Shown here: piece by piece, positions 1 to 64,000 of the stretch
Layout of the letters: every line of letters begins with the position of its first letter
How positions within the stretch are numbered: position 1 is the stretch's first letter
Assembly: GCF_024529975.1 (NCBI RefSeq)
Contig: NZ_AP024897.1
Span: forward strand, 1,364,001 to 1,428,000
Reading direction: 5' to 3'
Origin: Vibrio quintilis
Lineage (GTDB): Bacteria; Pseudomonadota; Gammaproteobacteria; Enterobacterales; Vibrionaceae
DNA: 64,000 nt
The notes under the pieces: generated by a model
Told to the model about the DNA's origin: nothing
Databases searched by the model: none
What the model saw: only the letters and a program-made list of their open reading frames with translations
Position numbers and translations under genes: made by a program

Positions 1-1111
1 ACAGATGAATGCTTTCAGAGATATTGTGGGCTATGACGGGTAGCATGACATTCAGCTGAAAGTTTCCTGACTGTCCTGCGATGGTGATGGAAGTATCGTT
101 ACCAATCACCTGGGCTGATGCCATCGCCACTGCCTCCGGGATCACCGGGTTGACTTTTCCGGGCATGATGGAAGAACCGGGTTGCAGCGCCTGTAATTCA
201 ATTTCCCCCAGTCCTGCCAGAGGACCGGAATTCATCCAGCGCAAATCGTTAGCAATTTTCATCATTGCAACTGCCGTGGTTTTCAGTTGCCCGGAAAGGG
301 CAACAGTGGTGTCCTGGCTGCTGAGATTAAAGAAGTAGTTGTCGCTGGTGGTAAAATCTGTGCCGGTAACCTGCGACAATTGGCTGGCGAACTTTCCGGC
401 AAATTGCGGATGTGCATTAATACCGGTTCCAACGGCGGTACCACCCTGAGCCAGAGCTTTGATTGCCGGCAGTTGCTGACGGATAGCCTGCGCGGCATGG
501 TTAATCTGGTGCTGCCATCCGCTGAGCTCCTGAGCAAAACTAATTGGCATGGCATCCATCAGATGTGTCCGACCGGTTTTAATCACTGAAGTCAGCGTTT
601 GCTGTTTGGCTCCGATGATTTCACTTAAATGATGCAGGGCTGGTAATAGCTGTTGTTCAACGGATAGGATGATGCTGACCTGAATTGCGGTTGGTACGAC
701 ATCATTACTGCTTTGCCCCATATTGACATGATCGTTCGGGCTGACTGTCTTACCTGATGACCGGCTGGCGAGCGTGGCAAGGACTTCATTCATATTCATG
801 TTTGAGCTGGTACCTGAGCCGGTCTGAAACACGCCTACCGGAAAGTGAGATAAATGCTGGCCTTCGATGATTTCCTGTGCAGCATCGCTGATGGCGACAG
901 CAATATCCTTTTCTAATAATCCCAGTTGTGCATTGGTGGCTGCGGCTGCCTGCTTGATGAGTGCCAGAGCCTGTATGAAATCTTCAGGCATCAAATGATG
1001 ACTGAGATGGAAATTATCTGCGGCGCGTTGGGTTTGAGCCTGATACAGAGCATCTTCGGGAACCTGCACTGTTCCCATGCTGTCTTGTTCAGTTCTGAAT
1101 GATTGAGTCAT
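1..1111 (-). CDS. fumC: Class II fumarate hydratase, 3' part outside window
   Basis: Fumarase C catalyses reversible hydration of fumarate to L-malate in the TCA cycle, without an Fe-S cluster. I translated the reverse strand from the ATG at 1111-1109 and it stays open to base 1 (about 370 codons; the family is about 465). Near the visible C-terminal end the family signature GSSIMPGKVNPV is present, and TGSGTSSNMNMNEV and GRTHLMDAMP lie upstream, as expected for the fumarase/aspartase superfamily. The gene lies 53 bp downstream of a small ORF that has a Fur box in front of it, so both are probably induced by iron limitation. Aspartase is the nearest alternative, but the signature loops and the context fit FumC better. 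Confidence 0.93.
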   Translation of the reverse strand, partial: MTQSFRTEQDSMGTVQVPEDALYQAQTQRAADNFHLSHHLMPEDFIQALALIKQAAAATNAQLGLLEKDIAVAISDAAQEIIEGQHLSHFPVGVFQTGSGTSSNMNMNEVLATLASRSSGKTVSPNDHVNMGQSSNDVVPTAIQVSIILSVEQQLLPALHHLSEIIGAKQQTLTSVIKTGRTHLMDAMPISFAQELSGWQHQINHAAQAIRQQLPAIKALAQGGTAVGTGINAHPQFAGKFASQLSQVTGTDFTTSDNYFFNLSSQDTTVALSGQLKTTAVAMMKIANDLRWMNSGPLAGLGEIELQALQPGSSIMPGKVNPVIPEAVAMASAQVIGNDTSITIAGQSGNFQLNVMLPVIAHNISESIHL

Positions 1112-1164
1112 TGGTTTATCCTTTTGTTTATCTGTTGTTATGTTTGTGAGATATAGTTGCTGAC

Positions 1165-1539
1165 TTACGGAAGCTGGCAGGATTGCAGGATTTTTTTCAG
1201 GGCAAAATACTTGTCGGTACCATGTTCGAATCCGATATAAAAACGCTGCAAACCTGAAAGTGGAATATAGATAGCGTCCAGACAGATTTTACGAAATACC
1301 GGAGTGCGTTCAGGATCAGAAATGGCGCTGACCACATGCAGATAAACCTGCTTTAAAAACAGTTCACATAGCAGTGTATTTTCAGCGTAAGCGTCCCGCT
1401 CATGATAGCCTGCGATTCGTTTGCCCCAGTGAATGTAGTCACTCACGACATCGGCTTCGTGGCCTTCCGGACAGGTTTGTTGCAAAAACCGGGACTGAGC
1501 TTTAAAGAAGGCATTATAAAGTGAGGTTTGATCAGGCAT
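1165..1539 (-). CDS. Small protein upstream of fumC, FagA-like position
   Basis: A 124-residue protein with no recognised catalytic motif or signal peptide. Its composition is that of a soluble helical protein. The ATG at 1539-1537 follows a GGGAG ribosome binding site, and the gene ends 53 bp before fumC, so the two look co-transcribed. The promoter carries a Fur box at 1573-1591. In Pseudomonas aeruginosa the Fur-regulated gene fagA precedes fumC in the same way. I infer a positional equivalent, but sequence homology was not tested. The function is unknown; a role in adapting to iron starvation is the only thing the context suggests. Confidence 0.7.
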   Translation of the reverse strand: MPDQTSLYNAFFKAQSRFLQQTCPEGHEADVVSDYIHWGKRIAGYHERDAYAENTLLCELFLKQVYLHVVSAISDPERTPVFRKICLDAIYIPLSGLQRFYIGFEHGTDKYFALKKILQSCQLP

Positions 1540-2114
1540 TAGCGAGCTCTCCCTGTTGAATTATCAATTAATAGTAATGAAAATCATTATCATTTACAAA
1601 TGATTCATGAGCAGTGGATGATGATCAGAGAGAAAGGATGCAGGGGAGATTTGTGGGTAGACTTATGTGAGGGTTTATGGGGACATTAGGTTCATAGGCA
1701 GGTGAGGTTTATAGGGACAGCCGTCTTTTGAGGCTAAACACTTTTGGGAAATACCTGGAGGTATTTGTTGGTTCTTGCGGGGATACTTGCGGGGACAGGC
1801 ATCTTTCTGCCCGGATATCATTGTGTTATCAAAAAAGTTGAAAGCGAATATTGAAAGGACAGTCACCCGAATAATAGCTGTTTGAATGGTCTGTCCCTGC
1901 AAAATTTGCCTGCAAAATTTGTTTCTGCAACTTTCAGGAAAACAAAGTCAGGGTAGTTCAGGGCACATATCTTAAGCTGCTGGTCAGTTTGCCATTCTCA
2001 GCCAACATAGATATTACATCCTTTTCCCGGATATGACGCAAAACATGTATTTGCGGGTTTTTCTTTCATGGATTCTGCTTCATCATCGTTTAAAGCCATT
2101 TGCCCGGAGTTATG
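1540..2114. other. Intergenic region with Fur box and GGGACAG repeats
   Basis: No gene is supported here. It holds the Fur box (1573-1591) and several degenerate copies of the GGGACAG / CTGTCCC repeat (around 1710, 1792, 1860 and 1890). A 75-codon reverse-strand reading frame overlaps the repeats and is judged non-coding. Confidence 0.6.
1573..1591 (-). promoter_or_regulatory. Probable Fur box
   Basis: The 19 bases AGTAATGAAAATCATTATC match 16 of 19 positions of the classical Fur consensus GATAATGATAATCATTATC. The site lies about 35 bp upstream of the small gene that precedes fumC, a normal place for Fur to block a promoter. Confidence 0.8.
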
Positions 2115-3071
2115 ATGACGATTGCCAGATCACAGCAGGTTTCTCTTGATATCACTCCTTATTACCACTGTATTTCCCGTTGTGTCCGGCGCTCTTTTTT
2201 ATGTGGGCAGGATCGATACTCTGGTCGTTCTTATGAACATCGCCGACAATGGGTGGAAGACCGGATCCTTGCACTGGCCCGGATTTATTGCATTGATATC
2301 TGTGCTTATGCCGTCATGCACAATCATTACCATTTGGTGGTCCATATCAATCAGGCAAAAGCCGGGCAGCTTTCCAATGTTGAAGTCATTGAACGCTGGG
2401 GAGCGGAGCATCAGCTACCGCCGTTGATCCAGCGATATCTCTGTCAACCATTGACGGCCGCTGAAGTTCGCCGGAGTGAGGCACTGATTCAAATCTGGCG
2501 ACAGCGCCTTTACTCGCTCAGCTGGCTGATGAAAGAGCTGAATTATGAGATTGCCAGAGAGGCAAATCTGGAAGATGGCTGTACCGGACATTTTTGGGAA
2601 GGGCGGTTCAAATCACAAGCACTGCTGGATGAAAGGGCACTCCTTGCAGCGATGGTATACAATGATCTGAACCCGTTGCGCTCTGGTATTGCTTCGACAC
2701 CTGAGACTTCGGAATATACGTCGGTGAAAAAGCGTCTTGATGCGCTGAAGCAGAATCAGCCAACACCGCCCGGATTGTTTCCTTTTACCGGCAGTCGTAC
2801 TTCCCATCAAACGGAGGGACTTCCGTTTCGGCTGATGGATTATCTGGAGTTGGTCGACCGGGTCGGACGTCAGAAGAACGATGATAAGAATGGTCATATT
2901 GCAAACCATTACCCTAAAATTTTAACCCGGCTTGCATTTGATCCTGATGAATATCTGTATCTTTGCCAATCTATCGAACGATACCGATGTTTGTGGATTG
3001 GGACTTCTGAACAACTTAAGCAAGCGAAAAAGGTACTAAATAAACAACGTATTTCTGCTATTCGCCTTTAG
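2115..3071 (+). CDS. REP-associated tyrosine transposase (RAYT, Y1/HUH family)
   Basis: This is a single-strand DNA transposase of the IS200-like Y1 superfamily, in the domesticated RAYT branch that acts on short dispersed repeats. The N-terminal block (PYYHCISRCVRRSFLCG) and the HUH motif inside HNHYHLVV (about residues 69-73) are diagnostic. A conserved stretch around LMKELNYEIAREAN should carry the catalytic tyrosine. The ATG at 2115 is preferred over 2112 and an upstream TTG because GGAG sits 5 bases upstream and MTIARSQQV is a natural family start. No IS200-type ends are visible. GGGACAG repeats lie on both sides and may be its substrate. At about 318 aa the gene appears intact. Confidence 0.88.
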   Translation: MTIARSQQVSLDITPYYHCISRCVRRSFLCGQDRYSGRSYEHRRQWVEDRILALARIYCIDICAYAVMHNHYHLVVHINQAKAGQLSNVEVIERWGAEHQLPPLIQRYLCQPLTAAEVRRSEALIQIWRQRLYSLSWLMKELNYEIAREANLEDGCTGHFWEGRFKSQALLDERALLAAMVYNDLNPLRSGIASTPETSEYTSVKKRLDALKQNQPTPPGLFPFTGSRTSHQTEGLPFRLMDYLELVDRVGRQKNDDKNGHIANHYPKILTRLAFDPDEYLYLCQSIERYRCLWIGTSEQLKQAKKVLNKQRISAIRL

Positions 3072-3461
3072 ATCTTCATATTCATTTCTATTTCTTACTG
3101 ACGACAGAATCATCTTTTATTCTATACCCAAACAACCTGAAGGTGCACCTTTCGGCTGTACGCTGAATCATGCATCTTCAGGTTACTTGGGTATATGCTG
3201 AATAACTTTCGGCAGGCAAATGTGTATTTGTTGATTGTAAATAACTATCGGGACAGCCATTTCATTAATTATTTGGCGTGTTTTCATATGTTTACCTGGT
3301 GTTTAAATGGGACAGTCACCATAAGTGCCGGTCCGGTTGGATTGTTTGAATTGTCTGTCCTTTGAATGATTTGTTTTGAGTGGCCTGAATAGTTTTGTAT
3401 CACGGCCATCAGAACGTCTGTCCCCAGATAAACAGGCCTGTCCGCGGAAAATCAGGAAAAC
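3072..3461. other. Repeat-rich intergenic region
   Basis: No gene seen. It contains a long imperfect inverted repeat (3123-3195) and at least four GGGACAG/CTGTCC repeat copies (near 3251, 3312, 3353 and 3412). Confidence 0.6.
3123..3195. repeat. Long inverted repeat of the TATACCC...CCTGAAG family
   Basis: The left arm TATACCCAAACAACCTGAAG (3123-3142) pairs with 3176-3195 at 18 of 20 positions, with a 33-nt loop. Related half or full copies occur near 10646, 13727, 38026, 44198, 45430 and 62724, so this is a dispersed intergenic repeat family. Confidence 0.75.
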
Positions 3462-5342
3462 TCACAATTCAAACACCGACAACTCCTGACGTTGTTTTTT
3501 CGCCAGTTCAGACAACGCTGTTGCAGCGGCGAGTGTCCCCTTCATCGCATCTGCATTCTCGTTAACCGACATAAAGGCCGCTTCGGCCACATGGGAAATA
3601 TCACTTGTAACGCTGACCTGTTCCTGAGCGGCTGTCGCAACGATTGTATTGATATCTGACATTGAATGAACTACGTCTGAGATATCAGTAAAAGAAGCTT
3701 TTACCTGATCGACCAAAGTGACCGATTTCTGTATTAACGCAACATTTTGCGCCATATTCTGGCTGGCCTGCCCTGATTGATTTTGCAACGTTTCAATCAG
3801 GGTTTGAATGTCTTCTGTTGATGTCTGAGTCTTTGAAGCCAGTTTGCGGACTTCATCGGCAACAACGGCAAACCCGCGGCCGTGTTCACCGGCTCGGGCA
3901 GCTTCAATTGCTGCATTGAGCGCCAGCAGGTTAGTTTGTTCTGAAATGGTATTAATAACATCAGTGATCGACCCGATATCAACGGCAACCTGCCTGACGT
4001 CATTCACCAGCTGCGCAGTTTCAGTCGCAGAATCATTGACCTGCTGACTCATCCCGATATTCTGATTCAGCATCTGCTGGCCATACGCGACATAATTCAG
4101 CGCATTTTTAGCTGCGTTTTCGGCGGCTGTTGCCTGCTGACTGACTTCCTGAGATGTTGAAGCCAGTTCGCTGATGGCTGTTGAAATCTGTTCCACCTGA
4201 AGTAGCTCAATCTGAGCATTTTCCTGACTGTTCGCCATGACTTCATTTAATCCGGCGGACGAAGAAGCCACCTGCTCTGAAATCGTATAAGAGCTTTGAA
4301 TTAACTTTCGGATATGTTGCGATAAATTAATCAGAGAACGGTAAATTCCGGATGCATGTTTTGTATCCGGAAATGTTTGCCGCAGGTCTCCCTGCGCCAT
4401 GATTTCCATATATGCAGCAATATCCCGTGGGGCACCACCGACAGGATGCAGGACCATTTTCTGCAGAATGAATAACACCAGCAGGATCGAAGCCAGCAGT
4501 GCGAAAAGGCCAATTGCTAATGAATTCCTTAGCTGGCTATCGGCATCCTTATAAATTTCATGATCATAAATAAAAGACACATAATTCCATTGCGCAGTAT
4601 GCAGTTTTCCCCAAAAAGCAGTGAAATCAACGGGGCGGCCATTAATACTGGTTGTATATGACATCTCCGGGTTCTCTGTCCTGAATTTGCGGTAAAACGG
4701 ACGCAGAAGAAACATATTTTTACCGATAAAATCAGCGTAGGGCGATGCCAGGATTGTTCCGTTTTGCGTATAAATGAACTGATTCTGGTTTCTGGAAATC
4801 TCCCCAAGAATGGCGTTAGAGTATACTGCAGTTAAGATAGCGATGTGAGGATTGATCCGGTAGGCCAGCGCAATGACTTCTTTTCCGCTTCTGGAAGAGA
4901 TGAAAGGATCGCTGATAAAATAGGTTTTTCCCTCTTCATAGATTGCCTTAAAATACTGGCGGTCCAAAACTTTGACATTGGTGGGTATTTTCCTGCCGTC
5001 CTGCGCATAAAAGCTGCCGTCATTAAGAAATAATCCAACGGTATCTGCCATGCCATGTTGTTCCCGGTACAGAACATTCAACTGTTCTTTGGCCCGGGAA
5101 GAAAGTTGGTTCCCATGAATATCGCTGAGTTCAATGTCGACTGCTGACAGCTGGCTGGTGATTGCATCCAGTCTTGCCGTAAGCCTGATATCAATCAGCA
5201 CGTTTTGTTGTTTCAAAATAGCTTTATTCAGTCTGACACTGTTCGAGCGATAGTCCAGATAGTTGAATATGGTAAGCAGGGCGACCACGATGACAATTAC
5301 CCCACTCATAATACCGGCGATCTGTAATTTAAATTTATTCAT
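3462..5342 (-). CDS. Methyl-accepting chemotaxis protein, Cache-type sensor
   Basis: A transmembrane chemoreceptor that signals to CheA/CheW. From the chosen start it has about 626 residues: an N-terminal membrane helix (roughly 8-30), a periplasmic region of about 240 residues that looks like a double-Cache domain (it includes the [16 protein letters not shown] stretch), a second helix, a HAMP region, and a signalling domain with the hairpin motif [34 protein letters not shown] shown in part at 3830-3950. The start is MNKF at 5342, behind GGAAGG, rather than the upstream ATG, which would add 18 non-family residues. The ligand is unknown. It is monocistronic. Confidence 0.9.
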
Positions 5343-5774
5343 CTTACACCTTCCCGAAAAAAGATTGAGTTTTGACCCTGACGGGAAACTCAACACATTG
5401 TGACTATTGTTCGGTTAAGCTTTTCACTGATCGTTTTCCGGTAATAGGTGGGATCACTGCCGGAATCCCTTTATTTCGATGAAGATATGTGATTCAGCTC
5501 TTTCCCCTGGATGCAGAAATGAAGTGCATCAATCAGGTGCCTGTCCTCTCTAGCTTCCTGTGTCCTCTCAGGTTTCCTCTCAGTATTTATCAATCTGGCG
5601 TCTGTCCCCCCTGAAACAAAAAATTTTGTGGGAAAATTTAGTGGGGACAGGCGGCCGAGCTGGAATGAGATTCCGGTCAGAATGACTGTCCTTTGAAAGG
5701 AACCTCTGAATTTGAAGCGTCTGTCCAGTCAACGTCTCCATGTCTGAAGTGTCTGTCCTGTCAACGTCCTGATC
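5343..5774. other. Intergenic region with CTGTCC repeats
   Basis: No gene seen. It holds about seven degenerate CTGTCC/GGGGACAGGC copies (about 5541, 5561, 5602, 5643, 5692, 5719 and 5752), several followed by GTCAACGTC. Confidence 0.6.
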
Positions 5775-6938
5775 TTATTTTCTGCCAGGATATTGACTGA
5801 GTGTCTCTGCCAGACAGCTGACCGCCTTTGTCAGTTCTTCCGGGGTTGAATTGGTGAAATTCAGCCGCAGGGCCGGTTTTATTTCCGTTGAGCCCGGCGG
5901 ATAAAAAACCGGGCTGGGAACAACCGCTACGCCCTGAGTGAGCAGTTGCGTTGCCAGTTTGAAAGGATCACATTCGGGCAGCTTCAGCCAGACAAACATT
6001 CCCCCATCAACCGTATTCAGTGTGCAGCCTTCCGGCAGCTGCGTCTGAAGCTGAGCCGACAGTATTTGGTAGCGGGAGCGATAAAGCTGGCGCATTTGTG
6101 TCAGGTGATCCGGAAAATCTTCATGTTGCAGCAGGCCGAGGAGTAATGCCTGCATCGGCACACTGGTGTGAAGATCTGCCCCCTGTTTTACTTTAATCAT
6201 CGGCTGAATGAAATCAGCTTTTCCGGTGACCACACCGAGGCGCATGCCCGGAGAAACTGTTTTGGAAAATGAGCGCAGCACAATCGCAAGATCCGGACAA
6301 TATTGCGAGACATAAGGCAGGGTTTCACCACTGAATCTGAGATCCCGGTAAGGCGCGTCTTCCACCAGTGTGACCTGATACTGAATACAAAGAGCCGCAA
6401 CTTTCTTGCGGGTTTTTGCAGACCAGCAAACACCGGTTGGGTTATGGAAATCAGGAACCGCATAAAATAGTTTTGGTGCACTGGCCGCAAAATGTTGTTC
6501 GAGTTCTGCCAGATCCGGCCCGCCCTCCGTCTGGCTGACCGTCAGAATATTGGCCTGAACCAGCCCGAAAACCTGCATCGCGCCAAGATAGCTGGGAGAT
6601 TCCATCACTATCGGATCGCCGGGATTGATATAGGCGCGGGCCAGCAGATCTAACCCTTGCTGAGAGCCGGTGCAGACCAGCGCCTCATGATTTTCCGGCA
6701 GCGAGAATTCGTCTGACAAAAATCTCAGTAAAGGCGCGTAGCCTGCGGTTTGCTCATATTGAAATACTTCCGGCATATCAGCCAGTTTCTTCAGGGTTGG
6801 TGCCATCAGATGAGTCGGAAATGTCGCCTGATCGGGCAAACCACCAGCCAGTGAAATGACATTCTCATCACTGGCCGCGCTGAGTATTTCCCGGATATAG
6901 GATGATTGAATTTGTTGCAGTGAGGTTGCGGTTTCCAT
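5775..6938 (-). CDS. PLP-dependent aminotransferase class I/II (2-aminoadipate/MocR type)
   Basis: A 387-residue fold-type I aminotransferase. It begins with the typical ISLAGGLPDQATFP segment and has SGSQQGLDLL-like (CTGSQQGLDLLARA) and DFHNPTGVCWS motifs. The PLP-binding lysine lies in SFSKTVSPGMRLG, and RLNFTN near the C-terminus supplies the substrate-carboxylate arginine. This pattern is that of 2-aminoadipate / aromatic aminotransferases related to the catalytic half of MocR regulators, but no GntR helix-turn-helix is present. The substrate cannot be set from sequence. It is divergent from an AraC-type gene 115 bp away, which may regulate it. Confidence 0.87.
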   Translation of the reverse strand: METATSLQQIQSSYIREILSAASDENVISLAGGLPDQATFPTHLMAPTLKKLADMPEVFQYEQTAGYAPLLRFLSDEFSLPENHEALVCTGSQQGLDLLARAYINPGDPIVMESPSYLGAMQVFGLVQANILTVSQTEGGPDLAELEQHFAASAPKLFYAVPDFHNPTGVCWSAKTRKKVAALCIQYQVTLVEDAPYRDLRFSGETLPYVSQYCPDLAIVLRSFSKTVSPGMRLGVVTGKADFIQPMIKVKQGADLHTSVPMQALLLGLLQHEDFPDHLTQMRQLYRSRYQILSAQLQTQLPEGCTLNTVDGGMFVWLKLPECDPFKLATQLLTQGVAVVPSPVFYPPGSTEIKPALRLNFTNSTPEELTKAVSCLAETLSQYPGRK

Positions 6939-7053
6939 GTTGTGTTCTTTGCCTGTATTGAGGTGATTATTATGTTCGTTATCATTTCAGACAGAGCATA
7001 GCGCGGCTTGCATGTTCATGTTTGTCTGTTTATGCTGATAAAATTGTCCATTT

Positions 7054-7941
7054 ATGCTTTTTTCTGCAATGAACTCACAGCATGTCTCCCGCATTAATGA
7101 TGTCATTTTTTATATCCATCAGGATATCAGCCGCGATCTGCCCGCCGCTCAGCTGGCGGAGATAGCGGCTTATTCCGAACAGCATTTTCACCGGATTTTC
7201 AAACAGATCGTCGGTGAACCGGTGCATCAGTATATCCGCCGGACACGAATGGAATATGCCGCGAATCAGCTGATGTTTGACACCGCAGCTTCCGTACTGG
7301 AGATTGGCAATCAGTGTGGATTCAATTCTCTTTCATCATTCAGCCGGGCGTTTAAAACAACATTTGGTATGTCGCCGGGAGAGTGGCGCAAGCACGATAT
7401 TCAGCAAAATGACCCGCCTTATCTGACCGATGCGGAAATTGCGGGTGGTTATGCCCGGGTCGCGAAACGGGGTATTCCTGCGCCCAAAGTGGTGGACCTG
7501 CCCTCCCGGTTGGTGGCTTATGTCCGCCATACCGGATATGACCGCTCGATTAAAAATGCCTGGTTGTTGTTACAGGCATGGGCCAGCGCAGAACAGCGTG
7601 ATTTCTCAGTGCAGTATGGGCTGCATCATTCGAATCCGGCCTGGGTGGCACTGGAAAAGTGCCGTTATGTGGCCTGTATTGAAATCGACCGGCCGGTGCA
7701 GTACCGGGGAGCGGTGAACCAGCTGACTATTCCCGGCGGGCCGCATGCGGTGTTCCGGTTGCATGGTCAGTACGGTGAGTTACTGCCGCAAATCAGTCTG
7801 ATTCTTGAACATTGGCTACCGGCATCCGGGTTGAAAATGGCTGCAACCCCGGCTTATGTTCATTATTTCAGCAATCATTTTCTGGCCGCTGATGAGCATT
7901 TTGAGCTGGACTTCTTTTTACCGTTACAGTTTTATATCTGA
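7054..7941 (+). CDS. AraC-family regulator with C-terminal GyrI-like domain
   Basis: A 295-residue transcription factor. The AraC DNA-binding domain is at the N-terminus (two helix-turn-helix units, about residues 12-112, ending in SSFSRAFKTTFGMSPGEWRK). It is followed by a GyrI/SbmC-like effector domain (from about residue 145; VDLPSRLVAYVRHTGY to FELDFFLPLQF). This is the Rob/TetD-like order. Such proteins respond to small hydrophobic compounds. A second ATG at 7069 is an alternative start, and neither has a strong ribosome site. It is divergent from the aminotransferase gene, a plausible target. Confidence 0.88.
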   Translation: MLFSAMNSQHVSRINDVIFYIHQDISRDLPAAQLAEIAAYSEQHFHRIFKQIVGEPVHQYIRRTRMEYAANQLMFDTAASVLEIGNQCGFNSLSSFSRAFKTTFGMSPGEWRKHDIQQNDPPYLTDAEIAGGYARVAKRGIPAPKVVDLPSRLVAYVRHTGYDRSIKNAWLLLQAWASAEQRDFSVQYGLHHSNPAWVALEKCRYVACIEIDRPVQYRGAVNQLTIPGGPHAVFRLHGQYGELLPQISLILEHWLPASGLKMAATPAYVHYFSNHFLAADEHFELDFFLPLQFYI

Positions 7942-7959
7942 GATCCGGCCCCGGCCGGA

Positions 7960-9486
7960 TCAGCCGGATTCACTCTCTGTCAGCCCCAGCTTTTTCCCCA
8001 GACGGTACAGATTTCCCCGATCAACTTTCAAACTGCGGGCTGCTTTCGCCCAAACGCCCTGATTCTCTGCCAGCGCCTGCTGAATCAGTTGCTTTTGATA
8101 GCGGTTCATAGCATCGGTGAGTGACAGGGACGGTTCCGCCTCCGCCTGTATTTGCGTGTGCAGACTTTCATCCAGTTCTGAGAGTGTAATGATACGCTGA
8201 TTTCGTCCGGCTGCTTTGAGCGCGGCTCGTGTCAATGTGTGTTCCAGCTGGCGGATATTGCCCGGCCAGTGGTAGTGGCTCAGGACACCCAGCGCCTCTG
8301 CGGATAAGCGAAGAGCCGGACTGTGAAACTGCTGGCTCAGCTGAGAGAGAAAATGGTCACACAGCAGCCCGGTGTCTCCTTTTCTGTCCCGCAGGGGAGG
8401 CACCTGAAGCGGAAAGATATTCAACCGGTGAAACAGGTCTGCCCTGAACTGTCCGGCTGCAACGGCTTCCTGCAAATTACGGTTGGTGGCGGCGATCAGG
8501 CGGACATTGACAATCTTGCTGCGGTCGCTGCCAACCCGCTGTAGCTCACCCTGCTGGATCACGCGCAGAAGTTTAGCCTGTAAACTGAGTGGCAGTTCAC
8601 CGATTTCATCTAAAAACAGTGTGCCCTGATCGGCCAGTTCAAACTTTCCGCTCCGTTCTGAGGTTGCGCCGGTGAATGCCCCTTTAACATGACCAAACAG
8701 CTCACTTTCCGCCAGACTTTCCGGCAGCGCGGCGCAGTTCACCCGAATCATCGGGTGATCATTACGCCGGGAGTGTTCATGAATCCTGTTGGCAACCAGC
8801 TCTTTCCCGGTGCCGGTTTCTCCGCTGATTAATACGGTGAGATCGCTCATCGCAACCAGATCAATGTTTGCTTTCAGCTCACAGATGGCCGGGCTTTGTC
8901 CTGTCAGCTGGGGTGACTGAGCCTGTGCTTCTTTCAGCAGCATTTGTGTCAGCCTGCGCTGATGCGAGTTTGCCTGCTGCAACTGTTCCCATTGCTGACG
9001 GTTCCGCAGTGTGGCAGCCGCCAGTGCAGCGACGGTTTCTACCGTGACATCACTGATTTCATCAAAGCGGCCGGGTTCACTGGCATCCAGAGTCAGAGCG
9101 CCCACCAGGGTTTGTTCAACATACAGGCTGCATCCCATACACGAATGCACATGATCTGCCTGACCGGCACTGAGCAGCTGTCCGTCGAACGGGTCCGGCA
9201 GCTCACAGTCTGCGGCGAAACGCACACACTGGCGGCTGGCAAGAATCGCCTGCAAACGGGGATGCTCTGTGATTTTAAAGCGCTGGCTGGTCAGTTGTGG
9301 GGACAGTCCGCTCATCGCAACCGGCACCAGCTCTTGCTTTTCATTGAGGATGAACAGCGCGCAGGCATCACACGGAAAAACGCGCTGAACAGATTCAATC
9401 AGTTTTTGGTGGTGAATATCGCTGGTCAGCGCCTGACTGAGCATAAGTGAGATTTCGAGCAGCAGGTGGTCGATCGCCTGAGACAT
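7960..9486 (-). CDS. norR: NorR, nitric-oxide-responsive sigma-54 activator
   Basis: A bacterial enhancer-binding protein of 508 residues with an N-terminal GAF domain that senses NO through a non-haem iron, a central AAA+ domain (Walker A SGETGTGKELVA, the sigma-54 contact loop GAFTGA, Walker B GTLFLDEIGEL) and a Fis-type helix-turn-helix at the C-terminus (WAKAARSLKVDRGNLYRL). The length and the GAF sequence match NorR. Known targets are NO detoxification genes such as norVW or hmp, usually divergent from norR, but here the neighbour on the other strand is a cold-shock gene, so the target is elsewhere or has been lost. A palindrome upstream (9515-9533) may be a NorR site. Confidence 0.9.
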   Translation of the reverse strand: MSQAIDHLLLEISLMLSQALTSDIHHQKLIESVQRVFPCDACALFILNEKQELVPVAMSGLSPQLTSQRFKITEHPRLQAILASRQCVRFAADCELPDPFDGQLLSAGQADHVHSCMGCSLYVEQTLVGALTLDASEPGRFDEISDVTVETVAALAAATLRNRQQWEQLQQANSHQRRLTQMLLKEAQAQSPQLTGQSPAICELKANIDLVAMSDLTVLISGETGTGKELVANRIHEHSRRNDHPMIRVNCAALPESLAESELFGHVKGAFTGATSERSGKFELADQGTLFLDEIGELPLSLQAKLLRVIQQGELQRVGSDRSKIVNVRLIAATNRNLQEAVAAGQFRADLFHRLNIFPLQVPPLRDRKGDTGLLCDHFLSQLSQQFHSPALRLSAEALGVLSHYHWPGNIRQLEHTLTRAALKAAGRNQRIITLSELDESLHTQIQAEAEPSLSLTDAMNRYQKQLIQQALAENQGVWAKAARSLKVDRGNLYRLGKKLGLTESESG

Positions 9487-9885
9487 GAAAATGAATCCTG
9501 GTGCAAAGATGAAGTGATGTCATTTTTACATCATCGTCAGTGACGGAACAAACAGAGAGTCTTATTTCATTGATTTGAGTCAGTTTCTGCAGGCGTTCTG
9601 TGTCACTGGTGTAATATCGCACACCGGTTTCCTGCCTGGGTGGCATATCTGATGTGTTTGTTTTTTAATCAAAACAAAAATAAAAAGCGAAATAACTATA
9701 TATTGTTCCCACAAAGTGTATAGTATCAGCGGCTAAAATAGCGGGCTATTAATGAAATATTTAGTTCAAGATCTTCTCAGTTTTTTTTCGATTAAATTCG
9801 ACATATTTATTCTGCGATACCTTTTTCTTTATTCCTGATTTAGTAGCTTCTGTTTTTAACTTGTTCATGTATCGAGATATATAGT
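9487..9885. other. norR-csp intergenic region
   Basis: No protein gene is supported. It holds the palindrome at 9515-9533 and, from about 9700, AT-rich sequence leading to the cold-shock gene that is likely its long 5' untranslated leader. Confidence 0.55.
9515..9533. promoter_or_regulatory. Palindrome, candidate NorR site
   Basis: TGATGT-CATTTTT-ACATCA is a perfect 6-bp inverted repeat with a 7-bp spacer and contains the GT-N7-AC core described for NorR. It lies about 30 bp upstream of the norR start. One isolated site is weaker than the usual three-site NorR enhancer. Confidence 0.45.
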
Positions 9886-10098
9886 ATGTCAAATAAAATT
9901 ACTGGTTCAGTAAAATGGTTCAACGAATCCAAAGGATTTGGTTTTATCAGCCCGGATGATGGTAGTGCCGATGTGTTTGTTCACTTCAGAGCTATTGAAA
10001 GTGATGGTTTCAAAACATTGGCTGAAGGCCAGAAAGTTGCGTTTAACGTAGAGCAGGGCGCCAAAGGCCCTCAAGCTGCGAACGTTACTGTCGTGTAA
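9886..10098 (+). CDS. Cold shock protein, CspA family
   Basis: A 70-residue single OB-fold nucleic-acid-binding protein, the usual size of the family. Both RNA-binding motifs are visible: KGFGFI (RNP1) and VFVHF (RNP2). It is thought to melt RNA secondary structure. The preceding AT-rich region of about 180 bp fits the long leader typical of csp genes, which is often thermoregulated. Whether this paralogue is cold-induced cannot be told. A weak hairpin (about 10109-10148) follows the stop codon. Confidence 0.95.
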
Positions 10099-10108
10099 CG
10101 ATGTTCAA

Positions 10109-10148
10109 AGAGATCCCGTTCATTACCTGTTGATGGCGGGGTCTTTCT
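10109..10148 (+). terminator. Probable terminator after csp gene
   Basis: AAAGAGATCCCG and CGGGGTCTTT can pair across an intervening loop. It lies just after the cold-shock stop codon. The T tract is short, so this is a moderate call. Confidence 0.45.
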
Positions 10149-10259
10149 GCACCAGTGTCTGGTGAGTAGCCATTGAATCGAAAATTAACAGAAATCAATA
10201 TTGAAATTGCATCTGCGTGAGCAGAAAAGCGATGAGATTTTTGTGTCAAAGGAGGCGTT

Positions 10260-10460
10260 ATGCGTAAACCAGTAAGAAAAACCAGTAAAAAAATGCGAAA
10301 AAGTGATTTCGAAGAAAGATTCGCACAAATGGTCGGGGAATATAATAAAGAGAAAGAAGTGCTTGATGCCATGCCGGAAGGTACCTCCGAGTATGCCAAA
10401 CAGAAAAAAAAGTGTGACATTCTTTTCGCTAATGCTGAACGTTTTATCAATGCGCGTTAA
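10260..10460 (+). CDS. Small basic protein of unknown function
   Basis: A 66-residue, lysine/arginine-rich cytoplasmic protein (MRKPVRKTSKKMRKSDFEER...). A strong AAAGGAGG ribosome site lies 4 bases before the ATG, which argues that it is a real gene. No domain is recognised. The basic N-terminus and helical remainder would suit nucleic-acid or ribosome association, but that is only a guess. It lies 161 bp after the cold-shock gene on the same strand. Confidence 0.65.
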   Translation: MRKPVRKTSKKMRKSDFEERFAQMVGEYNKEKEVLDAMPEGTSEYAKQKKKCDILFANAERFINAR

Positions 10461-10583
10461 TCGCGATTAATTGTATTTTGTCTGTGGCTTGTCCGCCCGG
10501 ATTCCATTTTCCTTTTCCATTCGCGTTTCCAATCCTGCGCCCGGCCGTACCGGCTGAATCCAAAGTTTTCAAATAATAAGAAT

Positions 10584-10611
10584 GCCAGTGGCATTTTGCA
10601 ATGCCACTGGC
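10584..10611. terminator. Hairpin between convergent genes
   Basis: A perfect 12-bp inverted repeat (GCCAGTGGCATT, 4-nt loop, AATGCCACTGGC) lies between a plus-strand and a minus-strand gene end. It probably serves as a bidirectional terminator, though no long T run follows on either side. Confidence 0.55.
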
Positions 10612-10668
10612 TGATATGATATCTGTTTTGTCCGGATTATCCCCACGCAACCTGCATCCTCAGGTTGC

Positions 10669-11553
10669 TTAGGTATCAATCATCGATAACGCAAAAGTCA
10701 GCAACACCGGCAAAGTAAACACCGTAAAAAAGTTACTGAACAACACCATGGATGCGACTTTCTCCGGCTCAATATTGAAGCGCTCGGCAAACAGATAATT
10801 CATCACCGCTGGCGGCAGCATGGTAAACAACACCATCATTTGCAGCTGCATGGCTGGCAGCGGGATGAACAGATCAATCACCATAAAGCAGATGGCGCCG
10901 GTCAGCAGGGAAAGCAGGGTGCATAACACGCCGGTTTTCAGGCCATCAAAACGGATATGACACATCTGTGCGCCCAGCGACAGCAACATTACCGGCACCG
11001 CGGGCTGGCCCAGCAGTGAAGTTGCGTCCAGCAACGGTTTCCAGACCGGGATATGGCACAAATTCATGGTCAGCGCCAAAACACTGGCTAAAAACACCGG
11101 CATCCGCAGCATGACTTTCAGCGGATTACCCTTGCTGAGCATTGCCAGACCGACACTGACCTGAGCGCAGGATGAAAATACGAAAAGCAGCACGGCCGGA
11201 GCCAGTGCCGTCTGGCCGAATGTATAAGTAAACAGAGGAATGGCCAGATTACCACTGTTACGGAACATGGTTGATGGTGCCCAGGTTTGATAGTTGAGTT
11301 TGAACAGATAGCAAACCGGAATCATCAGCAGGCCGGGAAGCAGCACGGCCACGGCAGAGGCGCCAAGCAACGGAAGCTGAGCGGTGCCCAGTGGCATGGT
11401 GGCGAGAGAAGAAAATACCAGTGCCGGGGCAAAAACATCCATATTCAGGCGGTTTACCGGGCGAAAGTCCGTTTTAATCCACCGGCCCACGATAAAGCCC
11501 ACCAGCGCAATGGCAAACATAGGGAAAAGAATCCCGACAACTTGTTCTAACAT
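10669..11553 (-). CDS. AEC-family transporter (auxin efflux carrier type permease)
   Basis: A 294-residue inner-membrane protein with about ten hydrophobic helices, including the paired N- and C-terminal halves typical of the AEC/BART superfamily (MLEQVVGILFPMFAIALVGFIVGRW start; NSGNLAIPLF in the middle; PPAVMNYLFAERF near the end). Bacterial members export or import small organic anions such as malate or malonate. The substrate here is unknown. An AAAGG site precedes the ATG. It is 41 bp downstream of the DUF523 gene on the same strand, so it may be the last gene of that transcript. Confidence 0.88.
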   Translation of the reverse strand: MLEQVVGILFPMFAIALVGFIVGRWIKTDFRPVNRLNMDVFAPALVFSSLATMPLGTAQLPLLGASAVAVLLPGLLMIPVCYLFKLNYQTWAPSTMFRNSGNLAIPLFTYTFGQTALAPAVLLFVFSSCAQVSVGLAMLSKGNPLKVMLRMPVFLASVLALTMNLCHIPVWKPLLDATSLLGQPAVPVMLLSLGAQMCHIRFDGLKTGVLCTLLSLLTGAICFMVIDLFIPLPAMQLQMMVLFTMLPPAVMNYLFAERFNIEPEKVASMVLFSNFFTVFTLPVLLTFALSMIDT

Positions 11554-11594
11554 ATTCGACCTTTCTTTTTTGTGCCGCTGTCCGGGCAGAATTT

Positions 11595-12071
11595 TCAGCG
11601 TGACTGAAGGGGGTCAGACGCTGCTAGTACTGCGGCTAATTCATCGATCTGGTTCTCGCTGAAAACCCGGATGCCGTGTGCCCGCAATACAGCGGTCGTC
11701 TGGCCTTGTCCGGGCATTTTTATTCCTGCAAATCTGCCGTTATAGATGAATTGGCTGCCGCAGGACGGGCTGTTTTCTTTTAATAACGCCAGTTGGATCT
11801 GATGTTGCTGACAGAGCGCCAGTGCTCTGGCTGCACCGGCCTGAAAAGCGGCGGTGACGTTTGCACCTGTGCTGTCTTTGATTTGTCCGTCTGGCTGAAT
11901 CTCCGCCGGAGGCCGGGGAGTGGGTAAGCCACCGCTGACCTCGGGACAGAAGACAATCAGGCGGTCTTGTGCCTTCCACTGTTGTAAAACCCGGTGAGTG
12001 AGCCGGTTATGTTGCCCATCATAACGCACGGCTTCGCCGTACAAACAGGCGCTGATGAGTATCTTTTCCAC
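11595..12071 (-). CDS. DUF523 family protein
   Basis: A 158-residue cytoplasmic protein with the conserved DUF523 pattern: ISACLYGEAVRYDG at the N-terminus, FCPEVSGGLPTPRPPAEI, and KENSPSCGSQFIYNG. The cysteines in ISAC, FCPE and PSCG suggest metal or nucleophile roles, but the biochemical function is not known to me. The start is a GTG that directly abuts the TAA of the upstream lipoprotein gene (TAAGTG), so translation is probably coupled. Confidence 0.85.
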   Translation of the reverse strand: MEKILISACLYGEAVRYDGQHNRLTHRVLQQWKAQDRLIVFCPEVSGGLPTPRPPAEIQPDGQIKDSTGANVTAAFQAGAARALALCQQHQIQLALLKENSPSCGSQFIYNGRFAGIKMPGQGQTTAVLRAHGIRVFSENQIDELAAVLAASDPLQSR

Positions 12072-12848
12072 TTAAGGTTGCTCCGGCTGTAAATCCTGTC
12101 TGGAATATCCCCGTTTCACGTTGGCATAATAAACCGTTTGCGTCGGTACTTCATGGGTGTGATATCTGTTTTTATACCGGGAGAGAAAAGCGCGGTAAAC
12201 CCCATATTTAAAATACACCCGCTGCGCATCCATTGTCTGTCCTTTGTAATCGACCTTTTGTTTGCCATTCACCCAGACCTGAAACAACCCGTTGCTGTCT
12301 TTGGCCCATTTCACGTGCACTTCAATCCGGTGCCATTTACCCCGCAAATTTGCTTCGGTAATCAGCGGATAATACCGGCGGCTTTTGCCAAACACATGAT
12401 CATCGAGAAAATACCCGTCTTTGCTGTGATGAAACATCCAGACCGGATGCGAATGTTGCTGATGAAACTGGCCCAGTGCTGTTTTGGTCGGGTAGATATT
12501 CGGATAATCCGCCGGCACATACAGTGACCAGCCGTACCAGTACTCATCACCGGGGTAATTGTCTTTTCCTGCTTCGGATAGCTCGCTGCGTTCCCGGTCG
12601 TTTGCGCAGTCGCTCCAGTGGGTGGCTTCACCACAGTCTCCGGGGCGGACCTCAAATTTTTCCACCTGCTGAACCGGGGCATGACCGGTTGGATCAGCGA
12701 TGACCTGATAGCCGTAGGACGTGGTATTGAGTGATCGTTTAAACCGGCCGAAGCTGCCGTTATCTACGCCGGAGCAGCTGCTGACAAGCAGCGACAACAG
12801 TAAGGTTACAACAGAAAACAGCAGGCGCTTCTCTGTATTCAGAAACAT
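12072..12848 (-). CDS. Heparin-lyase-I-like polysaccharide lyase lipoprotein
   Basis: A 258-residue exported protein. A lipoprotein signal ends at LLVSSC (Cys25). The rest fits the jelly-roll family of heparin lyase I-like polysaccharide lyases: ERSELSEAG, YWYGWSLYVPADYP, LGQFHQQ, WHRIEVHVKWAKDSNG, VWVNGKQ and YFKYGVYR. It probably cleaves or binds an anionic polysaccharide at the cell surface or in the periplasm. The exact substrate is not inferable. It is back to back with the DUF523 gene, an unusual partnership that may only reflect transcription. Confidence 0.8.
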   Translation of the reverse strand: MFLNTEKRLLFSVVTLLLSLLVSSCSGVDNGSFGRFKRSLNTTSYGYQVIADPTGHAPVQQVEKFEVRPGDCGEATHWSDCANDRERSELSEAGKDNYPGDEYWYGWSLYVPADYPNIYPTKTALGQFHQQHSHPVWMFHHSKDGYFLDDHVFGKSRRYYPLITEANLRGKWHRIEVHVKWAKDSNGLFQVWVNGKQKVDYKGQTMDAQRVYFKYGVYRAFLSRYKNRYHTHEVPTQTVYYANVKRGYSRQDLQPEQP

Positions 12849-13239
12849 GTTTTTTAATCTTTTGCAGGTAAAACAGGATTATATCCCTTTATTGATCCAA
12901 TGATCTGTTACAGAACATGACAATTTGAATAAAGTCGCTGCGCAGGTGTATGGAATGTTTAGCCGGGACAGGCGCCTCAGGTTGCGGGGACAGACGCCTC
13001 AGGTTGCGGGGACAGGCGTCTCAGGTTGTCAGGTTGCGGGGACAGACGCCTCAGGTTCTGCGGGGACAGACGCCTCAGGTTCTGGGAACAGATCCCTCAG
13101 GTTAACGGGGACAGACGCCCGATTCCGGGGACAGACACCCGATTCACCGGCGGGCTCTCCGGTCAACCCCGGTTGACTTTTTGTTTTACTTTGTGTTTTT
13201 TACAATTCGTTCAATTAAAAATCATATTCAGGAGTATCT
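12849..13239. other. Intergenic region occupied by repeat array
   Basis: It contains the tandem GGGGACAG array (12963-13145). Two plus-strand reading frames of about 80 codons overlap the array and encode repetitive Gly/Arg/Thr peptides; they are repeat artefacts. AT-rich sequence (13170-13235) leads into the GNAT gene. Confidence 0.65.
12963..13145. repeat. Tandem array of about eight GGGGACAGACGCCTCAGGTT units
   Basis: Eight head-to-tail copies of a roughly 20-24-bp unit are visible. The first six carry ...CTCAGGTT, and the last two switch to ACGCCCGATTC / ACACCCGATTC endings. The invariant core is GGGGACAG[AG]C. The same core recurs singly in other intergenic regions around the RAYT gene. 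Confidence 0.85.
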
Positions 13240-13716
13240 ATGGAAATCCGACAGGCAACCCGGGATGATATTGACGGTTTGATCAGTCTGCTTAACCAGA
13301 TTGGTCGGTTGCATCATCAACACGAACCGCTGGTGTTCACACCTCCTTCCGATGATCATCAGGCGTTCTGGCTGAAAGCACTGGAAGATGAAACCCGGTT
13401 GTTCAGCGTTGCCGTGATTGAGCAGCAAACCGGGGAAAAGATAGCCGGGTTGATTACTGCGAGAATAGATATCAATGAAACCATTCCTTTTGTCACCAGT
13501 ATGCCCGTTTGCCGGATTGGGACAGTTGTTGTGGATGAACACTGCCGTCGGTCGGGAGTTGGCCGGGCGCTGCTCAAACACTGTGAGCAGTGGGCACAGG
13601 CGCATGATGCGTTTCAGACCCGTCTTGAAGTGATGAGCTTCAATGAGGCAGCCAAATCTTTTTATGAGCAGCTGGGCTATCAGCAACAGTCTGAAATCCG
13701 GGCCAAAATGCTCTGA
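13240..13716 (+). CDS. GNAT family N-acetyltransferase
   Basis: A 158-residue acetyl-CoA-dependent transferase. It starts with the typical MEIRQATRDDIDGLISLL and has strand beta4 plus the acetyl-CoA loop in IGTVVVDEHCRRSGVGRALLKH (the Q/RxxGxG/A motif reads RRSGVG). It ends with LEVMSFNEAAKSFYEQLGYQ. The substrate is unknown. A GGAG site lies about 7 bases before the ATG. It is separated from the following operon by about 200 bp and a palindrome, so it is probably independent of it. Confidence 0.9.
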   Translation: MEIRQATRDDIDGLISLLNQIGRLHHQHEPLVFTPPSDDHQAFWLKALEDETRLFSVAVIEQQTGEKIAGLITARIDINETIPFVTSMPVCRIGTVVVDEHCRRSGVGRALLKHCEQWAQAHDAFQTRLEVMSFNEAAKSFYEQLGYQQQSEIRAKML

Positions 13717-13785
13717 ACCGGTATGCCGGGGTTGCTTGGGTATATGTCTGTCTTATTGAGTAACTTCTTGTTTTTTCCCCGTTTC

Positions 13786-13803
13786 CGGGGGAAAATTCCC
13801 CCG
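13786..13803. promoter_or_regulatory. Palindrome upstream of the STM4015-type operon
   Basis: CGGGGGAA-AA-TTCCCCCG is a perfect 8-bp inverted repeat with a 2-bp spacer, located 118 bp upstream of the first gene of the operon. It has no T run after it, so it looks more like an operator than a terminator. No known regulator is assigned. Confidence 0.4.
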
Positions 13804-13920
13804 CGTCATTTGGCTGTGGGTGAATGTTTTTTGTTTCCTGCAGACATCGTCATAACGGACAGAATGCCGGTTTCAGCCTGAGCTGACCGGGTAAGAATAA
13901 TTGTAATCAGGACACAGATA

Positions 13921-14847
13921 ATGGCTATCTACGAAAATATCGAAACATTCTGGAATTTGCCGGTTGAGGCTTATAATCCGGAAAAAGGCATCCAGAATGA
14001 GTCAGCAGCGATTCGGTTGGGTGTGGACTATGAGGCCGCGGATAGCGGGGCAAAATTGATCACATTGCTGAAGCAGCTGACCGCTGATCCGAAAGCGGGT
14101 GCGATCAAAGCACTGGTGCTGGGTGAGTGGGAAGAATCTTATGAGACCGGTGCGTCAGAGTTCATCGATTTTCTGGTTGAGCAGGCGTCGACATTCCACA
14201 GCCTGAAAGCTGTATTTATCGGTGAGATGACCGTCTCTGAAAATGAAATTTCCTGGATTGTTCAGGGCGATTATCAGGCATTCTGGGATGCTTATCCGCA
14301 GCTTGAAATGTTGACGATTCGTGGTGGTAATGAGCTCAGACTGGGTAAAACCATTTCTCACCACAACCTCAAACAACTGGTGATTGAGAGTGGCGGGCTT
14401 GGCCGTGATGTTTTGCGACAGATTGCCAATGCTTCATTACCTGCGCTGGAACATCTGGAGCTGTGGCTGGGCGATGAAAACTATGGCTGGGATGGCACGT
14501 CAGAAGATATTCACTCATTACTGTCAGCGACACGTTTTCCAAAACTGAAACATCTGGCGCTGAAAAACAGTGAAATACAGGATGAAGTGGCGCAGTTGCT
14601 GGTGCAAAGTGAGATTCTGCCTCAGCTGGAAAGCATTGATATGTCGATGGGTGTGATGAGTGACACCGGCGCGCAGGCTTTGTTGCTGTATAAAGACCGG
14701 CTTATCGGAAAATCCTTCGATCTGTCTCAAAACTACCTGTCTGATGAGATGGTGAATCAGCTGAAAGCTGCTGGCCTGAATGTGAAGGCGGACGATCAGG
14801 ATGAGAGCGATGATGAAGATGATCGCTACGTGTCTGTTTCTGAATAA
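13921..14847 (+). CDS. STM4015 family leucine-rich-repeat protein
   Basis: A 308-residue cytoplasmic protein, first of a six-gene operon. The N-terminal 130 residues resemble an alpha/beta segment (IKALVLGEWEESYE). Leucine-rich repeats follow, for example LPALEHLELWLG, FPKLKHLALKNSEI, LPQLESIDMSMGV and LIGKSFDLSQNYL. The last 20 residues are strongly acidic (DDQDESDDEDD, then YVSVSE). I recognise this as the LRR member of the uncharacterised STM4011-STM4015 set. Its stop overlaps the next start (TAATG). Its role is unknown; it could be a scaffold, recognition subunit or substrate of the adjoining enzymes. Confidence 0.85.
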   Translation: MAIYENIETFWNLPVEAYNPEKGIQNESAAIRLGVDYEAADSGAKLITLLKQLTADPKAGAIKALVLGEWEESYETGASEFIDFLVEQASTFHSLKAVFIGEMTVSENEISWIVQGDYQAFWDAYPQLEMLTIRGGNELRLGKTISHHNLKQLVIESGGLGRDVLRQIANASLPALEHLELWLGDENYGWDGTSEDIHSLLSATRFPKLKHLALKNSEIQDEVAQLLVQSEILPQLESIDMSMGVMSDTGAQALLLYKDRLIGKSFDLSQNYLSDEMVNQLKAAGLNVKADDQDESDDEDDRYVSVSE

Positions 14848-16022
14848 TGGCTGTCACCTGTTCCCGGCTGTGGATTTATATTGGTCATCCTGAAAACCGG
14901 CGCAAACAGTTTTTTACTCAGTCGCTGCCGGACGGCGAAACGCTGGTGGTGCTGAGTTATCAGGCACTGCTGGCGGCTCCTTGCCTCAACAGTTACCTGC
15001 TGCACCAGCTTCATGGCTATGAGGCCGGGCAGTGGCTGGTAAAAATTGATTCTCCCGGCGAGAATTTTGCGGTTGAAAAAGCATTGTTAAGCAGGGCGCA
15101 GCCCGGTCAGTATGACGACCTGACTTTTGACAAAGGTTGTTTCCGCCATCTTAAGTTCTGGTTTGTTGCCTTTCGCCATCTGTTACTGGATCTGGCAAAC
15201 ACCCTGCAAAGCCTTGCATCATCCAGCCAGACCCGACTCACTTTCCTCAATACCCCGGAAGCGATTATCACCATGACAGACAAACTGTCCTGTCAGCGAC
15301 GATTGATCGATCAGCAGGTGCCTGTTCCGCCGCTGTTGCCTGAGATGCAAAACTTTGAACAACTGACGGACTATATGCTGACTCACCGTTGCCGGCAGGT
15401 GTTTGTGAAAACCCGTTACGGTTCTTCAGCATCCGGTGTGATGGCACTGCGGGTGCATCCGGATGGCCGCCGGATGATTGCCAGAACCAGCCTTGAGCTG
15501 GGGACTCACGGCCGGTTTTATAATTCTCTGAAAATCAGAACTTATCAGGACAGGCAGGCCATTGCGGCATGTTTTGATGCGATATACAGCCAGCAGGGCT
15601 ATTGTGAGCACTGGCTGCCAAAACCTCAGCTGGCAGGACTGGGGTTTGATTTACGGATTCTGGTGATTGATGGCCGGGCGGCACATCATGTGACCCGCTG
15701 CAGCCGCTCGCCGATGACCAACCTGCATCTGGGGAATCAACGGGGAGACATTCTGCAACATCCGCAGGGAGAAATGTGGCTGATGCAGGCCCGGCAGGTG
15801 GCGGAACAGGCCGCAGCTGCCATACCCGGCGGGCGGTGTATCGGCGCGGATGTGATATGCGGGAAAAGTGGTTTACCTGCAAATTCTGCATCCGGCAGCG
15901 ATTCCTCTGAAATTCAGGCCCGCGTGCTTGAGCTCAATGCTTTTGGTGACCTGTTGCCCGGGATTGAATTTGATGGAATGGACAGCTGTCAGGCGCAGAT
16001 AAAGGCGTTGTTATGCGGTTAA
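14847..16022 (+). CDS. STM4014 family ATP-grasp protein
   Basis: A 391-residue protein. From about residue 140 it has an ATP-grasp-like fold: VFVKTRYGSSASGVMAL carries the nucleotide-binding lysine and small-residue loop, and a late ARVLELNAFGDLLPG carries the Glu/Asn magnesium ligands. ATP-grasp enzymes join a carboxylate to an amine or thiol through an acyl-phosphate, so an amide or peptide ligation step is inferred. The N-terminal third is family-specific. Its start overlaps the stop of the LRR gene and its stop overlaps the HAD gene start by 10 bp, indicating translational coupling. The natural substrate is unknown. Confidence 0.83.
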   Translation: MAVTCSRLWIYIGHPENRRKQFFTQSLPDGETLVVLSYQALLAAPCLNSYLLHQLHGYEAGQWLVKIDSPGENFAVEKALLSRAQPGQYDDLTFDKGCFRHLKFWFVAFRHLLLDLANTLQSLASSSQTRLTFLNTPEAIITMTDKLSCQRRLIDQQVPVPPLLPEMQNFEQLTDYMLTHRCRQVFVKTRYGSSASGVMALRVHPDGRRMIARTSLELGTHGRFYNSLKIRTYQDRQAIAACFDAIYSQQGYCEHWLPKPQLAGLGFDLRILVIDGRAAHHVTRCSRSPMTNLHLGNQRGDILQHPQGEMWLMQARQVAEQAAAAIPGGRCIGADVICGKSGLPANSASGSDSSEIQARVLELNAFGDLLPGIEFDGMDSCQAQIKALLCG

Positions 16023-16639
16023 TTTTTGATTTGGATAATACTCTGATAGATCGCGATGCTGCTTTTATCGCGTGTATTAAATCGTTGTTTTCTCAATATC
16101 GCGACACATTATCTGCAGATGAGCTGGCTGAAATATGTATGATGGACGGCTCAGGAAGAATTCCCAGAGTCGCGTTTTGCCAGGCATTGCAAAAACGTTT
16201 TGTTTTTCTTCCCCGTTGTTATGAAGATCTGTGGGCGCATTTTCGCTGTCTGCCCCGGTGGATTACACCTGATCTTCAGGTGAACCAGATGCTCGGCAGG
16301 CTTAGCCGGCAACATACGCTGGTGCTTCTGAGTAACGGCAGCAGTGAGATGCAACGGGAAAAGCTGGAACGGGCGGGTTTGAAAGACTGTTTTTCAATGA
16401 TCCTGATCTCTGGTGAAGAAGGGATTCATAAACCTGAACAGGCGATTTTTTTACGTGCCATTGCAGAGCACGATGTCAGTGATTGTATGATGATTGGCGA
16501 TGATCCGGTGCGGGATATCGCACCAGCCCGCGCGCTGGGATTACGTACCGCCTGGGTTTCACAGGAACCCGGCGACATTCACTGCGACTATAAAATACAA
16601 ACAATCAACCAGTTGGAAGAGATCCTCAAACATGCATGA
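16013..16639 (+). CDS. HAD superfamily hydrolase
   Basis: A 208-residue phosphatase-like protein with all HAD motifs: IFDLDNTLIDRD (nucleophile and acid Asp), LLSNGSS (motif II), the lysine in GIHKPEQAIF, and MMIGDDPVRDIAPA (motif IV). It most resembles small-molecule phosphatases of the HAD-IA type. It overlaps the ATP-grasp gene by 10 bp and the next gene by 8 bp, so it belongs to the operon, probably removing a phosphate from an intermediate. That pathway role is inference only. Confidence 0.9.
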   Translation: MRLIFDLDNTLIDRDAAFIACIKSLFSQYRDTLSADELAEICMMDGSGRIPRVAFCQALQKRFVFLPRCYEDLWAHFRCLPRWITPDLQVNQMLGRLSRQHTLVLLSNGSSEMQREKLERAGLKDCFSMILISGEEGIHKPEQAIFLRAIAEHDVSDCMMIGDDPVRDIAPARALGLRTAWVSQEPGDIHCDYKIQTINQLEEILKHA

Positions 16640-17444
16640 TATGAATCATATCGTCGGCAGTCATGATATTGTGCTGCTGACACTCGATACCCTCCGGTAT
16701 GACGTGGCACAGAATGAACTTGAGCAGGGGCGGTTGCCCGTGTTATCCCGCTATATTTCCCGCTGGGAGCCAAGACACAGCCCCGGTAGTTTTACCTATG
16801 CTGCTCATCAGGCATTTTTTGCCGGATTTCTGCCGACACCTGTTGATGACCCGCTGGCACCAAGACTGATGGCGGTTGATTTTCAGGGCAGCCGCTCTGT
16901 CGGGGCAAAGACGAAAGTGTTTGAAGCGGCAAATATTGTGGAAGGACTGACGAATGAAGGCTATCACACGATTTGTATTGGCGGCGTGGGTTTTTTCAAT
17001 TTGCAGACTCCGCTCGGGCGTGTGTTGCCCGGGATGTTTCATGAAAGTCACTGGCGCGAAGAAACCGGTGTGACCTCACCGGGCTCAACCTGCCATCAGG
17101 TGGACAAAGCACTTGAAGTGTTGAGACACAGACGAGGCGATAAGCGGATCTTTTTGTTCATGAATATTTCTGCGATTCATCAGCCGAACTATTTTTATCA
17201 TGGCGAAAAGGTCCTGCGGGGGATTACGGAGGATGATCTTGATTCTCATGCGGCCGCGTTAAGGTATGCGGACAGCCAGCTCGGCAGGTTATTTGATTTT
17301 TTCAGCTTCCGCCGCAGAACCATGTTTATTATCTGTTCTGATCATGGCACCTGCTACGGGGAAGATGGTTATCATGGGCACCGGCTGGCCAGTGAAGTGG
17401 TGTGGAAAGTTCCTTATGCTGATTTCGTGATGGAGGCTGGTTAA
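16632..17444 (+). CDS. STM4013 family alkaline-phosphatase/sulfatase-fold hydrolase
   Basis: A 270-residue member of the alkaline phosphatase superfamily. The N-terminal motif LLTLDTLRYDVA holds a metal-binding Asp (Asp19) and the expected Thr nucleophile region. The C-terminal IICSDHGTCYGEDGYHGHR supplies further metal ligands. No Cys-x-Pro-x-Arg formylglycine motif is seen, so it is not a classical sulfatase; phosphodiester or phosphoryl-transfer chemistry is more likely. It has no signal peptide, so it is cytoplasmic. The start MHDMNH at 16632 overlaps the HAD stop. Its stop overlaps the next ATG (TAATG). Confidence 0.85.
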   Translation: MHDMNHIVGSHDIVLLTLDTLRYDVAQNELEQGRLPVLSRYISRWEPRHSPGSFTYAAHQAFFAGFLPTPVDDPLAPRLMAVDFQGSRSVGAKTKVFEAANIVEGLTNEGYHTICIGGVGFFNLQTPLGRVLPGMFHESHWREETGVTSPGSTCHQVDKALEVLRHRRGDKRIFLFMNISAIHQPNYFYHGEKVLRGITEDDLDSHAAALRYADSQLGRLFDFFSFRRRTMFIICSDHGTCYGEDGYHGHRLASEVVWKVPYADFVMEAG

Positions 17445-18793
17445 TGGACGCGGAAATTCATGATTCGATTGAACAGGTGCTCAATGGACCTGTGTATCAG
17501 GCTTATGCGTATTCTTACCCGCATAAGACCGCTTACCGTGCTTTTGAGCAACCGGTCCCGCTGGAACAGGTCTGGCAGCCGGAAAAGAAAGATGCGCTGT
17601 TTTTGTATGTTCACGTGCCGTTTTGCAGTATGCGTTGTGGGTTTTGCAATCTGTTTACGCTGGTGAAGCCGGAGCAAACGCTGCCTGATCTGTATCTTGA
17701 TGCTTTATCCCGCCAGATCGAAGCGCTCAGACCGGTGATTGAGCAGGCCGGTTTTGCCCGCTATGCCATCGGTGGCGGCACACCGACGTATCTGACGGAA
17801 GCACAGCTTGACCGTTTATTTACCCTGACGGACTTTGCCGGGATTCAGCCCAATACGCCTACTGGTATTGAATGCTCGCCGGAGACGATCACTGCCGGAA
17901 AAATAAAACTGCTTGCAGAGCGGGGCGTCAGCCGGATCAGCATGGGCGTTCAGTCGTTCACTGACGCGGAAGTGAAAAATCTGGCCAGAAAGCAGGATAA
18001 CCGTCAGGTCAGTCAGGCGATTGATTTGATTCGTACCGGCAGCCAGGCGGATCTGAATCTGGACTTAATCTATGGTATTGCCGGGCAAACCGTCACTTCA
18101 TGGCTGCACTCACTGCAGGAAGCGCTCAGATTTAATCCGGAAGAACTATATCTGTATCCGTTGTATGTCCGTGCAGCAACCGGGCTGGGAAAAATCAAAG
18201 CCGGTGACAAATACATGCCGGATTTAACCGATACGGACCGTCTGGCGCTTTACCGGGCTGGCCGGGATTATTTACTCAGCCAGGGTTACCGGCAAATCTC
18301 GATGCGGATGTTCCGCCGGGCAGATCTTAATGATGCGGACATGCCGCTGTATTCCTGCCAGCAGGACGGTATGCTCGGGCTGGGTGCCGGGGCGCGTTCT
18401 TATACACAGCGGCTGCATTATTCTTCTGAATATGCGGTTGGTCGTCACGGGGTTAAAGCGATTATTGATCACTATCATTCGCAGTCGCAGGAAGATTTCT
18501 CTGCAGCCCGCTATGGTATTGTATTGAGTGAGGAAGAGCAGCGGCGTCGGTTTGTGATTCAGTCGCTGCTGATTGCGGACGGGCTGGACAGAGTTGCCTA
18601 CCAGCAACGGTTCCGTCAGGATTGTATGGCAGATTTTCCGGCACTGCAGCTATTGACAGAACGGGGTCTGGCACGGCAGACAGACATCAGCCTGATACTG
18701 ACTGAGGCTGGTGTTGAGCGGGCCGACAGTATTGGCCCGTGGTTGACATCGGCGGCTGTGCGTCAGGCGATGCATGGCTATCAGATGGCCTGA
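17444..18793 (+). CDS. STM4012 family radical SAM protein (HemN-like)
   Basis: A 449-residue radical SAM enzyme. The [4Fe-4S] motif is Cys61-x3-Cys65-x2-Cys68 in YVHVPFCSMRCGFC, followed by the HemN-like YAIGGGTPTYL and GIECSPETITAGK segments and a HemN-type C-terminal region. It resembles oxygen-independent coproporphyrinogen oxidase, but the operon has no haem genes and it belongs to the STM4012 family. HemN relatives can also act as methyltransferases or cyclopropanases. It is translationally coupled to the hydrolase gene upstream and lies 5 bp from the next radical SAM gene. Confidence 0.88.
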   Translation: MDAEIHDSIEQVLNGPVYQAYAYSYPHKTAYRAFEQPVPLEQVWQPEKKDALFLYVHVPFCSMRCGFCNLFTLVKPEQTLPDLYLDALSRQIEALRPVIEQAGFARYAIGGGTPTYLTEAQLDRLFTLTDFAGIQPNTPTGIECSPETITAGKIKLLAERGVSRISMGVQSFTDAEVKNLARKQDNRQVSQAIDLIRTGSQADLNLDLIYGIAGQTVTSWLHSLQEALRFNPEELYLYPLYVRAATGLGKIKAGDKYMPDLTDTDRLALYRAGRDYLLSQGYRQISMRMFRRADLNDADMPLYSCQQDGMLGLGAGARSYTQRLHYSSEYAVGRHGVKAIIDHYHSQSQEDFSAARYGIVLSEEEQRRRFVIQSLLIADGLDRVAYQQRFRQDCMADFPALQLLTERGLARQTDISLILTEAGVERADSIGPWLTSAAVRQAMHGYQMA

Positions 18794-18798
18794 ACGAC

Positions 18799-19665
18799 AT
18801 GGAGCTGGATATCACTTACCGCGGCCCTTTAAGCAGCTGTAATTATGATTGCGGTTATTGTCCGTTTGCCAAAACCTTTGACGACGCTCAAACCCGGCGC
18901 AAAGACAAAGCCGCGATTGAGCGGTTTTGTGACTGGGTCACATCGAGAAGCGGCACTGATGAACTGCGCATTTTGTTCACACCCTGGGGCGAAGCTCTGG
19001 TCCGGAGCTGGTATCGCAGGGCACTGGTGCGCTTATCCCGCCAGCCTCATGTCAGGCAGGTGGTCATTCAGACAAATATGAGTGTGGCGACCGACTGGCT
19101 CAGGCAGGCTGATCTGAATACGCTGAGTTTGTGGATTACTTATCATCCGTCTCAAATCAGTCTGGAGCAGTTTATGGCGAAGGTCCGTGAACTGGATACG
19201 CTGGGGGTCAGATACAGTGTCGGTATTGTGGGGACGCGGGAGCATCAGGCGGTCGCACGTCAGCTCCGTCAGCAGTTAAACCCGGCGGTTTATCTTTGGG
19301 TGAATGCATATAAAGATGAGCCATCTTACTATCAGCCGGAAGACATTGCTTTCTACCGGCTGATTGATCCCTGGTTTGAGTTAAATCTGCAGGATTATCC
19401 CAGCGAAAATCAATCATGCCATGCCGCCGTCACGGCTGTTTCAGTGGATGGTGACGGTGATGTTTATCCCTGCCATTTTGTTAAACAGACTTTGGGGAAT
19501 CTCTATCAGACAGAATTGCATCAGCTATTGCAGCCCGGTTATTTTTGTCCGAATTTCTCGTGTAACTGTTATATCGGTTACATTCATTTACAAAATATAA
19601 AACCGGCACAAGTGTTCGGTAAAAATAAATTTGAGCGTATTCCTGTTCAGTGGGAGCAAACATAA
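18799..19665 (+). CDS. STM4011 family radical SAM protein
   Basis: A 288-residue radical SAM enzyme, last in the operon. The cluster motif is Cys14-x3-Cys18-x2-Cys21 (SSCNYDCGYC), very near the N-terminus. The C-terminal quarter has more cysteines (QSCHAA, VYPCHF, YFCPNFSCNC), as in SPASM/twitch proteins that bind auxiliary Fe-S clusters and often act on peptides. The ATG at 18799 is chosen because it precedes the family start and lies 5 bp after the upstream stop; an in-frame upstream ATG lies inside the previous gene. Peptide modification is a reasonable guess. Confidence 0.87.
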   Translation: MELDITYRGPLSSCNYDCGYCPFAKTFDDAQTRRKDKAAIERFCDWVTSRSGTDELRILFTPWGEALVRSWYRRALVRLSRQPHVRQVVIQTNMSVATDWLRQADLNTLSLWITYHPSQISLEQFMAKVRELDTLGVRYSVGIVGTREHQAVARQLRQQLNPAVYLWVNAYKDEPSYYQPEDIAFYRLIDPWFELNLQDYPSENQSCHAAVTAVSVDGDGDVYPCHFVKQTLGNLYQTELHQLLQPGYFCPNFSCNCYIGYIHLQNIKPAQVFGKNKFERIPVQWEQT

Positions 19666-20132
19666 TATGACTGTATGTGGTTTAGTTCATTTCTGAGTGA
19701 CCACAGATATTTAATTGATACTTGTATAGAATTGCTATTAACCTATTTAACATCTTATTATTTTGATTTGCTTAAAAAAATGAAACGACGTTTTTGATTT
19801 GTTTGTTTATATCAAAAAAAAACGTTGTTTTTTCTTAAGTTTTCCTGTTAAATTCACGGCTGGAAAGTTGGCTGTTTCAGTCAGCCGGACCTCAAAGGGG
19901 TAAACCGGTTCCGAAGTGCGCAAAACTATGATCTTCGGTTTACCCCTTGACTTTACTTTTCCCCCTGCCTGATTTTGTTTTCAGATTGACCATACGCAAA
20001 CGTTTTCCTCATATTATCAGTAAGTTAACAGCACAAATTTTCCCATTCGACAGATTGCCTGTTCCGGTGAAGTATGACATGATGATTTTTTCATCAACCT
20101 GAATGCCGCCATAAATAACGGGAGAAATAAGT
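19666..20132. other. Structured AT-rich intergenic region
   Basis: No protein gene is supported. It contains a 5-bp stem (GGCTG/CAGCC, 19870-19886) and a 13-bp perfect inverted repeat (19895-19948). No tRNA or known riboswitch could be assigned. Confidence 0.5.
19895..19948. repeat. 13-bp perfect inverted repeat, AAGGGGTAAACCG
   Basis: AAGGGGTAAACCG (19895-19907) pairs perfectly with CGGTTTACCCCTT (19936-19948), with a 28-nt loop that contains GCGCAAAAC. It sits between the radical SAM operon end and a LysE-type gene. It could be a terminator-like hairpin, a leader RNA or an operator. A related GGGGTAAACCG appears once more near 24025. Confidence 0.6.
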
Positions 20133-20750
20133 GTGATAAGTGCTGAATTTTTACTGACATCCCTGATTGTGGTACTGATGCCGGGAACCGGCGTTATTTA
20201 TACGGTGGCGACCGGATTATTTCGCGGAAAAAAAGCCGGTTTATTTGCTGCGTTGGGTTGTACGCTTGGGATTCTGCCGTCACTGATTGCAAGTATTACC
20301 GGGCTGGCTATTATTTTTCATACCAGCGCACTGGCCTTTCAGGGGGTTAAACTTGCCGGGGTGGCTTATTTACTTTATTTGGCCTGGTCGACACTGAAAT
20401 CAGATAATAGCCTGGCATTTCATGAAAAACCGGAACAGAAAAGTTTTTCCCGGATTGCTTTAAAAGGCTTTCTGATTAATATTCTTAATCCGAAGCTGAC
20501 TATCTTTTTCCTTGCGTTTTTACCTCAGTTTATTCCTCATCATGCCGGACATCCGGCTTATCATATGTTGTTACCTGGGATCACATTGATGGTCATGACG
20601 CTTGGTGTCTTTATGCTGTATGGCTTATTGGCGAACCGGGTCCGGCATGATGTGATTCATTCCCGGTGGGTGACGACATGACTGCAGCGGCTGTTTGCCG
20701 GTAGTTTCGCCGCATCAGGCGTGAAACTGGCACTCACTGAGCATCATTAA
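20133..20750 (+). pseudogene. LysE-family exporter with in-frame TGA near the C-terminus
   Basis: An amino-acid/homoserine-lactone exporter of the LysE/RhtB family with membrane helices throughout (VLMPGTGVIYTVATG near the start; NPKLTIFFLAFLPQF in the middle). The reading frame stops at TGA 20679-20681 after 182 codons. The same frame then continues for 22 codons (LQRLFAGSFAASGVKLALTE, then HH) to TAA at 20748-20750. That tail is typical of the family's last helix, and a tryptophan codon would fit the TGA position. The gene is therefore probably truncated by one nonsense change. A functional shorter product or a sequencing error cannot be excluded. Confidence 0.75.
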
Positions 20751-21099
20751 TCTGCTGTGAATGTCCTGTCGGTCAGGGATCTGAGTGACACGATTCCTTG
20801 ATGCTTGTTAGCCTATTGTTAATTTAATGATAATCTATTGTGCTGTTATCGTGTTGATTTTACATTTATTATCACATATAGTGATTTAACTATTATTTAA
20901 TTAAATCGTATTTTTTGTATTTTTCTTTTACCATAATCTTCCTTTCTTTGTTTCTTTTTCATTAAATCCTGTAAAAAAATATTCAATTAACATTTTACAC
21001 ATCAATATATTGATGATACTTATATACATGTATATGAAAATATACGCATGTGTTTAATTATCATTGATTCACAAAGTGATTCACACAAAGGAAGTGCAA
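20751..21099. other. AT-rich promoter region of the protease gene
   Basis: No gene, RNA or clear repeat is seen. It is very AT-rich, with several possible -10 elements, as expected upstream of an exported-protein gene. Confidence 0.4.
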
Positions 21100-21930
21100 A
21101 TGCAACTAAATATAAAAAAAGTTTCTGCCTGTCTTGCGTTATCTGCGATCGCCGCATATCCGCTTGCCAGTGCAGCTTCGTCAGATGTCTCAAAAATTAT
21201 TAACGGAACGAAGTCGCCTCAGGGGCAGTGGCCTTTTATGACGGCTGTTGTGTCAAAAGGCAGTAGCGCTTACTACGGTCAGTTCTGTGGTGCAAGCTAC
21301 ATTGGTGGCGGTTATGTATTGACAGCAGCACACTGTGTGGTGGACACCACCGCCAGTAAAATTGAAGTTGTTATCGGGCTGAACAATCTGAGTAAAGAAA
21401 GCTCAGAAGGTGTGCGTGTTGGCGTGAAGTCTATCTCAGTCCACAGTGGTTACAATTCAAGCACGATGCGCAACGATATGGCTGTGCTTAAACTGAAGAA
21501 AAATGTGGATGCAACACCAGTGAAACTGGCTTCTTCTTCTGAAGCGGCGGCGTTATCATCCGGCGACAGTATGGTTGTGATGGGTTGGGGGAACCGCTCA
21601 ACAAGTGGCAGTTCATTCCCTGATGCGCTTTATCAGGTGACTGTACCATTTGTTGATTTGGGTACCTGTCAGAGTCCTGGCGGTAGCTACAACAGTGTCT
21701 CTTATGACAATGTGTGTGCCGGTTTGAAACAGGGTGGTAAAGATTCCTGTCAGGGCGACAGTGGTGGTCCGCTGGTGCGTAAAGTTGATGGCGTTTACAA
21801 ACAGTTTGGTGTTGTCAGCTGGGGTATCGGTTGTGCGCAGCCAAATGCTTACGGCGTGTATTCTAATGTCGGTTATTTTGATTCTACCGGCTGGCTTGAA
21901 GCACATACGCCAGGCTTAGATTTGTACTGA
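21100..21930 (+). CDS. Secreted trypsin-like serine protease (S1 family)
   Basis: A 276-residue chymotrypsin-fold protease. A Sec signal peptide (about residues 1-26, ending ASA) is followed by a short propeptide and the activation site KIINGT, as in trypsinogen. The catalytic triad is visible: His78 in TAAHC, Asp126 in RNDMAVL and Ser221 in GDSGGPL. Asp215, six residues before the serine, predicts cleavage after Lys/Arg. The start at 21100 has an AAGGAAG ribosome site and removes 12 non-signal residues. Unlike many Vibrio S1 proteases it has no C-terminal GlyGly-CTERM or extension. It is monocistronic, followed by a strong terminator. Confidence 0.92.
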   Translation: MQLNIKKVSACLALSAIAAYPLASAASSDVSKIINGTKSPQGQWPFMTAVVSKGSSAYYGQFCGASYIGGGYVLTAAHCVVDTTASKIEVVIGLNNLSKESSEGVRVGVKSISVHSGYNSSTMRNDMAVLKLKKNVDATPVKLASSSEAAALSSGDSMVVMGWGNRSTSGSSFPDALYQVTVPFVDLGTCQSPGGSYNSVSYDNVCAGLKQGGKDSCQGDSGGPLVRKVDGVYKQFGVVSWGIGCAQPNAYGVYSNVGYFDSTGWLEAHTPGLDLY

Positions 21931-21979
21931 TACAATCAGTCTCATCTTGTTTCTGAGGTCTTCAGACCTTAAGTCCGGG

Positions 21980-22012
21980 AAAGGCATTCATCTTCGGGTG
22001 AATGCCTTTTCT
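21980..22012 (+). terminator. Rho-independent terminator after the protease gene
   Basis: An 11-bp perfect stem (AAAGGCATTCA / TGAATGCCTTT) with an 8-nt loop, followed by TTCTC. It lies about 50 bp after the protease stop and before the convergent MCP gene. Confidence 0.8.
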
Positions 22013-22035
22013 CTGATCTGCGGTAAATGATCGCA

Positions 22036-23988
22036 TCAGGCGACCTTAAACTGAGCGACGAGCTGATGCAGCTGATCGGCCAGCCGGGCTATTTCATTAC
22101 TTGAACTTTGGGTCTGATTGGAAGCAACTGCATTCTCCTGAGCAATCTGTTTGACGTTGACCACATTTTCATTAATGCTCTCTGCCACGGAGCTCTGCTC
22201 TTCTGCCGCACTGGCGATCTGAATATTCATATCATTAATCACACTGATGGCGTGAATAATGGCATGCAGGGATTCGGTGGTTTCCGCTGCCTGTGCGACG
22301 CACAGTTTAGCCTGTTCTTTTCCCTGACTCATGGCATCAACCGTGCCTTTGGTGCCGGACTGCAGTTCTCCGATAATGTTTTGTATCTCGCAGGTTGAAT
22401 CCTGTGTCCGGGACGCCAGACACCGCACTTCATCGGCCACCACAGCAAATCCGCGGCCCTGCTCTCCGGCACGTGCGGCTTCGATCGCTGCATTCAGTGC
22501 CAGCAAATTGGTTTGATCAGCAATGTCACGAATGACATCCAGAATCCGGCTGATATTCAGCACTTCCTGCTCTACTTCATGGAGTTTTTGCGAGGAGTGA
22601 TTCACGTTATCTGAAAGCGCATTGATTGACTCAATGGTTCTTTCGACCACACCGGCGCCGGATTTTGCTTCCCGGTCGGCATCCCCAGCCGCATCAGCAG
22701 CTTTGGCTGCGTTATCTGCCACATCATGGACAGTGGCCGTCATCTCATTCATCGCTGTTGCGACCAGCTCAGTTTCAGATTCCTGCTGAACAATCCCTTT
22801 AGAGGTCTGCTCGGTCACAGTGGCCAGCTCCTCAGAGGCAGAAGCCAGTTCCGAACTGGCACCGGAGATGGTTAACATCATCCGCTTCAGGTGCGTTGCG
22901 GTGTTTTGCACCGCCTGGAGTAGCAGGCCGGTTTCATCGCGGCTGGTTTTTCCGATATTGATGGTCAGATCACCCTGTGCCAGCAGGTTTGCTGCATTCA
23001 CAGCCCGGTGAATCGGTTTGGTGATCGTGATGGTCAGCAGATACGCTGCGGTTATACCGAGCGCCACAGCAACAACAGATAATAAGACGGTGATTTGAAT
23101 ACTTCTGGCGGTATTTGCTTTGAGTGCCGGTCCCAGTTTTTCCTGTTCCTGCATCACCGATGACTTGATTTTTTCAGCATCAGCAGCAATCTTTGGCCCG
23201 ATTTTGTTGAGCGTGCCGTGAATCATCTGATTTCTCTGTTCAATGATCTGATGAATATCCTGCATGTCACGGATATAGCTGGTGTGAGCCGCCTTAAAGC
23301 CGGAAAACAGACTGCGGATCTCTGCATTGTGCACATACTGATCAAGTGAATTGATATCACGGGTCAGTGACTGTCCCATATTTTTCATCGCAATATCAAA
23401 ATCTTCACGGCTGTTTGACTGCATGAATTTAACCACAAATAAACGGCCGGTCAGCATTTTTTCCTGAACCTGGCTGGCGAAATAAATCAAGCCGTCGTTA
23501 TTATTCTCACGGGCCATGCTGATGATCTTCGTGATAGTGTCATCCATTGTCTGGCCATTTGGGGTCAGGTGCTGTTCACTGAGCGTTTTTCTTTTCTGCA
23601 TTAAGCGGATGACCTGATCAAATGCACTGCGGTAGCTGGCTATTTCTGAACTGATGTTGTTCACCAGCGCTGAACGTCCGGAATGGGTAATCTGCTGCCG
23701 GGACTGGTTCAGCTCGTCCATCATGACAGACAGATACTGATTGTATTGAGCCAGACTCTGCGCATTCTTCGTGCTCATGTAATCTTTAACATTCATCCTG
23801 ACCATTAACATATTCGCCTGCAACCTGCTGGCCAGAATGGTCTCTTTGGCGAGTTCCCTGTACTGAGCAATACCATCATTGGTATACCTGAGCGCATAGA
23901 TACCTGCGCCGAGAGTAATAGATAAAAGAATCAGGATAATGCCGAATCCTGCACCGATTTTTAATCCAAGCTTCATATCTTTTAACAT
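22036..23988 (-). CDS. Methyl-accepting chemotaxis protein with long helical sensor
   Basis: A 650-residue chemoreceptor. An N-terminal membrane helix (about 10-32) is followed by an extended helical periplasmic region of about 270 residues resembling HBM/4HB-type sensor bundles, then a second membrane helix (about 300-322), HAMP, and a signalling domain carrying [19 protein letters not shown] and [16 protein letters not shown] cysteine replaces the usual residue in the last motif (EVRCLA). The start has an AGGTGAAG site. HBM-type sensors in other bacteria bind carboxylates, but the ligand here is unknown. It is located next to the citrate regulon, though separately transcribed. Confidence 0.9.
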
Positions 23989-24475
23989 AGCTTCACCTAT
24001 CTGAGTTGGTTTTCTGACAGGGGGGTAAACCGTTCACATAATCTGAGTTGCCGGGCATGCACGGTTTGTTGTCTTTTGTGTTTCTTTTAACAATGAATAC
24101 CAGTATGCCCTTTGATTAAGCAGAGTTAAGAATTCGCCGGTACATCTATAAATCTAGTCGATATAAATGTGAAATTCTTGGCATACAAATAGTTGAATAT
24201 CAATCTAAACGGGAAATAAACAGGAAATTGTATGGTAAAAGTTGCTGGTTTTTTAAACAGAAGCTGCTGAATTATGACGATTTGTACCCAGATCAGGACT
24301 CAATTTCAAATAAAAAACATTAACCACAAATAGGGTATAAAAAATATATTTTTTTATGATTTGGAACGGCATTTAATGGGGCTGGATCATGTTTTAATCC
24401 TTCCGTTTCCCGGCAACGTGAGTCATTCCTTGTCAGTTGTCCGGGGATTCATGTCTCCACAACACAGGTAATATC
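23989..24475. other. Intergenic region, AT-rich
   Basis: It holds the divergent promoters of the MCP gene and the small gene. A GGGGTAAACCG sequence near 24025 matches one arm of the hairpin at 19895. No gene is supported. Confidence 0.4.
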
Positions 24476-24754
24476 ATGATAGTCAATAATATTTCTGATG
24501 AACTTATCAGTGAAAAGTCCAAAAGAGAGTGGCTTGAATACTGGATGCACTTCAGTGCCGGTAAAAATAAATTTTGTAGTGAAGTGAACTGTATCGAAAA
24601 CCATGAACATGGCGTCCTGGTGAATAAGTCTTCCGATCCGGATAATACTCAGATTTTTGTTGTGCCGCTATGCAAAGCGCATAGTGATAACTTCAAACGT
24701 CAGCTGGAAATTGAAGACGGGACTGAAGTGATTCCGGCCAATCTGACACTTTGA
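24476..24754 (+). CDS. Small Cys/His protein, HNH-like zinc fold, unknown function
   Basis: A 92-residue soluble protein. It has two clustered cysteines (FCSEVNC), a histidine pair (NHEHGV) and a final PLCKAH. This C-x4-C...C-x2-H arrangement is like the metal-binding part of HNH-type proteins, but the catalytic His-Asn-His set is incomplete. The ATG at 24476 is chosen for the AGGT site; an earlier start would add 13 residues. It probably binds zinc. It is followed by a hairpin and is not obviously linked to the citrate genes. Confidence 0.65.
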   Translation: MIVNNISDELISEKSKREWLEYWMHFSAGKNKFCSEVNCIENHEHGVLVNKSSDPDNTQIFVVPLCKAHSDNFKRQLEIEDGTEVIPANLTL

Positions 24755-24761
24755 TTGCGCA

Positions 24762-24816
24762 GGAAAAGAACGCTTTCGGGAGGGATGACGAAGCGTTCGC
24801 TGTTCCTGTTTTTCCT
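24762..24816 (+). terminator. Probable terminator after the small gene
   Basis: GAACGCTT and AAGCGTTC form an 8-bp stem. Sequence after the hairpin is T-rich (CTGTTTTTCCTG). Confidence 0.55.
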
Positions 24817-24954
24817 GTATTCAGGACGGTTTTTTGCGATTTCCCTGACGGTTGGTTCTGGGTATTTATCGCTGTGTTCCGTTGATTTCCTTTGGCAATT
24901 TCTTCTGGTTATTTTCTTATGATTTTCTCTGGCTGTTTTGTTGCTATTTTGTTG

Positions 24955-25632
24955 CTATTTTTTTTGGTAAACGCGCTCCGGTCTGCCGACCCGTCCGTGT
25001 TGAATCACTGCATTTAAATATCCTTTGGCCGTGAGAAATTCCAGATAACGGCGGGCCGTTGTTTTACTGATGCCAATCTCTTTTCCCAGTGTTTCTGCGG
25101 TATAAATAATTTCTTTGTCACCGAAAGCAAAAGTGACTTTATCGAGTGTCAGCTCATCGATGCCTTTGGGCAGTTGTTGCAGGTGTGCTGATTTTGACTG
25201 AAAGTTAAATAACTCGTCCACATGTCGCTGGCTGATGCTGTCATTCGCTTTCAGTGAACTGGTGTATTTCAGATAACGATCCAGCGAGTCAGACAGGCGA
25301 TCGTAAGAAATTGGTTTGAGCAGATAATCAAACACACCGCACCGCATGCCTTCACGAACCGTTTCCATATCATTGGCTGCGGTGATAAAAATCACATCCG
25401 GCGCATGTTTGTTGGTCGTCATTTCTTTGAGCAAATCAATGCCTTTACCATCCGGCAGATAGTTATCCAGCAGGATGAGTTTGGGCTTCAGCAACTGAAT
25501 CATCTTCCGTGTCTCAGCCAGATTTCTGGCAATACCGATCGGCCTGAAACGTTGGGTTTGCTGAAGATAATCGACATGAAACTCAGCAATGTTTGTCTCA
25601 TCTTCAACAATCAATACGTCATAATTTTCCAT
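24955..25632 (-). CDS. citB: CitB-type response regulator (citrate-responsive)
   Basis: The response regulator of the CitA-CitB pair, which activates citrate fermentation genes when citrate is present anaerobically. Its 225 residues comprise a receiver domain (acidic residues in IVEDE, phospho-acceptor Asp in LILLDNYLPDGKG, lysine in LLKPISYD) and a C-terminal winged helix of the CitB/DcuR kind (KEIGISKTTARRYLEFL). It overlaps the kinase gene by 14 bp. Order and orientation next to oadB match the V. cholerae citrate locus. Confidence 0.9.
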   Translation of the reverse strand: MENYDVLIVEDETNIAEFHVDYLQQTQRFRPIGIARNLAETRKMIQLLKPKLILLDNYLPDGKGIDLLKEMTTNKHAPDVIFITAANDMETVREGMRCGVFDYLLKPISYDRLSDSLDRYLKYTSSLKANDSISQRHVDELFNFQSKSAHLQQLPKGIDELTLDKVTFAFGDKEIIYTAETLGKEIGISKTTARRYLEFLTAKGYLNAVIQHGRVGRPERVYQKK

Positions 25633-27268
25633 GGTTCAAACCCTTGTTTGGAATAAATAAAGAAAAAATAGTGCCAGCAGGTTCCGCCTCATCAATGAGA
25701 ATTTCACCACCAACGCGGGTTACAAACTGATGCACCAGCCACAGACCGATACCATGTCCTGGCTGTGTTTTACTACTGCTCCCTTTATGAAACAGGGAGT
25801 CTGCTATTTCCGGAGGGATTCCGGTGCCGTTATCGGCGACTTCAACGATGAGTTCTTCAGCATTGTCGTCTGAAATCAGGATGGAAACAAATTTATTGCT
25901 TTCGGGGTTTTTCAGGGTTGCCTCATAGGCATTATCGAGCAGGTTGCCGAGAATCGCTGCCAGTTCATCTTCAGTGAGCTGCACAGGTGCCTGTCGAAGG
26001 CAGCAGTAAGGGTCAAATTCCAGGGTCAGCCCGAGTTCTTTCGCCCGGCTGTATTTCCCCAGTAATAAGCCTGCAATTACCCTGGAATTAAAGGTCGTGG
26101 AAATAAAGTCGATCAGCTTCTGGTGCGTTTCAGTTTCTTTACGGATCGCCTGCAATGCCTGATCATACGCTCCAATCTGGATGAGCCCGCTGACGGTCGA
26201 AAGCTTGTTGGCATATTCATGGCTCAGTACCCGCAGGTTGTCGGTCTGAAAACGTTCCTGAGCCAGCTGTGAGGTCAGGGTATTGATATCGTTACGCCGC
26301 CGGAAACTCACGACCCAGCCGGCATGTTCTTTACCTTCCCAGATTTGTACCCGGGTTGCCACCAGAGTTTCACCGTTACAGGTAATGACTTCATGACGCC
26401 GCTCCTGCGGGTCGGCATCGCCGCTGACTTTCCGGCCGACGAAGAACCCGGCCGGTGTAATGAATTGATTAATTAACTGACCCCGCAGGTTGTCAACATG
26501 CCGGGCAATGCCGAGAATTTTCAACGCCTGCTGATTGGCAGATAAAATCCGGCCGCGTTTGTCCACGGCGAGAATGCCTTCATAAACTGCTTCAAACACG
26601 GAGTTTTGAATCCGCAGTGACAGGGCGATTTCTTTGGGTTCCATACCATACATCTGGCTTTTGATATGGCGGGAGAAGAACCAGGCGCCCAGCGATGAAA
26701 AGCACAGAATAATCAACAGTGCAAAAAAGAACGGATAAGAATACAGGTACAGCCAGTTACTGACGGTTTCCAGCAGATAGCCGACGGAAATGACGCCGAT
26801 AATATCACCGTTTTCTGAAAAGACCGGTGATTTGCCCCGGATGGAAAAGCCCAGGCTGCCTTTCTGAACTGAGTAATAATGCAGCCCCTGCTTCAGGGCT
26901 TTGACACTGTCACCGCCCTGCATCGGATAGCCGATTTTAGATGCATCCGGATGGGCCAGCCTGATCCCGTTTTTATCACCAACCACAATAAAGCTTGCAT
27001 CAGAAATCTTTTGCAACCGTTTAATTTCCCGCTGAATCGCCGGAATATCATGCTTGTTGATGGATTCAATTAATTGTGGATCACTGGCGATTTCTCTGGC
27101 CTGAATAACGGCCCGGGTACTGACCTGATGGTTGAGGGTATCAGAAAGAATAAAGTGGAAAAATCCGGCGATCAGCAGCAGTTGAAAGGTCACGACGATA
27201 AACAACAACGCCCAGACACGCTGGCGGAAGGAAAGACTGTGAGAGAGTTGACTGAACACAAATGACAT
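25619..27268 (-). CDS. citA: CitA-type sensor histidine kinase
   Basis: The membrane sensor of citrate. Its 549 residues begin with a membrane helix (about 15-38), then a periplasmic PAS-like CitAP domain with the ligand-binding pattern (GDKNGIRLAHPD, IGYPMQGGD, GKSPVFSENGDIIGVISVGY), a second helix (about 178-200), a cytoplasmic PAS domain, a phospho-acceptor region (RVLSHEYANKLS) and an ATPase domain (LLDNAYEA, DNGTGIP, GHGIGLWLV). This is the CitA/DcuS architecture. Its own transcript starts after a terminator that follows oadB. Confidence 0.92.
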   Translation of the reverse strand: MSFVFSQLSHSLSFRQRVWALLFIVVTFQLLLIAGFFHFILSDTLNHQVSTRAVIQAREIASDPQLIESINKHDIPAIQREIKRLQKISDASFIVVGDKNGIRLAHPDASKIGYPMQGGDSVKALKQGLHYYSVQKGSLGFSIRGKSPVFSENGDIIGVISVGYLLETVSNWLYLYSYPFFFALLIILCFSSLGAWFFSRHIKSQMYGMEPKEIALSLRIQNSVFEAVYEGILAVDKRGRILSANQQALKILGIARHVDNLRGQLINQFITPAGFFVGRKVSGDADPQERRHEVITCNGETLVATRVQIWEGKEHAGWVVSFRRRNDINTLTSQLAQERFQTDNLRVLSHEYANKLSTVSGLIQIGAYDQALQAIRKETETHQKLIDFISTTFNSRVIAGLLLGKYSRAKELGLTLEFDPYCCLRQAPVQLTEDELAAILGNLLDNAYEATLKNPESNKFVSILISDDNAEELIVEVADNGTGIPPEIADSLFHKGSSSKTQPGHGIGLWLVHQFVTRVGGEILIDEAEPAGTIFSLFIPNKGLNHGKL

Positions 27269-27337
27269 CGGTTAAAACATTACATCCCGGTTTTATTTCG
27301 TCTGTTAATGACCGTCTGATAAAACTATCAAAAATAA

Positions 27338-27393
27338 GAAGGAAGAACACTGATCCGGATCTATTCCATCTTCCGAATCGTGTGTCTTCCTTC
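27338..27393 (-). terminator. Terminator after oadB
   Basis: Read on the minus strand, GAAGGAAGACAC pairs with GTGTTCTTCCTTC and is followed by TTATTTTTG. It separates the citS-oadGAB transcript from citAB. Confidence 0.65.
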
Positions 27394-27400
27394 AATATCA

Positions 27401-28702
27401 TTAGCCGATCACATATTTAATCATAACACCGGCAGCCACGGCAGAACCGATAACACCCGCAACATTGGGGCCCATCGCATGCATCAGCAGGAAGTTTTGT
27501 GAATTCGCTTCCAAACCGATTTTGTTCGATACCCGTGCTGCCATCGGCACCGCGGATACACCGGCAGAACCAATCAGCGGATTGACTTTCTGTGAACTGA
27601 AGCGGTTCATCAGTTTTGCCATCAGGACACCGGCCGCAGTACCGATACAAAATGCGATAATTCCCAGTGCCAGGATACCGATGGTTTGTGGCTGCAGGAA
27701 TTTATCCGCGACCAGTTTTGAACCGACCGACATACCAAGGAAAATGGTCACAATGTTGATCAAACCGTTTTGAGCTGTGTCAGACAAACGTTCAACCACG
27801 CCACATTCACGCATCAGGTTACCGAAACAGAACATGCCCAGCAGTGGTGTCGCTGAAGGCAGCAGCATCGCAATCAAAAGCAATAACATCAGCGGGAAGC
27901 AGACTTTCTCCAGCTTGCTGACTTTACGCAGCTGCTGCATGGTGATCTGACGTTCACTTTCTGTAGTGAGTGCACGCATGATCGGTGGCTGAATCAGCGG
28001 AACCAGTGCCATGTAAGAGTAAGCCGCCACAGCAATCGCACCCAGCAATTCAGGTGCCAGCAGGCTGGACACGTAAATTGCCGTCGGGCCGTCTGCACCA
28101 CCGATGATGCCGACAGCTGCCGCCTGAGCCACACTAAAGTCCATCACACCCATCGTGCTCAGGCCAAGTGCGCCCAGAACGGTCGCAAAGATACCAAACT
28201 GAGCCGCTGCACCCAGCAGCAGGGTTTTCGGGTTCGCCAGCAGCGGACCAAAGTCCGTCATCGCACCCACGCCCATGAAGATCACCAGCGGACCGGCACC
28301 GGAGGCAATGACCACGCTGTAGAACTGATACATCATGCCATCGTTGTATTGATACTGTTCAGCCAGCAGGTGGATATTGGCCAGCTGAGTCGGCGTCGCC
28401 AGGGCAAGAGCATGCTTAATATCAAGTGCAGAAGTGGTGTGAAGATCGAGCACATTGGCAAAAGCGGTCATGACTTCCGGCTTCGCGGCATGCAGGGCAC
28501 TTTCAACCGCTGAAAGTGCCAGACCCGCGTCTGGCAGGTTCGCCAGAATACCACCGAAGCCAATCGGCACCAGCAGCAGTGGTTCGAACTGTTTGACGAT
28601 AGCCAGATACAGCAGCACCAGGCCGACAATGAGCATAATCGCCTGTCCCCACTGCAGGTGGAACAGGCCAAAGTCATTGATTAATGCAGTAATTTTTTCC
28701 AT
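27401..28702 (-). CDS. oadB: Oxaloacetate decarboxylase Na+ pump, beta subunit
   Basis: The integral membrane subunit that decarboxylates carboxybiotin and exports Na+. Its 433 residues contain about ten hydrophobic segments and the family stretches [23 protein letters not shown] and [13 protein letters not shown], where the conserved Asp couples Na+ movement. It is 14 bp downstream of oadA. With OadA and OadG it converts oxaloacetate from citrate lyase to pyruvate. Confidence 0.95.
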
Positions 28703-28716
28703 TTCTGATTCGTTCC

Positions 28717-30531
28717 TTATGCCAGTTGAAGTAATGGTGCGCCAACTTCAACCGCATCGCCTTCAGAAACATCGATTCCTGCAATTGTACCGGCACGGGG
28801 TGCACGGATTTCTGTTTCCATTTTCATCGCTTCAAGAATCAGCAGGACATCGCCTTCTTCAACGGCTTCACCGGCTTTTGCATGAACTTTCCAGATGTTC
28901 CCTGCCAGCGGGGCATTCATGGTTTCAGCATCGGCTGCAGCAGGGGTAGGCGCTGCCGGCAGAGAGGAGGAGCCGGCAGACGCCTGTGGAGCAACCTGTG
29001 TGACGTCACCGCCTTCGCTGACCTGAACAACATAGCTCTGGTTATTGACTGTGATGGTGTAAGTTGCGTTTTCTGTATTCATGGATTTTTTCTCTGATTT
29101 CTTTTGATTTGTTGATGGTGAATTTGCGGATTCAGCTTGTGGTACCGGTTCAAATGCATCCGGATTGCCGCGGTTTTCGAGGAACTTCCAGCCGACCTGA
29201 GGGAACAGTGCGATGGTCAGGACATCGTCAATCTTGTCTTTTGCCAGCGGGATGTTTTTCTGGCCTGCTTCTTCAGTCACCTGAGTGACCAGTTGTTCCA
29301 TTTCCGGTGCCAGCAGATCTGCCGGGCGGCAGGTGATGGCTTCGCCACCTTCCAGCACTCTTTCCTGCAGTGCCTGATTGACTGGTGCCGGAGTGCGGCC
29401 GTATTCGCCTTTCAGGACGCCGGCTGTTTCCTTGGTGATGGTTTTGTAGCGTTCGCCCATCAGGACGTTGACAACTGCCTGAGTACCTACGATCTGTGAA
29501 GTCGGTGTGACCAGCGGTAAGCTGCCCAGTTCTTCACGAACCCGCGGGATTTCCAGTAACACTTCATCCAGTTTGTCTGCCGCATTTTGCTGTTTCAGCT
29601 GGCTTTCCATATTGGTCAGCATGCCGCCGGGAACCTGTGCGACGATAATGCGGGAATCTGAACCTTTGAGCTGACCTTCGAAAGCGGCGTATTTTTTACG
29701 GACGTCGCGGAAGTATGCCGCGATGGATTCCAGGGCTGCGATATCCAGACCTGTGTCGTATTTGGTATCTCTCAGTGTTGCGACGATAGATTCTGTTGCC
29801 GGATGGCCATAAGTGCCGCTCATCGATGAAATCGCAGTATCGACGCGGTCAACGCCGGCTTCAATTGCTTTGAGAATCGTCATGTCAGCCATACCGGCTG
29901 TTGAGTGGCAGTGCAGGTGCAGGTCAACATCGACCTGTTTCTTCAGTGTGGAGACCAGTTCAGAAGCATGATACGGCGTCAGGATACCGGCCATATCTTT
30001 AATCGCAATCGAATCAACACCCAGTTCAGCCAGTTGCTGAGCGACATCAATCCAGGTGCTTAAATGGTGTACCGGGCTGGTGGTATAGCACAGCGTCCCC
30101 TGTGCGTGGGCGCCTTGTTTTTTCACTGCCGCGATAGCCTGCTGCATGTTGCGCGGGTCGTTCATCGCATCAAATACCCGGAATACATCCATTCCGTTTG
30201 CGACTGAACGCTCAACAAAACGATCAACAACATCATCCGCGTAATGGCGGTAGCCCAGCAGGTTCTGACCCCTTAATAACATTTGCAGCGGGGTTTTCGG
30301 CATAGCCTGTTTGAGCAGACGCAGTCTTTCCCACGGGTCTTCACCTAAAAAGCGGATGCAGCTGTCAAATGTTGCACCACCCCAGCATTCCAGAGACCAG
30401 TAGCCGATGCTGTCCAGTTGCTCTGCGATAGGCAACATGTCGTCGATGCGCAAACGGGTGGCAAATAAAGATTGGTGTGCATCACGTAATACGACGTCGG
30501 TAATGCCAATTTTTTTTACTGATTCAGACAT
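28717..30531 (-). CDS. oadA: Oxaloacetate decarboxylase Na+ pump, alpha subunit
   Basis: The peripheral carboxyltransferase and biotin carrier. Its 604 residues contain the carboxyltransferase barrel at the N-terminus ([18 protein letters not shown]; metal-binding HLHCHST), a conserved central region, a Pro/Ala/Ser linker and a C-terminal biotinyl domain with EAMKMETEI, where Lys570 carries biotin. Transcribed between oadG and oadB. The enzyme transfers CO2 from oxaloacetate to biotin. Confidence 0.96.
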
Positions 30532-30569
30532 GAATTCTTTTTCCTTTTACAGCAAATAGTTTGTTTTTG

Positions 30570-30818
30570 TTATGAGGTCATTTTTTTGTGATGAACCGCA
30601 GCAGCGAGGACAGCGACCAACTGCTCATCGTTGGCCTTCGGTTGTGCTTTTTTCCGGGAGCCAGCGGATGCAGGCGATGTCGCCGGAACAGGTTGATACC
30701 TGCCCAGCATTCCGGACATCGCTTTCATGGCAAAGACCAGAAAGACCAGAAAAGTAAAAACGAACCCCATCCCGAGTACGAGCAGGTTCAGACCTTCAGC
30801 GAATAAATTTGTATCCAT
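30570..30818 (-). CDS. oadG: Oxaloacetate decarboxylase Na+ pump, gamma subunit
   Basis: An 82-residue protein with one N-terminal membrane helix (about residues 10-33, LVLGMGFVFTFLVFLVFAMK) and a polar C-terminal tail ending with histidines (HHKK). This fits OadG, which anchors OadA to OadB and binds zinc. It sits between citS and oadA, in the usual order. Confidence 0.92.
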   Translation of the reverse strand: MDTNLFAEGLNLLVLGMGFVFTFLVFLVFAMKAMSGMLGRYQPVPATSPASAGSRKKAQPKANDEQLVAVLAAAVHHKKMTS

Positions 30819-30890
30819 TGAATTCTCCCGTTGATAAAAGCCAAAAGAGAGCAGCCCCAGAGGGTCTGCTCTCCGTCAAGTAAAAAAGGT

Positions 30891-32234
30891 TTAACCGCCT
30901 AACATGCCAAAGACCACACTGGCAATAACCAGTACGATGCCTCCTCCCAGACGGGACGAGATTTGCGCGTAAGACAGCAGGCTCATCCGGTTTGAAGCAG
31001 CCAGTACTTCAAGGTCACCAGAACCGCCACGGTTTGCCATACACAAACCAGCAGTGATTGAGGATTCAATCGGATAAAAGCCCATGATCCAGCCACCCAG
31101 TGCTGCGCCGAAAATGGCACCGCAGACAATCAGAGTTGCTATGATCAGGTTGGTGAAATTCAGTGCATTGATAATTTCACCCAAATCGGTATATGCAATC
31201 CCTACACCAACCATCAGCATCCAGAGCATTTGCTTGGAGAAGAAGTTCGCCAGACGTTTTGCGCCTTCTTTCATTTGGTCGGTACAGATACCACTTGCGT
31301 TAATGATGGCAATCAAAATAACCATGTAAGCAAAGGTATGAATTTTCACGTTGCCGAAACCTGGCAGAATGTGTTTAGACAGTGCGTAAGCCAGGGTATA
31401 GACAGAAGCTGTCAGCATCAGGCCGATTGCAATTTCACGCGGCGTGATGTCGGGCGCTTCGTGCTCTTCAACATCGAAAGATGATTTACGCAGAAGCTCA
31501 CCTTTGCCTGTCAGAGCCGGCATTTTCTCGCCGATACCGTTCAGAACCGCAGCAGCAACAATCGCGACAATGTTAGCGATAGTCAGAATCGCGATAGCAA
31601 TTGAGTAATACTGTTCTTTTGAACCACCGGTGACCGCTTCATAAATTTCAGACAGCGGAATTGCACCGGCACCGTTACCGCCGCCCATGATAGGAAGCAC
31701 GTACAGCATCATGATGCGATCCAGCGAAATACCGAAAATCATCCCGCCGATAATTCCCATAATGGACGCACCGAGAACGGCTGCCAGAATGGTTGGAATA
31801 TAACCGACCAGAGACTTTAACAGTAATTTACGGTTCACAGCCAGAATAGAGCCTGTAATTAAAACTGCAATGAAAAGATCCAGAAAATCTGTCTTTTTCA
31901 TCACAGAAGTGACCGTCGATATTTCCCGCTGTGTCAGTAGTCCGGCATGAACAAACCAGGCCGCGACTAAGAAAATCATTACAGGTGCGCCACCGATATA
32001 TTTATTGAAAATCGGTAAACGTTTACCAATTTCACCGAAAAGGGCACCAATGACAAACATAAAACCAAAACCACCCACAATATTTTTTGGAAGTGTGTCG
32101 GTAATATGCACAATAAATGTGATTAAGAGTAAAAAGAAAAACACTGGTAATGATAATCCGAATATTTTTATATTGGATACAGCATTAAGTCCAGTATTCT
32201 GACCTTCGTTTATCGTTAGTATTTTTTGATTCAT
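30891..32234 (-). CDS. citS: Na+/citrate symporter, 2-hydroxycarboxylate transporter family
   Basis: A 447-residue inner-membrane carrier with about eleven hydrophobic segments and the paired GGxG-type reentrant loops of the 2HCT family (MGGGNGAGAIPLSEIYE and CMANRGGSGDLEVL). It imports citrate with Na+. It is first in the minus-strand transcript citS-oadGAB, divergent from citC across a 245-bp AT-rich regulatory region. A malate or citrate/malate carrier is the alternative, but the context fixes citrate. Confidence 0.92.
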   Translation of the reverse strand: MNQKILTINEGQNTGLNAVSNIKIFGLSLPVFFFLLLITFIVHITDTLPKNIVGGFGFMFVIGALFGEIGKRLPIFNKYIGGAPVMIFLVAAWFVHAGLLTQREISTVTSVMKKTDFLDLFIAVLITGSILAVNRKLLLKSLVGYIPTILAAVLGASIMGIIGGMIFGISLDRIMMLYVLPIMGGGNGAGAIPLSEIYEAVTGGSKEQYYSIAIAILTIANIVAIVAAAVLNGIGEKMPALTGKGELLRKSSFDVEEHEAPDITPREIAIGLMLTASVYTLAYALSKHILPGFGNVKIHTFAYMVILIAIINASGICTDQMKEGAKRLANFFSKQMLWMLMVGVGIAYTDLGEIINALNFTNLIIATLIVCGAIFGAALGGWIMGFYPIESSITAGLCMANRGGSGDLEVLAASNRMSLLSYAQISSRLGGGIVLVIASVVFGMLGG

Positions 32235-32479
32235 CGTATTTTTTCCATGTTGATGTAACCATATCCAATTTATAGAATTAAAAATACCCCTACTGTGAGT
32301 GTGATCATCGAAATTTGTGGAATAAAAATAGATTTATGAACTTTATGAATTTAATTGTCCAGAGTTAAAAACATTAAAATCATAAAGGTTTTTTAGTGAG
32401 AAAAAATAGTTGACATTGATCATTACTTTTTAAGGCGGATTGACTCATTATGCTCTCATTGAGAGACGGAGATAGTTTG
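32235..32479. promoter_or_regulatory. Divergent citS / citC control region
   Basis: This 245-bp AT-rich region separates the two arms of the citrate regulon and should contain the CitB binding sites. A half-matching CRP-like sequence, TGTGA-N6-TCATC, lies at 32294-32309. Exact CitB sites could not be assigned by eye. Confidence 0.55.
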
Positions 32480-33580
32480 ATGCCTGACCTAGTGCTGAGT
32501 AGGGTCAACAACAGACAACAGGATAAGTTGTCGGAGATAGCCGACTTTCTGGGTGGCTTTGATCTTCTTATCGACAAGGATGTTGAGTATTTTGTTGTTG
32601 CGTATTCCAGAAACACATTTGATTCCAGAGACATAGCGTATTCCGGAGCATCTGCCGATGCGAAGGATAAAATAGTCGCCTGTGGCGGTATTGCCGGTAA
32701 TATTTTGAAATCCATTGCCATCTCCCCCGAATTGCATGGCACGGGTTTTTCACTGACGTTAATGACAGAACTGACAAGTCTGGCTTACGAGATGGGACGT
32801 TACCATTTGTTCCTGTTTACCAAGCCACAGAATGTGAAGTTATTTCGTCAGTCCGGCTTTTTTCCGGTTGAACGGGCCGATGATAAATTGGTTTTATTAG
32901 AAAATAGTCAATGTAATCTGAAAAACTACTGTCGAAAATTAAACCAGAAAAAAGTAAATGGAAATAAAATAGGCAGCATCGTGATGAATGCCAATCCATT
33001 TACACTGGGTCATCAATATTTAATTGAGCAGGCAGCAAGTGATTGTGACTGGTTACATTTATTTGTTGTAAAAGAAGAGTGTGAATTCTCATATAGTGAT
33101 CGTTTTGAAATGATTAAACAGGGAACATCACATATTCCGAATATTACCATTCATCCCGGTTCAAACTATATTATTTCGAAGGCAACGTTCCCAACTTATT
33201 TTATTAAGTCTCAGGGATTGATTGATTTTTGTTATACAGCTATCGATTTGCAGATATACCGGAAATATATTGCACCTGCACTGGGTGTGACGCACCGCTA
33301 TGTGGGTACGGAACCCGAATGTGTTGTTACCCGTCACTACAATCAACAGATGAAACACTGGTTAACCTGTACTGAAATCAGTGCACCGCAAATTGACGTG
33401 GTTGAACTGCTGCGCCGATCTGTCAATGACCAGCCGATCTCTGCATCAACAGTGCGCAAATTATTGAAAGCGGGTGATGATGATGGCCTTGCCTCATTTT
33501 TACCCCGGACGTCGATTGATTATATCCGCGAGCATCTTCCGCAGAAGATACATCGTCGCGATACGTTTGTGGCGGCCTGA
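32480..33580 (+). CDS. citC: [Citrate (pro-3S)-lyase] ligase
   Basis: It acetylates the thiol of the citrate lyase prosthetic group with ATP and acetate, which activates the lyase. From the chosen start it has 366 residues: an N-terminal GNAT-like part (ACGGIAGNILKSIAIS) and a nucleotidyltransferase domain (IVMNANPFTLGHQYLIEQA, and ISASTVRKLL near the end, the counterpart of ISxSxVR). The ATG at 32480 has a GGAG site and aligns with the natural start of Klebsiella CitC as I recall it; the earlier ATG at 32450 would add 10 residues. It is first in the plus-strand operon. Confidence 0.94.
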   Translation: MPDLVLSRVNNRQQDKLSEIADFLGGFDLLIDKDVEYFVVAYSRNTFDSRDIAYSGASADAKDKIVACGGIAGNILKSIAISPELHGTGFSLTLMTELTSLAYEMGRYHLFLFTKPQNVKLFRQSGFFPVERADDKLVLLENSQCNLKNYCRKLNQKKVNGNKIGSIVMNANPFTLGHQYLIEQAASDCDWLHLFVVKEECEFSYSDRFEMIKQGTSHIPNITIHPGSNYIISKATFPTYFIKSQGLIDFCYTAIDLQIYRKYIAPALGVTHRYVGTEPECVVTRHYNQQMKHWLTCTEISAPQIDVVELLRRSVNDQPISASTVRKLLKAGDDDGLASFLPRTSIDYIREHLPQKIHRRDTFVAA

Positions 33581-33634
33581 GGCCGGATGACCCCGGGCTG
33601 TACTGAAACAAGTTAGTGAATAAAAGGTTTTTCA

Positions 33635-33931
33635 ATGAAGATAATACGACCCGCCTTTGCCGGGACACTGGAGTCCAGTGATTTACAGGTCCGGATAACT
33701 CCGAACCCTGAAGGAGATATTGAAATCTCTCTAGACAGCACAGTACAGAAGCAGTTTGGTGCTGCGATCGAATGTGTCATCCGTGAAGTGCTGAACAACA
33801 TGAATGTCAGTGCAGCAACGCTGGAAGTCGAAGATAAAGGCGCTTTGGACTGTGTAATCAAAGCACGGGTTCAGGCCGCCATCATGCGGGCAGCTGACAG
33901 CAGCGATATTCAGTGGAGTACATTATCATGA
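33635..33931 (+). CDS. citD: Citrate lyase acyl carrier protein (gamma subunit)
   Basis: A 98-residue acyl carrier of citrate lyase. [12 protein letters not shown] carries Ser14, the attachment site for the phosphoribosyl-dephospho-CoA prosthetic group. [15 protein letters not shown] near the C-terminus is also typical. It follows citC by 54 bp and overlaps citE by 4 bp (ATGA). Confidence 0.96.
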
Positions 33932-34803
33932 GCCAATTACGTCGTAGCATGCTGTTTGTTCCGGGCGCGAATGCAGCCATGCTCAGCAACACTTTCATCT
34001 ACAAGCCTGATGCCATCATGTTTGACCTTGAAGACTCGGTATCTCTGCGGGAAAAAGATACAGCGCGCCTGTTAGTCTTTCATGCACTTCAGCATCCGCT
34101 TTATCAGTCTGTTGAAACCGTTGTACGGGTGAACCCGCTGGAATCTGAATTTGGTTTGCATGACTTGCGCGCCGTGGTTCGTGCCGGGGTTGATGTGGTG
34201 CGTTTGCCAAAAACAGATACGGCAGAAGATGTGCTGGAAATGGAACGTCACATCCGCGATATCGAACGTGCCTGTGGCCGCGAAGTCGGCAGCACAAAAA
34301 TGATGGCAGCAATTGAAAGCGCCATGGGTGTGAATAACGCAGTTGAAATTGCCGGTTGTTGTCCGCGCCTGATCGGGATCGCACTGGGTGCCGAAGATTA
34401 CGTGCGTAACCTGCGTACACAACGTTCACCGGAAGGGACAGAGTTACTCTTTGCCCGCTGTACCATTCTTCAGGCAGCACGCGGTGCCGGCATTATGGCA
34501 TTCGATACCGTTTATTCCGATGCAAATAATGAAGAAGGATTTTTGCGTGAAGCCGAGCATATCAAGCAACTTGGTTTCGATGGCAAGTCACTGATTAATC
34601 CGCGTCAGATTGAAATGATTCACAACGTATTTGCGCCGACACAAAAAGAAGTCGACTACGCGAAGCGCGTCATTGAAGCCGCTGAAGAAGCATTAGAGCA
34701 GGGGCTTGGTGTGGCGTCACTGAACGGAAAAATGATCGATACACCGATTATTGAACGGGCACGCTGGACGCTTCAGAAAGCGGAATCAGGAATCAAGCAA
34801 TAA
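33928..34803 (+). CDS. citE: Citrate lyase beta subunit (citryl-ACP lyase)
   Basis: A 291-residue lyase that splits citryl-ACP into oxaloacetate and acetyl-ACP. Family landmarks are [22 protein letters not shown] with the metal-binding acid, and [10 protein letters not shown]. The ATG at 33928 overlaps the citD stop; an upstream in-frame ATG lies inside citD. Confidence 0.96.
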
Positions 34804-34813
34804 AGGCAGTCAC

Positions 34814-36352
34814 ATGAAAGAATTTGAATCAGAGCAAAAAACAGGTCATGCAGCGCATCTTCATTGTGTGCTTCCTGCATCATTACGTCCTTTCAGCGAT
34901 GCGAATGCCATGACACCTCATTTAGCGGATGCAGCGCAAAAACTGCAGCGCAAACTCAAACCAAACCTGAAACAGGCCATTATCGACTCCGGTCTGAAAG
35001 ATGGTATGACGATCTCTTTCCACCATTCTTTTCGTGGCGGCGATAAAGTGATCAACATGGTGATGGATGTCATTGCAGAAATGGGCATCAAAAACCTCAC
35101 CCTGGCATCCAGTTCACTGACTTCAATCCATTCACCGATTGTGGGTCATATCGAAAATGGTGTCGTGGGTAAAATTTATACTTCCGGTATCCGTGGCGAG
35201 CTGGGTGAAGCGATTTCAGCCGGTTTGCTGAAAGAGCCGGTTCATATTCACTCTCACGGCGGCCGGGTTCACCTGGTTCAAAGTGGTGAACTGAATATTG
35301 ATGTGGCCTTTATTGGCGTACCTTGCTGTGATGAGTTCGGTAACGCGAACGGTACTCAGGGTAAATCCCGTTGTGGTTCACTGGGTTATGCCAAAGTGGA
35401 TGCACAGAACGCGAATCACGTTGTGATGCTGACTGAATCACTGGCGACTTATCCGAATCACCCTGCATCGATCACGCAGGATTACGTGGATGCGGTTGTT
35501 CATGTCGAAGAAGTCGGTGACCCGGCTAAAATCGGCGGTGGTGAAACACGTCTGACTTCAAACCCGCGTGAACTGCTGATCGCAAGAAGAGCGGCGGATG
35601 TGATTATTAATTCCGGCTTCTTTAAACAGGACTTCACGATTCAGACCGGTTCCGGTGGTGCATCGCTGGCTGTGACCCGTTTCCTTGAAGATGAAATGGT
35701 TCGGCAGGGGATCACGGCAGAATTTGGCCTGGGTGGTATTACTTCAACGATGGTTGCGCTGCATGAGAAAGGGTTAATCAAAAACCTGCTTGATGTGCAG
35801 TGTTTTGATGGTGGTGCAGTGGATTCACTGTCACGCAATCCGAACCACGTTGAAATCTCTGCCAACGAGTATGCCAACCCTTCATCAAAAGGTGTTGCCG
35901 TTGATCGCCTGGATGTGGTTATCCTCAGTGCACTGGAAATTGACACTCAGTTTAACGTCAACGTCATTACAGGTTCTGATGGTGTGATTCGTGGTGCTTC
36001 CGGTGGTCACTGTGATACTGCGGCAGGTGCGAATCTGGCGATTATCGTCGCGCCACTGGTTCGCGGACGTATTCCGACTGTGGTTGACAAGGTGCTGAAT
36101 GTTGTCACGCCGGGTCAGTCAGTGGATGTGCTGGTAACGGATCACGGCATTGCTGTGAACCCGAATCGTCCTGAAGTGAAGGCGCTGCTGGAGAAAGCAG
36201 GTCTGCCGGTCTTTGATATCGAAGCACTGTCAGAGCGCGCAACCATGCTGACCGGTAAACCGGCACCGATTGAATTTGATGACCAGATTGTCGCTTATGT
36301 GCGTTACCGCGATGGTTCGGTTATTGATGTGATTAAGAAGGTGAAAGAATGA
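34814..36352 (+). CDS. citF: Citrate lyase alpha subunit (citrate:acetyl-ACP transferase)
   Basis: A 512-residue protein that exchanges acetyl for citrate on the acyl carrier. The CoA-transferase-like fold is visible in TISFHHSFRGGDKVINMV, GGRVHLVQSGEL and GASGGHCDTAAGANLAI. The start at 34814 has an AAAGG site and lies 10 bp after citE. It overlaps citX by 4 bp. Confidence 0.96.
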   Translation: MKEFESEQKTGHAAHLHCVLPASLRPFSDANAMTPHLADAAQKLQRKLKPNLKQAIIDSGLKDGMTISFHHSFRGGDKVINMVMDVIAEMGIKNLTLASSSLTSIHSPIVGHIENGVVGKIYTSGIRGELGEAISAGLLKEPVHIHSHGGRVHLVQSGELNIDVAFIGVPCCDEFGNANGTQGKSRCGSLGYAKVDAQNANHVVMLTESLATYPNHPASITQDYVDAVVHVEEVGDPAKIGGGETRLTSNPRELLIARRAADVIINSGFFKQDFTIQTGSGGASLAVTRFLEDEMVRQGITAEFGLGGITSTMVALHEKGLIKNLLDVQCFDGGAVDSLSRNPNHVEISANEYANPSSKGVAVDRLDVVILSALEIDTQFNVNVITGSDGVIRGASGGHCDTAAGANLAIIVAPLVRGRIPTVVDKVLNVVTPGQSVDVLVTDHGIAVNPNRPEVKALLEKAGLPVFDIEALSERATMLTGKPAPIEFDDQIVAYVRYRDGSVIDVIKKVKE

Positions 36353-36957
36353 CAGAAGCTTGCAATGAACAGACCGTCAGCCTGAAGGCTGACGATCATG
36401 ACACTGCCAGCCTCGCTGATCCGGCCCGTGACCACGGGCCGGTTGTCGGGCTTGAAGCAGTGCTGGCGAATAAAGAAGCCAGAGTGAAACGACAACGGGA
36501 CTGGCTGAAACGTCACGGCATGCCGCTGGTGTCTTTTTCTGTCAATATGCCGGGGCCGGAAAAAATGACCGGTATTTCAAAACAGATCTTTAAGCAAGGT
36601 GTTCAGGCGATTGAAGCGGCCTGTAAAGAGCTGGGCTGGACGATTGCCGGTGAACAGATTTTACTGCAGGAAACCGGGCCGGAAGGTATTTTTGCTATCG
36701 ACGCCCGCAGTGCCATGATGCTGAAAAAGCAGATGATCACCATCGAAAGAAGTCATCCTCTTGGCCGGCTGATGGATCTGGACGTGTTGGATGAATCCGG
36801 AAAGATCATTTCCCGCAAAGGGCAACAAATGCCCCGGCGCAAATGTTTGATCTGTGATGAAGATGCCGTGGTTTGTGCCCGCTCCCGAAAACACCCGCTG
36901 GATGAACTGATTCTGCGGATTAAAGAGATCGTAAATGATGAGCAGTGTTGCCGTTAA
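36349..36957 (+). CDS. citX: Holo-citrate-lyase synthase (apo-CitD transferase)
   Basis: It transfers the prosthetic-group precursor to apo-CitD. Of its 202 residues, the first ~38 are poorly conserved and acidic. The core has MPLVSFSVNMPGPEK, GRLMDLDVLD and the Cys-rich RKCLICDEDAVVCARSRKH, as expected for CitX. It overlaps citF (ATGA) and citG (23 bp), so translation of all three is probably coupled. Confidence 0.93.
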   Translation: MTEACNEQTVSLKADDHDTASLADPARDHGPVVGLEAVLANKEARVKRQRDWLKRHGMPLVSFSVNMPGPEKMTGISKQIFKQGVQAIEAACKELGWTIAGEQILLQETGPEGIFAIDARSAMMLKKQMITIERSHPLGRLMDLDVLDESGKIISRKGQQMPRRKCLICDEDAVVCARSRKHPLDELILRIKEIVNDEQCCR

Positions 36958-37912
36958 TCTGTTAATGAATCCGGCTGTATCCGGACAGACTGTACCGGTC
37001 GATTCAGCCGGAGACAGATTTTTTTCACTGGTTGCCGGGCTGGCTTATCATGCCATGTTGGTTGAGGTGCATCTGACACCGAAGCCGGGGTTAGTTGATT
37101 TGCTGACCAATGGCGCGCACACCGATATGGATGTGCCTTTGTTTGAAGCCAGTGCGTCTTCTATCCGGCCTTATCTGATTCGCTTTCTCGATGCGGGGTT
37201 GCGTTTTTCTGAACAGCCCGCAGACGGTTTGCTGCGTGTGCTCCGTCCCATCGGTCTGGAAGCTGAGCAGGCAATGTTTGCTGCGACAAAAGGTGTAAAT
37301 ACCCACAAAGGGATGATTTTTGGTCTGGGCCTGGTGTGCGGGGCGATTGGCTGGCTGAGAGGGAAAGGCTTAACCGTGAATGCGCAGTATATCAGTCAGA
37401 CGATTAAACGCTGTTGTGCCTGTCTGGTGGTGGATGAGCTGAAACATCGCCATGTTCAAACAGATCACCAGCCTGTGACTCAGCCGGAACCCCGGGAAAC
37501 ACACGGCGAATTTCTTTACCGCGAATATGGCCTGACCGGTGCCCGTGGTGAAGCTGCATCCGGTTATCACACCATTCTCAGCCACAGCTTACCGGCTTAT
37601 GAACAGGCAGTGTCCAACGGGTATTCCGTTGAGCAGTCACTATGGCAAACCCTGCTGGTACTGATGGCAAATAATGAAGACACCAATGTGGTCTCGCGTG
37701 GCGGGATGCACGGATTGCGGTTCGTCCGGACTGCGGCTGAATCCCTGTTATCTCAGGGCGGTTGTGCCAGCCCGGCACTGGAAGCGTCATTGATTGAGTT
37801 AGACAAAGTCTTTACAGAGAAACGGCTCAGCCCGGGCGGCAGTGCTGATTTACTGGCAATGACATGGTTACTGTCACAGATTGAAACGCTCGACAGAACC
37901 GGATTTTATTGA
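36935..37912 (+). CDS. citG: Triphosphoribosyl-dephospho-CoA synthase
   Basis: It makes the citrate lyase prosthetic-group precursor from dephospho-CoA and ATP. Its 325 residues contain EVHLTPKPGLVDLLTNGAHTDMD, GVNTHKGMIFGLGL and MANNEDTNVVSRGG, all typical of CitG. Last gene of citCDEFXG. The repeat at 38026 follows; no clear terminator is seen. Confidence 0.94.
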   Translation: MMSSVAVNLLMNPAVSGQTVPVDSAGDRFFSLVAGLAYHAMLVEVHLTPKPGLVDLLTNGAHTDMDVPLFEASASSIRPYLIRFLDAGLRFSEQPADGLLRVLRPIGLEAEQAMFAATKGVNTHKGMIFGLGLVCGAIGWLRGKGLTVNAQYISQTIKRCCACLVVDELKHRHVQTDHQPVTQPEPRETHGEFLYREYGLTGARGEAASGYHTILSHSLPAYEQAVSNGYSVEQSLWQTLLVLMANNEDTNVVSRGGMHGLRFVRTAAESLLSQGGCASPALEASLIELDKVFTEKRLSPGGSADLLAMTWLLSQIETLDRTGFY

Positions 37913-38025
37913 TTTTTCTGTCCCGGTTCATACGTAGGGTGAGAATAGTTCCATTTCTGAAGATTACTCTGTTTGCTGATGATGCCCTGTCTGCAGAAAA
38001 CGCGTATAAAACACTGCGTATATAA

Positions 38026-38058
38026 ACCCAACAACCTGAAGATGCATGGGTATATGAC
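38026..38058. repeat. Copy of the TATACCC...CCTGAAG repeat
   Basis: AAACCCAACAACCTGAAGATGC followed by GGGTATATG is a shortened member of the dispersed inverted-repeat family first seen at 3123-3195. Confidence 0.55.
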
Positions 38059-38153
38059 CAATCGGTTATGGCGAAAGGCCGGTGATGCCCACGGGCCTGC
38101 TGTAACCCCATGAACGTCCGCAGTCAGTATTTTGAAGGAGTGTATTTTTTGTG

Positions 38154-39794
38154 ATGAATAACCTGACGTTAAGAACCCGGCTGATTATTGCGATCTTCGT
38201 GCCGTGCCTTGCCCTGATTATTATCGGTGTGTCCAGTCTGATGACTATGTCTTCCATGCAGGGACAGGCGACTCAACTCTATGTCAATACCGCCGCGCCG
38301 ATGCGGTCTGTTGCTGAAGTATTGTCACGTATTCCCCGGATGCGGGTCGGCATCGACATGATGTTACTGCAGGAAACTTCATTACGGGATCAGAAAGGCG
38401 TGCAGACGCGGGTCCGCGAAGCCAGAACCGAAGATATACCGGAAATGCGTAAAGCGATGCAGGAAGTGGTTTCGGCACAAACGAACCCGGCACTGAAGCA
38501 CCGGGCCAAAGTATTGCAGGATGATTTTGAACGTATGGTCAGTCAGGAGCTTGATCCGATGCTGAATGCGTTTGAACGGGGCGATATCGATACCGCAAAG
38601 CAGATTTACCGTCAGCAGTATGCCAAAACCTACGGCAGTATGCGCAAAGAAGCCAACAATATGATGAATGATTTACTGCATCAGGCCAGTGATCATTATC
38701 ATCGCAGTCAGACCAATTATCAGAACGGGCGGCAGAATCAGTGGTTGCTGATTATTCTGGCGCTGGTTGTTTCCTTCACGATTGCCTGGTTGATTATTAC
38801 CCGGTTACGCAAGCGGGTGAGTCTCCTGCAATCGACCATGCAGGAAGCCGCACAGTCGAAGTCACTGTTTTTGCGGGTTCGGCTGGAAGGAAAAGATGAA
38901 CTGAGTCAAATTGGTGAGAGTTTCAATCAGTTTATCAGCCGTGTGCATGAATCTATTCAGCAGGTCGCGCAGGATGCACAGGAGCTTGCGGTCGTGGCCG
39001 CTGAAACAACTCAGCGCGCACAGCAGACACAAAATAATTGTACCGAGCAACAGGACAGAACCGTTCAGGTCGCGACGGCAATTAATCAGCTGGGGGCGAC
39101 TGTGGCAGAGATTGCATCTAACGCGGCCAGAGCTGCAGATGTTGCCAAAGAAGCCGCGAACCTGTCAGGCAATGGCCGGCAGATAGTCCACGCTGCGCAG
39201 GAACACGTGGTTGAATTATCAGATGAGCTGACAAAAAGCTCGGATGTGGTGACTGCGCTGGCCAGTCAGGTGGAAGATATTGGCCTGACGCTGGATACGA
39301 TTCGCAGCATTTCAGAGCAGACCAACCTGCTGGCACTCAATGCCGCCATTGAAGCTGCGCGGGCCGGAGAACAGGGCCGGGGATTCGCCGTGGTTGCTGA
39401 TGAAGTCCGCCAGCTGGCAAATCACTCATCAAGCTCGACCGAAGAGATTCAGGCGGTGATCGACCGTCTGCAGGCAGAATCACGCAAAGCTGTTGGCAGT
39501 ATGGCATCGGGGCAGGAACTGAATGCGCAGGTGGTGAATTATGCCGGCAGCACCAATGAAGCACTGATTCAGATGAATGAGCATATTGACCAGCTCAGTG
39601 AACAGAATGTTCAGATAGCAGTGGCAACTGAAGAACAGTCAACCGTGGTTGAAGATATCAACCGCAATGCCACCGAAATTAACCAGTTTACCGCTGAGAC
39701 CACGCAAATAGCTAAGTTATTGAACGATGACAGTGTGCGCCTGCAGGCTTTGTCTGCTGAGCTGAAATCACTGGTTGGTGCGTTTCAGCTTTGA
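38154..39794 (+). CDS. Methyl-accepting chemotaxis protein, paralogue A
   Basis: A 546-residue chemoreceptor: N-terminal membrane helix (about 10-30), a four-helix-bundle periplasmic domain (contains [20 protein letters not shown]), a second helix (about 190-210), HAMP and a signalling domain ([18 protein letters not shown]). It is very similar to the next receptor downstream. A GTG three bases before the ATG is an alternative start. It ends with a strong terminator. The ligand is unknown. Confidence 0.92.
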
Positions 39795-40217
39795 ATTACG
39801 GTGCCTCACCGGTGAGCACTCAGGCAGGTTGAGACTGCCTGAGTATCAACAGTTTGATTACTCTTTTCTTTGATGATGAAGAACCCCGGTCCTGCCGGGG
39901 ATTTTTTTGTCCGGATCTGCCTGAAGATGCCGGAAAAACGCCTGAACCCACAGTATATTGGTGATATTTTTGTAATTATATGCATGTATAATCAAAGCTC
40001 AGCCAGCCCGGTGACTCACTGAATCAATTGCCTGACAGTGATGTATTGATGGAACCGCCACCGGTCAGATTCATGGAATGATGCGTAAATTTTCTCAGGG
40101 TCCTGTTATCAGAACTCTGAGCGAAGATGGATTTGCCGCACCTCATAAGCCTCTTGGTTTGATGAGTTGTGCCGCAAATAAAATGCTTTATCCCTGATAG
40201 AAGGAGTCAGTTTGGTC
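39795..40217. other. Intergenic region between the paired MCP genes
   Basis: It contains the terminator at 39884-39910 and an AT-rich promoter region for the second receptor. No gene is supported. Confidence 0.45.
39884..39910 (+). terminator. Terminator after MCP paralogue A
   Basis: CCCCGG, 5-nt loop, CCGGGG, then ATTTTTTTG: a classical rho-independent terminator. Confidence 0.85.
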
Positions 40218-41858
40218 ATGAATAACCTGACATTAAAACACCGCTTGATTTTGGCCGTCTTTATCCCGTGTATTGCATTGATCGCAGTCGGTTTGTTTAG
40301 CCTGTCCACCACCTCTACGATGCAGACTCAGGCAACACAGCTTTATGTCAACACCGCCGCGCCGATGCGTTCGGTGGCGGAGGCTTTATCCCGGATTCCC
40401 AGAATGCGTGTCGGCATTGACATGATGCTGTTGCAGGAAACTTCCCTGCGGGATCAGAAAGGTGTGAAGCAGCGGGTTCAGGAAGCCCGGACAGAAGATA
40501 TCCCGGAAATGCGTAAGGCGATGAGAGATGCGGTTTCCGCGCAGATTAATCCGGTACTGAAAAAACAGGCACAGGGTGTTCTGGATCAATTTGAACGCAT
40601 GGTGACCGAAGAGCTTGAGCCGATGCTGCAAGCGTTTGACGGCGGTGATATTGAAACTGCAAAACATATTTACCGCCATCAATACGCAAAAACCTATGGC
40701 AAGATGCGTAAAGATACCGGCAAGATTCTGGATGAACTGCTGCAACAGGCTGACGAATATAACCGTAACAGTGAAGAAAATTATCTGTCCGGCCGTCAGA
40801 ATCAGCTGATTGTCATCATTCTGGCGCTGGTGATTTCAGCCGGAATCGCCTGGCTGATTATTGCCAGTATGCGCAGACGGGTTGAAGCGTTGCAGACCAC
40901 AATGAAAGAGGCGGCACAGTCCATGTCACTGGTGCTGCGGGTGAAGCTCGGTGGCAAAGATGAACTGGCCAGTATCGGAGACAGTTTTAACCAGTTTATC
41001 GGCCGGGTGCATGAAGCGATGATGCGGGTGGCTGAGGATGCACAGGCGCTGACAGCGGTGGCTGATCAAACGGCAGATCGCGCCCGGCAAACGCAAACTA
41101 ACTGCGCAGAGCAGCAGGATCGCACCGTTCAGGTGGCGACGGCCATTAACGAGCTGGGTGCGACAGTGTCTGAAATCGCATCGAATGCAGCCAATGCTGC
41201 CAGTGTGGCAAAAGAGGCCGCTGAACTGTCCGGCCACGGGCGTGACATGGTACATGCTGCCAAGGGACAGATCGGCAGCTTGTCTGATGAACTGACACAA
41301 GCTTCCGGGGTCGTGTCAACGCTGGCAAATCAGGTGGAAGAAATCAGTGAAACGCTGAATACCATCCGGGGTATTTCTGAGCAGACTAACCTGCTGGCAC
41401 TCAATGCCGCGATTGAAGCTGCGCGTGCAGGAGAGCAGGGCCGGGGCTTTGCCGTGGTCGCGGATGAAGTCCGTCAGCTGGCGAACCGTTCTTCCGCATC
41501 GACAGAAGAAATTCAGGCGATTATCGACCGCCTGCAGTCTGAATCTCAAAAAGCCGTCAGCAGTATGGAATCCGGTCAGTCCATGAATGAACAGGTGGTG
41601 CATAATGCCGGTGACGTTTATACATCACTGGAACAGATTAATCAGCATATTGATCATCTCAATGATCAGAACACTCAGATTGCAGTGGCGACGGAAGAGC
41701 AGTCAACCGTGGTTGAAGACATCAACCGCAATGCGACAGAAATTAATGAGTTCACTTCAGAGACAACCGACATTGCCGGACAGATGAGTCAGGACAGTGC
41801 CCGGTTACAAACTTTATCGGCTGAGCTGAAAAAACTGGTCAGTACCTTTCAGTTATAG
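40218..41858 (+). CDS. Methyl-accepting chemotaxis protein, paralogue B
   Basis: A 546-residue receptor collinear with paralogue A over its whole length, including the sensor segment [20 protein letters not shown] and a C-terminus ending FQL. The pair looks like a tandem duplication. The sensor domains have diverged less than expected for unrelated ligands, so they may sense related molecules. The ATG at 40218 is chosen for its GGAG site (11 bases upstream); an in-frame TTG lies 6 bp earlier. A terminator follows. Confidence 0.92.
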
Positions 41859-42194
41859 CATTCAGTGATAGCAGTCAGAGACAGAATGCAGTGATAACAC
41901 TGAATCACCGCCTGACCCCGCTTGAATAAAATCTCCCCGGAACTTTATCCGGGGATTTTTTTGTCCTGCTGATTATTCATACATCTTCAATGCAGATGCT
42001 ACGCTTATTGATGCAATACAATAAGAAATGGATTGATTATTCAGACAACCGCCTGCTTTTATTCCGGTTGTTTGTCTGTATCAGAATTCAAAGACTGAAT
42101 CTCTGAATTCAAACACTGAACTCTGCGTTTAAAAACAGAACATCTGAGTTCAATGATTGAAACGCAGAATCGTCAGTTGGCATGGAGAATCATA
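41859..42194. other. Intergenic region before the NIT-domain MCP
   Basis: It contains a terminator (41937-41964) and short direct repeats around 42090-42150 (GAATTCAAA/CTGAA-rich). No gene is seen. Confidence 0.4.
41937..41964 (+). terminator. Terminator after MCP paralogue B
   Basis: CCCCGG, 8-nt loop, CCGGGG, then ATTTTTTTG. It is nearly identical in form to the terminator after paralogue A, supporting duplication of the whole transcription unit. Confidence 0.85.
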
Positions 42195-44189
42195 ATGTCT
42201 TTATTAAAAAAACTGAAAGTTTCGCATGCGATCGGTGTGGTTGGATTACTGCCTGTGATTTTTTTCTTCATTGCGGTTTGTCTGCTCGCAAATGTGGTGT
42301 TAAAGGAATGGCATCAGGGAAGAATGATTCAGGATATCACCCGGCTTTCTCATGTATTAGATGGTGTGGCACATAATTTTGCTGTAGAGCGTGGCCTGAC
42401 GGCTGGCTTTCTTGGTTCGAAAGGCACCCGGGGCCGGACGGAGATGCTCCGGCAGCGGCAGGTGGCCGATCAGGCGGAAAGCGCATTGCGTCAGTTAAGT
42501 GCTGACGATTTTCTTGAAATTACACCGGAGCAGCTGCACATGATGAGGGCGGATGTTTTCCGCCATCTGTCGGAAAAGAGTCAGGTTCGTCGTCAGGTTG
42601 ATGCCCTCGCGCCGGATAACGGCGCGTTTGCTTTTTATTCCGGCTTAAATGCCGCCGCACTGGATGAAGTGCGGTTTTTAGTGTTTGAAATCGATGATAA
42701 GACGTTAACCAAAATGCTGGGGGCACGCCTGAGTTTACTCTGGATGAAAGAACGAATCGGTCAGTACCGGGGCGCACTCAACGGCGTGTTTGCTGCCGGA
42801 AAAACCACCGGCAAACGGCAGGCGGAAATTATCGGTTTTATCCGTGATGAAACGCACTGGGCGAAGGAGTTTCAGGCGCTGGCTTCTCAGCCGATGCAAG
42901 ATCAGTACGCCCGTTCCCGGCTGACACAGGTCTGGCAGAATGTTGACCGGTATACCAAAGCATTTGTCCGGACCCGGGATTTACAGACAGTTCAGGGGCC
43001 GGACAACTGGTTTCAGCTGGCAACACAGAAAATCAAACTGATCAAAGGCATGGCAGATAATATCAGCCAGCAGATTGACGTTATCGCGAATGAAAAAGCG
43101 GCCGCAAGTCAGAATCATCTGATGGGGTTAGCCGGGGCTTTTCTGTTTGTCACGCTGCCGGTACTGTGGTTAATCCGGCTGGTGATTCGCTCTGTTTCCA
43201 GTCGCGTCAACCTGATTCACCAGACACTGAGTACCGTGTCGCAGGACCGGGATATTTCGGTCCGCATTCCTGAACATGCTCAGGATGAACTGGGAGAGAT
43301 CATTGAAGCGCTGAACATGCACCTGCAGCATTTATCCGAATCTTTTACCATTCTGGCGGATAAATCCGGCGAGTCAAAATCCGGCATGGATGCGCTGTTC
43401 CGCAAGGTACAGGCAGCACTTGAGTCCACTCAGATTCAGTTTGATAAGCTGGATCAGATAGCCAGCGCTGTGGAACAGATGTCTGTGACCAGCAACAGTA
43501 TTTCTCAGGACATGCAAACTGTGTCGACGGAAACGGAAAATATGAATCAGCTCGGCAATCAGGGACGCCAGCGGATGAGCCTTATTCTCAGTTCTATTTC
43601 CGAACTCGATCAGGAAGTGGACCACGGATTTCAGTCGGTGAAGCAGATGTCAGACCAGACGGCGCAGATTGATGTCATCCTGCAGGAGATTGAGTCGATT
43701 GCGGAGCAGACCAACCTGCTGGCACTGAATGCGGCAATCGAGGCGGCACGGGCTGGTGATCAGGGGCGCGGTTTTGCGATTGTGGCGGATGAAGTCCGCA
43801 ATCTGGCTCAGCGCACGCAGGGAGCAACCGACAATATCCGGACCATGATTGAATCGCTGATCAGCGTCAGTCAGACGGCGTTGCATTCGATGGAATCCTG
43901 CGCCGGTAAAACGACCCAAACCGCAGAGAGTGTGAAAGAAAATGTGGCGATGATGAAAGCACTCTTTTCTTCCATTGAACTGATTAACCAGACCATCGAG
44001 CGGGTGGCGACAGCTTCCGAACAGCAGTCTCATGTTTCTGAAGATATCAACCGTAATGTTCAGGATGTGAATGTTCAGGCCCGCCATGTGCTTGATTCTG
44101 TGTCAGAAACAGATAACCGGGCGAAGATTGCCCATGAGCATGTCAGTGGTGTGTTGGGAGAAATTGCGACCTATCATCTGGTCAGGTAG
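42195..44189 (+). CDS. Methyl-accepting chemotaxis protein with NIT-type sensor
   Basis: A 664-residue receptor. After an N-terminal helix (about 15-35) comes a helical domain with [17 protein letters not shown] and [12 protein letters not shown], typical of the nitrate/nitrite-sensing NIT domain. A second helix (about 315-335), HAMP and the signalling domain ([23 protein letters not shown], split here by reading only part) follow. Nitrate or nitrite is a reasonable ligand guess. The ATG at 42195 has GGAG 7 bases upstream; the longer frame adds 14 unlikely residues. Confidence 0.88.
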
Positions 44190-44197
44190 CCTGGGTG

Positions 44198-44233
44198 TAG
44201 CCAAATAACCGGTCCCTTCAGGTTATTTGGCTA
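44198..44233 (+). terminator. Perfect hairpin after the NIT-domain MCP
   Basis: TAGCCAAATAACC (44198-44210) pairs perfectly with GGTTATTTGGCTA (44221-44233), 10-nt loop. It is a variant of the TATACCC...CCTGAAG repeat family acting where a terminator is expected. There is no T run. Confidence 0.55.
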
Positions 44234-44467
44234 TAAGCCAGCCGGTGAACTGCAAACAGATGTAATTTGCATCATCGGCTGTTAACCGTTTTGTCACTTA
44301 ACTTCTCAAAATTTCAACAAAAGCATCATCAATTTGTCGCTTTATGGCTGAGATCAAACTTGTGCTGATAAAGGTTGATAATATAACCATCAATAAGTGT
44401 GTGATTTCGTGACTGTATTTTCCGCCTCTGCCAGATGGGGCCGGAATTGTATAAGTTGAGGCAACAA

Positions 44468-45322
44468 ATGTATAAAATTCAGAACTTTAGCCGGGTGGAT
44501 GAAACAGAATACTCCCTTCCGACCGATAACATCAATTTGTTGTATTATGATTTGCCCAAGCATTTCAGTGATGAGTACCGCTCGTATGATTCGCCGAGAT
44601 TGTGCACCATTATTGAAGGCGTCAAAGAAGTCAGTATTAACCGCTCAGAGCGTTTTGTGTATAACCACAATGATTTTGTGCTGCTGCCGCCTCATTCCAA
44701 TGTTTATATGTCGATGACGGAATACACCAAAGCGCTGGTGTATGAATTCAGTGACTGTCTGATTGATAAGGTCAGCCAGAAAGTCTCAGAGAATTTACAG
44801 ATTACCGTCGCCAAAGATATCGAATATTCCACGTTCCTGCGTGAGCGGATTAACAACCGGCTCGGGTCTCTGCACCAGCGGATTCAGGAAATTATCGTCG
44901 AGGAAGATGCCAATATTCATTTCCTGCTCGATTTAACCTGTCAGGAAATTATCTACGAGCTGATGAAAATCAAAGGCTGTTACGACATTATTTATCACCA
45001 TCAGAATCATCCGATCAACCAGGCGATCCGGATGATGAATTCACCTCATGGCCATGAGATGACCATTTCTCATATTGCGGAAGAAGTGAATATGTCACTG
45101 TCTGGTTTCAGTCAGAAATTTAAACTGATCACCGACCAGAGTCCGAAAGATTATCTGACCCGCCTGCGGTTGAAAAAATCAAAACAACACCTGAGAAATC
45201 TGTCGGTGACCGATACCGCTTATGAAGTCGGGTTTGAAAATATTTCCCACTATATTCGCCTGTTCAGAAAAGAATACGGCGTGACACCGAAACAGTATCA
45301 GCTGGGTAAAAATCAGCATTAA
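44468..45322 (+). CDS. AraC-family transcriptional regulator
   Basis: A 284-residue regulator with a poorly conserved N-terminal sensing part (about 1-180) and a C-terminal AraC DNA-binding domain (MTISHIAEEVNMSLSGFSQKFK; YEVGFENISHYIRLFRKEYG). The DNA-binding end and length resemble regulators of virulence or stress genes, but no close family member is recognised. The ATG at 44468 (GAGG 6 bases upstream) is preferred over 44435. No adjoining target is obvious. Confidence 0.85.
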   Translation: MYKIQNFSRVDETEYSLPTDNINLLYYDLPKHFSDEYRSYDSPRLCTIIEGVKEVSINRSERFVYNHNDFVLLPPHSNVYMSMTEYTKALVYEFSDCLIDKVSQKVSENLQITVAKDIEYSTFLRERINNRLGSLHQRIQEIIVEEDANIHFLLDLTCQEIIYELMKIKGCYDIIYHHQNHPINQAIRMMNSPHGHEMTISHIAEEVNMSLSGFSQKFKLITDQSPKDYLTRLRLKKSKQHLRNLSVTDTAYEVGFENISHYIRLFRKEYGVTPKQYQLGKNQH

Positions 45323-45429
45323 ACCACGGCTCACCGCTGGTCCGGATTGTGTTCGGGCCAGTCCGTATGCCATCTGTCCGGGCATGACCCCGCCACCTTC
45401 TGCCAGCCTGATTCTGTCAATAAACCTGT

Positions 45430-45452
45430 ATACCCAAACAACCTGAAAATGC
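45430..45452. repeat. Half copy of the TATACCC...CCTGAAG repeat
   Basis: TATACCCAAACAACCTGAAA is followed by an ATGCAGG stretch. The left arm is conserved and the right arm is lost. Confidence 0.55.
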
Positions 45453-45546
45453 AGGTTTCAATGAGATTTGTCAGGCTCTGAGACAAGGCACTGATTTGAA
45501 GACATGGTCATTCAACGTTGAAAATCAGTTATAAATAAAATGGTTT

Positions 45547-45563
45547 CTTAAGAAAGTCTTAAG
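45547..45563 (+). promoter_or_regulatory. PmrA/BasR-type box
   Basis: CTTAAG-AAAGT-CTTAAG is an exact fit to the direct-repeat box YTTAAK-N5-YTTAAK bound by PmrA/BasR and related regulators. It lies about 50 bp upstream of the dgkA start. In Vibrio a PmrA-like regulator (VprA/CarR) controls lipid A modification genes. Confidence 0.75.
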
Positions 45564-45614
45564 TCTGTCTGTTTAGAGTCATTCCTGTTCTGAAGACAGG
45601 AGACTTGATTGACA

Positions 45615-45971
45615 ATGAAACCGGGAAATACAGGTCTGAAAAGACTCTATTATGCGGGGATTTACTCTGCCAAAGGGCTGAGAGCTGCATGGAAGAATGA
45701 AGCCGCATTCCGTCAGGAAGTTTGTATTGTTGTTCCGCTGTGTATTATGGCGCTGTTATTGCCTGTATCGGTGATCGAGCAGCTGTTTCTGGTTTCCTCG
45801 TTGTTTATGGTGCTGATTGCAGAGCTGTTTAACTCATCGATTGAAGCTGTGGTTGACAGAATCAGTGATGAGCTGCATGAGCTGAGCGGCCGGGCCAAAG
45901 ATATTGGCTCTGCGGCGGTCCTTGTCTCCATTTTTCTTGCTGTTTTCATCTGGAGCTGGGTATTACTATGA
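45615..45971 (+). CDS. dgkA: Diacylglycerol kinase
   Basis: An inner-membrane kinase of about 118 residues with three membrane helices. The signature GLRAAWKNEAAFRQE and the catalytic ELFNSSIEAVVDRISDELHELSGRAKDIGSAAV are present (shown in parts). It recycles diacylglycerol left by phosphoethanolamine transfer, which explains pairing with eptA. A TTG at 45609 has better Shine-Dalgarno spacing (AGGAG, 6 bases) than the ATG at 45615, so the start is uncertain by two codons. The stop overlaps eptA (ATGA). Confidence 0.94.
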   Translation: MKPGNTGLKRLYYAGIYSAKGLRAAWKNEAAFRQEVCIVVPLCIMALLLPVSVIEQLFLVSSLFMVLIAELFNSSIEAVVDRISDELHELSGRAKDIGSAAVLVSIFLAVFIWSWVLL

Positions 45972-47638
45972 AACTTATCAGCAAATTTTTATCAGTCCGT
46001 CAACTTGCGTCTGTTCGTCAACTTGCGTCAGTCCGCCTGTCCTTTCATTCCGTGACTCTGGTACTGGCAGCTTACTATGCGCTGGTGCTTAATCTGCCAC
46101 TGTATAAAGATTTAACCCATATCTTTGCCGGGATGGCAGCGGTTGATACCGGCTTTATCATTTCCATTCCTTTTGCTTTTTTCTTTGCATTTATCTGTCT
46201 GTTCAGCCTGTTTACCTGGCCGAAAATCACCAAAATCTTCTTTTCAGTGCTGTTGTTCACTTCTGCCATCGTGTGTTATGCCACGTACAATTACGGGGTT
46301 ATTTTTGATGTGAATATGATTCGTAATCTGGTGGAAACCAACACCGGAGAAGCCACTGCTTATCTTAGTGTCACTTCGGTTGTCTGGATTACCGGGCTGG
46401 GGATTTTACCGGCGCTTTTACTGATAATGACCCCGTTGAAATCAGAGCCTGTGCTGCCATTTGTGATGAAGAAAGCCGGGCTGATGGTGGTTGGCGTGAT
46501 CGGGCTGGTGATGATTGGCTCATTCTATTTTCAGGATTATGCCTCTGTCGGGCGCAATAACAGTTATCTGCGAAAGATTCTGATTCCGACATTTTACGTG
46601 CATAACGTCGATAAATTTATCCGCCAGACTTATTTCTCCAAACCCATGCCTTATACCCATATCGGGACAGATGCGACACAAAAAGTGACCACCGCGAAGC
46701 AACCATCACTGGTTGTGCTGGTCGTAGGGGAAACGGCAAGAAGTCAGAATTATCAGAGCAATGGTTACGGTCGCCCAACCAATCCTTTCACCCGTCCGCT
46801 GGATGTGATCTCTTTTCAGGATGTCCACTCGTGCGGAACGGCGACAGCGATTTCCCTGCCGTGTATGTTCTCGCGGCTGGATCGGCGTCAGTACGATCAG
46901 CAGCGCGCCTATCACCAGGACAACCTGCTGGATATCATCAAACGTGCGGGTGTGGATGTGCTGTGGCGGGAGAATGATGGCGCGCCCAAAGGGGTGCCGG
47001 ACCATGTTAAATATCAGAATCTGGAACGCAGTAATCAGCATCCGATGTGTGATCATCAAAGCTGTCTGGATATGGCATTGCTGAATCACTTTGAGCAGAA
47101 TGTGGATGACCTTTCGGGCAACAAGCTGGTGGTACTGCACTTAATCGGCAGCCACGGGCCAACCTATTTCCGGCGTTATCCGGACCGGTTTAAGCATTTC
47201 ACACCAGACTGCCCGCGGGCAGACATTGAGAACTGCACGCATGCGCAGCTGGTGAATTCATATGACAACACCATCCGCTATACCGATTATATGCTGGCAC
47301 AGACCATCGCGAAACTGAAGGCGTTGTCCGGGCGGTATGAGACGGCGCTGGTTTATCTGTCCGATCACGGAGAATCTCTGGGTGAAAGCGGGCTGTATCT
47401 GCATGGCATGCCTTACCCGCTGGCTCCGGATTATCAGAAGAAGGTGCCGCTGATGGTGTGGCTGTCTGACAGTTTCCGTACGGATAAACAGATTGATCAA
47501 ACCTGCCTGAAGTCTGAAGCGCAGCAGGGACATTTTTCCCACGACAATCTGTTCGATTCAATGCTGGGTATGCTGGATGTCTCCACCCGTCTTTACCGGC
47601 CGGAGATGGATATTTTCGCAGCCTGCCGCCATTCCTGA
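45968..47638 (+). CDS. eptA: Lipid A phosphoethanolamine transferase
   Basis: It adds phosphoethanolamine to lipid A, conferring resistance to cationic peptides. Its 556 residues comprise about five N-terminal membrane helices and a periplasmic alkaline-phosphatase-fold domain with the nucleophile Thr256 in VVGETARSQNYQ and metal ligands in LSDHGESLGE (Asp466, His467). Cysteines suitable for disulphides are present (HSCGTATAISLPCMF). The cytoplasmic N-terminal tail contains a duplicated SVRQLA unit encoded by an 18-bp tandem repeat. Coupled to dgkA and preceded by a PmrA-type box. A partial, decayed copy lies at 50184-50449. Confidence 0.94.
   Translation: MKLISKFLSVRQLASVRQLASVRLSFHSVTLVLAAYYALVLNLPLYKDLTHIFAGMAAVDTGFIISIPFAFFFAFICLFSLFTWPKITKIFFSVLLFTSAIVCYATYNYGVIFDVNMIRNLVETNTGEATAYLSVTSVVWITGLGILPALLLIMTPLKSEPVLPFVMKKAGLMVVGVIGLVMIGSFYFQDYASVGRNNSYLRKILIPTFYVHNVDKFIRQTYFSKPMPYTHIGTDATQKVTTAKQPSLVVLVVGETARSQNYQSNGYGRPTNPFTRPLDVISFQDVHSCGTATAISLPCMFSRLDRRQYDQQRAYHQDNLLDIIKRAGVDVLWRENDGAPKGVPDHVKYQNLERSNQHPMCDHQSCLDMALLNHFEQNVDDLSGNKLVVLHLIGSHGPTYFRRYPDRFKHFTPDCPRADIENCTHAQLVNSYDNTIRYTDYMLAQTIAKLKALSGRYETALVYLSDHGESLGESGLYLHGMPYPLAPDYQKKVPLMVWLSDSFRTDKQIDQTCLKSEAQQGHFSHDNLFDSMLGMLDVSTRLYRPEMDIFAACRHS
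45998..46033 (+). repeat. 18-bp tandem repeat inside the eptA N-terminus
   Basis: Two 18-bp units, CGTCAACTTGCGTCTGTT and CGTCAACTTGCGTCAGTC, encode VRQLAS twice. They are followed directly by CGCCTGTCCTTTCA, which matches the intergenic CTGTCC repeat at 50166. Confidence 0.8.
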
Positions 47639-47820
47639 AGGCGTTGACTTTCAGCAATGCAGATGATGTTTAATACCGGTGTTATAAGCCGGCTGAATCT
47701 TGTCATCAAAAGTTACAAATTCAGTGAAAAAACCGGCACTGCAAAGTAGCCGGTCCGCGAAATCCGGCCTAAATTTAATGTGCCTGAATAAGTGTAATTT
47801 TTATATTGTCATAGATGCTC

Positions 47821-47849
47821 GCCCCTGTATTGATACAGGGGCTTTTTTT
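47821..47849 (+). terminator. Terminator after eptA
   Basis: GCCCCTGTA, 4-nt loop, TACAGGGGC followed by TTTTTTT: a strong rho-independent terminator 180 bp after the stop. Confidence 0.88.
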
Positions 47850-47927
47850 GCCTGCGTTTTTCCTCTTCTGTCTGACTGAGTCAAAGTTTTCTCCGCCTGC
47901 CTTGTTATGATTAGGTTGGAGGTGAAT

Positions 47928-48821
47928 ATGGATTCATATATTTCAAATGCTGCCGGTCAGCAAAACAATGAACACTATCTGCAATCAGCACTGGAAAGAA
48001 CCGCGGAACAGATTCTGTCGCAGGAAGAACAGCAGCAGCCGTATGCCCGGTTTTTCCATGACAGGGTTGAGGCGCCTGATCCCCGGCATTATCAGCTGAT
48101 GGACGCGCCCTGCGATCCGGCTCTGGCAATTTTTCCTCACCAGATGAATGACCTGCTTAATCCGGGTGAGCTGGCAATCGAAACCGGCTGGTGCAATCTG
48201 CCGGATGGCACCGGATTTATCGCCAACCGCAATCTTTATCCGGATATCACACCAGAGATGATTGACTGGTGGTTTGCCTGGCATCCGCTGGAAGATCTCC
48301 GCTACCGGATTTGGTATCCGCCGCAACATGCCGGTATCTCTGTCAGTGCGGAACACCGTGCCCGTTTGCTGGATACCTCCATTCCCATCCGGCAAAGGAA
48401 CTGGGGCGTGCTCCATCATGTGATTGAAGACACCAACAGTGGCATGTCACATGTGGATATTCAGTTTATGTCACCGCAGGATTTCGGTTTTGACATGACC
48501 CGCTGGAAAGCACCGTATGTGGCGACCTTTGCCGGCGGGCAGGGCTGGTCGGTTCCGGTTGGTCACGCAGGTGGGCGGAAAGCACCGGCATTGATGTGCC
48601 ATATTTTCCGTCAGACAGCGGCGGGGCTGGAGCACAGAACCCGTTTCTGGATTGGTTATCAGCTGGTTGACGGAAAGCCGCAGTCGGTGTTGCCGCCCGG
48701 GGTGTCTGTCCCTGCAAGCGTGATTCAGGGCCTGGCGCAGCATAATGTGTGTGAATTTACCCGCTTCAAGACTTTTCTGCCGGAGGTCTATCAGCAATTC
48801 GGCGGTGAAATTACCGCCTGA
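47928..48821 (+). CDS. DAPG hydrolase (PhlG) family protein
   Basis: A 297-residue cytoplasmic protein of the family of 2,4-diacetylphloroglucinol hydrolase, which cleaves a C-C bond with zinc. Zn-ligand-like motifs are visible: WWFAWHPLEDLRYRIW, VLHHVIEDTNSG and a late AQHNVCEFTRF with the His-x3-Glu spacing. The ATG at 47928 has a GGAGG site 5 bases upstream. No phloroglucinol biosynthesis genes are nearby, so the natural substrate is unknown; detoxification of an acylated phenolic is a guess. Confidence 0.8.
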   Translation: MDSYISNAAGQQNNEHYLQSALERTAEQILSQEEQQQPYARFFHDRVEAPDPRHYQLMDAPCDPALAIFPHQMNDLLNPGELAIETGWCNLPDGTGFIANRNLYPDITPEMIDWWFAWHPLEDLRYRIWYPPQHAGISVSAEHRARLLDTSIPIRQRNWGVLHHVIEDTNSGMSHVDIQFMSPQDFGFDMTRWKAPYVATFAGGQGWSVPVGHAGGRKAPALMCHIFRQTAAGLEHRTRFWIGYQLVDGKPQSVLPPGVSVPASVIQGLAQHNVCEFTRFKTFLPEVYQQFGGEITA

Positions 48822-48940
48822 TAAAAAATGATTACCACTAAAAAATGAAATCACGTGATTATGTGTTTGGTGGCTTATAATTGATTCTGAATGAACCGGA
48901 AACTTTTCACCGGAAATCAAAAAGACAGGGAACCAGCGTG

Positions 48941-50077
48941 ATGAAGAAATTTATATCACTTTTTTTTGTGATCATGATATCGTCCGGGTGTGCGGCGCAG
49001 CACGGCAATACATCCACAGTAACCAGCACGGCTGCCGGCGGGAGCCCTGAACCAGCCCGCAGTGACAGGGGAACGTCAGAACCGCAAATTTTGGCTGATT
49101 TACCAGAGCTGAAAATTGCGGATCATCTCGGTCAGCGAAGCATGAAACATTTCCCGACGTATGCGCAGTGCCAGATACAGTTTACGGCACCTGAGCATAC
49201 GGAGGATGGTTTAACAATTGCTGAATCCAAAGTGCTGAAGAAGCTGAACCGCTGTCTGGAAACGGCAGTCAGTCAGCATGTTGATGTTCTGATTTTCCCT
49301 GAGCTTTCTCTGGGAACCCGTGCCTCTGAAAGAGCGACCTTTGTTGCGAAACTGAAAGCCACGGTACTGAAGGAAAATATGATCATCATTGCCGGGTCAT
49401 TTTATGATAAAGAAAGGCAGAGCCGTATTCCGGTGATTGGCCCGGGCTGGACAGAGTATGGATTCAAAGTCCGGCCATCAAGATTTGAGGCTTCACCACG
49501 CAGCGGCTTTGGTATGAAGCCGGGTGATAACTTATTACTGGTGAAAACTGAATTCGGCCGGATCATGCCGTTAACCTGTGTTGATCTGATCAGCGACGGC
49601 GCACAATATGTGGTCCGCAACCTTGCCAATCAGCGGCAAATCGATGTGCTGACGAACATCAATTTTAACCCGGCATCCTGGGAGTTCCTGATCGAGGCAA
49701 ACAGTCTGGTGCGCAGGCATCCGATCTTTGTTTCAATCACCAATGTGGCAAGTTATGGTGCCACTTATCAGCGATGTCAGCAGAAAGATTATGGTTATTG
49801 TGCGGGGAACTCTGCGATTTTTGCCAGCTTAAGAACCAAACCAACCGATTGCCCGAACTGCTTTACGGCGATCAAAGGGCTGATTGAGCCTCAGTTCATG
49901 CAGAATAAAGACCGGCGTCATACGGCCTATGACCGGCTGGCTGGTGTGGTGCCTGCATTGAAAGAAGGGATGTTGATTTATGATCTTAATCTCCGGCTCA
50001 TCCGCGAACCGCTGTCAACCAATGCGCCCGATCAGGGCTATCCGCCAGTCAGAAATCTGCGGCGCATTTTGTTTTAG
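48941..50077 (+). CDS. Nitrilase-fold (carbon-nitrogen hydrolase) lipoprotein
   Basis: A 378-residue exported protein with a lipoprotein signal ending SSGC (Cys17). The mature part has a nitrilase-like layout: FPELS would carry the catalytic Glu, a Lys or Arg lies in FKVRPSRFE, and LTCVDLISD the nucleophilic Cys. Apolipoprotein N-acyltransferase and amidases share this triad. A free-standing lipoprotein version is unusual. Extra cysteines near residues 280-310 (QRCQQKDYGYC, DCPNC) may form disulphides. It follows the DAPG-hydrolase-like gene by 119 bp. The substrate is unknown. Confidence 0.75.
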   Translation: MKKFISLFFVIMISSGCAAQHGNTSTVTSTAAGGSPEPARSDRGTSEPQILADLPELKIADHLGQRSMKHFPTYAQCQIQFTAPEHTEDGLTIAESKVLKKLNRCLETAVSQHVDVLIFPELSLGTRASERATFVAKLKATVLKENMIIIAGSFYDKERQSRIPVIGPGWTEYGFKVRPSRFEASPRSGFGMKPGDNLLLVKTEFGRIMPLTCVDLISDGAQYVVRNLANQRQIDVLTNINFNPASWEFLIEANSLVRRHPIFVSITNVASYGATYQRCQQKDYGYCAGNSAIFASLRTKPTDCPNCFTAIKGLIEPQFMQNKDRRHTAYDRLAGVVPALKEGMLIYDLNLRLIREPLSTNAPDQGYPPVRNLRRILF

Positions 50078-50102
50078 TTGTCACTGAGTTCAATCAACAG
50101 CG

Positions 50103-50132
50103 ATATGCCGGGCTGCCACAGGCCCGGCATAT
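50103..50132. terminator. Hairpin after the nitrilase-like gene
   Basis: ATATGCCGGGC and GCCCGGCATAT form an 11-bp perfect stem with an 8-nt loop, 25 bp after the stop. It has no T run. Confidence 0.5.
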
Positions 50133-50146
50133 TGAGCTGTTCCGGT

Positions 50147-50184
50147 GCCTGTCCTTTCAAAATTCGCCTGTCCTTTCAAAATTC
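50147..50184. repeat. 19-bp perfect tandem duplication
   Basis: GCCTGTCCTTTCAAAATTC occurs twice without a gap (50147-50165, 50166-50184), ending at the left edge of the eptA fragment. It is a CTGTCC-family repeat. Confidence 0.8.
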
Positions 50185-50449
50185 CGTTAAAATCTGAGCC
50201 TGTGCTGCCATTTGTGATGAAGAAAGCCGGGTGTGGCCGGGCTGGTGATGGTTGGATCATTCTATTTTCAGGATTATGCTCTGTCGGGCGCAATAATAGT
50301 TATCTGCAAAAGATTCTGATAGATTCTGATTCCGACATTTTACGTGCATAACGTCGATAAATTTATCCGCCAGACTTATTTTTCCAAACCTATGCCTTAC
50401 CCGCTGGCTCCGGATTATCAGAAAAAGGTGCCGCTGATGGTGTGGCTGT
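50184..50449 (+). pseudogene. eptA: Decayed, internally deleted eptA fragment
   Basis: Nearly identical in sequence to two separate parts of the intact eptA upstream (about 46433-46665 and 47403-47471). The parts are joined at the shared bases ATGCCTTA, with the intervening ~750 bp missing. Small internal deletions and a short duplication (GATTCTGATAGATTCTGATTCC region) destroy the frame. It is a relic of a partial gene duplication. Confidence 0.88.
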
Positions 50450-50692
50450 TCCCGATCCGCCAGTGCTGGCGAATATAGTGTCCCTGGAGCTTATGCTTTG
50501 GCGACACAGAACTGACATAGTAGGAGGTATCCACTGTGCCTTTGCCATTTATGGTTCGGTGCCGCTCTACAGCAATGATACTGAGGATCGTCGGCCAACA
50601 TTCCTGAAGCTCATCATTTTTCTTAACCTGAACAACGACATGCGCCTCTCTGTGCTCATTAACACAATTCAGCAGGGGTTCAAGTAACGACT
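50450..50692 (-). pseudogene. Transposase remnant, ISAs1-like
   Basis: Reading the minus strand gives one open frame of about 80 codons with ILSIIAVERHRTINGKG, YYVSSVSPKH and YIRQHWRIG. These resemble the C-terminal half of ISAs1-family DDE transposases (V-E-R...GK...YYISS...IRxHW). The frame begins and ends abruptly, abutting the eptA fragment. No terminal inverted repeats are seen. Confidence 0.65.
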
Positions 50693-50819
50693 CCGAAACA
50701 ACCGATTAAAGGTATGGGTATATGTGCTTAATATGATATACGTTAATTTTTTGAACCGCCTGTACTGGATATAATGGTTTATACCGTCAAGACATATTCA
50801 ATCGCAGGAGATATTCTCA

Positions 50820-52379
50820 TTGCCTGTTCATTACGACAAAATTTCTGTATTACCGGAAGCTGAGACCTTAGCTGAGCTGCTTGAGCAGTTTAAAATTTTG
50901 GCGGGCTTAGATACTGCTCAGTTTTGCCGGATGTCTCATCAAGAAAGGGGCTTTCGTACTATTGATGAGACAAATATGAAGTCTTGGGCCAAGGGTTCAT
51001 TTCCCAGACAGGATGGAAAAAGAGCCATTTTAAACATTTTTGCTCAGATCTGTGAAACCGAAGAAATTACCAGAGCCTGGTGTGATAAATATCGAGAGCT
51101 TGAACTGAAAAACAAAAAGCAGCAAGCCAATAGTCGTCAACAGCGACAGCGAACCAACAAATCCGGTGAAGTTGATGAAAAAAGCAAAACTTCTGAAAAT
51201 ATTGATACTGATAAATCCGCAATAACGGATAGTATGGACACATCGGCCGCTGAACCAGCAGATTGCAACCCGGTACAGCTGTATAACTGGTGTTTGACAC
51301 ATCCACTTCACCTGCTTACTGTCCTGTTGGTATTTCTCATCTGCATTGCTTTATTGGTGTTCGGTTTTTCTGGAGGAGATAAATCATTAATTATCAATAA
51401 TAATATTCATCTGGATAATCAGCAGAACAAGACATTAAATATGGAACAGGGCAATAGTGGGAGCTATCAAAATCATTCTGTGTCCGGGCAACCAGGCCTG
51501 CAACCACAAAAAGCGGTTTTCTCAGCATATCAACCTGTTGCCCCTCTGCCGGTTTCCCAGACACCTTCGTCTGTATCGCCTTCTGCACCTGCTTTTCCGC
51601 CGGTTGCTGCGGAGAGTCAGATTAGCGCTGCGTCAGAACATCTGTTAAACAATCATGCGTCAGCTAAAGTATCTGATTCATCAGGCACGGTAGTCACTTC
51701 TAAAACCGGAAATAAGACGGAAAAGAAGTCTGAAGCTGAAAAAGTACATGCCGCGCCAGACAGGAGCAAAAATAAATCTCAGGCAGATCAAGATGACTCT
51801 GAGCTGACTTCATATGTCGATTTAAAACCAGGATTAAATCTGGATGTATATGTATTTAAAGGGAAAAATAAAGATCTGATATTTTCATTCGATAAGTATC
51901 AGGTGGGCAGCCTGACATATAAAAAAGGCGGGTTGTTCACTTATGCTGACCACTTGATTAATCCGGGTGTCTATAAGGCGGCTTCCGGCCGGGATTCCGG
52001 GTTGTATTATCATGGCTATATTTTCTTTCCTTCTCCTGATACGTACGTGTTCAGTCTGGATTTCAATTCGGGCGAACCCGGTGTAATGCAAGTGACAAAG
52101 AAATGCAGAGTGACTTTAAATTTGAATCATAAAGAGAAACTGAATGGCACGGTTCGGTTATTGTTGAGTGAGCATGGTAAAGGCGTATTTACCATGCCGG
52201 TCCATGGCGGCTTAAATGATTTCAGCCTGTGGTTTAGTTGCAATAAGTTGGTTAATGTACCGTTGTTATGGAATGTGACCCATATTTATCAAAAGACCAC
52301 CGTCACGGTCAGGGTTCGTAAGTTGAGTGAATCAAAGGCCTCACTACTGAGTGCCGGGCAACTGTTTCATTCTCTGTAA
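50820..52379 (+). CDS. Membrane-anchored protein of unknown function
   Basis: A 519-residue single-pass membrane protein. The cytoplasmic part (1-160) begins with a helical region that could be a helix-turn-helix (LLEQFKILAGLDTAQFCRMS, then NMKSWAKGSFP). A charged linker follows, then a membrane helix (about 163-184), a low-complexity Ser/Pro/Gln-rich periplasmic linker (about 200-345) and a C-terminal domain with beta-rich character. The layout recalls RodZ or ToxR-like proteins, but no sequence match is recognised. It starts with TTG at 50820 behind AGGAG. The DNA before it is a recombination scar. Confidence 0.65.
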   Translation: MPVHYDKISVLPEAETLAELLEQFKILAGLDTAQFCRMSHQERGFRTIDETNMKSWAKGSFPRQDGKRAILNIFAQICETEEITRAWCDKYRELELKNKKQQANSRQQRQRTNKSGEVDEKSKTSENIDTDKSAITDSMDTSAAEPADCNPVQLYNWCLTHPLHLLTVLLVFLICIALLVFGFSGGDKSLIINNNIHLDNQQNKTLNMEQGNSGSYQNHSVSGQPGLQPQKAVFSAYQPVAPLPVSQTPSSVSPSAPAFPPVAAESQISAASEHLLNNHASAKVSDSSGTVVTSKTGNKTEKKSEAEKVHAAPDRSKNKSQADQDDSELTSYVDLKPGLNLDVYVFKGKNKDLIFSFDKYQVGSLTYKKGGLFTYADHLINPGVYKAASGRDSGLYYHGYIFFPSPDTYVFSLDFNSGEPGVMQVTKKCRVTLNLNHKEKLNGTVRLLLSEHGKGVFTMPVHGGLNDFSLWFSCNKLVNVPLLWNVTHIYQKTTVTVRVRKLSESKASLLSAGQLFHSL

Positions 52380-52465
52380 GCGTTGCAGATATTTTTTCAA
52401 AATACTCCGGGTGTCCGGATAGATAAAGAAAGGTTCGCACCTTTCTTTACCAGTCATCAGTGATA

Positions 52466-53512
52466 TCAAACCGAAGTGCTTTTTATTTCTCCAGGCTGAG
52501 CCTCATCCATCAGTTGGTCCCACTCGTCGAAACAGTGACACATGGGGGGCATGACTTGGGGTAAGACGCCATTTCTGCGGCTGAATTCAATCAGATTGAG
52601 TATGGTCTGGTCGCAATGCGGACAATTAGACGGTCCGGCCACAGGTGGTGGTGTATCATTAAACCCACCCACAGTCAGCGGCCAGCTTTTTTCCTGCGCT
52701 TCTCGGATAATGTGCAGAATCGTCCACAGCCAGGGCGGGCGGAATGCCCCTGCGCTATACATCGATTCAAGCGGTGTATTTTCCTGAACAAAAGCACACG
52801 ACAGCATCATCTCATCTACACCGAGCTGGTGCAGATAGTTCAGTGTGTTGATGACATCATCAAATGCTTGTTTCTCTGTGAGTTGCGGAGCTTTGAGAAA
52901 TACATATACAGCAACTTTTACACCCATTGACTGCATCAGGATGACTTTAGCTTCGAAGAGCCTGATATCGATACCTTTGTTAAGGATTTTGTTGCGAATC
53001 CGGTCATCACGGCTTTCAAGTCCGATGGCCACAGCAAGCTGTTTTCCTGCCAGCCCGTCAAGGGATTGTGCCAGTTTACGCTGAGTGATAAAGCGGGGAT
53101 AACACTCGACCAGCAACTGTCGGATATCTGAACGCCGGGCAACCTGACGATAGACATATTGCTGAAAATCATCCGGGATTTCTGCATTGGGAAAGAAACT
53201 GCCCCCATTAAAAATCGCCAGCCTGTCAACCGGGAGTGCTCCTGCTGTCAGGGTGTCAAACATCGCCTGATAAGTCTCTGTTTTCAGGCGCCAGCTGCCA
53301 AAGAAATGCTCGTATCCGTCGCCTTTGGTTATAGCCCTGGTCAGACCGGGAAAGGCACAAAAAGTACAGGCTTTGCCTTTATTCGCCCGGTAATAACTAC
53401 AGCCGCCTCCGGGGATCATAATGGTTTGCTGAACAATCTGTTTTCTGAGGGAAAAAGAATATTTAATGTCATCATTTTTATCGCACGGATACCCGTCTAT
53501 GAGTTGTGTCAT
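52466..53512 (-). CDS. Radical SAM protein, Elp3/RaSEA-like cluster motif
   Basis: A 348-residue radical SAM enzyme whose cluster cysteines are widely spaced: Cys38-x10-Cys49-x2-Cys52 (GGGCSYYRANKGKACTFC). This spacing is seen in Elp3-like and archaeosine-synthase-like proteins rather than the canonical Cx3Cx2C. Other features are FNGGSFFPN (SAM-binding), VAIGLESRDDRIRN, and late cysteines (NCPHCDQT, MCHCFDEW) that could bind another cluster or metal. It is monocistronic, preceded by a GGAG site. The substrate is unknown. Confidence 0.8.
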   Translation of the reverse strand: MTQLIDGYPCDKNDDIKYSFSLRKQIVQQTIMIPGGGCSYYRANKGKACTFCAFPGLTRAITKGDGYEHFFGSWRLKTETYQAMFDTLTAGALPVDRLAIFNGGSFFPNAEIPDDFQQYVYRQVARRSDIRQLLVECYPRFITQRKLAQSLDGLAGKQLAVAIGLESRDDRIRNKILNKGIDIRLFEAKVILMQSMGVKVAVYVFLKAPQLTEKQAFDDVINTLNYLHQLGVDEMMLSCAFVQENTPLESMYSAGAFRPPWLWTILHIIREAQEKSWPLTVGGFNDTPPPVAGPSNCPHCDQTILNLIEFSRRNGVLPQVMPPMCHCFDEWDQLMDEAQPGEIKSTSV

Positions 53513-53733
53513 GGGGTGTTCTCCTGTTGGTTTTACTTATCAATAATTGTCCTGTGGCACGGGCAAAAAGTCGGATAAATCGCGGATAATTGATGGGTAA
53601 TCAAAGGAGCACAAAAGGATAACTGATGGATAAAAAAAGATAAAAATTCAACAATAACAATGATTTATCGTGATTTGTTTTATCACTCTGACCATAGTGT
53701 GTCTTGTCATTAACGCAATAAATGGAGAAGAGA

Positions 53734-54318
53734 ATGAAAGTACGTGACATGATTGAAAGTGACTATGAAAGTGTGGTTGAACTGGAGCAAAAAGTCTGGG
53801 GCCGGGAAGGGGCCAGTTACGAGATTATCCGCTCACGACATCAGATTTTTCCTGAGGGAAGTGTGGTTGTTACGAATGATGATGAACAGATTGTTGGATA
53901 TGCTGCTGTACAAAGGGTGACCCGGGCATGCAACGATAGCTGGTATATTCAAACCGATAATGGGTATATTACGCATACACATAATGAAAAAGGACATATA
54001 CTTTATGGCATAGGTATGTCAGGTGATAGTTATGGTGTTTCTGACCTGATTATTGAATATGTTTATCATAAATTTATCGTATCCGGTCTTTGCTATATGT
54101 TAGTTTTAGGCAGCCGGGTTCCCGGATTTGCGTCATGGCAGCACCGAACCGGAGGAAATATTACGGATTATATTAAGTCAAGAAGGCAAAATGGGTATTC
54201 TATTGATCCGGAGTTAATGTTGTATCAAAAACACGGTTTTGAGCTGTTATTTGAAATTGAAGATTACTTTCCCTGTCAGGACAGCCTTGATTATGGCGCA
54301 TTGATTATAAAACGTTAA
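53734..54318 (+). CDS. GNAT-fold acyltransferase
   Basis: A 194-residue protein. MKVRDMIESDYESVVELEQKVW begins the GNAT fold. The C-terminal LGSRVPGFASW and YQKHGFELLFEIEDYFP resemble the GNAT half of proteins fused to nitrilases. The start at 53734 has GGAG six bases before it. It precedes a LuxR-type regulator gene by 48 bp on the same strand, so the pair might make and sense a signal, or the enzyme may modify a metabolite under that regulator. Confidence 0.75.
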   Translation: MKVRDMIESDYESVVELEQKVWGREGASYEIIRSRHQIFPEGSVVVTNDDEQIVGYAAVQRVTRACNDSWYIQTDNGYITHTHNEKGHILYGIGMSGDSYGVSDLIIEYVYHKFIVSGLCYMLVLGSRVPGFASWQHRTGGNITDYIKSRRQNGYSIDPELMLYQKHGFELLFEIEDYFPCQDSLDYGALIIKR

Positions 54319-54366
54319 TTCACATGAAATAATAGGCCGGCATGGATTCCGGCCTGAAAATAAGTT

Positions 54367-55515
54367 ATGAACCGACCATTAAAGCTTGAACAATTATTGA
54401 AAAAAACAATCACAGATGTAAGTTCTTGGTGTGAAGTCTTAAAGTATATTATATATTGCACCAATTCAACTAAAGGTATGATTATGCTGAGAGATAAATA
54501 CTCGGCCGAATTATATATCACGAATGATATCAGCGCGGAATTAAAAAGTCCGATGTTATACGGATTTACGGCGGATGAAATTGATGATTATCTTGAACAC
54601 TATTATCAAGATGATCCATGGACAGAAGTCGAGCATCAATATCATCCGGTCATTCCTTATGCGATGTCTTCTTATCTGCCGGTTGAAGCGCTCAGGAAAA
54701 CAAAATTTTGGCAATGGCTGGAACCACAGCAAATTAATGATTCTGTTGTCGTCGAAATATTCAGTGCACCTGATAGCTGGATATCAATGAATCTTTTTTT
54801 TTATGATGACATGAAAAGCGGGGTAAAAAAGGGGTGTATTGATTTTCTGACAGAGTATCAGGACTTATTGGGTGATTACTGGAAACTGGGGCAGCAATTC
54901 AGAGCAATCTCGTATGCGCCAGAAAGTTTCCGCTATTTTCTGGAGCAGCAGAAATATCCAGCCTTACTGGTCGATCTTCATTTGAATCTGATCGCGATGA
55001 ACACCGATGCTCAATTTTTCCTGAGTCAGGATGAAAATGAAATAATCAATAAAAACAATATGTTATATGTTAAAAATAAACAGGGAATGACGGCGTTGAA
55101 GCAGAAGATAGCGATAATGGCAGATAATACCGCTGATGATGATAAAACTTCTGAAGTTCGGGTTTATTTGAATGAACTGGTGCTAACCTGTGTTTTGCTT
55201 GGCAATGGACGGGATGTTGTCGGTCTTGATACTGCCGTCCGGTTTATTTTAATTCAGCCCAATGATATCAGAACCACGTCTTCATCCTATCCGATATGGG
55301 AAACACCCGGACTCACTCGCAGGGAAAGTGAATTAGTTGAAATACTCGCGACCGGGGGCCGGGTCGTTGATTTTATGCGAAAATATAATATGGCAAAAAG
55401 TACTTCACATACACACTGGAGCCATGTGAAAAAGAAATTGAAAGTAAAAGACAGGTCTGAAATATTTGCTCATCATCAGCTGTTCCTTGATAGCTGCTAT
55501 ACCCAAAAAATCTGA
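54367..55515 (+). CDS. LuxR-type helix-turn-helix regulator
   Basis: A 382-residue transcription factor. The C-terminal 60 residues have the LuxR/FixJ helix-turn-helix pattern (PGLTRRESELVEILATGG, then KSTSHTHWSHVKKKLKVKDRSEIF, split here). The long N-terminal part (about 300 residues) carries a possible PAS-like segment (YPALLVDLHLNLIAMNTDAQFFLS) and an upstream aromatic-rich sensory region. It is not a typical acyl-homoserine-lactone receptor. It may control the envelope operon that starts 330 bp downstream; that is inference. Confidence 0.8.
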   Translation: MNRPLKLEQLLKKTITDVSSWCEVLKYIIYCTNSTKGMIMLRDKYSAELYITNDISAELKSPMLYGFTADEIDDYLEHYYQDDPWTEVEHQYHPVIPYAMSSYLPVEALRKTKFWQWLEPQQINDSVVVEIFSAPDSWISMNLFFYDDMKSGVKKGCIDFLTEYQDLLGDYWKLGQQFRAISYAPESFRYFLEQQKYPALLVDLHLNLIAMNTDAQFFLSQDENEIINKNNMLYVKNKQGMTALKQKIAIMADNTADDDKTSEVRVYLNELVLTCVLLGNGRDVVGLDTAVRFILIQPNDIRTTSSSYPIWETPGLTRRESELVEILATGGRVVDFMRKYNMAKSTSHTHWSHVKKKLKVKDRSEIFAHHQLFLDSCYTQKI

Positions 55516-55844
55516 ATTATTCTACATCAGGTCGTTTAGGCATAAAATAGCAACTCTTCTCTTTAGGATACTCAGGTTATTTGTTCTGGGGGAAGTCTCA
55601 TTTTTAAATTGTCATTTTGTAACTGACTTTTATGTAAATAAAATGAGGGGGTTTATCTGTGTCGGTCTTATTTTTATTATCCGGGGAAGCATATGGTTCA
55701 TATTCATATGAATATAGTAACAAGTTACTATTTATCCTCTGTGCGAGTTCCTTTTATATTGATTCAATATGATGTTCGTTCAATTCGTTCTTACATTTGT
55801 GGATAATTTTGTTATCAGGATATTGAAAAAAAAAGGAAATAATC
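55516..55844. other. AT-rich promoter region of the envelope operon
   Basis: No gene is supported; an 81-codon frame overlapping the regulator's 3' end is hydrophobic but lacks a ribosome site. It contains a degenerate CTATACCCAAA repeat (55498-55508) and long AT-rich stretches. Confidence 0.45.
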
Positions 55845-56621
55845 ATGAATTTTACAAAGATAAAAATGATGTTGGTTGTGGTAGTATCCACAATATTACT
55901 CGGGTGTTCCGCGGCTCAGACCATGATTAAAAAAAGAGACTTGACCGTTGAGTCTAAGACCTCTTATGCGGTGGTACTGGAACCGGTTGCGCCCTCTGAA
56001 CGTATTATTTATGCGAAAATCAGAGATTTGAGTGGTAACTCAATGCGTAAAGAGATGCAACAGCAGATCGAGCAACTGTTCCGGCAGGAGGGCTTTCAGG
56101 TGACCAAAAATCCGAAAAAAGCCAATTTAATGGTGACGGCGTCTATTGTCTCTGCGGATAAAATGACAGAAGACGATGCAAACCGGTATTTGTCATCTGG
56201 TTATAAAGGTGGCGTCGAAGGGGGTGTTGCTGCTGCCGGAATTGCTGCACTCAGTGGCTCAAATGGCAGACAAACAGCAACGGCAGGCTTGCTTGGCGCA
56301 GCAGCAGGATTTTTAGCGGATACGCTGGTTGATGATGTCTATTACACTTTCGTTATGGATGTTGAGCTTCGGGAAAGACCACTGGAAGGGGACCAGTTTG
56401 TCAACGAAGCGAAAAGCGGTAGCCTGCGGGCAACAGGGGACAGACATACCGCAATGGGTGTGGCGAAGAGAAGTTCGGTCAAACGTGGTAATAAATATAA
56501 CTGGATTGTTTATGAAACCCGGATTGTAACTACAGCGAATAAAATGAATTTAGAGATCAAAGAAGCGATTCCTGAGGTAGAGAAGAAAACTGCTGAAACC
56601 TTGGTTGAAATGATGATGTAG
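55845..56621 (+). CDS. TraT-like outer-membrane lipoprotein
   Basis: A 258-residue lipoprotein with lipobox ILLGC (Cys21). Its middle and end match the TraT family (complement resistance / surface exclusion): YSVVLEP-like YAVVLEPVAP, ADKMTEDDANRYLSSGY, a Gly/Ala-rich hydrophobic stretch (GGVEGGVAAAGIAALSG; LLGAAAGFLADTLVDDVYYT) and RIVTTANKMNLEIKEA. Here it is chromosomal and heads an operon with LPP20-like and caspase-fold genes, not a conjugation locus. It is possibly a pore-forming or surface-barrier component. Confidence 0.85.
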   Translation: MNFTKIKMMLVVVVSTILLGCSAAQTMIKKRDLTVESKTSYAVVLEPVAPSERIIYAKIRDLSGNSMRKEMQQQIEQLFRQEGFQVTKNPKKANLMVTASIVSADKMTEDDANRYLSSGYKGGVEGGVAAAGIAALSGSNGRQTATAGLLGAAAGFLADTLVDDVYYTFVMDVELRERPLEGDQFVNEAKSGSLRATGDRHTAMGVAKRSSVKRGNKYNWIVYETRIVTTANKMNLEIKEAIPEVEKKTAETLVEMMM

Positions 56622-56793
56622 GTAGATCACAGCGAAATTTCTTGATTGAATGCACAATACTAAATAGCAACTTATTGATATTGGGTGTTGTGCATAATAA
56701 GATGGTTCATTAACAGGATATGTATTCAATATTTATATGAAATAGATGCGATGAAGATGCCGGTCGAGCTGTCGAAGGAGCGATGATCAGAGA

Positions 56794-57843
56794 ATGTACC
56801 AAAGGATTCTTTTTGTGGCCGGACTCTTTTTCAGTGGCTTTCTTCATGCAACCCCTGACTGGTTTGGGGTTCATAGTGAAGATGATGCAAAGATTTATGG
56901 TTATGGGCAGGGAGCTACTTTACAGCAGGCAAAAACTCAGGCCTATAGTGACTTAGCAAATATAGTAGAAGTTCGTATTATCAATCAGACCACCTCAAAA
57001 AAAGTATACCGGCAAGGCCAGTTAGATACATCGGTGATATCTGGTCAATCCAGCCATAGCGATGTTGTTTTCAGGAATAATGTTGTCGTCGCGAACAGTA
57101 CTTTATCTGACGGCGTTTATTATGTCGCGTTGCTTTATAATAAGGCTGGATTTTATCAAAGGTTGTATGACTGGCTTAGTAAATCGGGCTGTCAGAATTC
57201 TCCTCAATCATACTGGTACCACGTGTCTTTCCTGCAAAGCTGGCTCCGTGACAAAAAGTGTCTGCCGGAAATTCATATCGAGCGCTTTGCTGGTGGGTGG
57301 CAACTGACAAGTCATGCTGGTAGTCTGGTTTTGCCCGATGCTCAGTATGACAGTTTGTTCTATACCCACGGTTCGGGTTCCATTCAGCTCCACTCCACCA
57401 AAAGCAGGTTAAAACCGGGAGATTATTATTTCATCAGTCTCTATGTCAAACAGGCCGGCTATTTATCTCTTTTTCAGGTTTATAAAAATGGTAGCACCGG
57501 GGTTTTACTGAGCAATCAGCCGGTTCAGGCTGGTGAAGTGATTCATTATCCTGATGCTCGTGACTACGAAGGCATTGAAGCGCTTTTGGAGCTGGAAGGT
57601 GAAAGTACGTTTGATGCCAACATTGCTCTGTTGTGCGATGAAAAAATAGACACCTCCATATTTGAGATGCTTGACGAATCACCTTTGTCAGATGATGAAT
57701 CAGGATTCAATCTGATTCTTGATAAATCCCAACACTGTTTATACCGTATGGAGCGACTGACGATCAGAAATCCAGGTGTTATCCCGACCGGCCAGGCTTA
57801 CCGGCTTAGATCTCATTCAATGCATGGGAAACATGATGACTGA
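56794..57843 (+). CDS. Exported LPP20/DUF4384-like protein
   Basis: A 349-residue exported protein. The signal peptide (about 1-19, ending LHAT) has no lipobox cysteine. An LPP20-like domain follows (IYGYGQGATLQQAKTQAYSDL), then a DUF4384-like domain (LKPGDYYFISLYVKQAGYLSLFQV). DUF4384 is often found in the same protein as caspase domains; here the two are in one operon. It binds an unknown envelope partner. GAAGGAG lies 13 bases before the ATG. Confidence 0.75.
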   Translation: MYQRILFVAGLFFSGFLHATPDWFGVHSEDDAKIYGYGQGATLQQAKTQAYSDLANIVEVRIINQTTSKKVYRQGQLDTSVISGQSSHSDVVFRNNVVVANSTLSDGVYYVALLYNKAGFYQRLYDWLSKSGCQNSPQSYWYHVSFLQSWLRDKKCLPEIHIERFAGGWQLTSHAGSLVLPDAQYDSLFYTHGSGSIQLHSTKSRLKPGDYYFISLYVKQAGYLSLFQVYKNGSTGVLLSNQPVQAGEVIHYPDARDYEGIEALLELEGESTFDANIALLCDEKIDTSIFEMLDESPLSDDESGFNLILDKSQHCLYRMERLTIRNPGVIPTGQAYRLRSHSMHGKHDD

Positions 57844-57931
57844 AACGATGTTAACCGTAAATGACAGTATTGTCTCAATGCCTCCGGCTGAGTCGCAATG
57901 TTCAATCTGATAAATAATGGTGTAGAGAATC

Positions 57932-58417
57932 ATGATGAATAAACTGGCTCCATTCATTGGCTTTGTATTAATCAGCGTATTTGTTGCTGCATCAGAGTCG
58001 TTTCCGGAATGGAGAGAATCTCCCCGTATCGGATTATCCGAAAATCTGATGGCGGGCGTCTCCTGTGGCAAAAGTTTGGGAGATATGTCATTGGATATGG
58101 ATGTCACCTCAATGGAAGCCCGCGTCGATCTGGCAGCTTCACTGGAAGTATGGGTGAGAAAAGAGATTAATAAAGTTATCACTGCCGAGACCGGTCAGAG
58201 CGCCAATTCTGTAAAAACCAGCAGTTCGATGAATACAACCGGTCCCGTAAACAGAGCTCAAAGCGTCACAATTACGGCAAAATCGGATGCACAACAGGTC
58301 ATCGGGCAGTTGATGAAATATACATGGGTATCTGACACTGCTTCGGTTGAACTTGGCACAGAAAAATATCTATGTGTCCGGGTGGTTGCCCGCATTCCTT
58401 CTTTTGCAAAACAATAG
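57932..58417 (+). CDS. Exported LPP20-like small protein
   Basis: A 161-residue protein with a signal peptide (about 1-20; the ATG pair at 57932/57935 leaves the exact start open). The mature part has the LPP20-like helix SMEARVDLAASLEVWVRKEINK and a C-terminal strand ending CVRVVARIP. It lies between the DUF4384-like gene and the caspase-fold gene and is probably co-transcribed with both. Confidence 0.65.
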   Translation: MMNKLAPFIGFVLISVFVAASESFPEWRESPRIGLSENLMAGVSCGKSLGDMSLDMDVTSMEARVDLAASLEVWVRKEINKVITAETGQSANSVKTSSSMNTTGPVNRAQSVTITAKSDAQQVIGQLMKYTWVSDTASVELGTEKYLCVRVVARIPSFAKQ

Positions 58418-58441
58418 CTGAGCTTATATGACAGGTATGAA

Positions 58442-60841
58442 ATGAAAATCAGAAATGCTTTGACCATTATGATGATATTTATCTTTCTGAGCGGGTGTAC
58501 GACCACCAGAGAAGAGGTAAAAAGACTTCATACATCATCTGAATATTTTCCGTTCAGCCTGAAACTGAAGGTGAATGACTTCAACATCAAACATGGTATT
58601 GTCACTATCAGGCCTGAACTTATCGGACAGTATCAAACATATAAATTCATCCGGAAAAAGAAAATCGAAACATCCAGAACGGTTAATGCCGCAGGCTATC
58701 TGAGATATCCGTTTATTTTACTTGCGACAGTCATTGCTTTGCCATATCTACTTTTGTTTGGTGATGAAGATGCGTCTGATATCAGTGCCGGGGATGCGAT
58801 TGTAGATACGATTACATTATCTGATCCGGCGATGTGTTATGCGGAGACGGATTGTGATGTGCATGAGCTTGAAAATAAAGTAATTAAAGAGAAAGGGACA
58901 CCTGAAGAAAAAACGATCTCTTTCAGAAACGGAGAAGTTTTTCTTGAAATCAAAGGGAGCAACCAGCGGGTTATTTCCGTTCCGTTATACAAAGACAGGT
59001 TGGTGAAATTTGCTTTGAGAGAGTTGGGGAACAGCCATCATTATACCATTGCCCCTAAGTTTTACGGCAGCCTGGCACACCTTAATCGTGCTGAAATTCA
59101 TCCATTGCAATATGATGTGCCGCAAAGTTATATGATGATTGAGAAACAAACAAAGAATAATTGGTTGCTTGTGGGCTCTTTCAGTAATGACATTCTGGAA
59201 ACACTTGCAGAGCAATGGCAGTTTAAGGTCAATCAGAAGCATCGCTTAAACCAGACTATTAATGAGGTGGTCCGGAAAAATGTCAAAAGCTATTTATCTG
59301 TTGTCGAAAAGCCGGTATTACCCAAACCGCTTATCATTCCAAAAATAAAAAAACCGGATATTCCGGTGTTTAAGCCTTTGGTGAAGAAGAAATTTGAATC
59401 AACTCAGGCGTTTGAACAGCATTATGCGAAAGCACAACGCCAACAATTTGAAAAGATTCATCAGCTTGAAAAACAATATAAAAACAAAGTCAGACAAAGA
59501 AATAAACAGGTAGAACAGGAAAATCATTTTATCCGGTCAACTTCAGAACGGTTATTACGTAACTATCGGCGTCGTCTGGAAAGTTTGCAGGAAACATTGG
59601 ATGAGGAACAAAAATCGCAAGTTGTCTTTGCATATATGTATCTGCTCTCTTCTCCGGAATTAAAAAATATTGATTATGATATCGATCACCAAACCTTATA
59701 TGGTGTAATCAGTACATCATATGCCGGGAAAGAAACTGAATATCCGGTAAAATCAGCTATACCACCAGCACTGGCGAAAAATATTTATGAGCATTCACAG
59801 ACAAATCCTGTCTATGCAAAACTGAAGTACTACTTAAGACCAGATTACAGTCTGAAATTAACGGCTTCCTCTTTTGACTTCAGGGGAAAAAAATATCCGT
59901 TATCTCAAGTATCCGATAAGGTGAATCTAAACCCCGTCAGAGTAGAATTACCCCAGATTTCACCGGACTGGAGCGGGATTACGTTTAACCAAATGGATTC
60001 GGTCACATTGCCTGAATTACAAGACATTCAGTCAACAGACTTACTGAAAGATAAAGAAATCAAAATAGTGAATGCAAATTTTGAAGATGATATTCCTGAT
60101 CTGTTAATCAAATCACCGGCTCACCCCGGCAGATCCAATCAATGGCTGATTGCGATTGGCATTGAGAAGTATAAGTATGTTGATAACATTATTTATGCAA
60201 AACGAAGCGCTGAGTTATTTGTCAAAACATTACAGAAAAAAGCAGGCATCAGTAAACAGCATACAATTTTGCTGCTCGATGAAAATGCATCATCCGGAAC
60301 GATTAAAGCTCAGATTAAAATTTTACTGGAAAAAGTATCTCCTGGCGATGATGTCTATTTCTATTACAACGGACATGGTATTCCTGACACCCACCAAAGT
60401 AACGAACCCTACTTATTACCAGGTGATCAATACCCTTACTGGATAGATGAAGATAAATTTTTCAAACTGGCAAACATTTATAAGCTCTTTTCTGATTCCG
60501 TGGCGCATCAGGTGATATTTTTTATTGACAGTTGTTTCTCTGACACCCTCTTGGGAGATACGGTTGCAGCTTCAAGGCTTGTCCCTAAGAGCGTTGATTT
60601 CAATGAAGAGAAATTGGTAGTCTTATCGGCCTCCGGAAAGGATCAGTTCTCAAATGCCTTTGCTGAAAAAGGTCATCGGTTATTTAGTTATTATCTGATG
60701 AAATCCATTCTGAGTGATCAGTCGCTCATCAAAAATATCTACAATGATGTGTACCAAAAAGTAAAAAAACAGTCAAAGCAGATCAGCGGATATCATATTC
60801 AGGAGCCTACACTGCGGGGGAATAAAACGTTTCAACTTTAG
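58442..60841 (+). CDS. Caspase-fold lipoprotein
   Basis: A 799-residue exported protein. A lipoprotein signal ends LSGC (Cys19; Thr at +2, so probably outer membrane). The N-terminal region is family-specific, with a hydrophobic stretch near residues 90-105. A charged helical, probably coiled-coil region follows (about 330-410). A caspase-like domain lies at the C-terminus (about 560-790) with catalytic His645 in YYNGHGIP and Cys698 in FFIDSCFSD. Caspase-fold proteases usually act in the cytoplasm, so an outer-membrane-anchored one is unusual. It is last in the TraT-LPP20-LPP20 operon, 24 bp after its neighbour. Confidence 0.85.
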   Translation: MKIRNALTIMMIFIFLSGCTTTREEVKRLHTSSEYFPFSLKLKVNDFNIKHGIVTIRPELIGQYQTYKFIRKKKIETSRTVNAAGYLRYPFILLATVIALPYLLLFGDEDASDISAGDAIVDTITLSDPAMCYAETDCDVHELENKVIKEKGTPEEKTISFRNGEVFLEIKGSNQRVISVPLYKDRLVKFALRELGNSHHYTIAPKFYGSLAHLNRAEIHPLQYDVPQSYMMIEKQTKNNWLLVGSFSNDILETLAEQWQFKVNQKHRLNQTINEVVRKNVKSYLSVVEKPVLPKPLIIPKIKKPDIPVFKPLVKKKFESTQAFEQHYAKAQRQQFEKIHQLEKQYKNKVRQRNKQVEQENHFIRSTSERLLRNYRRRLESLQETLDEEQKSQVVFAYMYLLSSPELKNIDYDIDHQTLYGVISTSYAGKETEYPVKSAIPPALAKNIYEHSQTNPVYAKLKYYLRPDYSLKLTASSFDFRGKKYPLSQVSDKVNLNPVRVELPQISPDWSGITFNQMDSVTLPELQDIQSTDLLKDKEIKIVNANFEDDIPDLLIKSPAHPGRSNQWLIAIGIEKYKYVDNIIYAKRSAELFVKTLQKKAGISKQHTILLLDENASSGTIKAQIKILLEKVSPGDDVYFYYNGHGIPDTHQSNEPYLLPGDQYPYWIDEDKFFKLANIYKLFSDSVAHQVIFFIDSCFSDTLLGDTVAASRLVPKSVDFNEEKLVVLSASGKDQFSNAFAEKGHRLFSYYLMKSILSDQSLIKNIYNDVYQKVKKQSKQISGYHIQEPTLRGNKTFQL

Positions 60842-61095
60842 GCGGTATTTCAGATGGCACTGAATTGTTAAGTAACCGATCAGAGATGAGGCGCCTGCCC
60901 TCCAAATTTTTGTTCTCAAACTTTCCGCCTTCTTTAATCTTGCTCAAAATTCTGTTAAATTCCCTTTTGTTTCATTGGTTTATCATGCCAGTCTTCATGC
61001 GAACAGCTTGGATTCATCATTTCCTTGGTTAACCAAACATGGTCCTCATTATTATGTTTTTCTATAGATGATGTCAGAAAACGGAGTTTAACATC

Positions 61096-61632
61096 ATGAA
61101 ATCAGCGGTTGTTGTTATCGATGTCCAGCGTATTTTATTTGAAGGTGATCCGCTGCCGTATGCGGCAGGTGAAGTGATTCAGCATATTAATCAGATCACA
61201 GCGAAAGCAAGACATTCGCAGGTGCCGGTGATTTTTGTGCAGCATGAAGCGCCGGAGACAGAGATCGAATATGGCAGTGAAGGGTGGCAGCTTCAGTCTG
61301 ATCTGAAGGTTGCAGAGACTGACATTCTGATTCGCAAAACAACGCCGGACTCATTTTTAAACACGAACCTGCAGAATGTATTATCCGCTGATGACGTGAC
61401 GAATTTACTGGTGTGCGGCTATGCCACAGAATATTGTGTTGACAGTACCGTCCGCCGGGCCGCTGCGCTGGGCTATTCCGTTCAGCTGGTTGAAGATACG
61501 CACACCACGCATGATAAAGACCATGCCACCGGGCAGCAAATCCGCGCACATCACAATGCCACCCTGCCTGACCTGACCAGCTTTCCCGGAAAGATTACGC
61601 TGATCTCTGCGGCGGATGTTGAGTTTTCCTGA
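61096..61632 (+). CDS. Isochorismatase-family cysteine hydrolase
   Basis: A 178-residue cytoplasmic hydrolase. The catalytic triad pattern is visible: Asp in VVVIDVQRILF, Lys in LIRKTTPDSF and Cys in CGYATEYCVDSTVRRAAALGY (split here; the Cys lies in EYCVDS). Members are nicotinamidases, isochorismatases or related amidases. The lack of siderophore genes nearby argues against isochorismatase itself. Monocistronic. Confidence 0.9.
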   Translation: MKSAVVVIDVQRILFEGDPLPYAAGEVIQHINQITAKARHSQVPVIFVQHEAPETEIEYGSEGWQLQSDLKVAETDILIRKTTPDSFLNTNLQNVLSADDVTNLLVCGYATEYCVDSTVRRAAALGYSVQLVEDTHTTHDKDHATGQQIRAHHNATLPDLTSFPGKITLISAADVEFS

Positions 61633-61723
61633 ATGAGAACCTGATCACCAAACCTCATACTTAACTCATACTTTTACTGCGTTTTTTCCGGATATCGTTA
61701 TTTCAGCGATATGAAATGACCTT

Positions 61724-61750
61724 TGTTGATGTTGATGTTGATGTTAATGT
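61724..61750. repeat. GTTGAT microsatellite
   Basis: About four 6-bp units of GTTGAT/GTTAAT lie in tandem upstream of the toxin-antitoxin promoter; length variation could affect expression. Confidence 0.6.
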
Positions 61751-61770
61751 TGGCAATGATGTTGGTGTCA

Positions 61771-61800
61771 TTTGTCGCTTGTAAAATTGCATTTTGTCGC
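61771..61800. promoter_or_regulatory. Direct-repeat operator candidate for the TA module
   Basis: TTTGTCGC occurs at 61771-61778 and 61793-61800, exactly 22 bp apart (two helical turns), just upstream of the xre gene. This would suit binding of the antitoxin for autoregulation. Confidence 0.5.
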
Positions 61801-61835
61801 CTAATGTGGGAGGAAACAGAACCCGGAGGTTGAAC

Positions 61836-62258
61836 ATGTATGCAAGTGCTTATCAAATGTTGGGTGGGAGAAAATCAGAGATGGCAACGGTTGAAAAGAG
61901 TATTGCTTTGATTCGTAACGGGCTGCCGGTATCCGCTTTAGAGAAAGGAACCCAGCTGTTGGGTGTTACGAAAACCGAGTACGCCCGTTTAATAGGGGTT
62001 AACTTGCGGAGTCTGCAGCGGAAGCAGCAAGCCAGTGGTCATCTGAGTCCGGCAGCGAGTGAACATGCATTAATGCTGGCTGAGATGGTCAGACTCGCAG
62101 ATGAATATTTTTCACATCGTGAAGCAACACTTCGCTGGCTGAATCAGCCGGTTGTGGCGTTGGGTAATTTATCCCCGTTGTCTGTGTGCGATACCTACAC
62201 CGGGATTCATCTGGTGACAGAAGAGATCAACAAACTGAAATATGGTTTGACGGCGTAA
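61836..62258 (+). CDS. Xre/ParS-type antitoxin of a RES/Xre system
   Basis: A 140-residue antitoxin. The N-terminal helix-turn-helix-like region (TKTEYARLIGVNLRSLQRKQ) and the C-terminal DUF2384 part (WLNQPVVALGNLSPLSVCDTYTG) are typical of antitoxins that pair with RES toxins. The start at 61836 has GGAGG 6 bases upstream. Its stop overlaps the toxin start (TAATG). It should neutralise the toxin and repress the operon. Confidence 0.9.
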   Translation: MYASAYQMLGGRKSEMATVEKSIALIRNGLPVSALEKGTQLLGVTKTEYARLIGVNLRSLQRKQQASGHLSPAASEHALMLAEMVRLADEYFSHREATLRWLNQPVVALGNLSPLSVCDTYTGIHLVTEEINKLKYGLTA

Positions 62259-62719
62259 TGGAGCTATTCCGGTTATCTCACGCTGATTTTGCCGGTTTGT
62301 CCGGGCAGGGTGGCCTTTATGGGGCAGGCCGGTGGCATGAAAAAGGGAGCCTTGTCTGTTATACCGCATCTTCAAGGTCGCTTTGCGTACTGGAACGTCT
62401 GGTCCATGAGTCGATGGCAGATATGCCATCGCTGGTGATGATGACCATCTGGATACCGGATGATGTTTCGGTGATTCGCAAATCAGTGAAACAACTTCCC
62501 GCCGGATGGGACTCGATGCCGGATGCCGGTGCAGCCAAAGCCGTTGGGCAGGCGTTTCTGAAAGAAAATCAGGCGTTATTGCTTCAGGTGCCGAGTGTGG
62601 TTGTCAGGGATGAATACAATTACCTCATTAATCCGCGGCATCCTGATGCGGGGCAGATTCAAATTGTTGATACCAGTCCTTATTATTATGATCAGCGTTT
62701 ACAGAAAATCATGCGTTGA
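62258..62719 (+). CDS. RES-domain toxin
   Basis: A 153-residue toxin. The RES family pattern is present: GGLYGAGRWHEKG (Arg), CYTASSRSLCVLERLVH (Tyr, Glu), and NPRHPDAGQIQIVD near the end. RES toxins degrade NAD+ or ADP-ribosylate targets. Translationally coupled to the antitoxin. Confidence 0.9.
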   Translation: MELFRLSHADFAGLSGQGGLYGAGRWHEKGSLVCYTASSRSLCVLERLVHESMADMPSLVMMTIWIPDDVSVIRKSVKQLPAGWDSMPDAGAAKAVGQAFLKENQALLLQVPSVVVRDEYNYLINPRHPDAGQIQIVDTSPYYYDQRLQKIMR

Positions 62720-62854
62720 AGCCCGGTTGTTTGGGTATAAAAACCTGTTGTCTGTTTTTTGAGTGATCAATTGCCATTCTTTCTACGGGATTGCCAGAGA
62801 AGGAATAAAAGAGGGTTTCCACTGAGATACAGATCACAAAAACCACGTCACTGT

Positions 62855-62915
62855 CCGGGCAAGATCTTGCTCAGTGAGCAATTTTTTGCCCGCATCTGAG
62901 CAAGATCTTGCCCGG
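62855..62915. repeat. Perfect 20-bp inverted repeat
   Basis: CCGGGCAAGATCTTGCTCAG (62855-62874) pairs perfectly with 62896-62915, loop 21 nt. Each arm also contains the 12-bp palindrome GCAAGATCTTGC. The left arm overlaps the terminator stem at 62867-62872, so two mutually exclusive RNA structures are possible. Confidence 0.85.
62867..62887 (+). terminator. Terminator-like hairpin nested in the inverted repeat
   Basis: TTGCTC, loop AGT, GAGCAA, then TTTTTT. It follows the RES toxin by 150 bp and would stop its transcript. Confidence 0.65.
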
Positions 62916-63023
62916 ATATGAGATTTATCAGTATAATTCACTGATTTATATGTAACTTGTTTTTGGTGTATTTGATGCATTGTCTGGTCAGTTCATTCTG
63001 TTTGACTGACAAAGGATTCAATA

Positions 63024-63536
63024 ATGCCTAAAGCTGCAAGACTGGGAGACAACTGTTCCGGCCACGGTTGTTTTCCTGCCACCCCCATTGTTGCCGGTAG
63101 CCCTGATGTATCAATCAACGGTAAACCCGCCGCCTGCAAAGGAGACACGGTGCTGCTTCACGCCTGCCCGTGTCCGCAGATGCCTCATGGTGTGCATGGC
63201 CGCAGTATTTCTGCCGGTTCTTCTAATGTGTCCATTAATGGCAAACCCGCCGCGAGAATCAATGATGCTATTGGCTGTGGCGGCTCGGTTGCCGCGGGTT
63301 CCGGTGATGTGTTTATCGGCGACACGCCGTATAAATCCGAGAGCTTTGACTGTGGTAAAGATGCCGCTCAGGAAAAAGCCTCTTTTCTTAAAATCACCCC
63401 GTTGTCTGCACCTGACCCGATCTCATGGACCGTGCCTTACGCCGCTGCATTTGATCAACAAAAAGCCATGACACAAGCGATTTTGCAGGATAAGGCCTTT
63501 ATTCCTGTCTGCGATAAAATGAAACAATCCACTTAA
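63024..63536 (+). CDS. PAAR-domain protein (type VI secretion spike tip)
   Basis: A 170-residue protein. The N-terminal ~115 residues form a PAAR domain: AARLGDNCSGHGCFP, SINGKPAACKGD and a second SINGKPAARINDAIGCGG, with Cys/His ligands for zinc. It should cap VgrG at the tip of the type VI needle. The last 55 residues are a short extension, perhaps an effector-binding tail. GACAAAGGA lies before the ATG. It is followed by a DUF4123 gene 12 bp on. Confidence 0.93.
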   Translation: MPKAARLGDNCSGHGCFPATPIVAGSPDVSINGKPAACKGDTVLLHACPCPQMPHGVHGRSISAGSSNVSINGKPAARINDAIGCGGSVAAGSGDVFIGDTPYKSESFDCGKDAAQEKASFLKITPLSAPDPISWTVPYAAAFDQQKAMTQAILQDKAFIPVCDKMKQST

Positions 63537-63548
63537 GGGAGTGACGAT

Positions 63549-64000
63549 ATGCAGCCGGTCACTCCTGAACCGTTTATTGAATTGCTGAACCGTGCCTCTG
63601 TGCACGCCGATCAGCTCTATATGCTGATTGATACCGGTACTCAGCCGGGTTTTCATGATCGCTGGTCCGTGCCGTTAGAGCGATGCACAGACCCGTGGCA
63701 GTATCTTTATTATCACACTGAATTTGCGCATCTCTGTCCGGTATCACCGTTGCTTTTACAAGTGCAGGACGGTCATATCGGGAATGATATGCTCCAGCAG
63801 CTGGAAGGCGATCGCTGGGGCTGTTTATTCACCTCTCCGTTTGACCTGAACACGCTGCTGGCCCACTGGCAAAGCTGGCTCACCGTTTACCTGCCCAGCG
63901 GACAGGAACATCTGTTCCGGCTTTATTCCCCCAGAATTCTTTCACTGTTTCTGCAAAGTGATTATATCGATGAAGAAGACAGATACCGCCTGACGCATCC
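63549..64000 (+). CDS. DUF4123 adaptor protein, 3' end outside window
   Basis: The frame from ATG 63549 is open to base 64000 (about 150 codons). It matches the DUF4123 family, chaperone/adaptors that load effectors onto VgrG-PAAR (LYMLIDTGTQPGF; QLEGDRWGCLFTSP; YSPRILSLFLQ). An effector gene should follow beyond the window. Co-directional with the PAAR gene. Confidence 0.85.
   Translation, partial: MQPVTPEPFIELLNRASVHADQLYMLIDTGTQPGFHDRWSVPLERCTDPWQYLYYHTEFAHLCPVSPLLLQVQDGHIGNDMLQQLEGDRWGCLFTSPFDLNTLLAHWQSWLTVYLPSGQEHLFRLYSPRILSLFLQSDYIDEEDRYRLTH

Follow-up and report, generated by a model that had tools for sequence, protein, structure and literature searches.

LysX, ArgX and RimK are ligases that work on the C-terminal end of another protein; for LysX and ArgX the residue used is the Glu of that protein. 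In amino-group-carrier (AmCP) biosynthesis of lysine and arginine, an acidic protein ending in Glu, LysW, has a LysX-group ATP-grasp ligase encoded beside it, and the amine of the cargo is joined to the final Glu by an isopeptide bond. In polyglutamylation of ribosomal protein S6 the RimK ligase of the same fold group works at the protein C-terminus. Graspetide systems such as PsnB/PsnA2 pair an ATP-grasp enzyme with a peptide substrate. In pearlin biosynthesis (TglA/TglB, TmoA/TmoB) a carrier peptide is worked on at its C-terminus, and Tmo includes a radical SAM step, as stated in passages of PMC9303977.

Here we analyzed a 64,000-nucleotide window of Vibrio quintilis with an operon encoding the leucine-rich repeat (LRR) protein STM4015, the ATP-grasp ligase STM4014, a HAD-type protein, the alkaline-phosphatase-superfamily protein STM4013, and two radical SAM proteins, STM4012 and STM4011. 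As in AmCP operons, an acidic protein ending in Glu is encoded beside a LysX-group ligase, and STM4015 would be the carrier. However, STM4015 is a 300-residue LRR protein rather than a small LysW homologue, its tail follows R-[YF]-x-[AS]-V-x-E and not EDWGE, and radical SAM and alkaline-phosphatase-fold enzymes take the place of LysZ, LysY, LysJ and LysK, families without a match among the six proteins. The locus resembles amino-group-carrier biosynthesis in its working but departs from it in both carrier and motif. Compared with RimK and S6, where the ligase likewise works at a protein C-terminus (as STM4014 may do), the partner here is an LRR protein encoded next to the ligase, along with radical SAM enzymes. 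No PEARL (tRNA-dependent) ligase is present among the six proteins, and the ATP-grasp would replace it. The locus shares with graspetides an ATP-grasp with a putative peptide substrate and a close fold match to PsnB, but the STM4015 tail lacks a conserved acceptor residue.

The NCBIfam models of the five STM families take their names from Salmonella loci and assign no function, and our literature search turned up no functional study of these genes; the initial annotation knew the set only as an uncharacterised cluster named in Salmonella. Work by Iyer and colleagues from 2009 on ATP-grasp amidoligases may mention the family. Tables in two papers list STM4013 or STM4015, and an LRR term is absent from passages of two papers on ATP-grasps (PMC4431377, PMC8939145).

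The STM4011–STM4015 gene unit and its distribution

All six ORFs were confirmed at 13921–19665 on the plus strand, which holds every feature described below, and their neighbouring ends touch or overlap (STM4015/STM4014 by 1 nt, STM4014/HAD by 10 nt, HAD/STM4013 by 8 nt, STM4013/STM4012 by 1 nt), with a gap of 5 nt from STM4012 to STM4011. The starts of STM4013 (16632) and STM4011 (18799) were set by homology; the longest ORFs begin at 16494 and 18739, respectively. STM4015, STM4014, STM4013, STM4012 and STM4011 all passed their curated NCBIfam cut-offs, and the HAD protein (208 aa; 16013..16639; PF13419, 75.6 bits) matched above cut-off generic HAD models only.

The complete five-gene set was found in 71 of 80 related loci, in identical order in 67. 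Sampling of one actinobacterial order covered 147 genomes, of which 63 had all five genes, 78 had none and 6 had part, so that 63 of the 69 genomes with any of the genes have the whole set; Fisher values for co-occurrence over these 147 genomes were computed ignoring their kinship. Doubled STM4011 entries in the locus survey were read as overlapping out-of-frame ORFs of GC-rich DNA and STM4011 copies were not counted; such ORFs likewise affect the STM4011 and STM4012 rows of the C-terminus tally. STM4013 paralogues also occur alone. STM4011–STM4015 is a five-gene conserved unit. The initial annotation had proposed a six-gene operon forming one unit: the six contiguous plus-strand ORFs stand, and its own refuting condition, independent occurrence, was checked and did not refute the unit (6 of the 69 genomes with any of the genes have an incomplete set), but the HAD gene does not belong to the conserved part. 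Relatives of the window HAD protein were found in just 4 of the 80 loci (L010, L012, L017 and L080), between STM4014 and STM4013, and it was rejected as a core gene. DUF6745 and a 98-residue protein were also considered as core parts and classed as accessory, DUF6745 being present in 52 of 89 stretches (L001–L088 plus the window slice, some ending at contig edges).

The loci are known from nine phyla and also from plasmids; given this spread and the 63 of 147 actinobacterial genomes, the chemistry of the set is common. In a 180-genome draw from the window's own phylum, the STM4015 cut-off was exceeded in one genome, the window's own, and a megablast search of 5,426 E. coli genomes, which detects near-identity only, gave no match to the Salmonella operon.

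The STM4015 tail and the STM4014 ligase

The initial annotation saw no precursor peptide, and a hidden short ORF was rejected here: of six small ORFs tested in the region, none was conserved in its own frame, with matches only in the window's own genome or, in other species, overlapping STM4012 or STM4014 in another frame. Probably the LRR protein STM4015 itself takes the precursor's place, as substrate or carrier; its conserved C-terminal tail ends in Glu and is predicted to be disordered. STM4015 (308 aa; 13921..14847; NF038076, 306.9 bits, cut-off 275) has a pI of 4.4 and a net charge of -30, and is a relative of the solved structure 2ra8. In its AlphaFold model (mean pLDDT 92.2), residues 297–308 (14809..14844) are the sole segment of at least three residues with pLDDT below 50. 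They end in the heptapeptide RYVSVSE (residues 302–308; 14824..14844), conserved among copies, with Glu308 as the final residue.

Across STM4015 copies the C-terminal consensus is R-[YF]-x-[AS]-V-x-E, with the last residue the most conserved position and Arg at -7 a second invariant site. Glu is final in 104 of 105 copies; the 80 loci give 95 of 96, and the aligned sequences 29 of 29. A further tally of 113/113 is biased, as it covers the best 120 of 786 matches and the profile used to rank them contains the tail itself. Position -6 (n = 105) is Tyr (80), Phe (21), Ser (3) or Asn (1). Asp and Glu are abundant in the tail, filling a mean of 7.1 of 18 positions, and Lys, Ser, Thr and Cys are all missing from the last 14 residues in 18 of 104 tails, or in 36 of 104 with the last two excluded. 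Two or four LRR copies with differing bodies occur in 17 of the 80 loci, and copies distant from the operon retain the tail; genomes that have STM4015 but none of the other operon genes are represented here by only one.

The ligase STM4014 (391 aa; 14847..16022; NF038074, 307.2 bits, cut-off 175) is basic (pI 8.2), in contrast to the very acidic STM4015. Strong basicity is not seen in STM4013 (median pI 6.2), STM4012 (5.8) or STM4011 (7.6), contrary to what is said of LysW enzymes; charge and pI were compared on chosen subsets. The nearest solved relatives of STM4014 by sequence and fold (model pLDDT 91.4) are LysX, ArgX and RimK, with LysX and RimK as PDB sequence matches; RimK equals LysX and ArgX in nearness and is tied as the best fold match. 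Its TNLHL motif (residues 291–295; 15717..15731), invariant in 21 sequences, aligns with TNTAR of Thermus LysX. The kinship is distant, the top eight fold alignments showing 14–19% identity, with weak per-domain similarity to LysX (domain i-Evalues of about 0.3). The graspetide ligase PsnB ranks second in Foldseek (E 1.5e-10). PDB sequence matches with E up to 1 number 33, and no graspetide ligase is named among them; nor does one stand among the 50 rows listed of a Z-ranked fold comparison, which excludes nothing.

Radical SAM and phosphate enzymes

STM4012 (449 aa; 17444..18793; NF006067, 571.2 bits, cut-off 380) is HemN-like, with PDB sequence matches to HemN (1olt) and NocN (9p2u). Its CxxxCxxC motif (C61, C65, C68; 17624..17647) was invariant in 17 sequences. 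Aligned to 1olt, it has CNL where HemN has CGC, so the HemN cluster motif CxxxCxFCGC with its fourth Cys is not matched, and a heme enzyme (HemN coproporphyrinogen dehydrogenase) is unlikely. STM4011 (288 aa; 18799..19665; NF038073, 374.5 bits, cut-off 200) matched PF13186 (23.4 bits), and PF04055 at 21.0 bits, below its cut-off of 29.5. Its CxxxCxxC motif (C14, C18, C21; 18838..18861) and SPASM-like C-terminal cysteines (C207, C225, C250, C255, C257; 19417..19569) were invariant in 25 sequences.

STM4013 (270 aa; 16632..17444) is a putative hydrolase or transferase of the alkaline-phosphatase superfamily, annotated initially as a phosphatase/sulfatase-fold hydrolase, with matches to NF038075 (385.1 bits, cut-off 250) and PF00884 (39.8 bits). 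The putative nucleophile, Thr55 (codon 16794..16796), is Thr in 81 of 86 aligned rows, with a gap in the other 5, and is invariant in a second alignment. A formylglycine sulfatase with an anaerobic maturase was rejected, as Thr occupies the place of the Cys or Ser of such sulfatases, the match to the sulfatase motif being our reading.

Proposed mechanism and alternatives

From the gene unit, the tail, the ligase kinship and the charge contrast, all computed directly, we infer that STM4014 acts on the STM4015 tail. We lean slightly towards a mechanism in which it charges the terminal Glu, while modification of the attached group or of the tail falls to the remaining enzymes. STM4015 would be an acidic LRR scaffold with a disordered tail, the last residue of which, Glu, would be functionally essential, and STM4014, as a LysX/RimK-type enzyme, would use ATP to activate a carboxylate of this Glu and then form an amide bond to an amino acid or amine. 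The SPASM-type STM4011 and the HemN-like STM4012, possibly a class C methyltransferase, would then alter the tethered group or tail residues. STM4013 would transfer or remove phosphate through its Thr nucleophile, joined by the HAD enzyme where present, and additional STM4015 copies would be alternative substrates. The order of steps, the cargo, and release (carrier) versus retention (protein maturation) are speculative. Several observations stand against the charging of Glu: one of four STM4015 copies at the Catenulispora rubra locus ends in Ala, the tail is lost at L133 in a genome that bears the operon, and the Salmonella tail, MNAMYTE, has little in common beyond the final Glu. The weak domain similarity of STM4014 to LysX and the Foldseek rank of PsnB also count against it, as do the lack of the LysW motif EDWGE in the tail and the pI values of STM4013, STM4012 and STM4011.

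The genes behave as a unit, and the initial annotation's peptide or metabolite modification system is still the best reading. Its report of a missing exporter holds: NCBIfam and Pfam-type family matches revealed neither a protease nor an exporter in the six-protein set, and an ABC-ATPase-like ORF recurs near 13 loci only, in varying positions. Since the core has no protease or exporter, release of a product is unsupported. This fits with maturation of the LRR protein itself, in which the extended C-terminus stays in place and makes the protein functional, with no small molecule freed. The tie of RimK as best fold match, the multiple LRR copies with differing bodies and the tails kept outside the operon point the same way, but a phosphate enzyme along with a pair of radical SAM enzymes would exceed the needs of a simple tag; we consider this rather unlikely, an estimate that overlaps with that for Glu charging, whose product fate is left free. 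Alternatively, STM4015 could be a RiPP-like precursor with a folded leader, its tail modified by radical SAM chemistry at the aromatic -6 residue and Arg -7 and then cut off as the product. A SPASM-type enzyme alongside a conserved C-terminal stretch would suit this, as would a trypsin-like protease gene that adjoins all ten variant-type loci. That gene is found at those loci only, the operon lacks the protease and exporter of a typical RiPP cluster, and near-universal conservation is limited to Glu while -6 varies, making such a route improbable.

Internal ester or amide crosslinks formed by STM4014 in the acidic tail, as in graspetides, would agree with the PsnB fold match and the abundance of Asp and Glu. 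We consider them very improbable: tails devoid of Lys, Ser, Thr and Cys imply that no acceptor is conserved, and the PDB sequence matches name no graspetide ligase. The tail might also be a docking or recognition motif only, with STM4014 working on a free small molecule. Its linker-tail anatomy suits a binding motif, and the invariant Arg and hydrophobic residues could serve docking, but conservation peaks on the last residue itself and relatives of the ligase act at such C-terminal ends, so we give this little credence.

Under the Glu-charging mechanism, a set known only by Salmonella locus-tag names gains a testable scheme with a named substrate, residue and first enzyme. If STM4014 extends the STM4015 tail, this would be an undescribed route to a modified molecule or a protein tag, and should STM4015 prove to be a carrier, biosynthesis on a protein tether would extend beyond acyl carrier proteins, pearlin peptides and carriers of the LysW type. 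We consider it less likely than not that LRR proteins are a new class of amino-group carriers, loaded with an amino compound at the C-terminal Glu by a LysX-like ligase and used by radical SAM enzymes to build a molecule that is later released. Such carriers would range across bacteria from relatives of Salmonella and Vibrio to a large actinobacterial order, where roughly four in ten of the sampled genomes would have them.

An anti-phage role was rejected: in PADLOC only the two radical SAM proteins matched, and weakly. PHROGs gave weak radical-SAM matches of STM4011 (four of six proteins tested), and one query detected no viral contig encoding a close STM4013 relative. Three records of a phage collection hold STM4013, two of 2–6 kb and one Salmonella Infantis record of 156 kb, and are probably host or plasmid DNA.

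The variant loci consist of an LRR gene and a diverged ATP-grasp without radical SAM genes, and keep the STM4015 tail. Nine of them and eleven outlying STM4015 copies are all in genomes that also have the full operon, for which their tails may be kept. A second HAD group (Cof type, as in the Salmonella annotation) is found next to the core or in its vicinity in L008, L005, L060, L065 and L079, and also near eight of the ten variant-type loci.

Conservation of the operon as a gene unit

The operon at 13921–19665 (+) of the window contains six open reading frames with overlapping or touching ends, as the initial annotation had described. Five of the encoded proteins passed the curated NCBIfam cut-offs of the STM4015 (LRR), STM4014 (ATP-grasp), STM4013, STM4012 and STM4011 families, and the HAD protein matches generic HAD models only. 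A single STM4011 match was found in the V. quintilis genome. A profile search of genome contigs with STM4011 yielded at least 583 confirmed relatives, the best 80 of which were retained as loci. STM4012 and STM4011 were present in all 80, STM4013 in 77, STM4015 in 73 and STM4014 in 71; all five genes were found in 71, in the order 4015-4014-4013-4012-4011 on a single strand in 67 and otherwise arranged in 4. Four of the 9 incomplete loci have a contig end no more than 3 bases from their start.

Because these loci were picked via STM4011, the converse test was run in 147 genomes from the order of G180, the Streptomyces luteolifulvus genome carrying locus L054. Matches over the cut-off were obtained in 65 (STM4015), 63 (STM4014), 63 (STM4013), 66 (STM4012) and 65 (STM4011) genomes. 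The claim that the genes occur as a unit was borne out, with all five together in 63 genomes, none in 78 and partial sets in 6 (G189, G235, G275, G290, G307 and G320). In a wider draw from the phylum (396 genomes), STM4015 and STM4014 were confined to the identical 6 genomes. Across 28 loci, tree distances correlated at 0.83–0.89 among the four enzymes, versus 0.63–0.74 between the enzymes and the LRR body without its tail. Among the matches listed, relatives occur in Pseudomonadota, Bacteroidota, Planctomycetota, Verrucomicrobiota, Chloroflexota, Myxococcota and Actinomycetota, with plasmid-borne occurrences also in Bacillota and Deinococcota; the closest to the window is from Thaumasiovibrio occultus (67% STM4011 identity).

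The C-terminal tail of STM4015

The initial annotation had seen no evident precursor; the LRR protein STM4015, with its conserved Glu-ending tail, is probably that precursor. In its homologues a variable acidic linker is followed by a short conserved stretch running up to the stop codon (R-[YF]-x-[AS]-V-x-E; RYVSVSE, residues 302–308, in the window). When positions in 105 copies, drawn from the collected loci and the window, were numbered back from the stop, Glu occupied position -1 in 104, Val -3 in 94, Ala -4 in 85, Tyr or Phe -6 in 101 and Arg -7 in 90, and entropy was 0.08 bit at -1 versus 2.4–3.6 bits at -12 to -30. The 80 loci hold four copies (3 loci), two (14), one (56) or none found (7). 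Glu terminates 95 of these 96 copies; the remaining one is among the four of a Catenulispora rubra locus. All 113 distinct tails taken from a separate protein database were Glu-terminated, in a list biased towards the tail; the Salmonella tail, MNAMYTE, retains little beyond the Glu. One form of the pattern matched twice in the V. quintilis genome, in STM4015 and in a sequence with an in-frame stop. The AlphaFold model of the window protein has a mean pLDDT of 92.2, and residues 297–308, which form the tail, are its only segment below 50. In the solved relative 2ra8 (Bacteroides fragilis, 362 residues), the last profile column falls on residue 354.

Variant loci offer natural controls. Nine (L144–L149, L155–L157) encode STM4015, a diverged STM4014 (in L147, 90 bits to NF038074, under the cut-off) and a trypsin-like protease, a set not met in the literature searched, and no radical SAM gene was found within the 7–11 kb examined around each. 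All nine keep the Glu tail, and their genomes all carry the full operon elsewhere, which limits their value as controls. G189 has none of the other four genes over the cut-off, only a short STM4011 fragment, and both of its STM4015 copies bear the tail; one of them, L130, shares the variant set in part, adjoining a protease and an ATP-grasp trace of only 26 bits. Of 11 outlying STM4015 copies from nine operon-bearing genomes, 10 keep the tail and L133 has lost it. The single copy (L132) in G320, where no other operon gene exceeds the cut-off, also lacks it. L132 and L133 have a new ending in common, so these losses probably represent one lineage and are no proof that the tail depends on the operon.

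Predicted chemistry and relation to known systems

STM4013 belongs to the alkaline phosphatase superfamily, with Thr55 at the putative nucleophile position and D19, D237, H238 and H250 conserved; its substrate is inferred to be a phosphate ester, not a sulfate ester. STM4012 matched HemN (1olt, E 9.1e-60) and NocN (9p2u, E 6.2e-38), the latter a radical SAM methyltransferase. STM4011 has a CxxxCxxC motif plus C207, C225, C250, C255 and C257, invariant in 25 of 25 sequences, and scores 23.4 bits against the SPASM Pfam; among solved structures, its profile matched SkfB alone, and weakly (E 0.0047).

On balance, we favor covalent action of STM4014 on the C-terminal Glu of STM4015, and regard the full carrier reading, in which a product is released, as rather doubtful. 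The set works like an amino-group carrier or RimK-type system, but both the carrier test and the motif test against LysW, the small acidic carrier ending EDWGE, failed, and it is therefore not classed as a member.

Neighboring genes and other features

HAD genes of two groups recur adjoining or close to the core. A DUF6745 protein and a 98-residue protein without a Pfam or NCBIfam match adjoin it in 52 of 89 stretches searched (L004, L005, L014, L043, L046 and L073 are among the 52), and YxPxxE[TA] forms the C-terminus of the six best DUF6745 proteins. An ORF at 21064–21930 of the window reads like a secreted trypsin-like protease; none of the ORFs in the searched loci, the variant-locus proteases among them, proved to be a relative at E 1e-4, and thus its nearness to the operon is probably chance.

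STM4013 paralogues also occur without the remaining core genes, as in L150, L151 and a Streptomyces plasmid (L006), where the gene adjoins NUDIX and lasso-B2-like genes. Agrobacterium plasmids (L007) encode a sulfatase-like protein with ~26% identity to STM4013, and on pTi-SAKURA no STM401x genes are annotated as neighbors of this gene. A Salmonella Infantis plasmid record (L008) holds STM4011–STM4015 together with typA, glnA, glnL and glnG, which we take to be otherwise chromosomal; STM4013 is also found in a second plasmid record. In the window, GC-rich tandem repeats of ~22 bp resembling GGGACAGACGCCTCAGGTT lie at 12965–13136, upstream of the GNAT gene, and a cspA thermoregulator RNA (Rfam RF01766, 117.1 bits) is located at 9728–10149.
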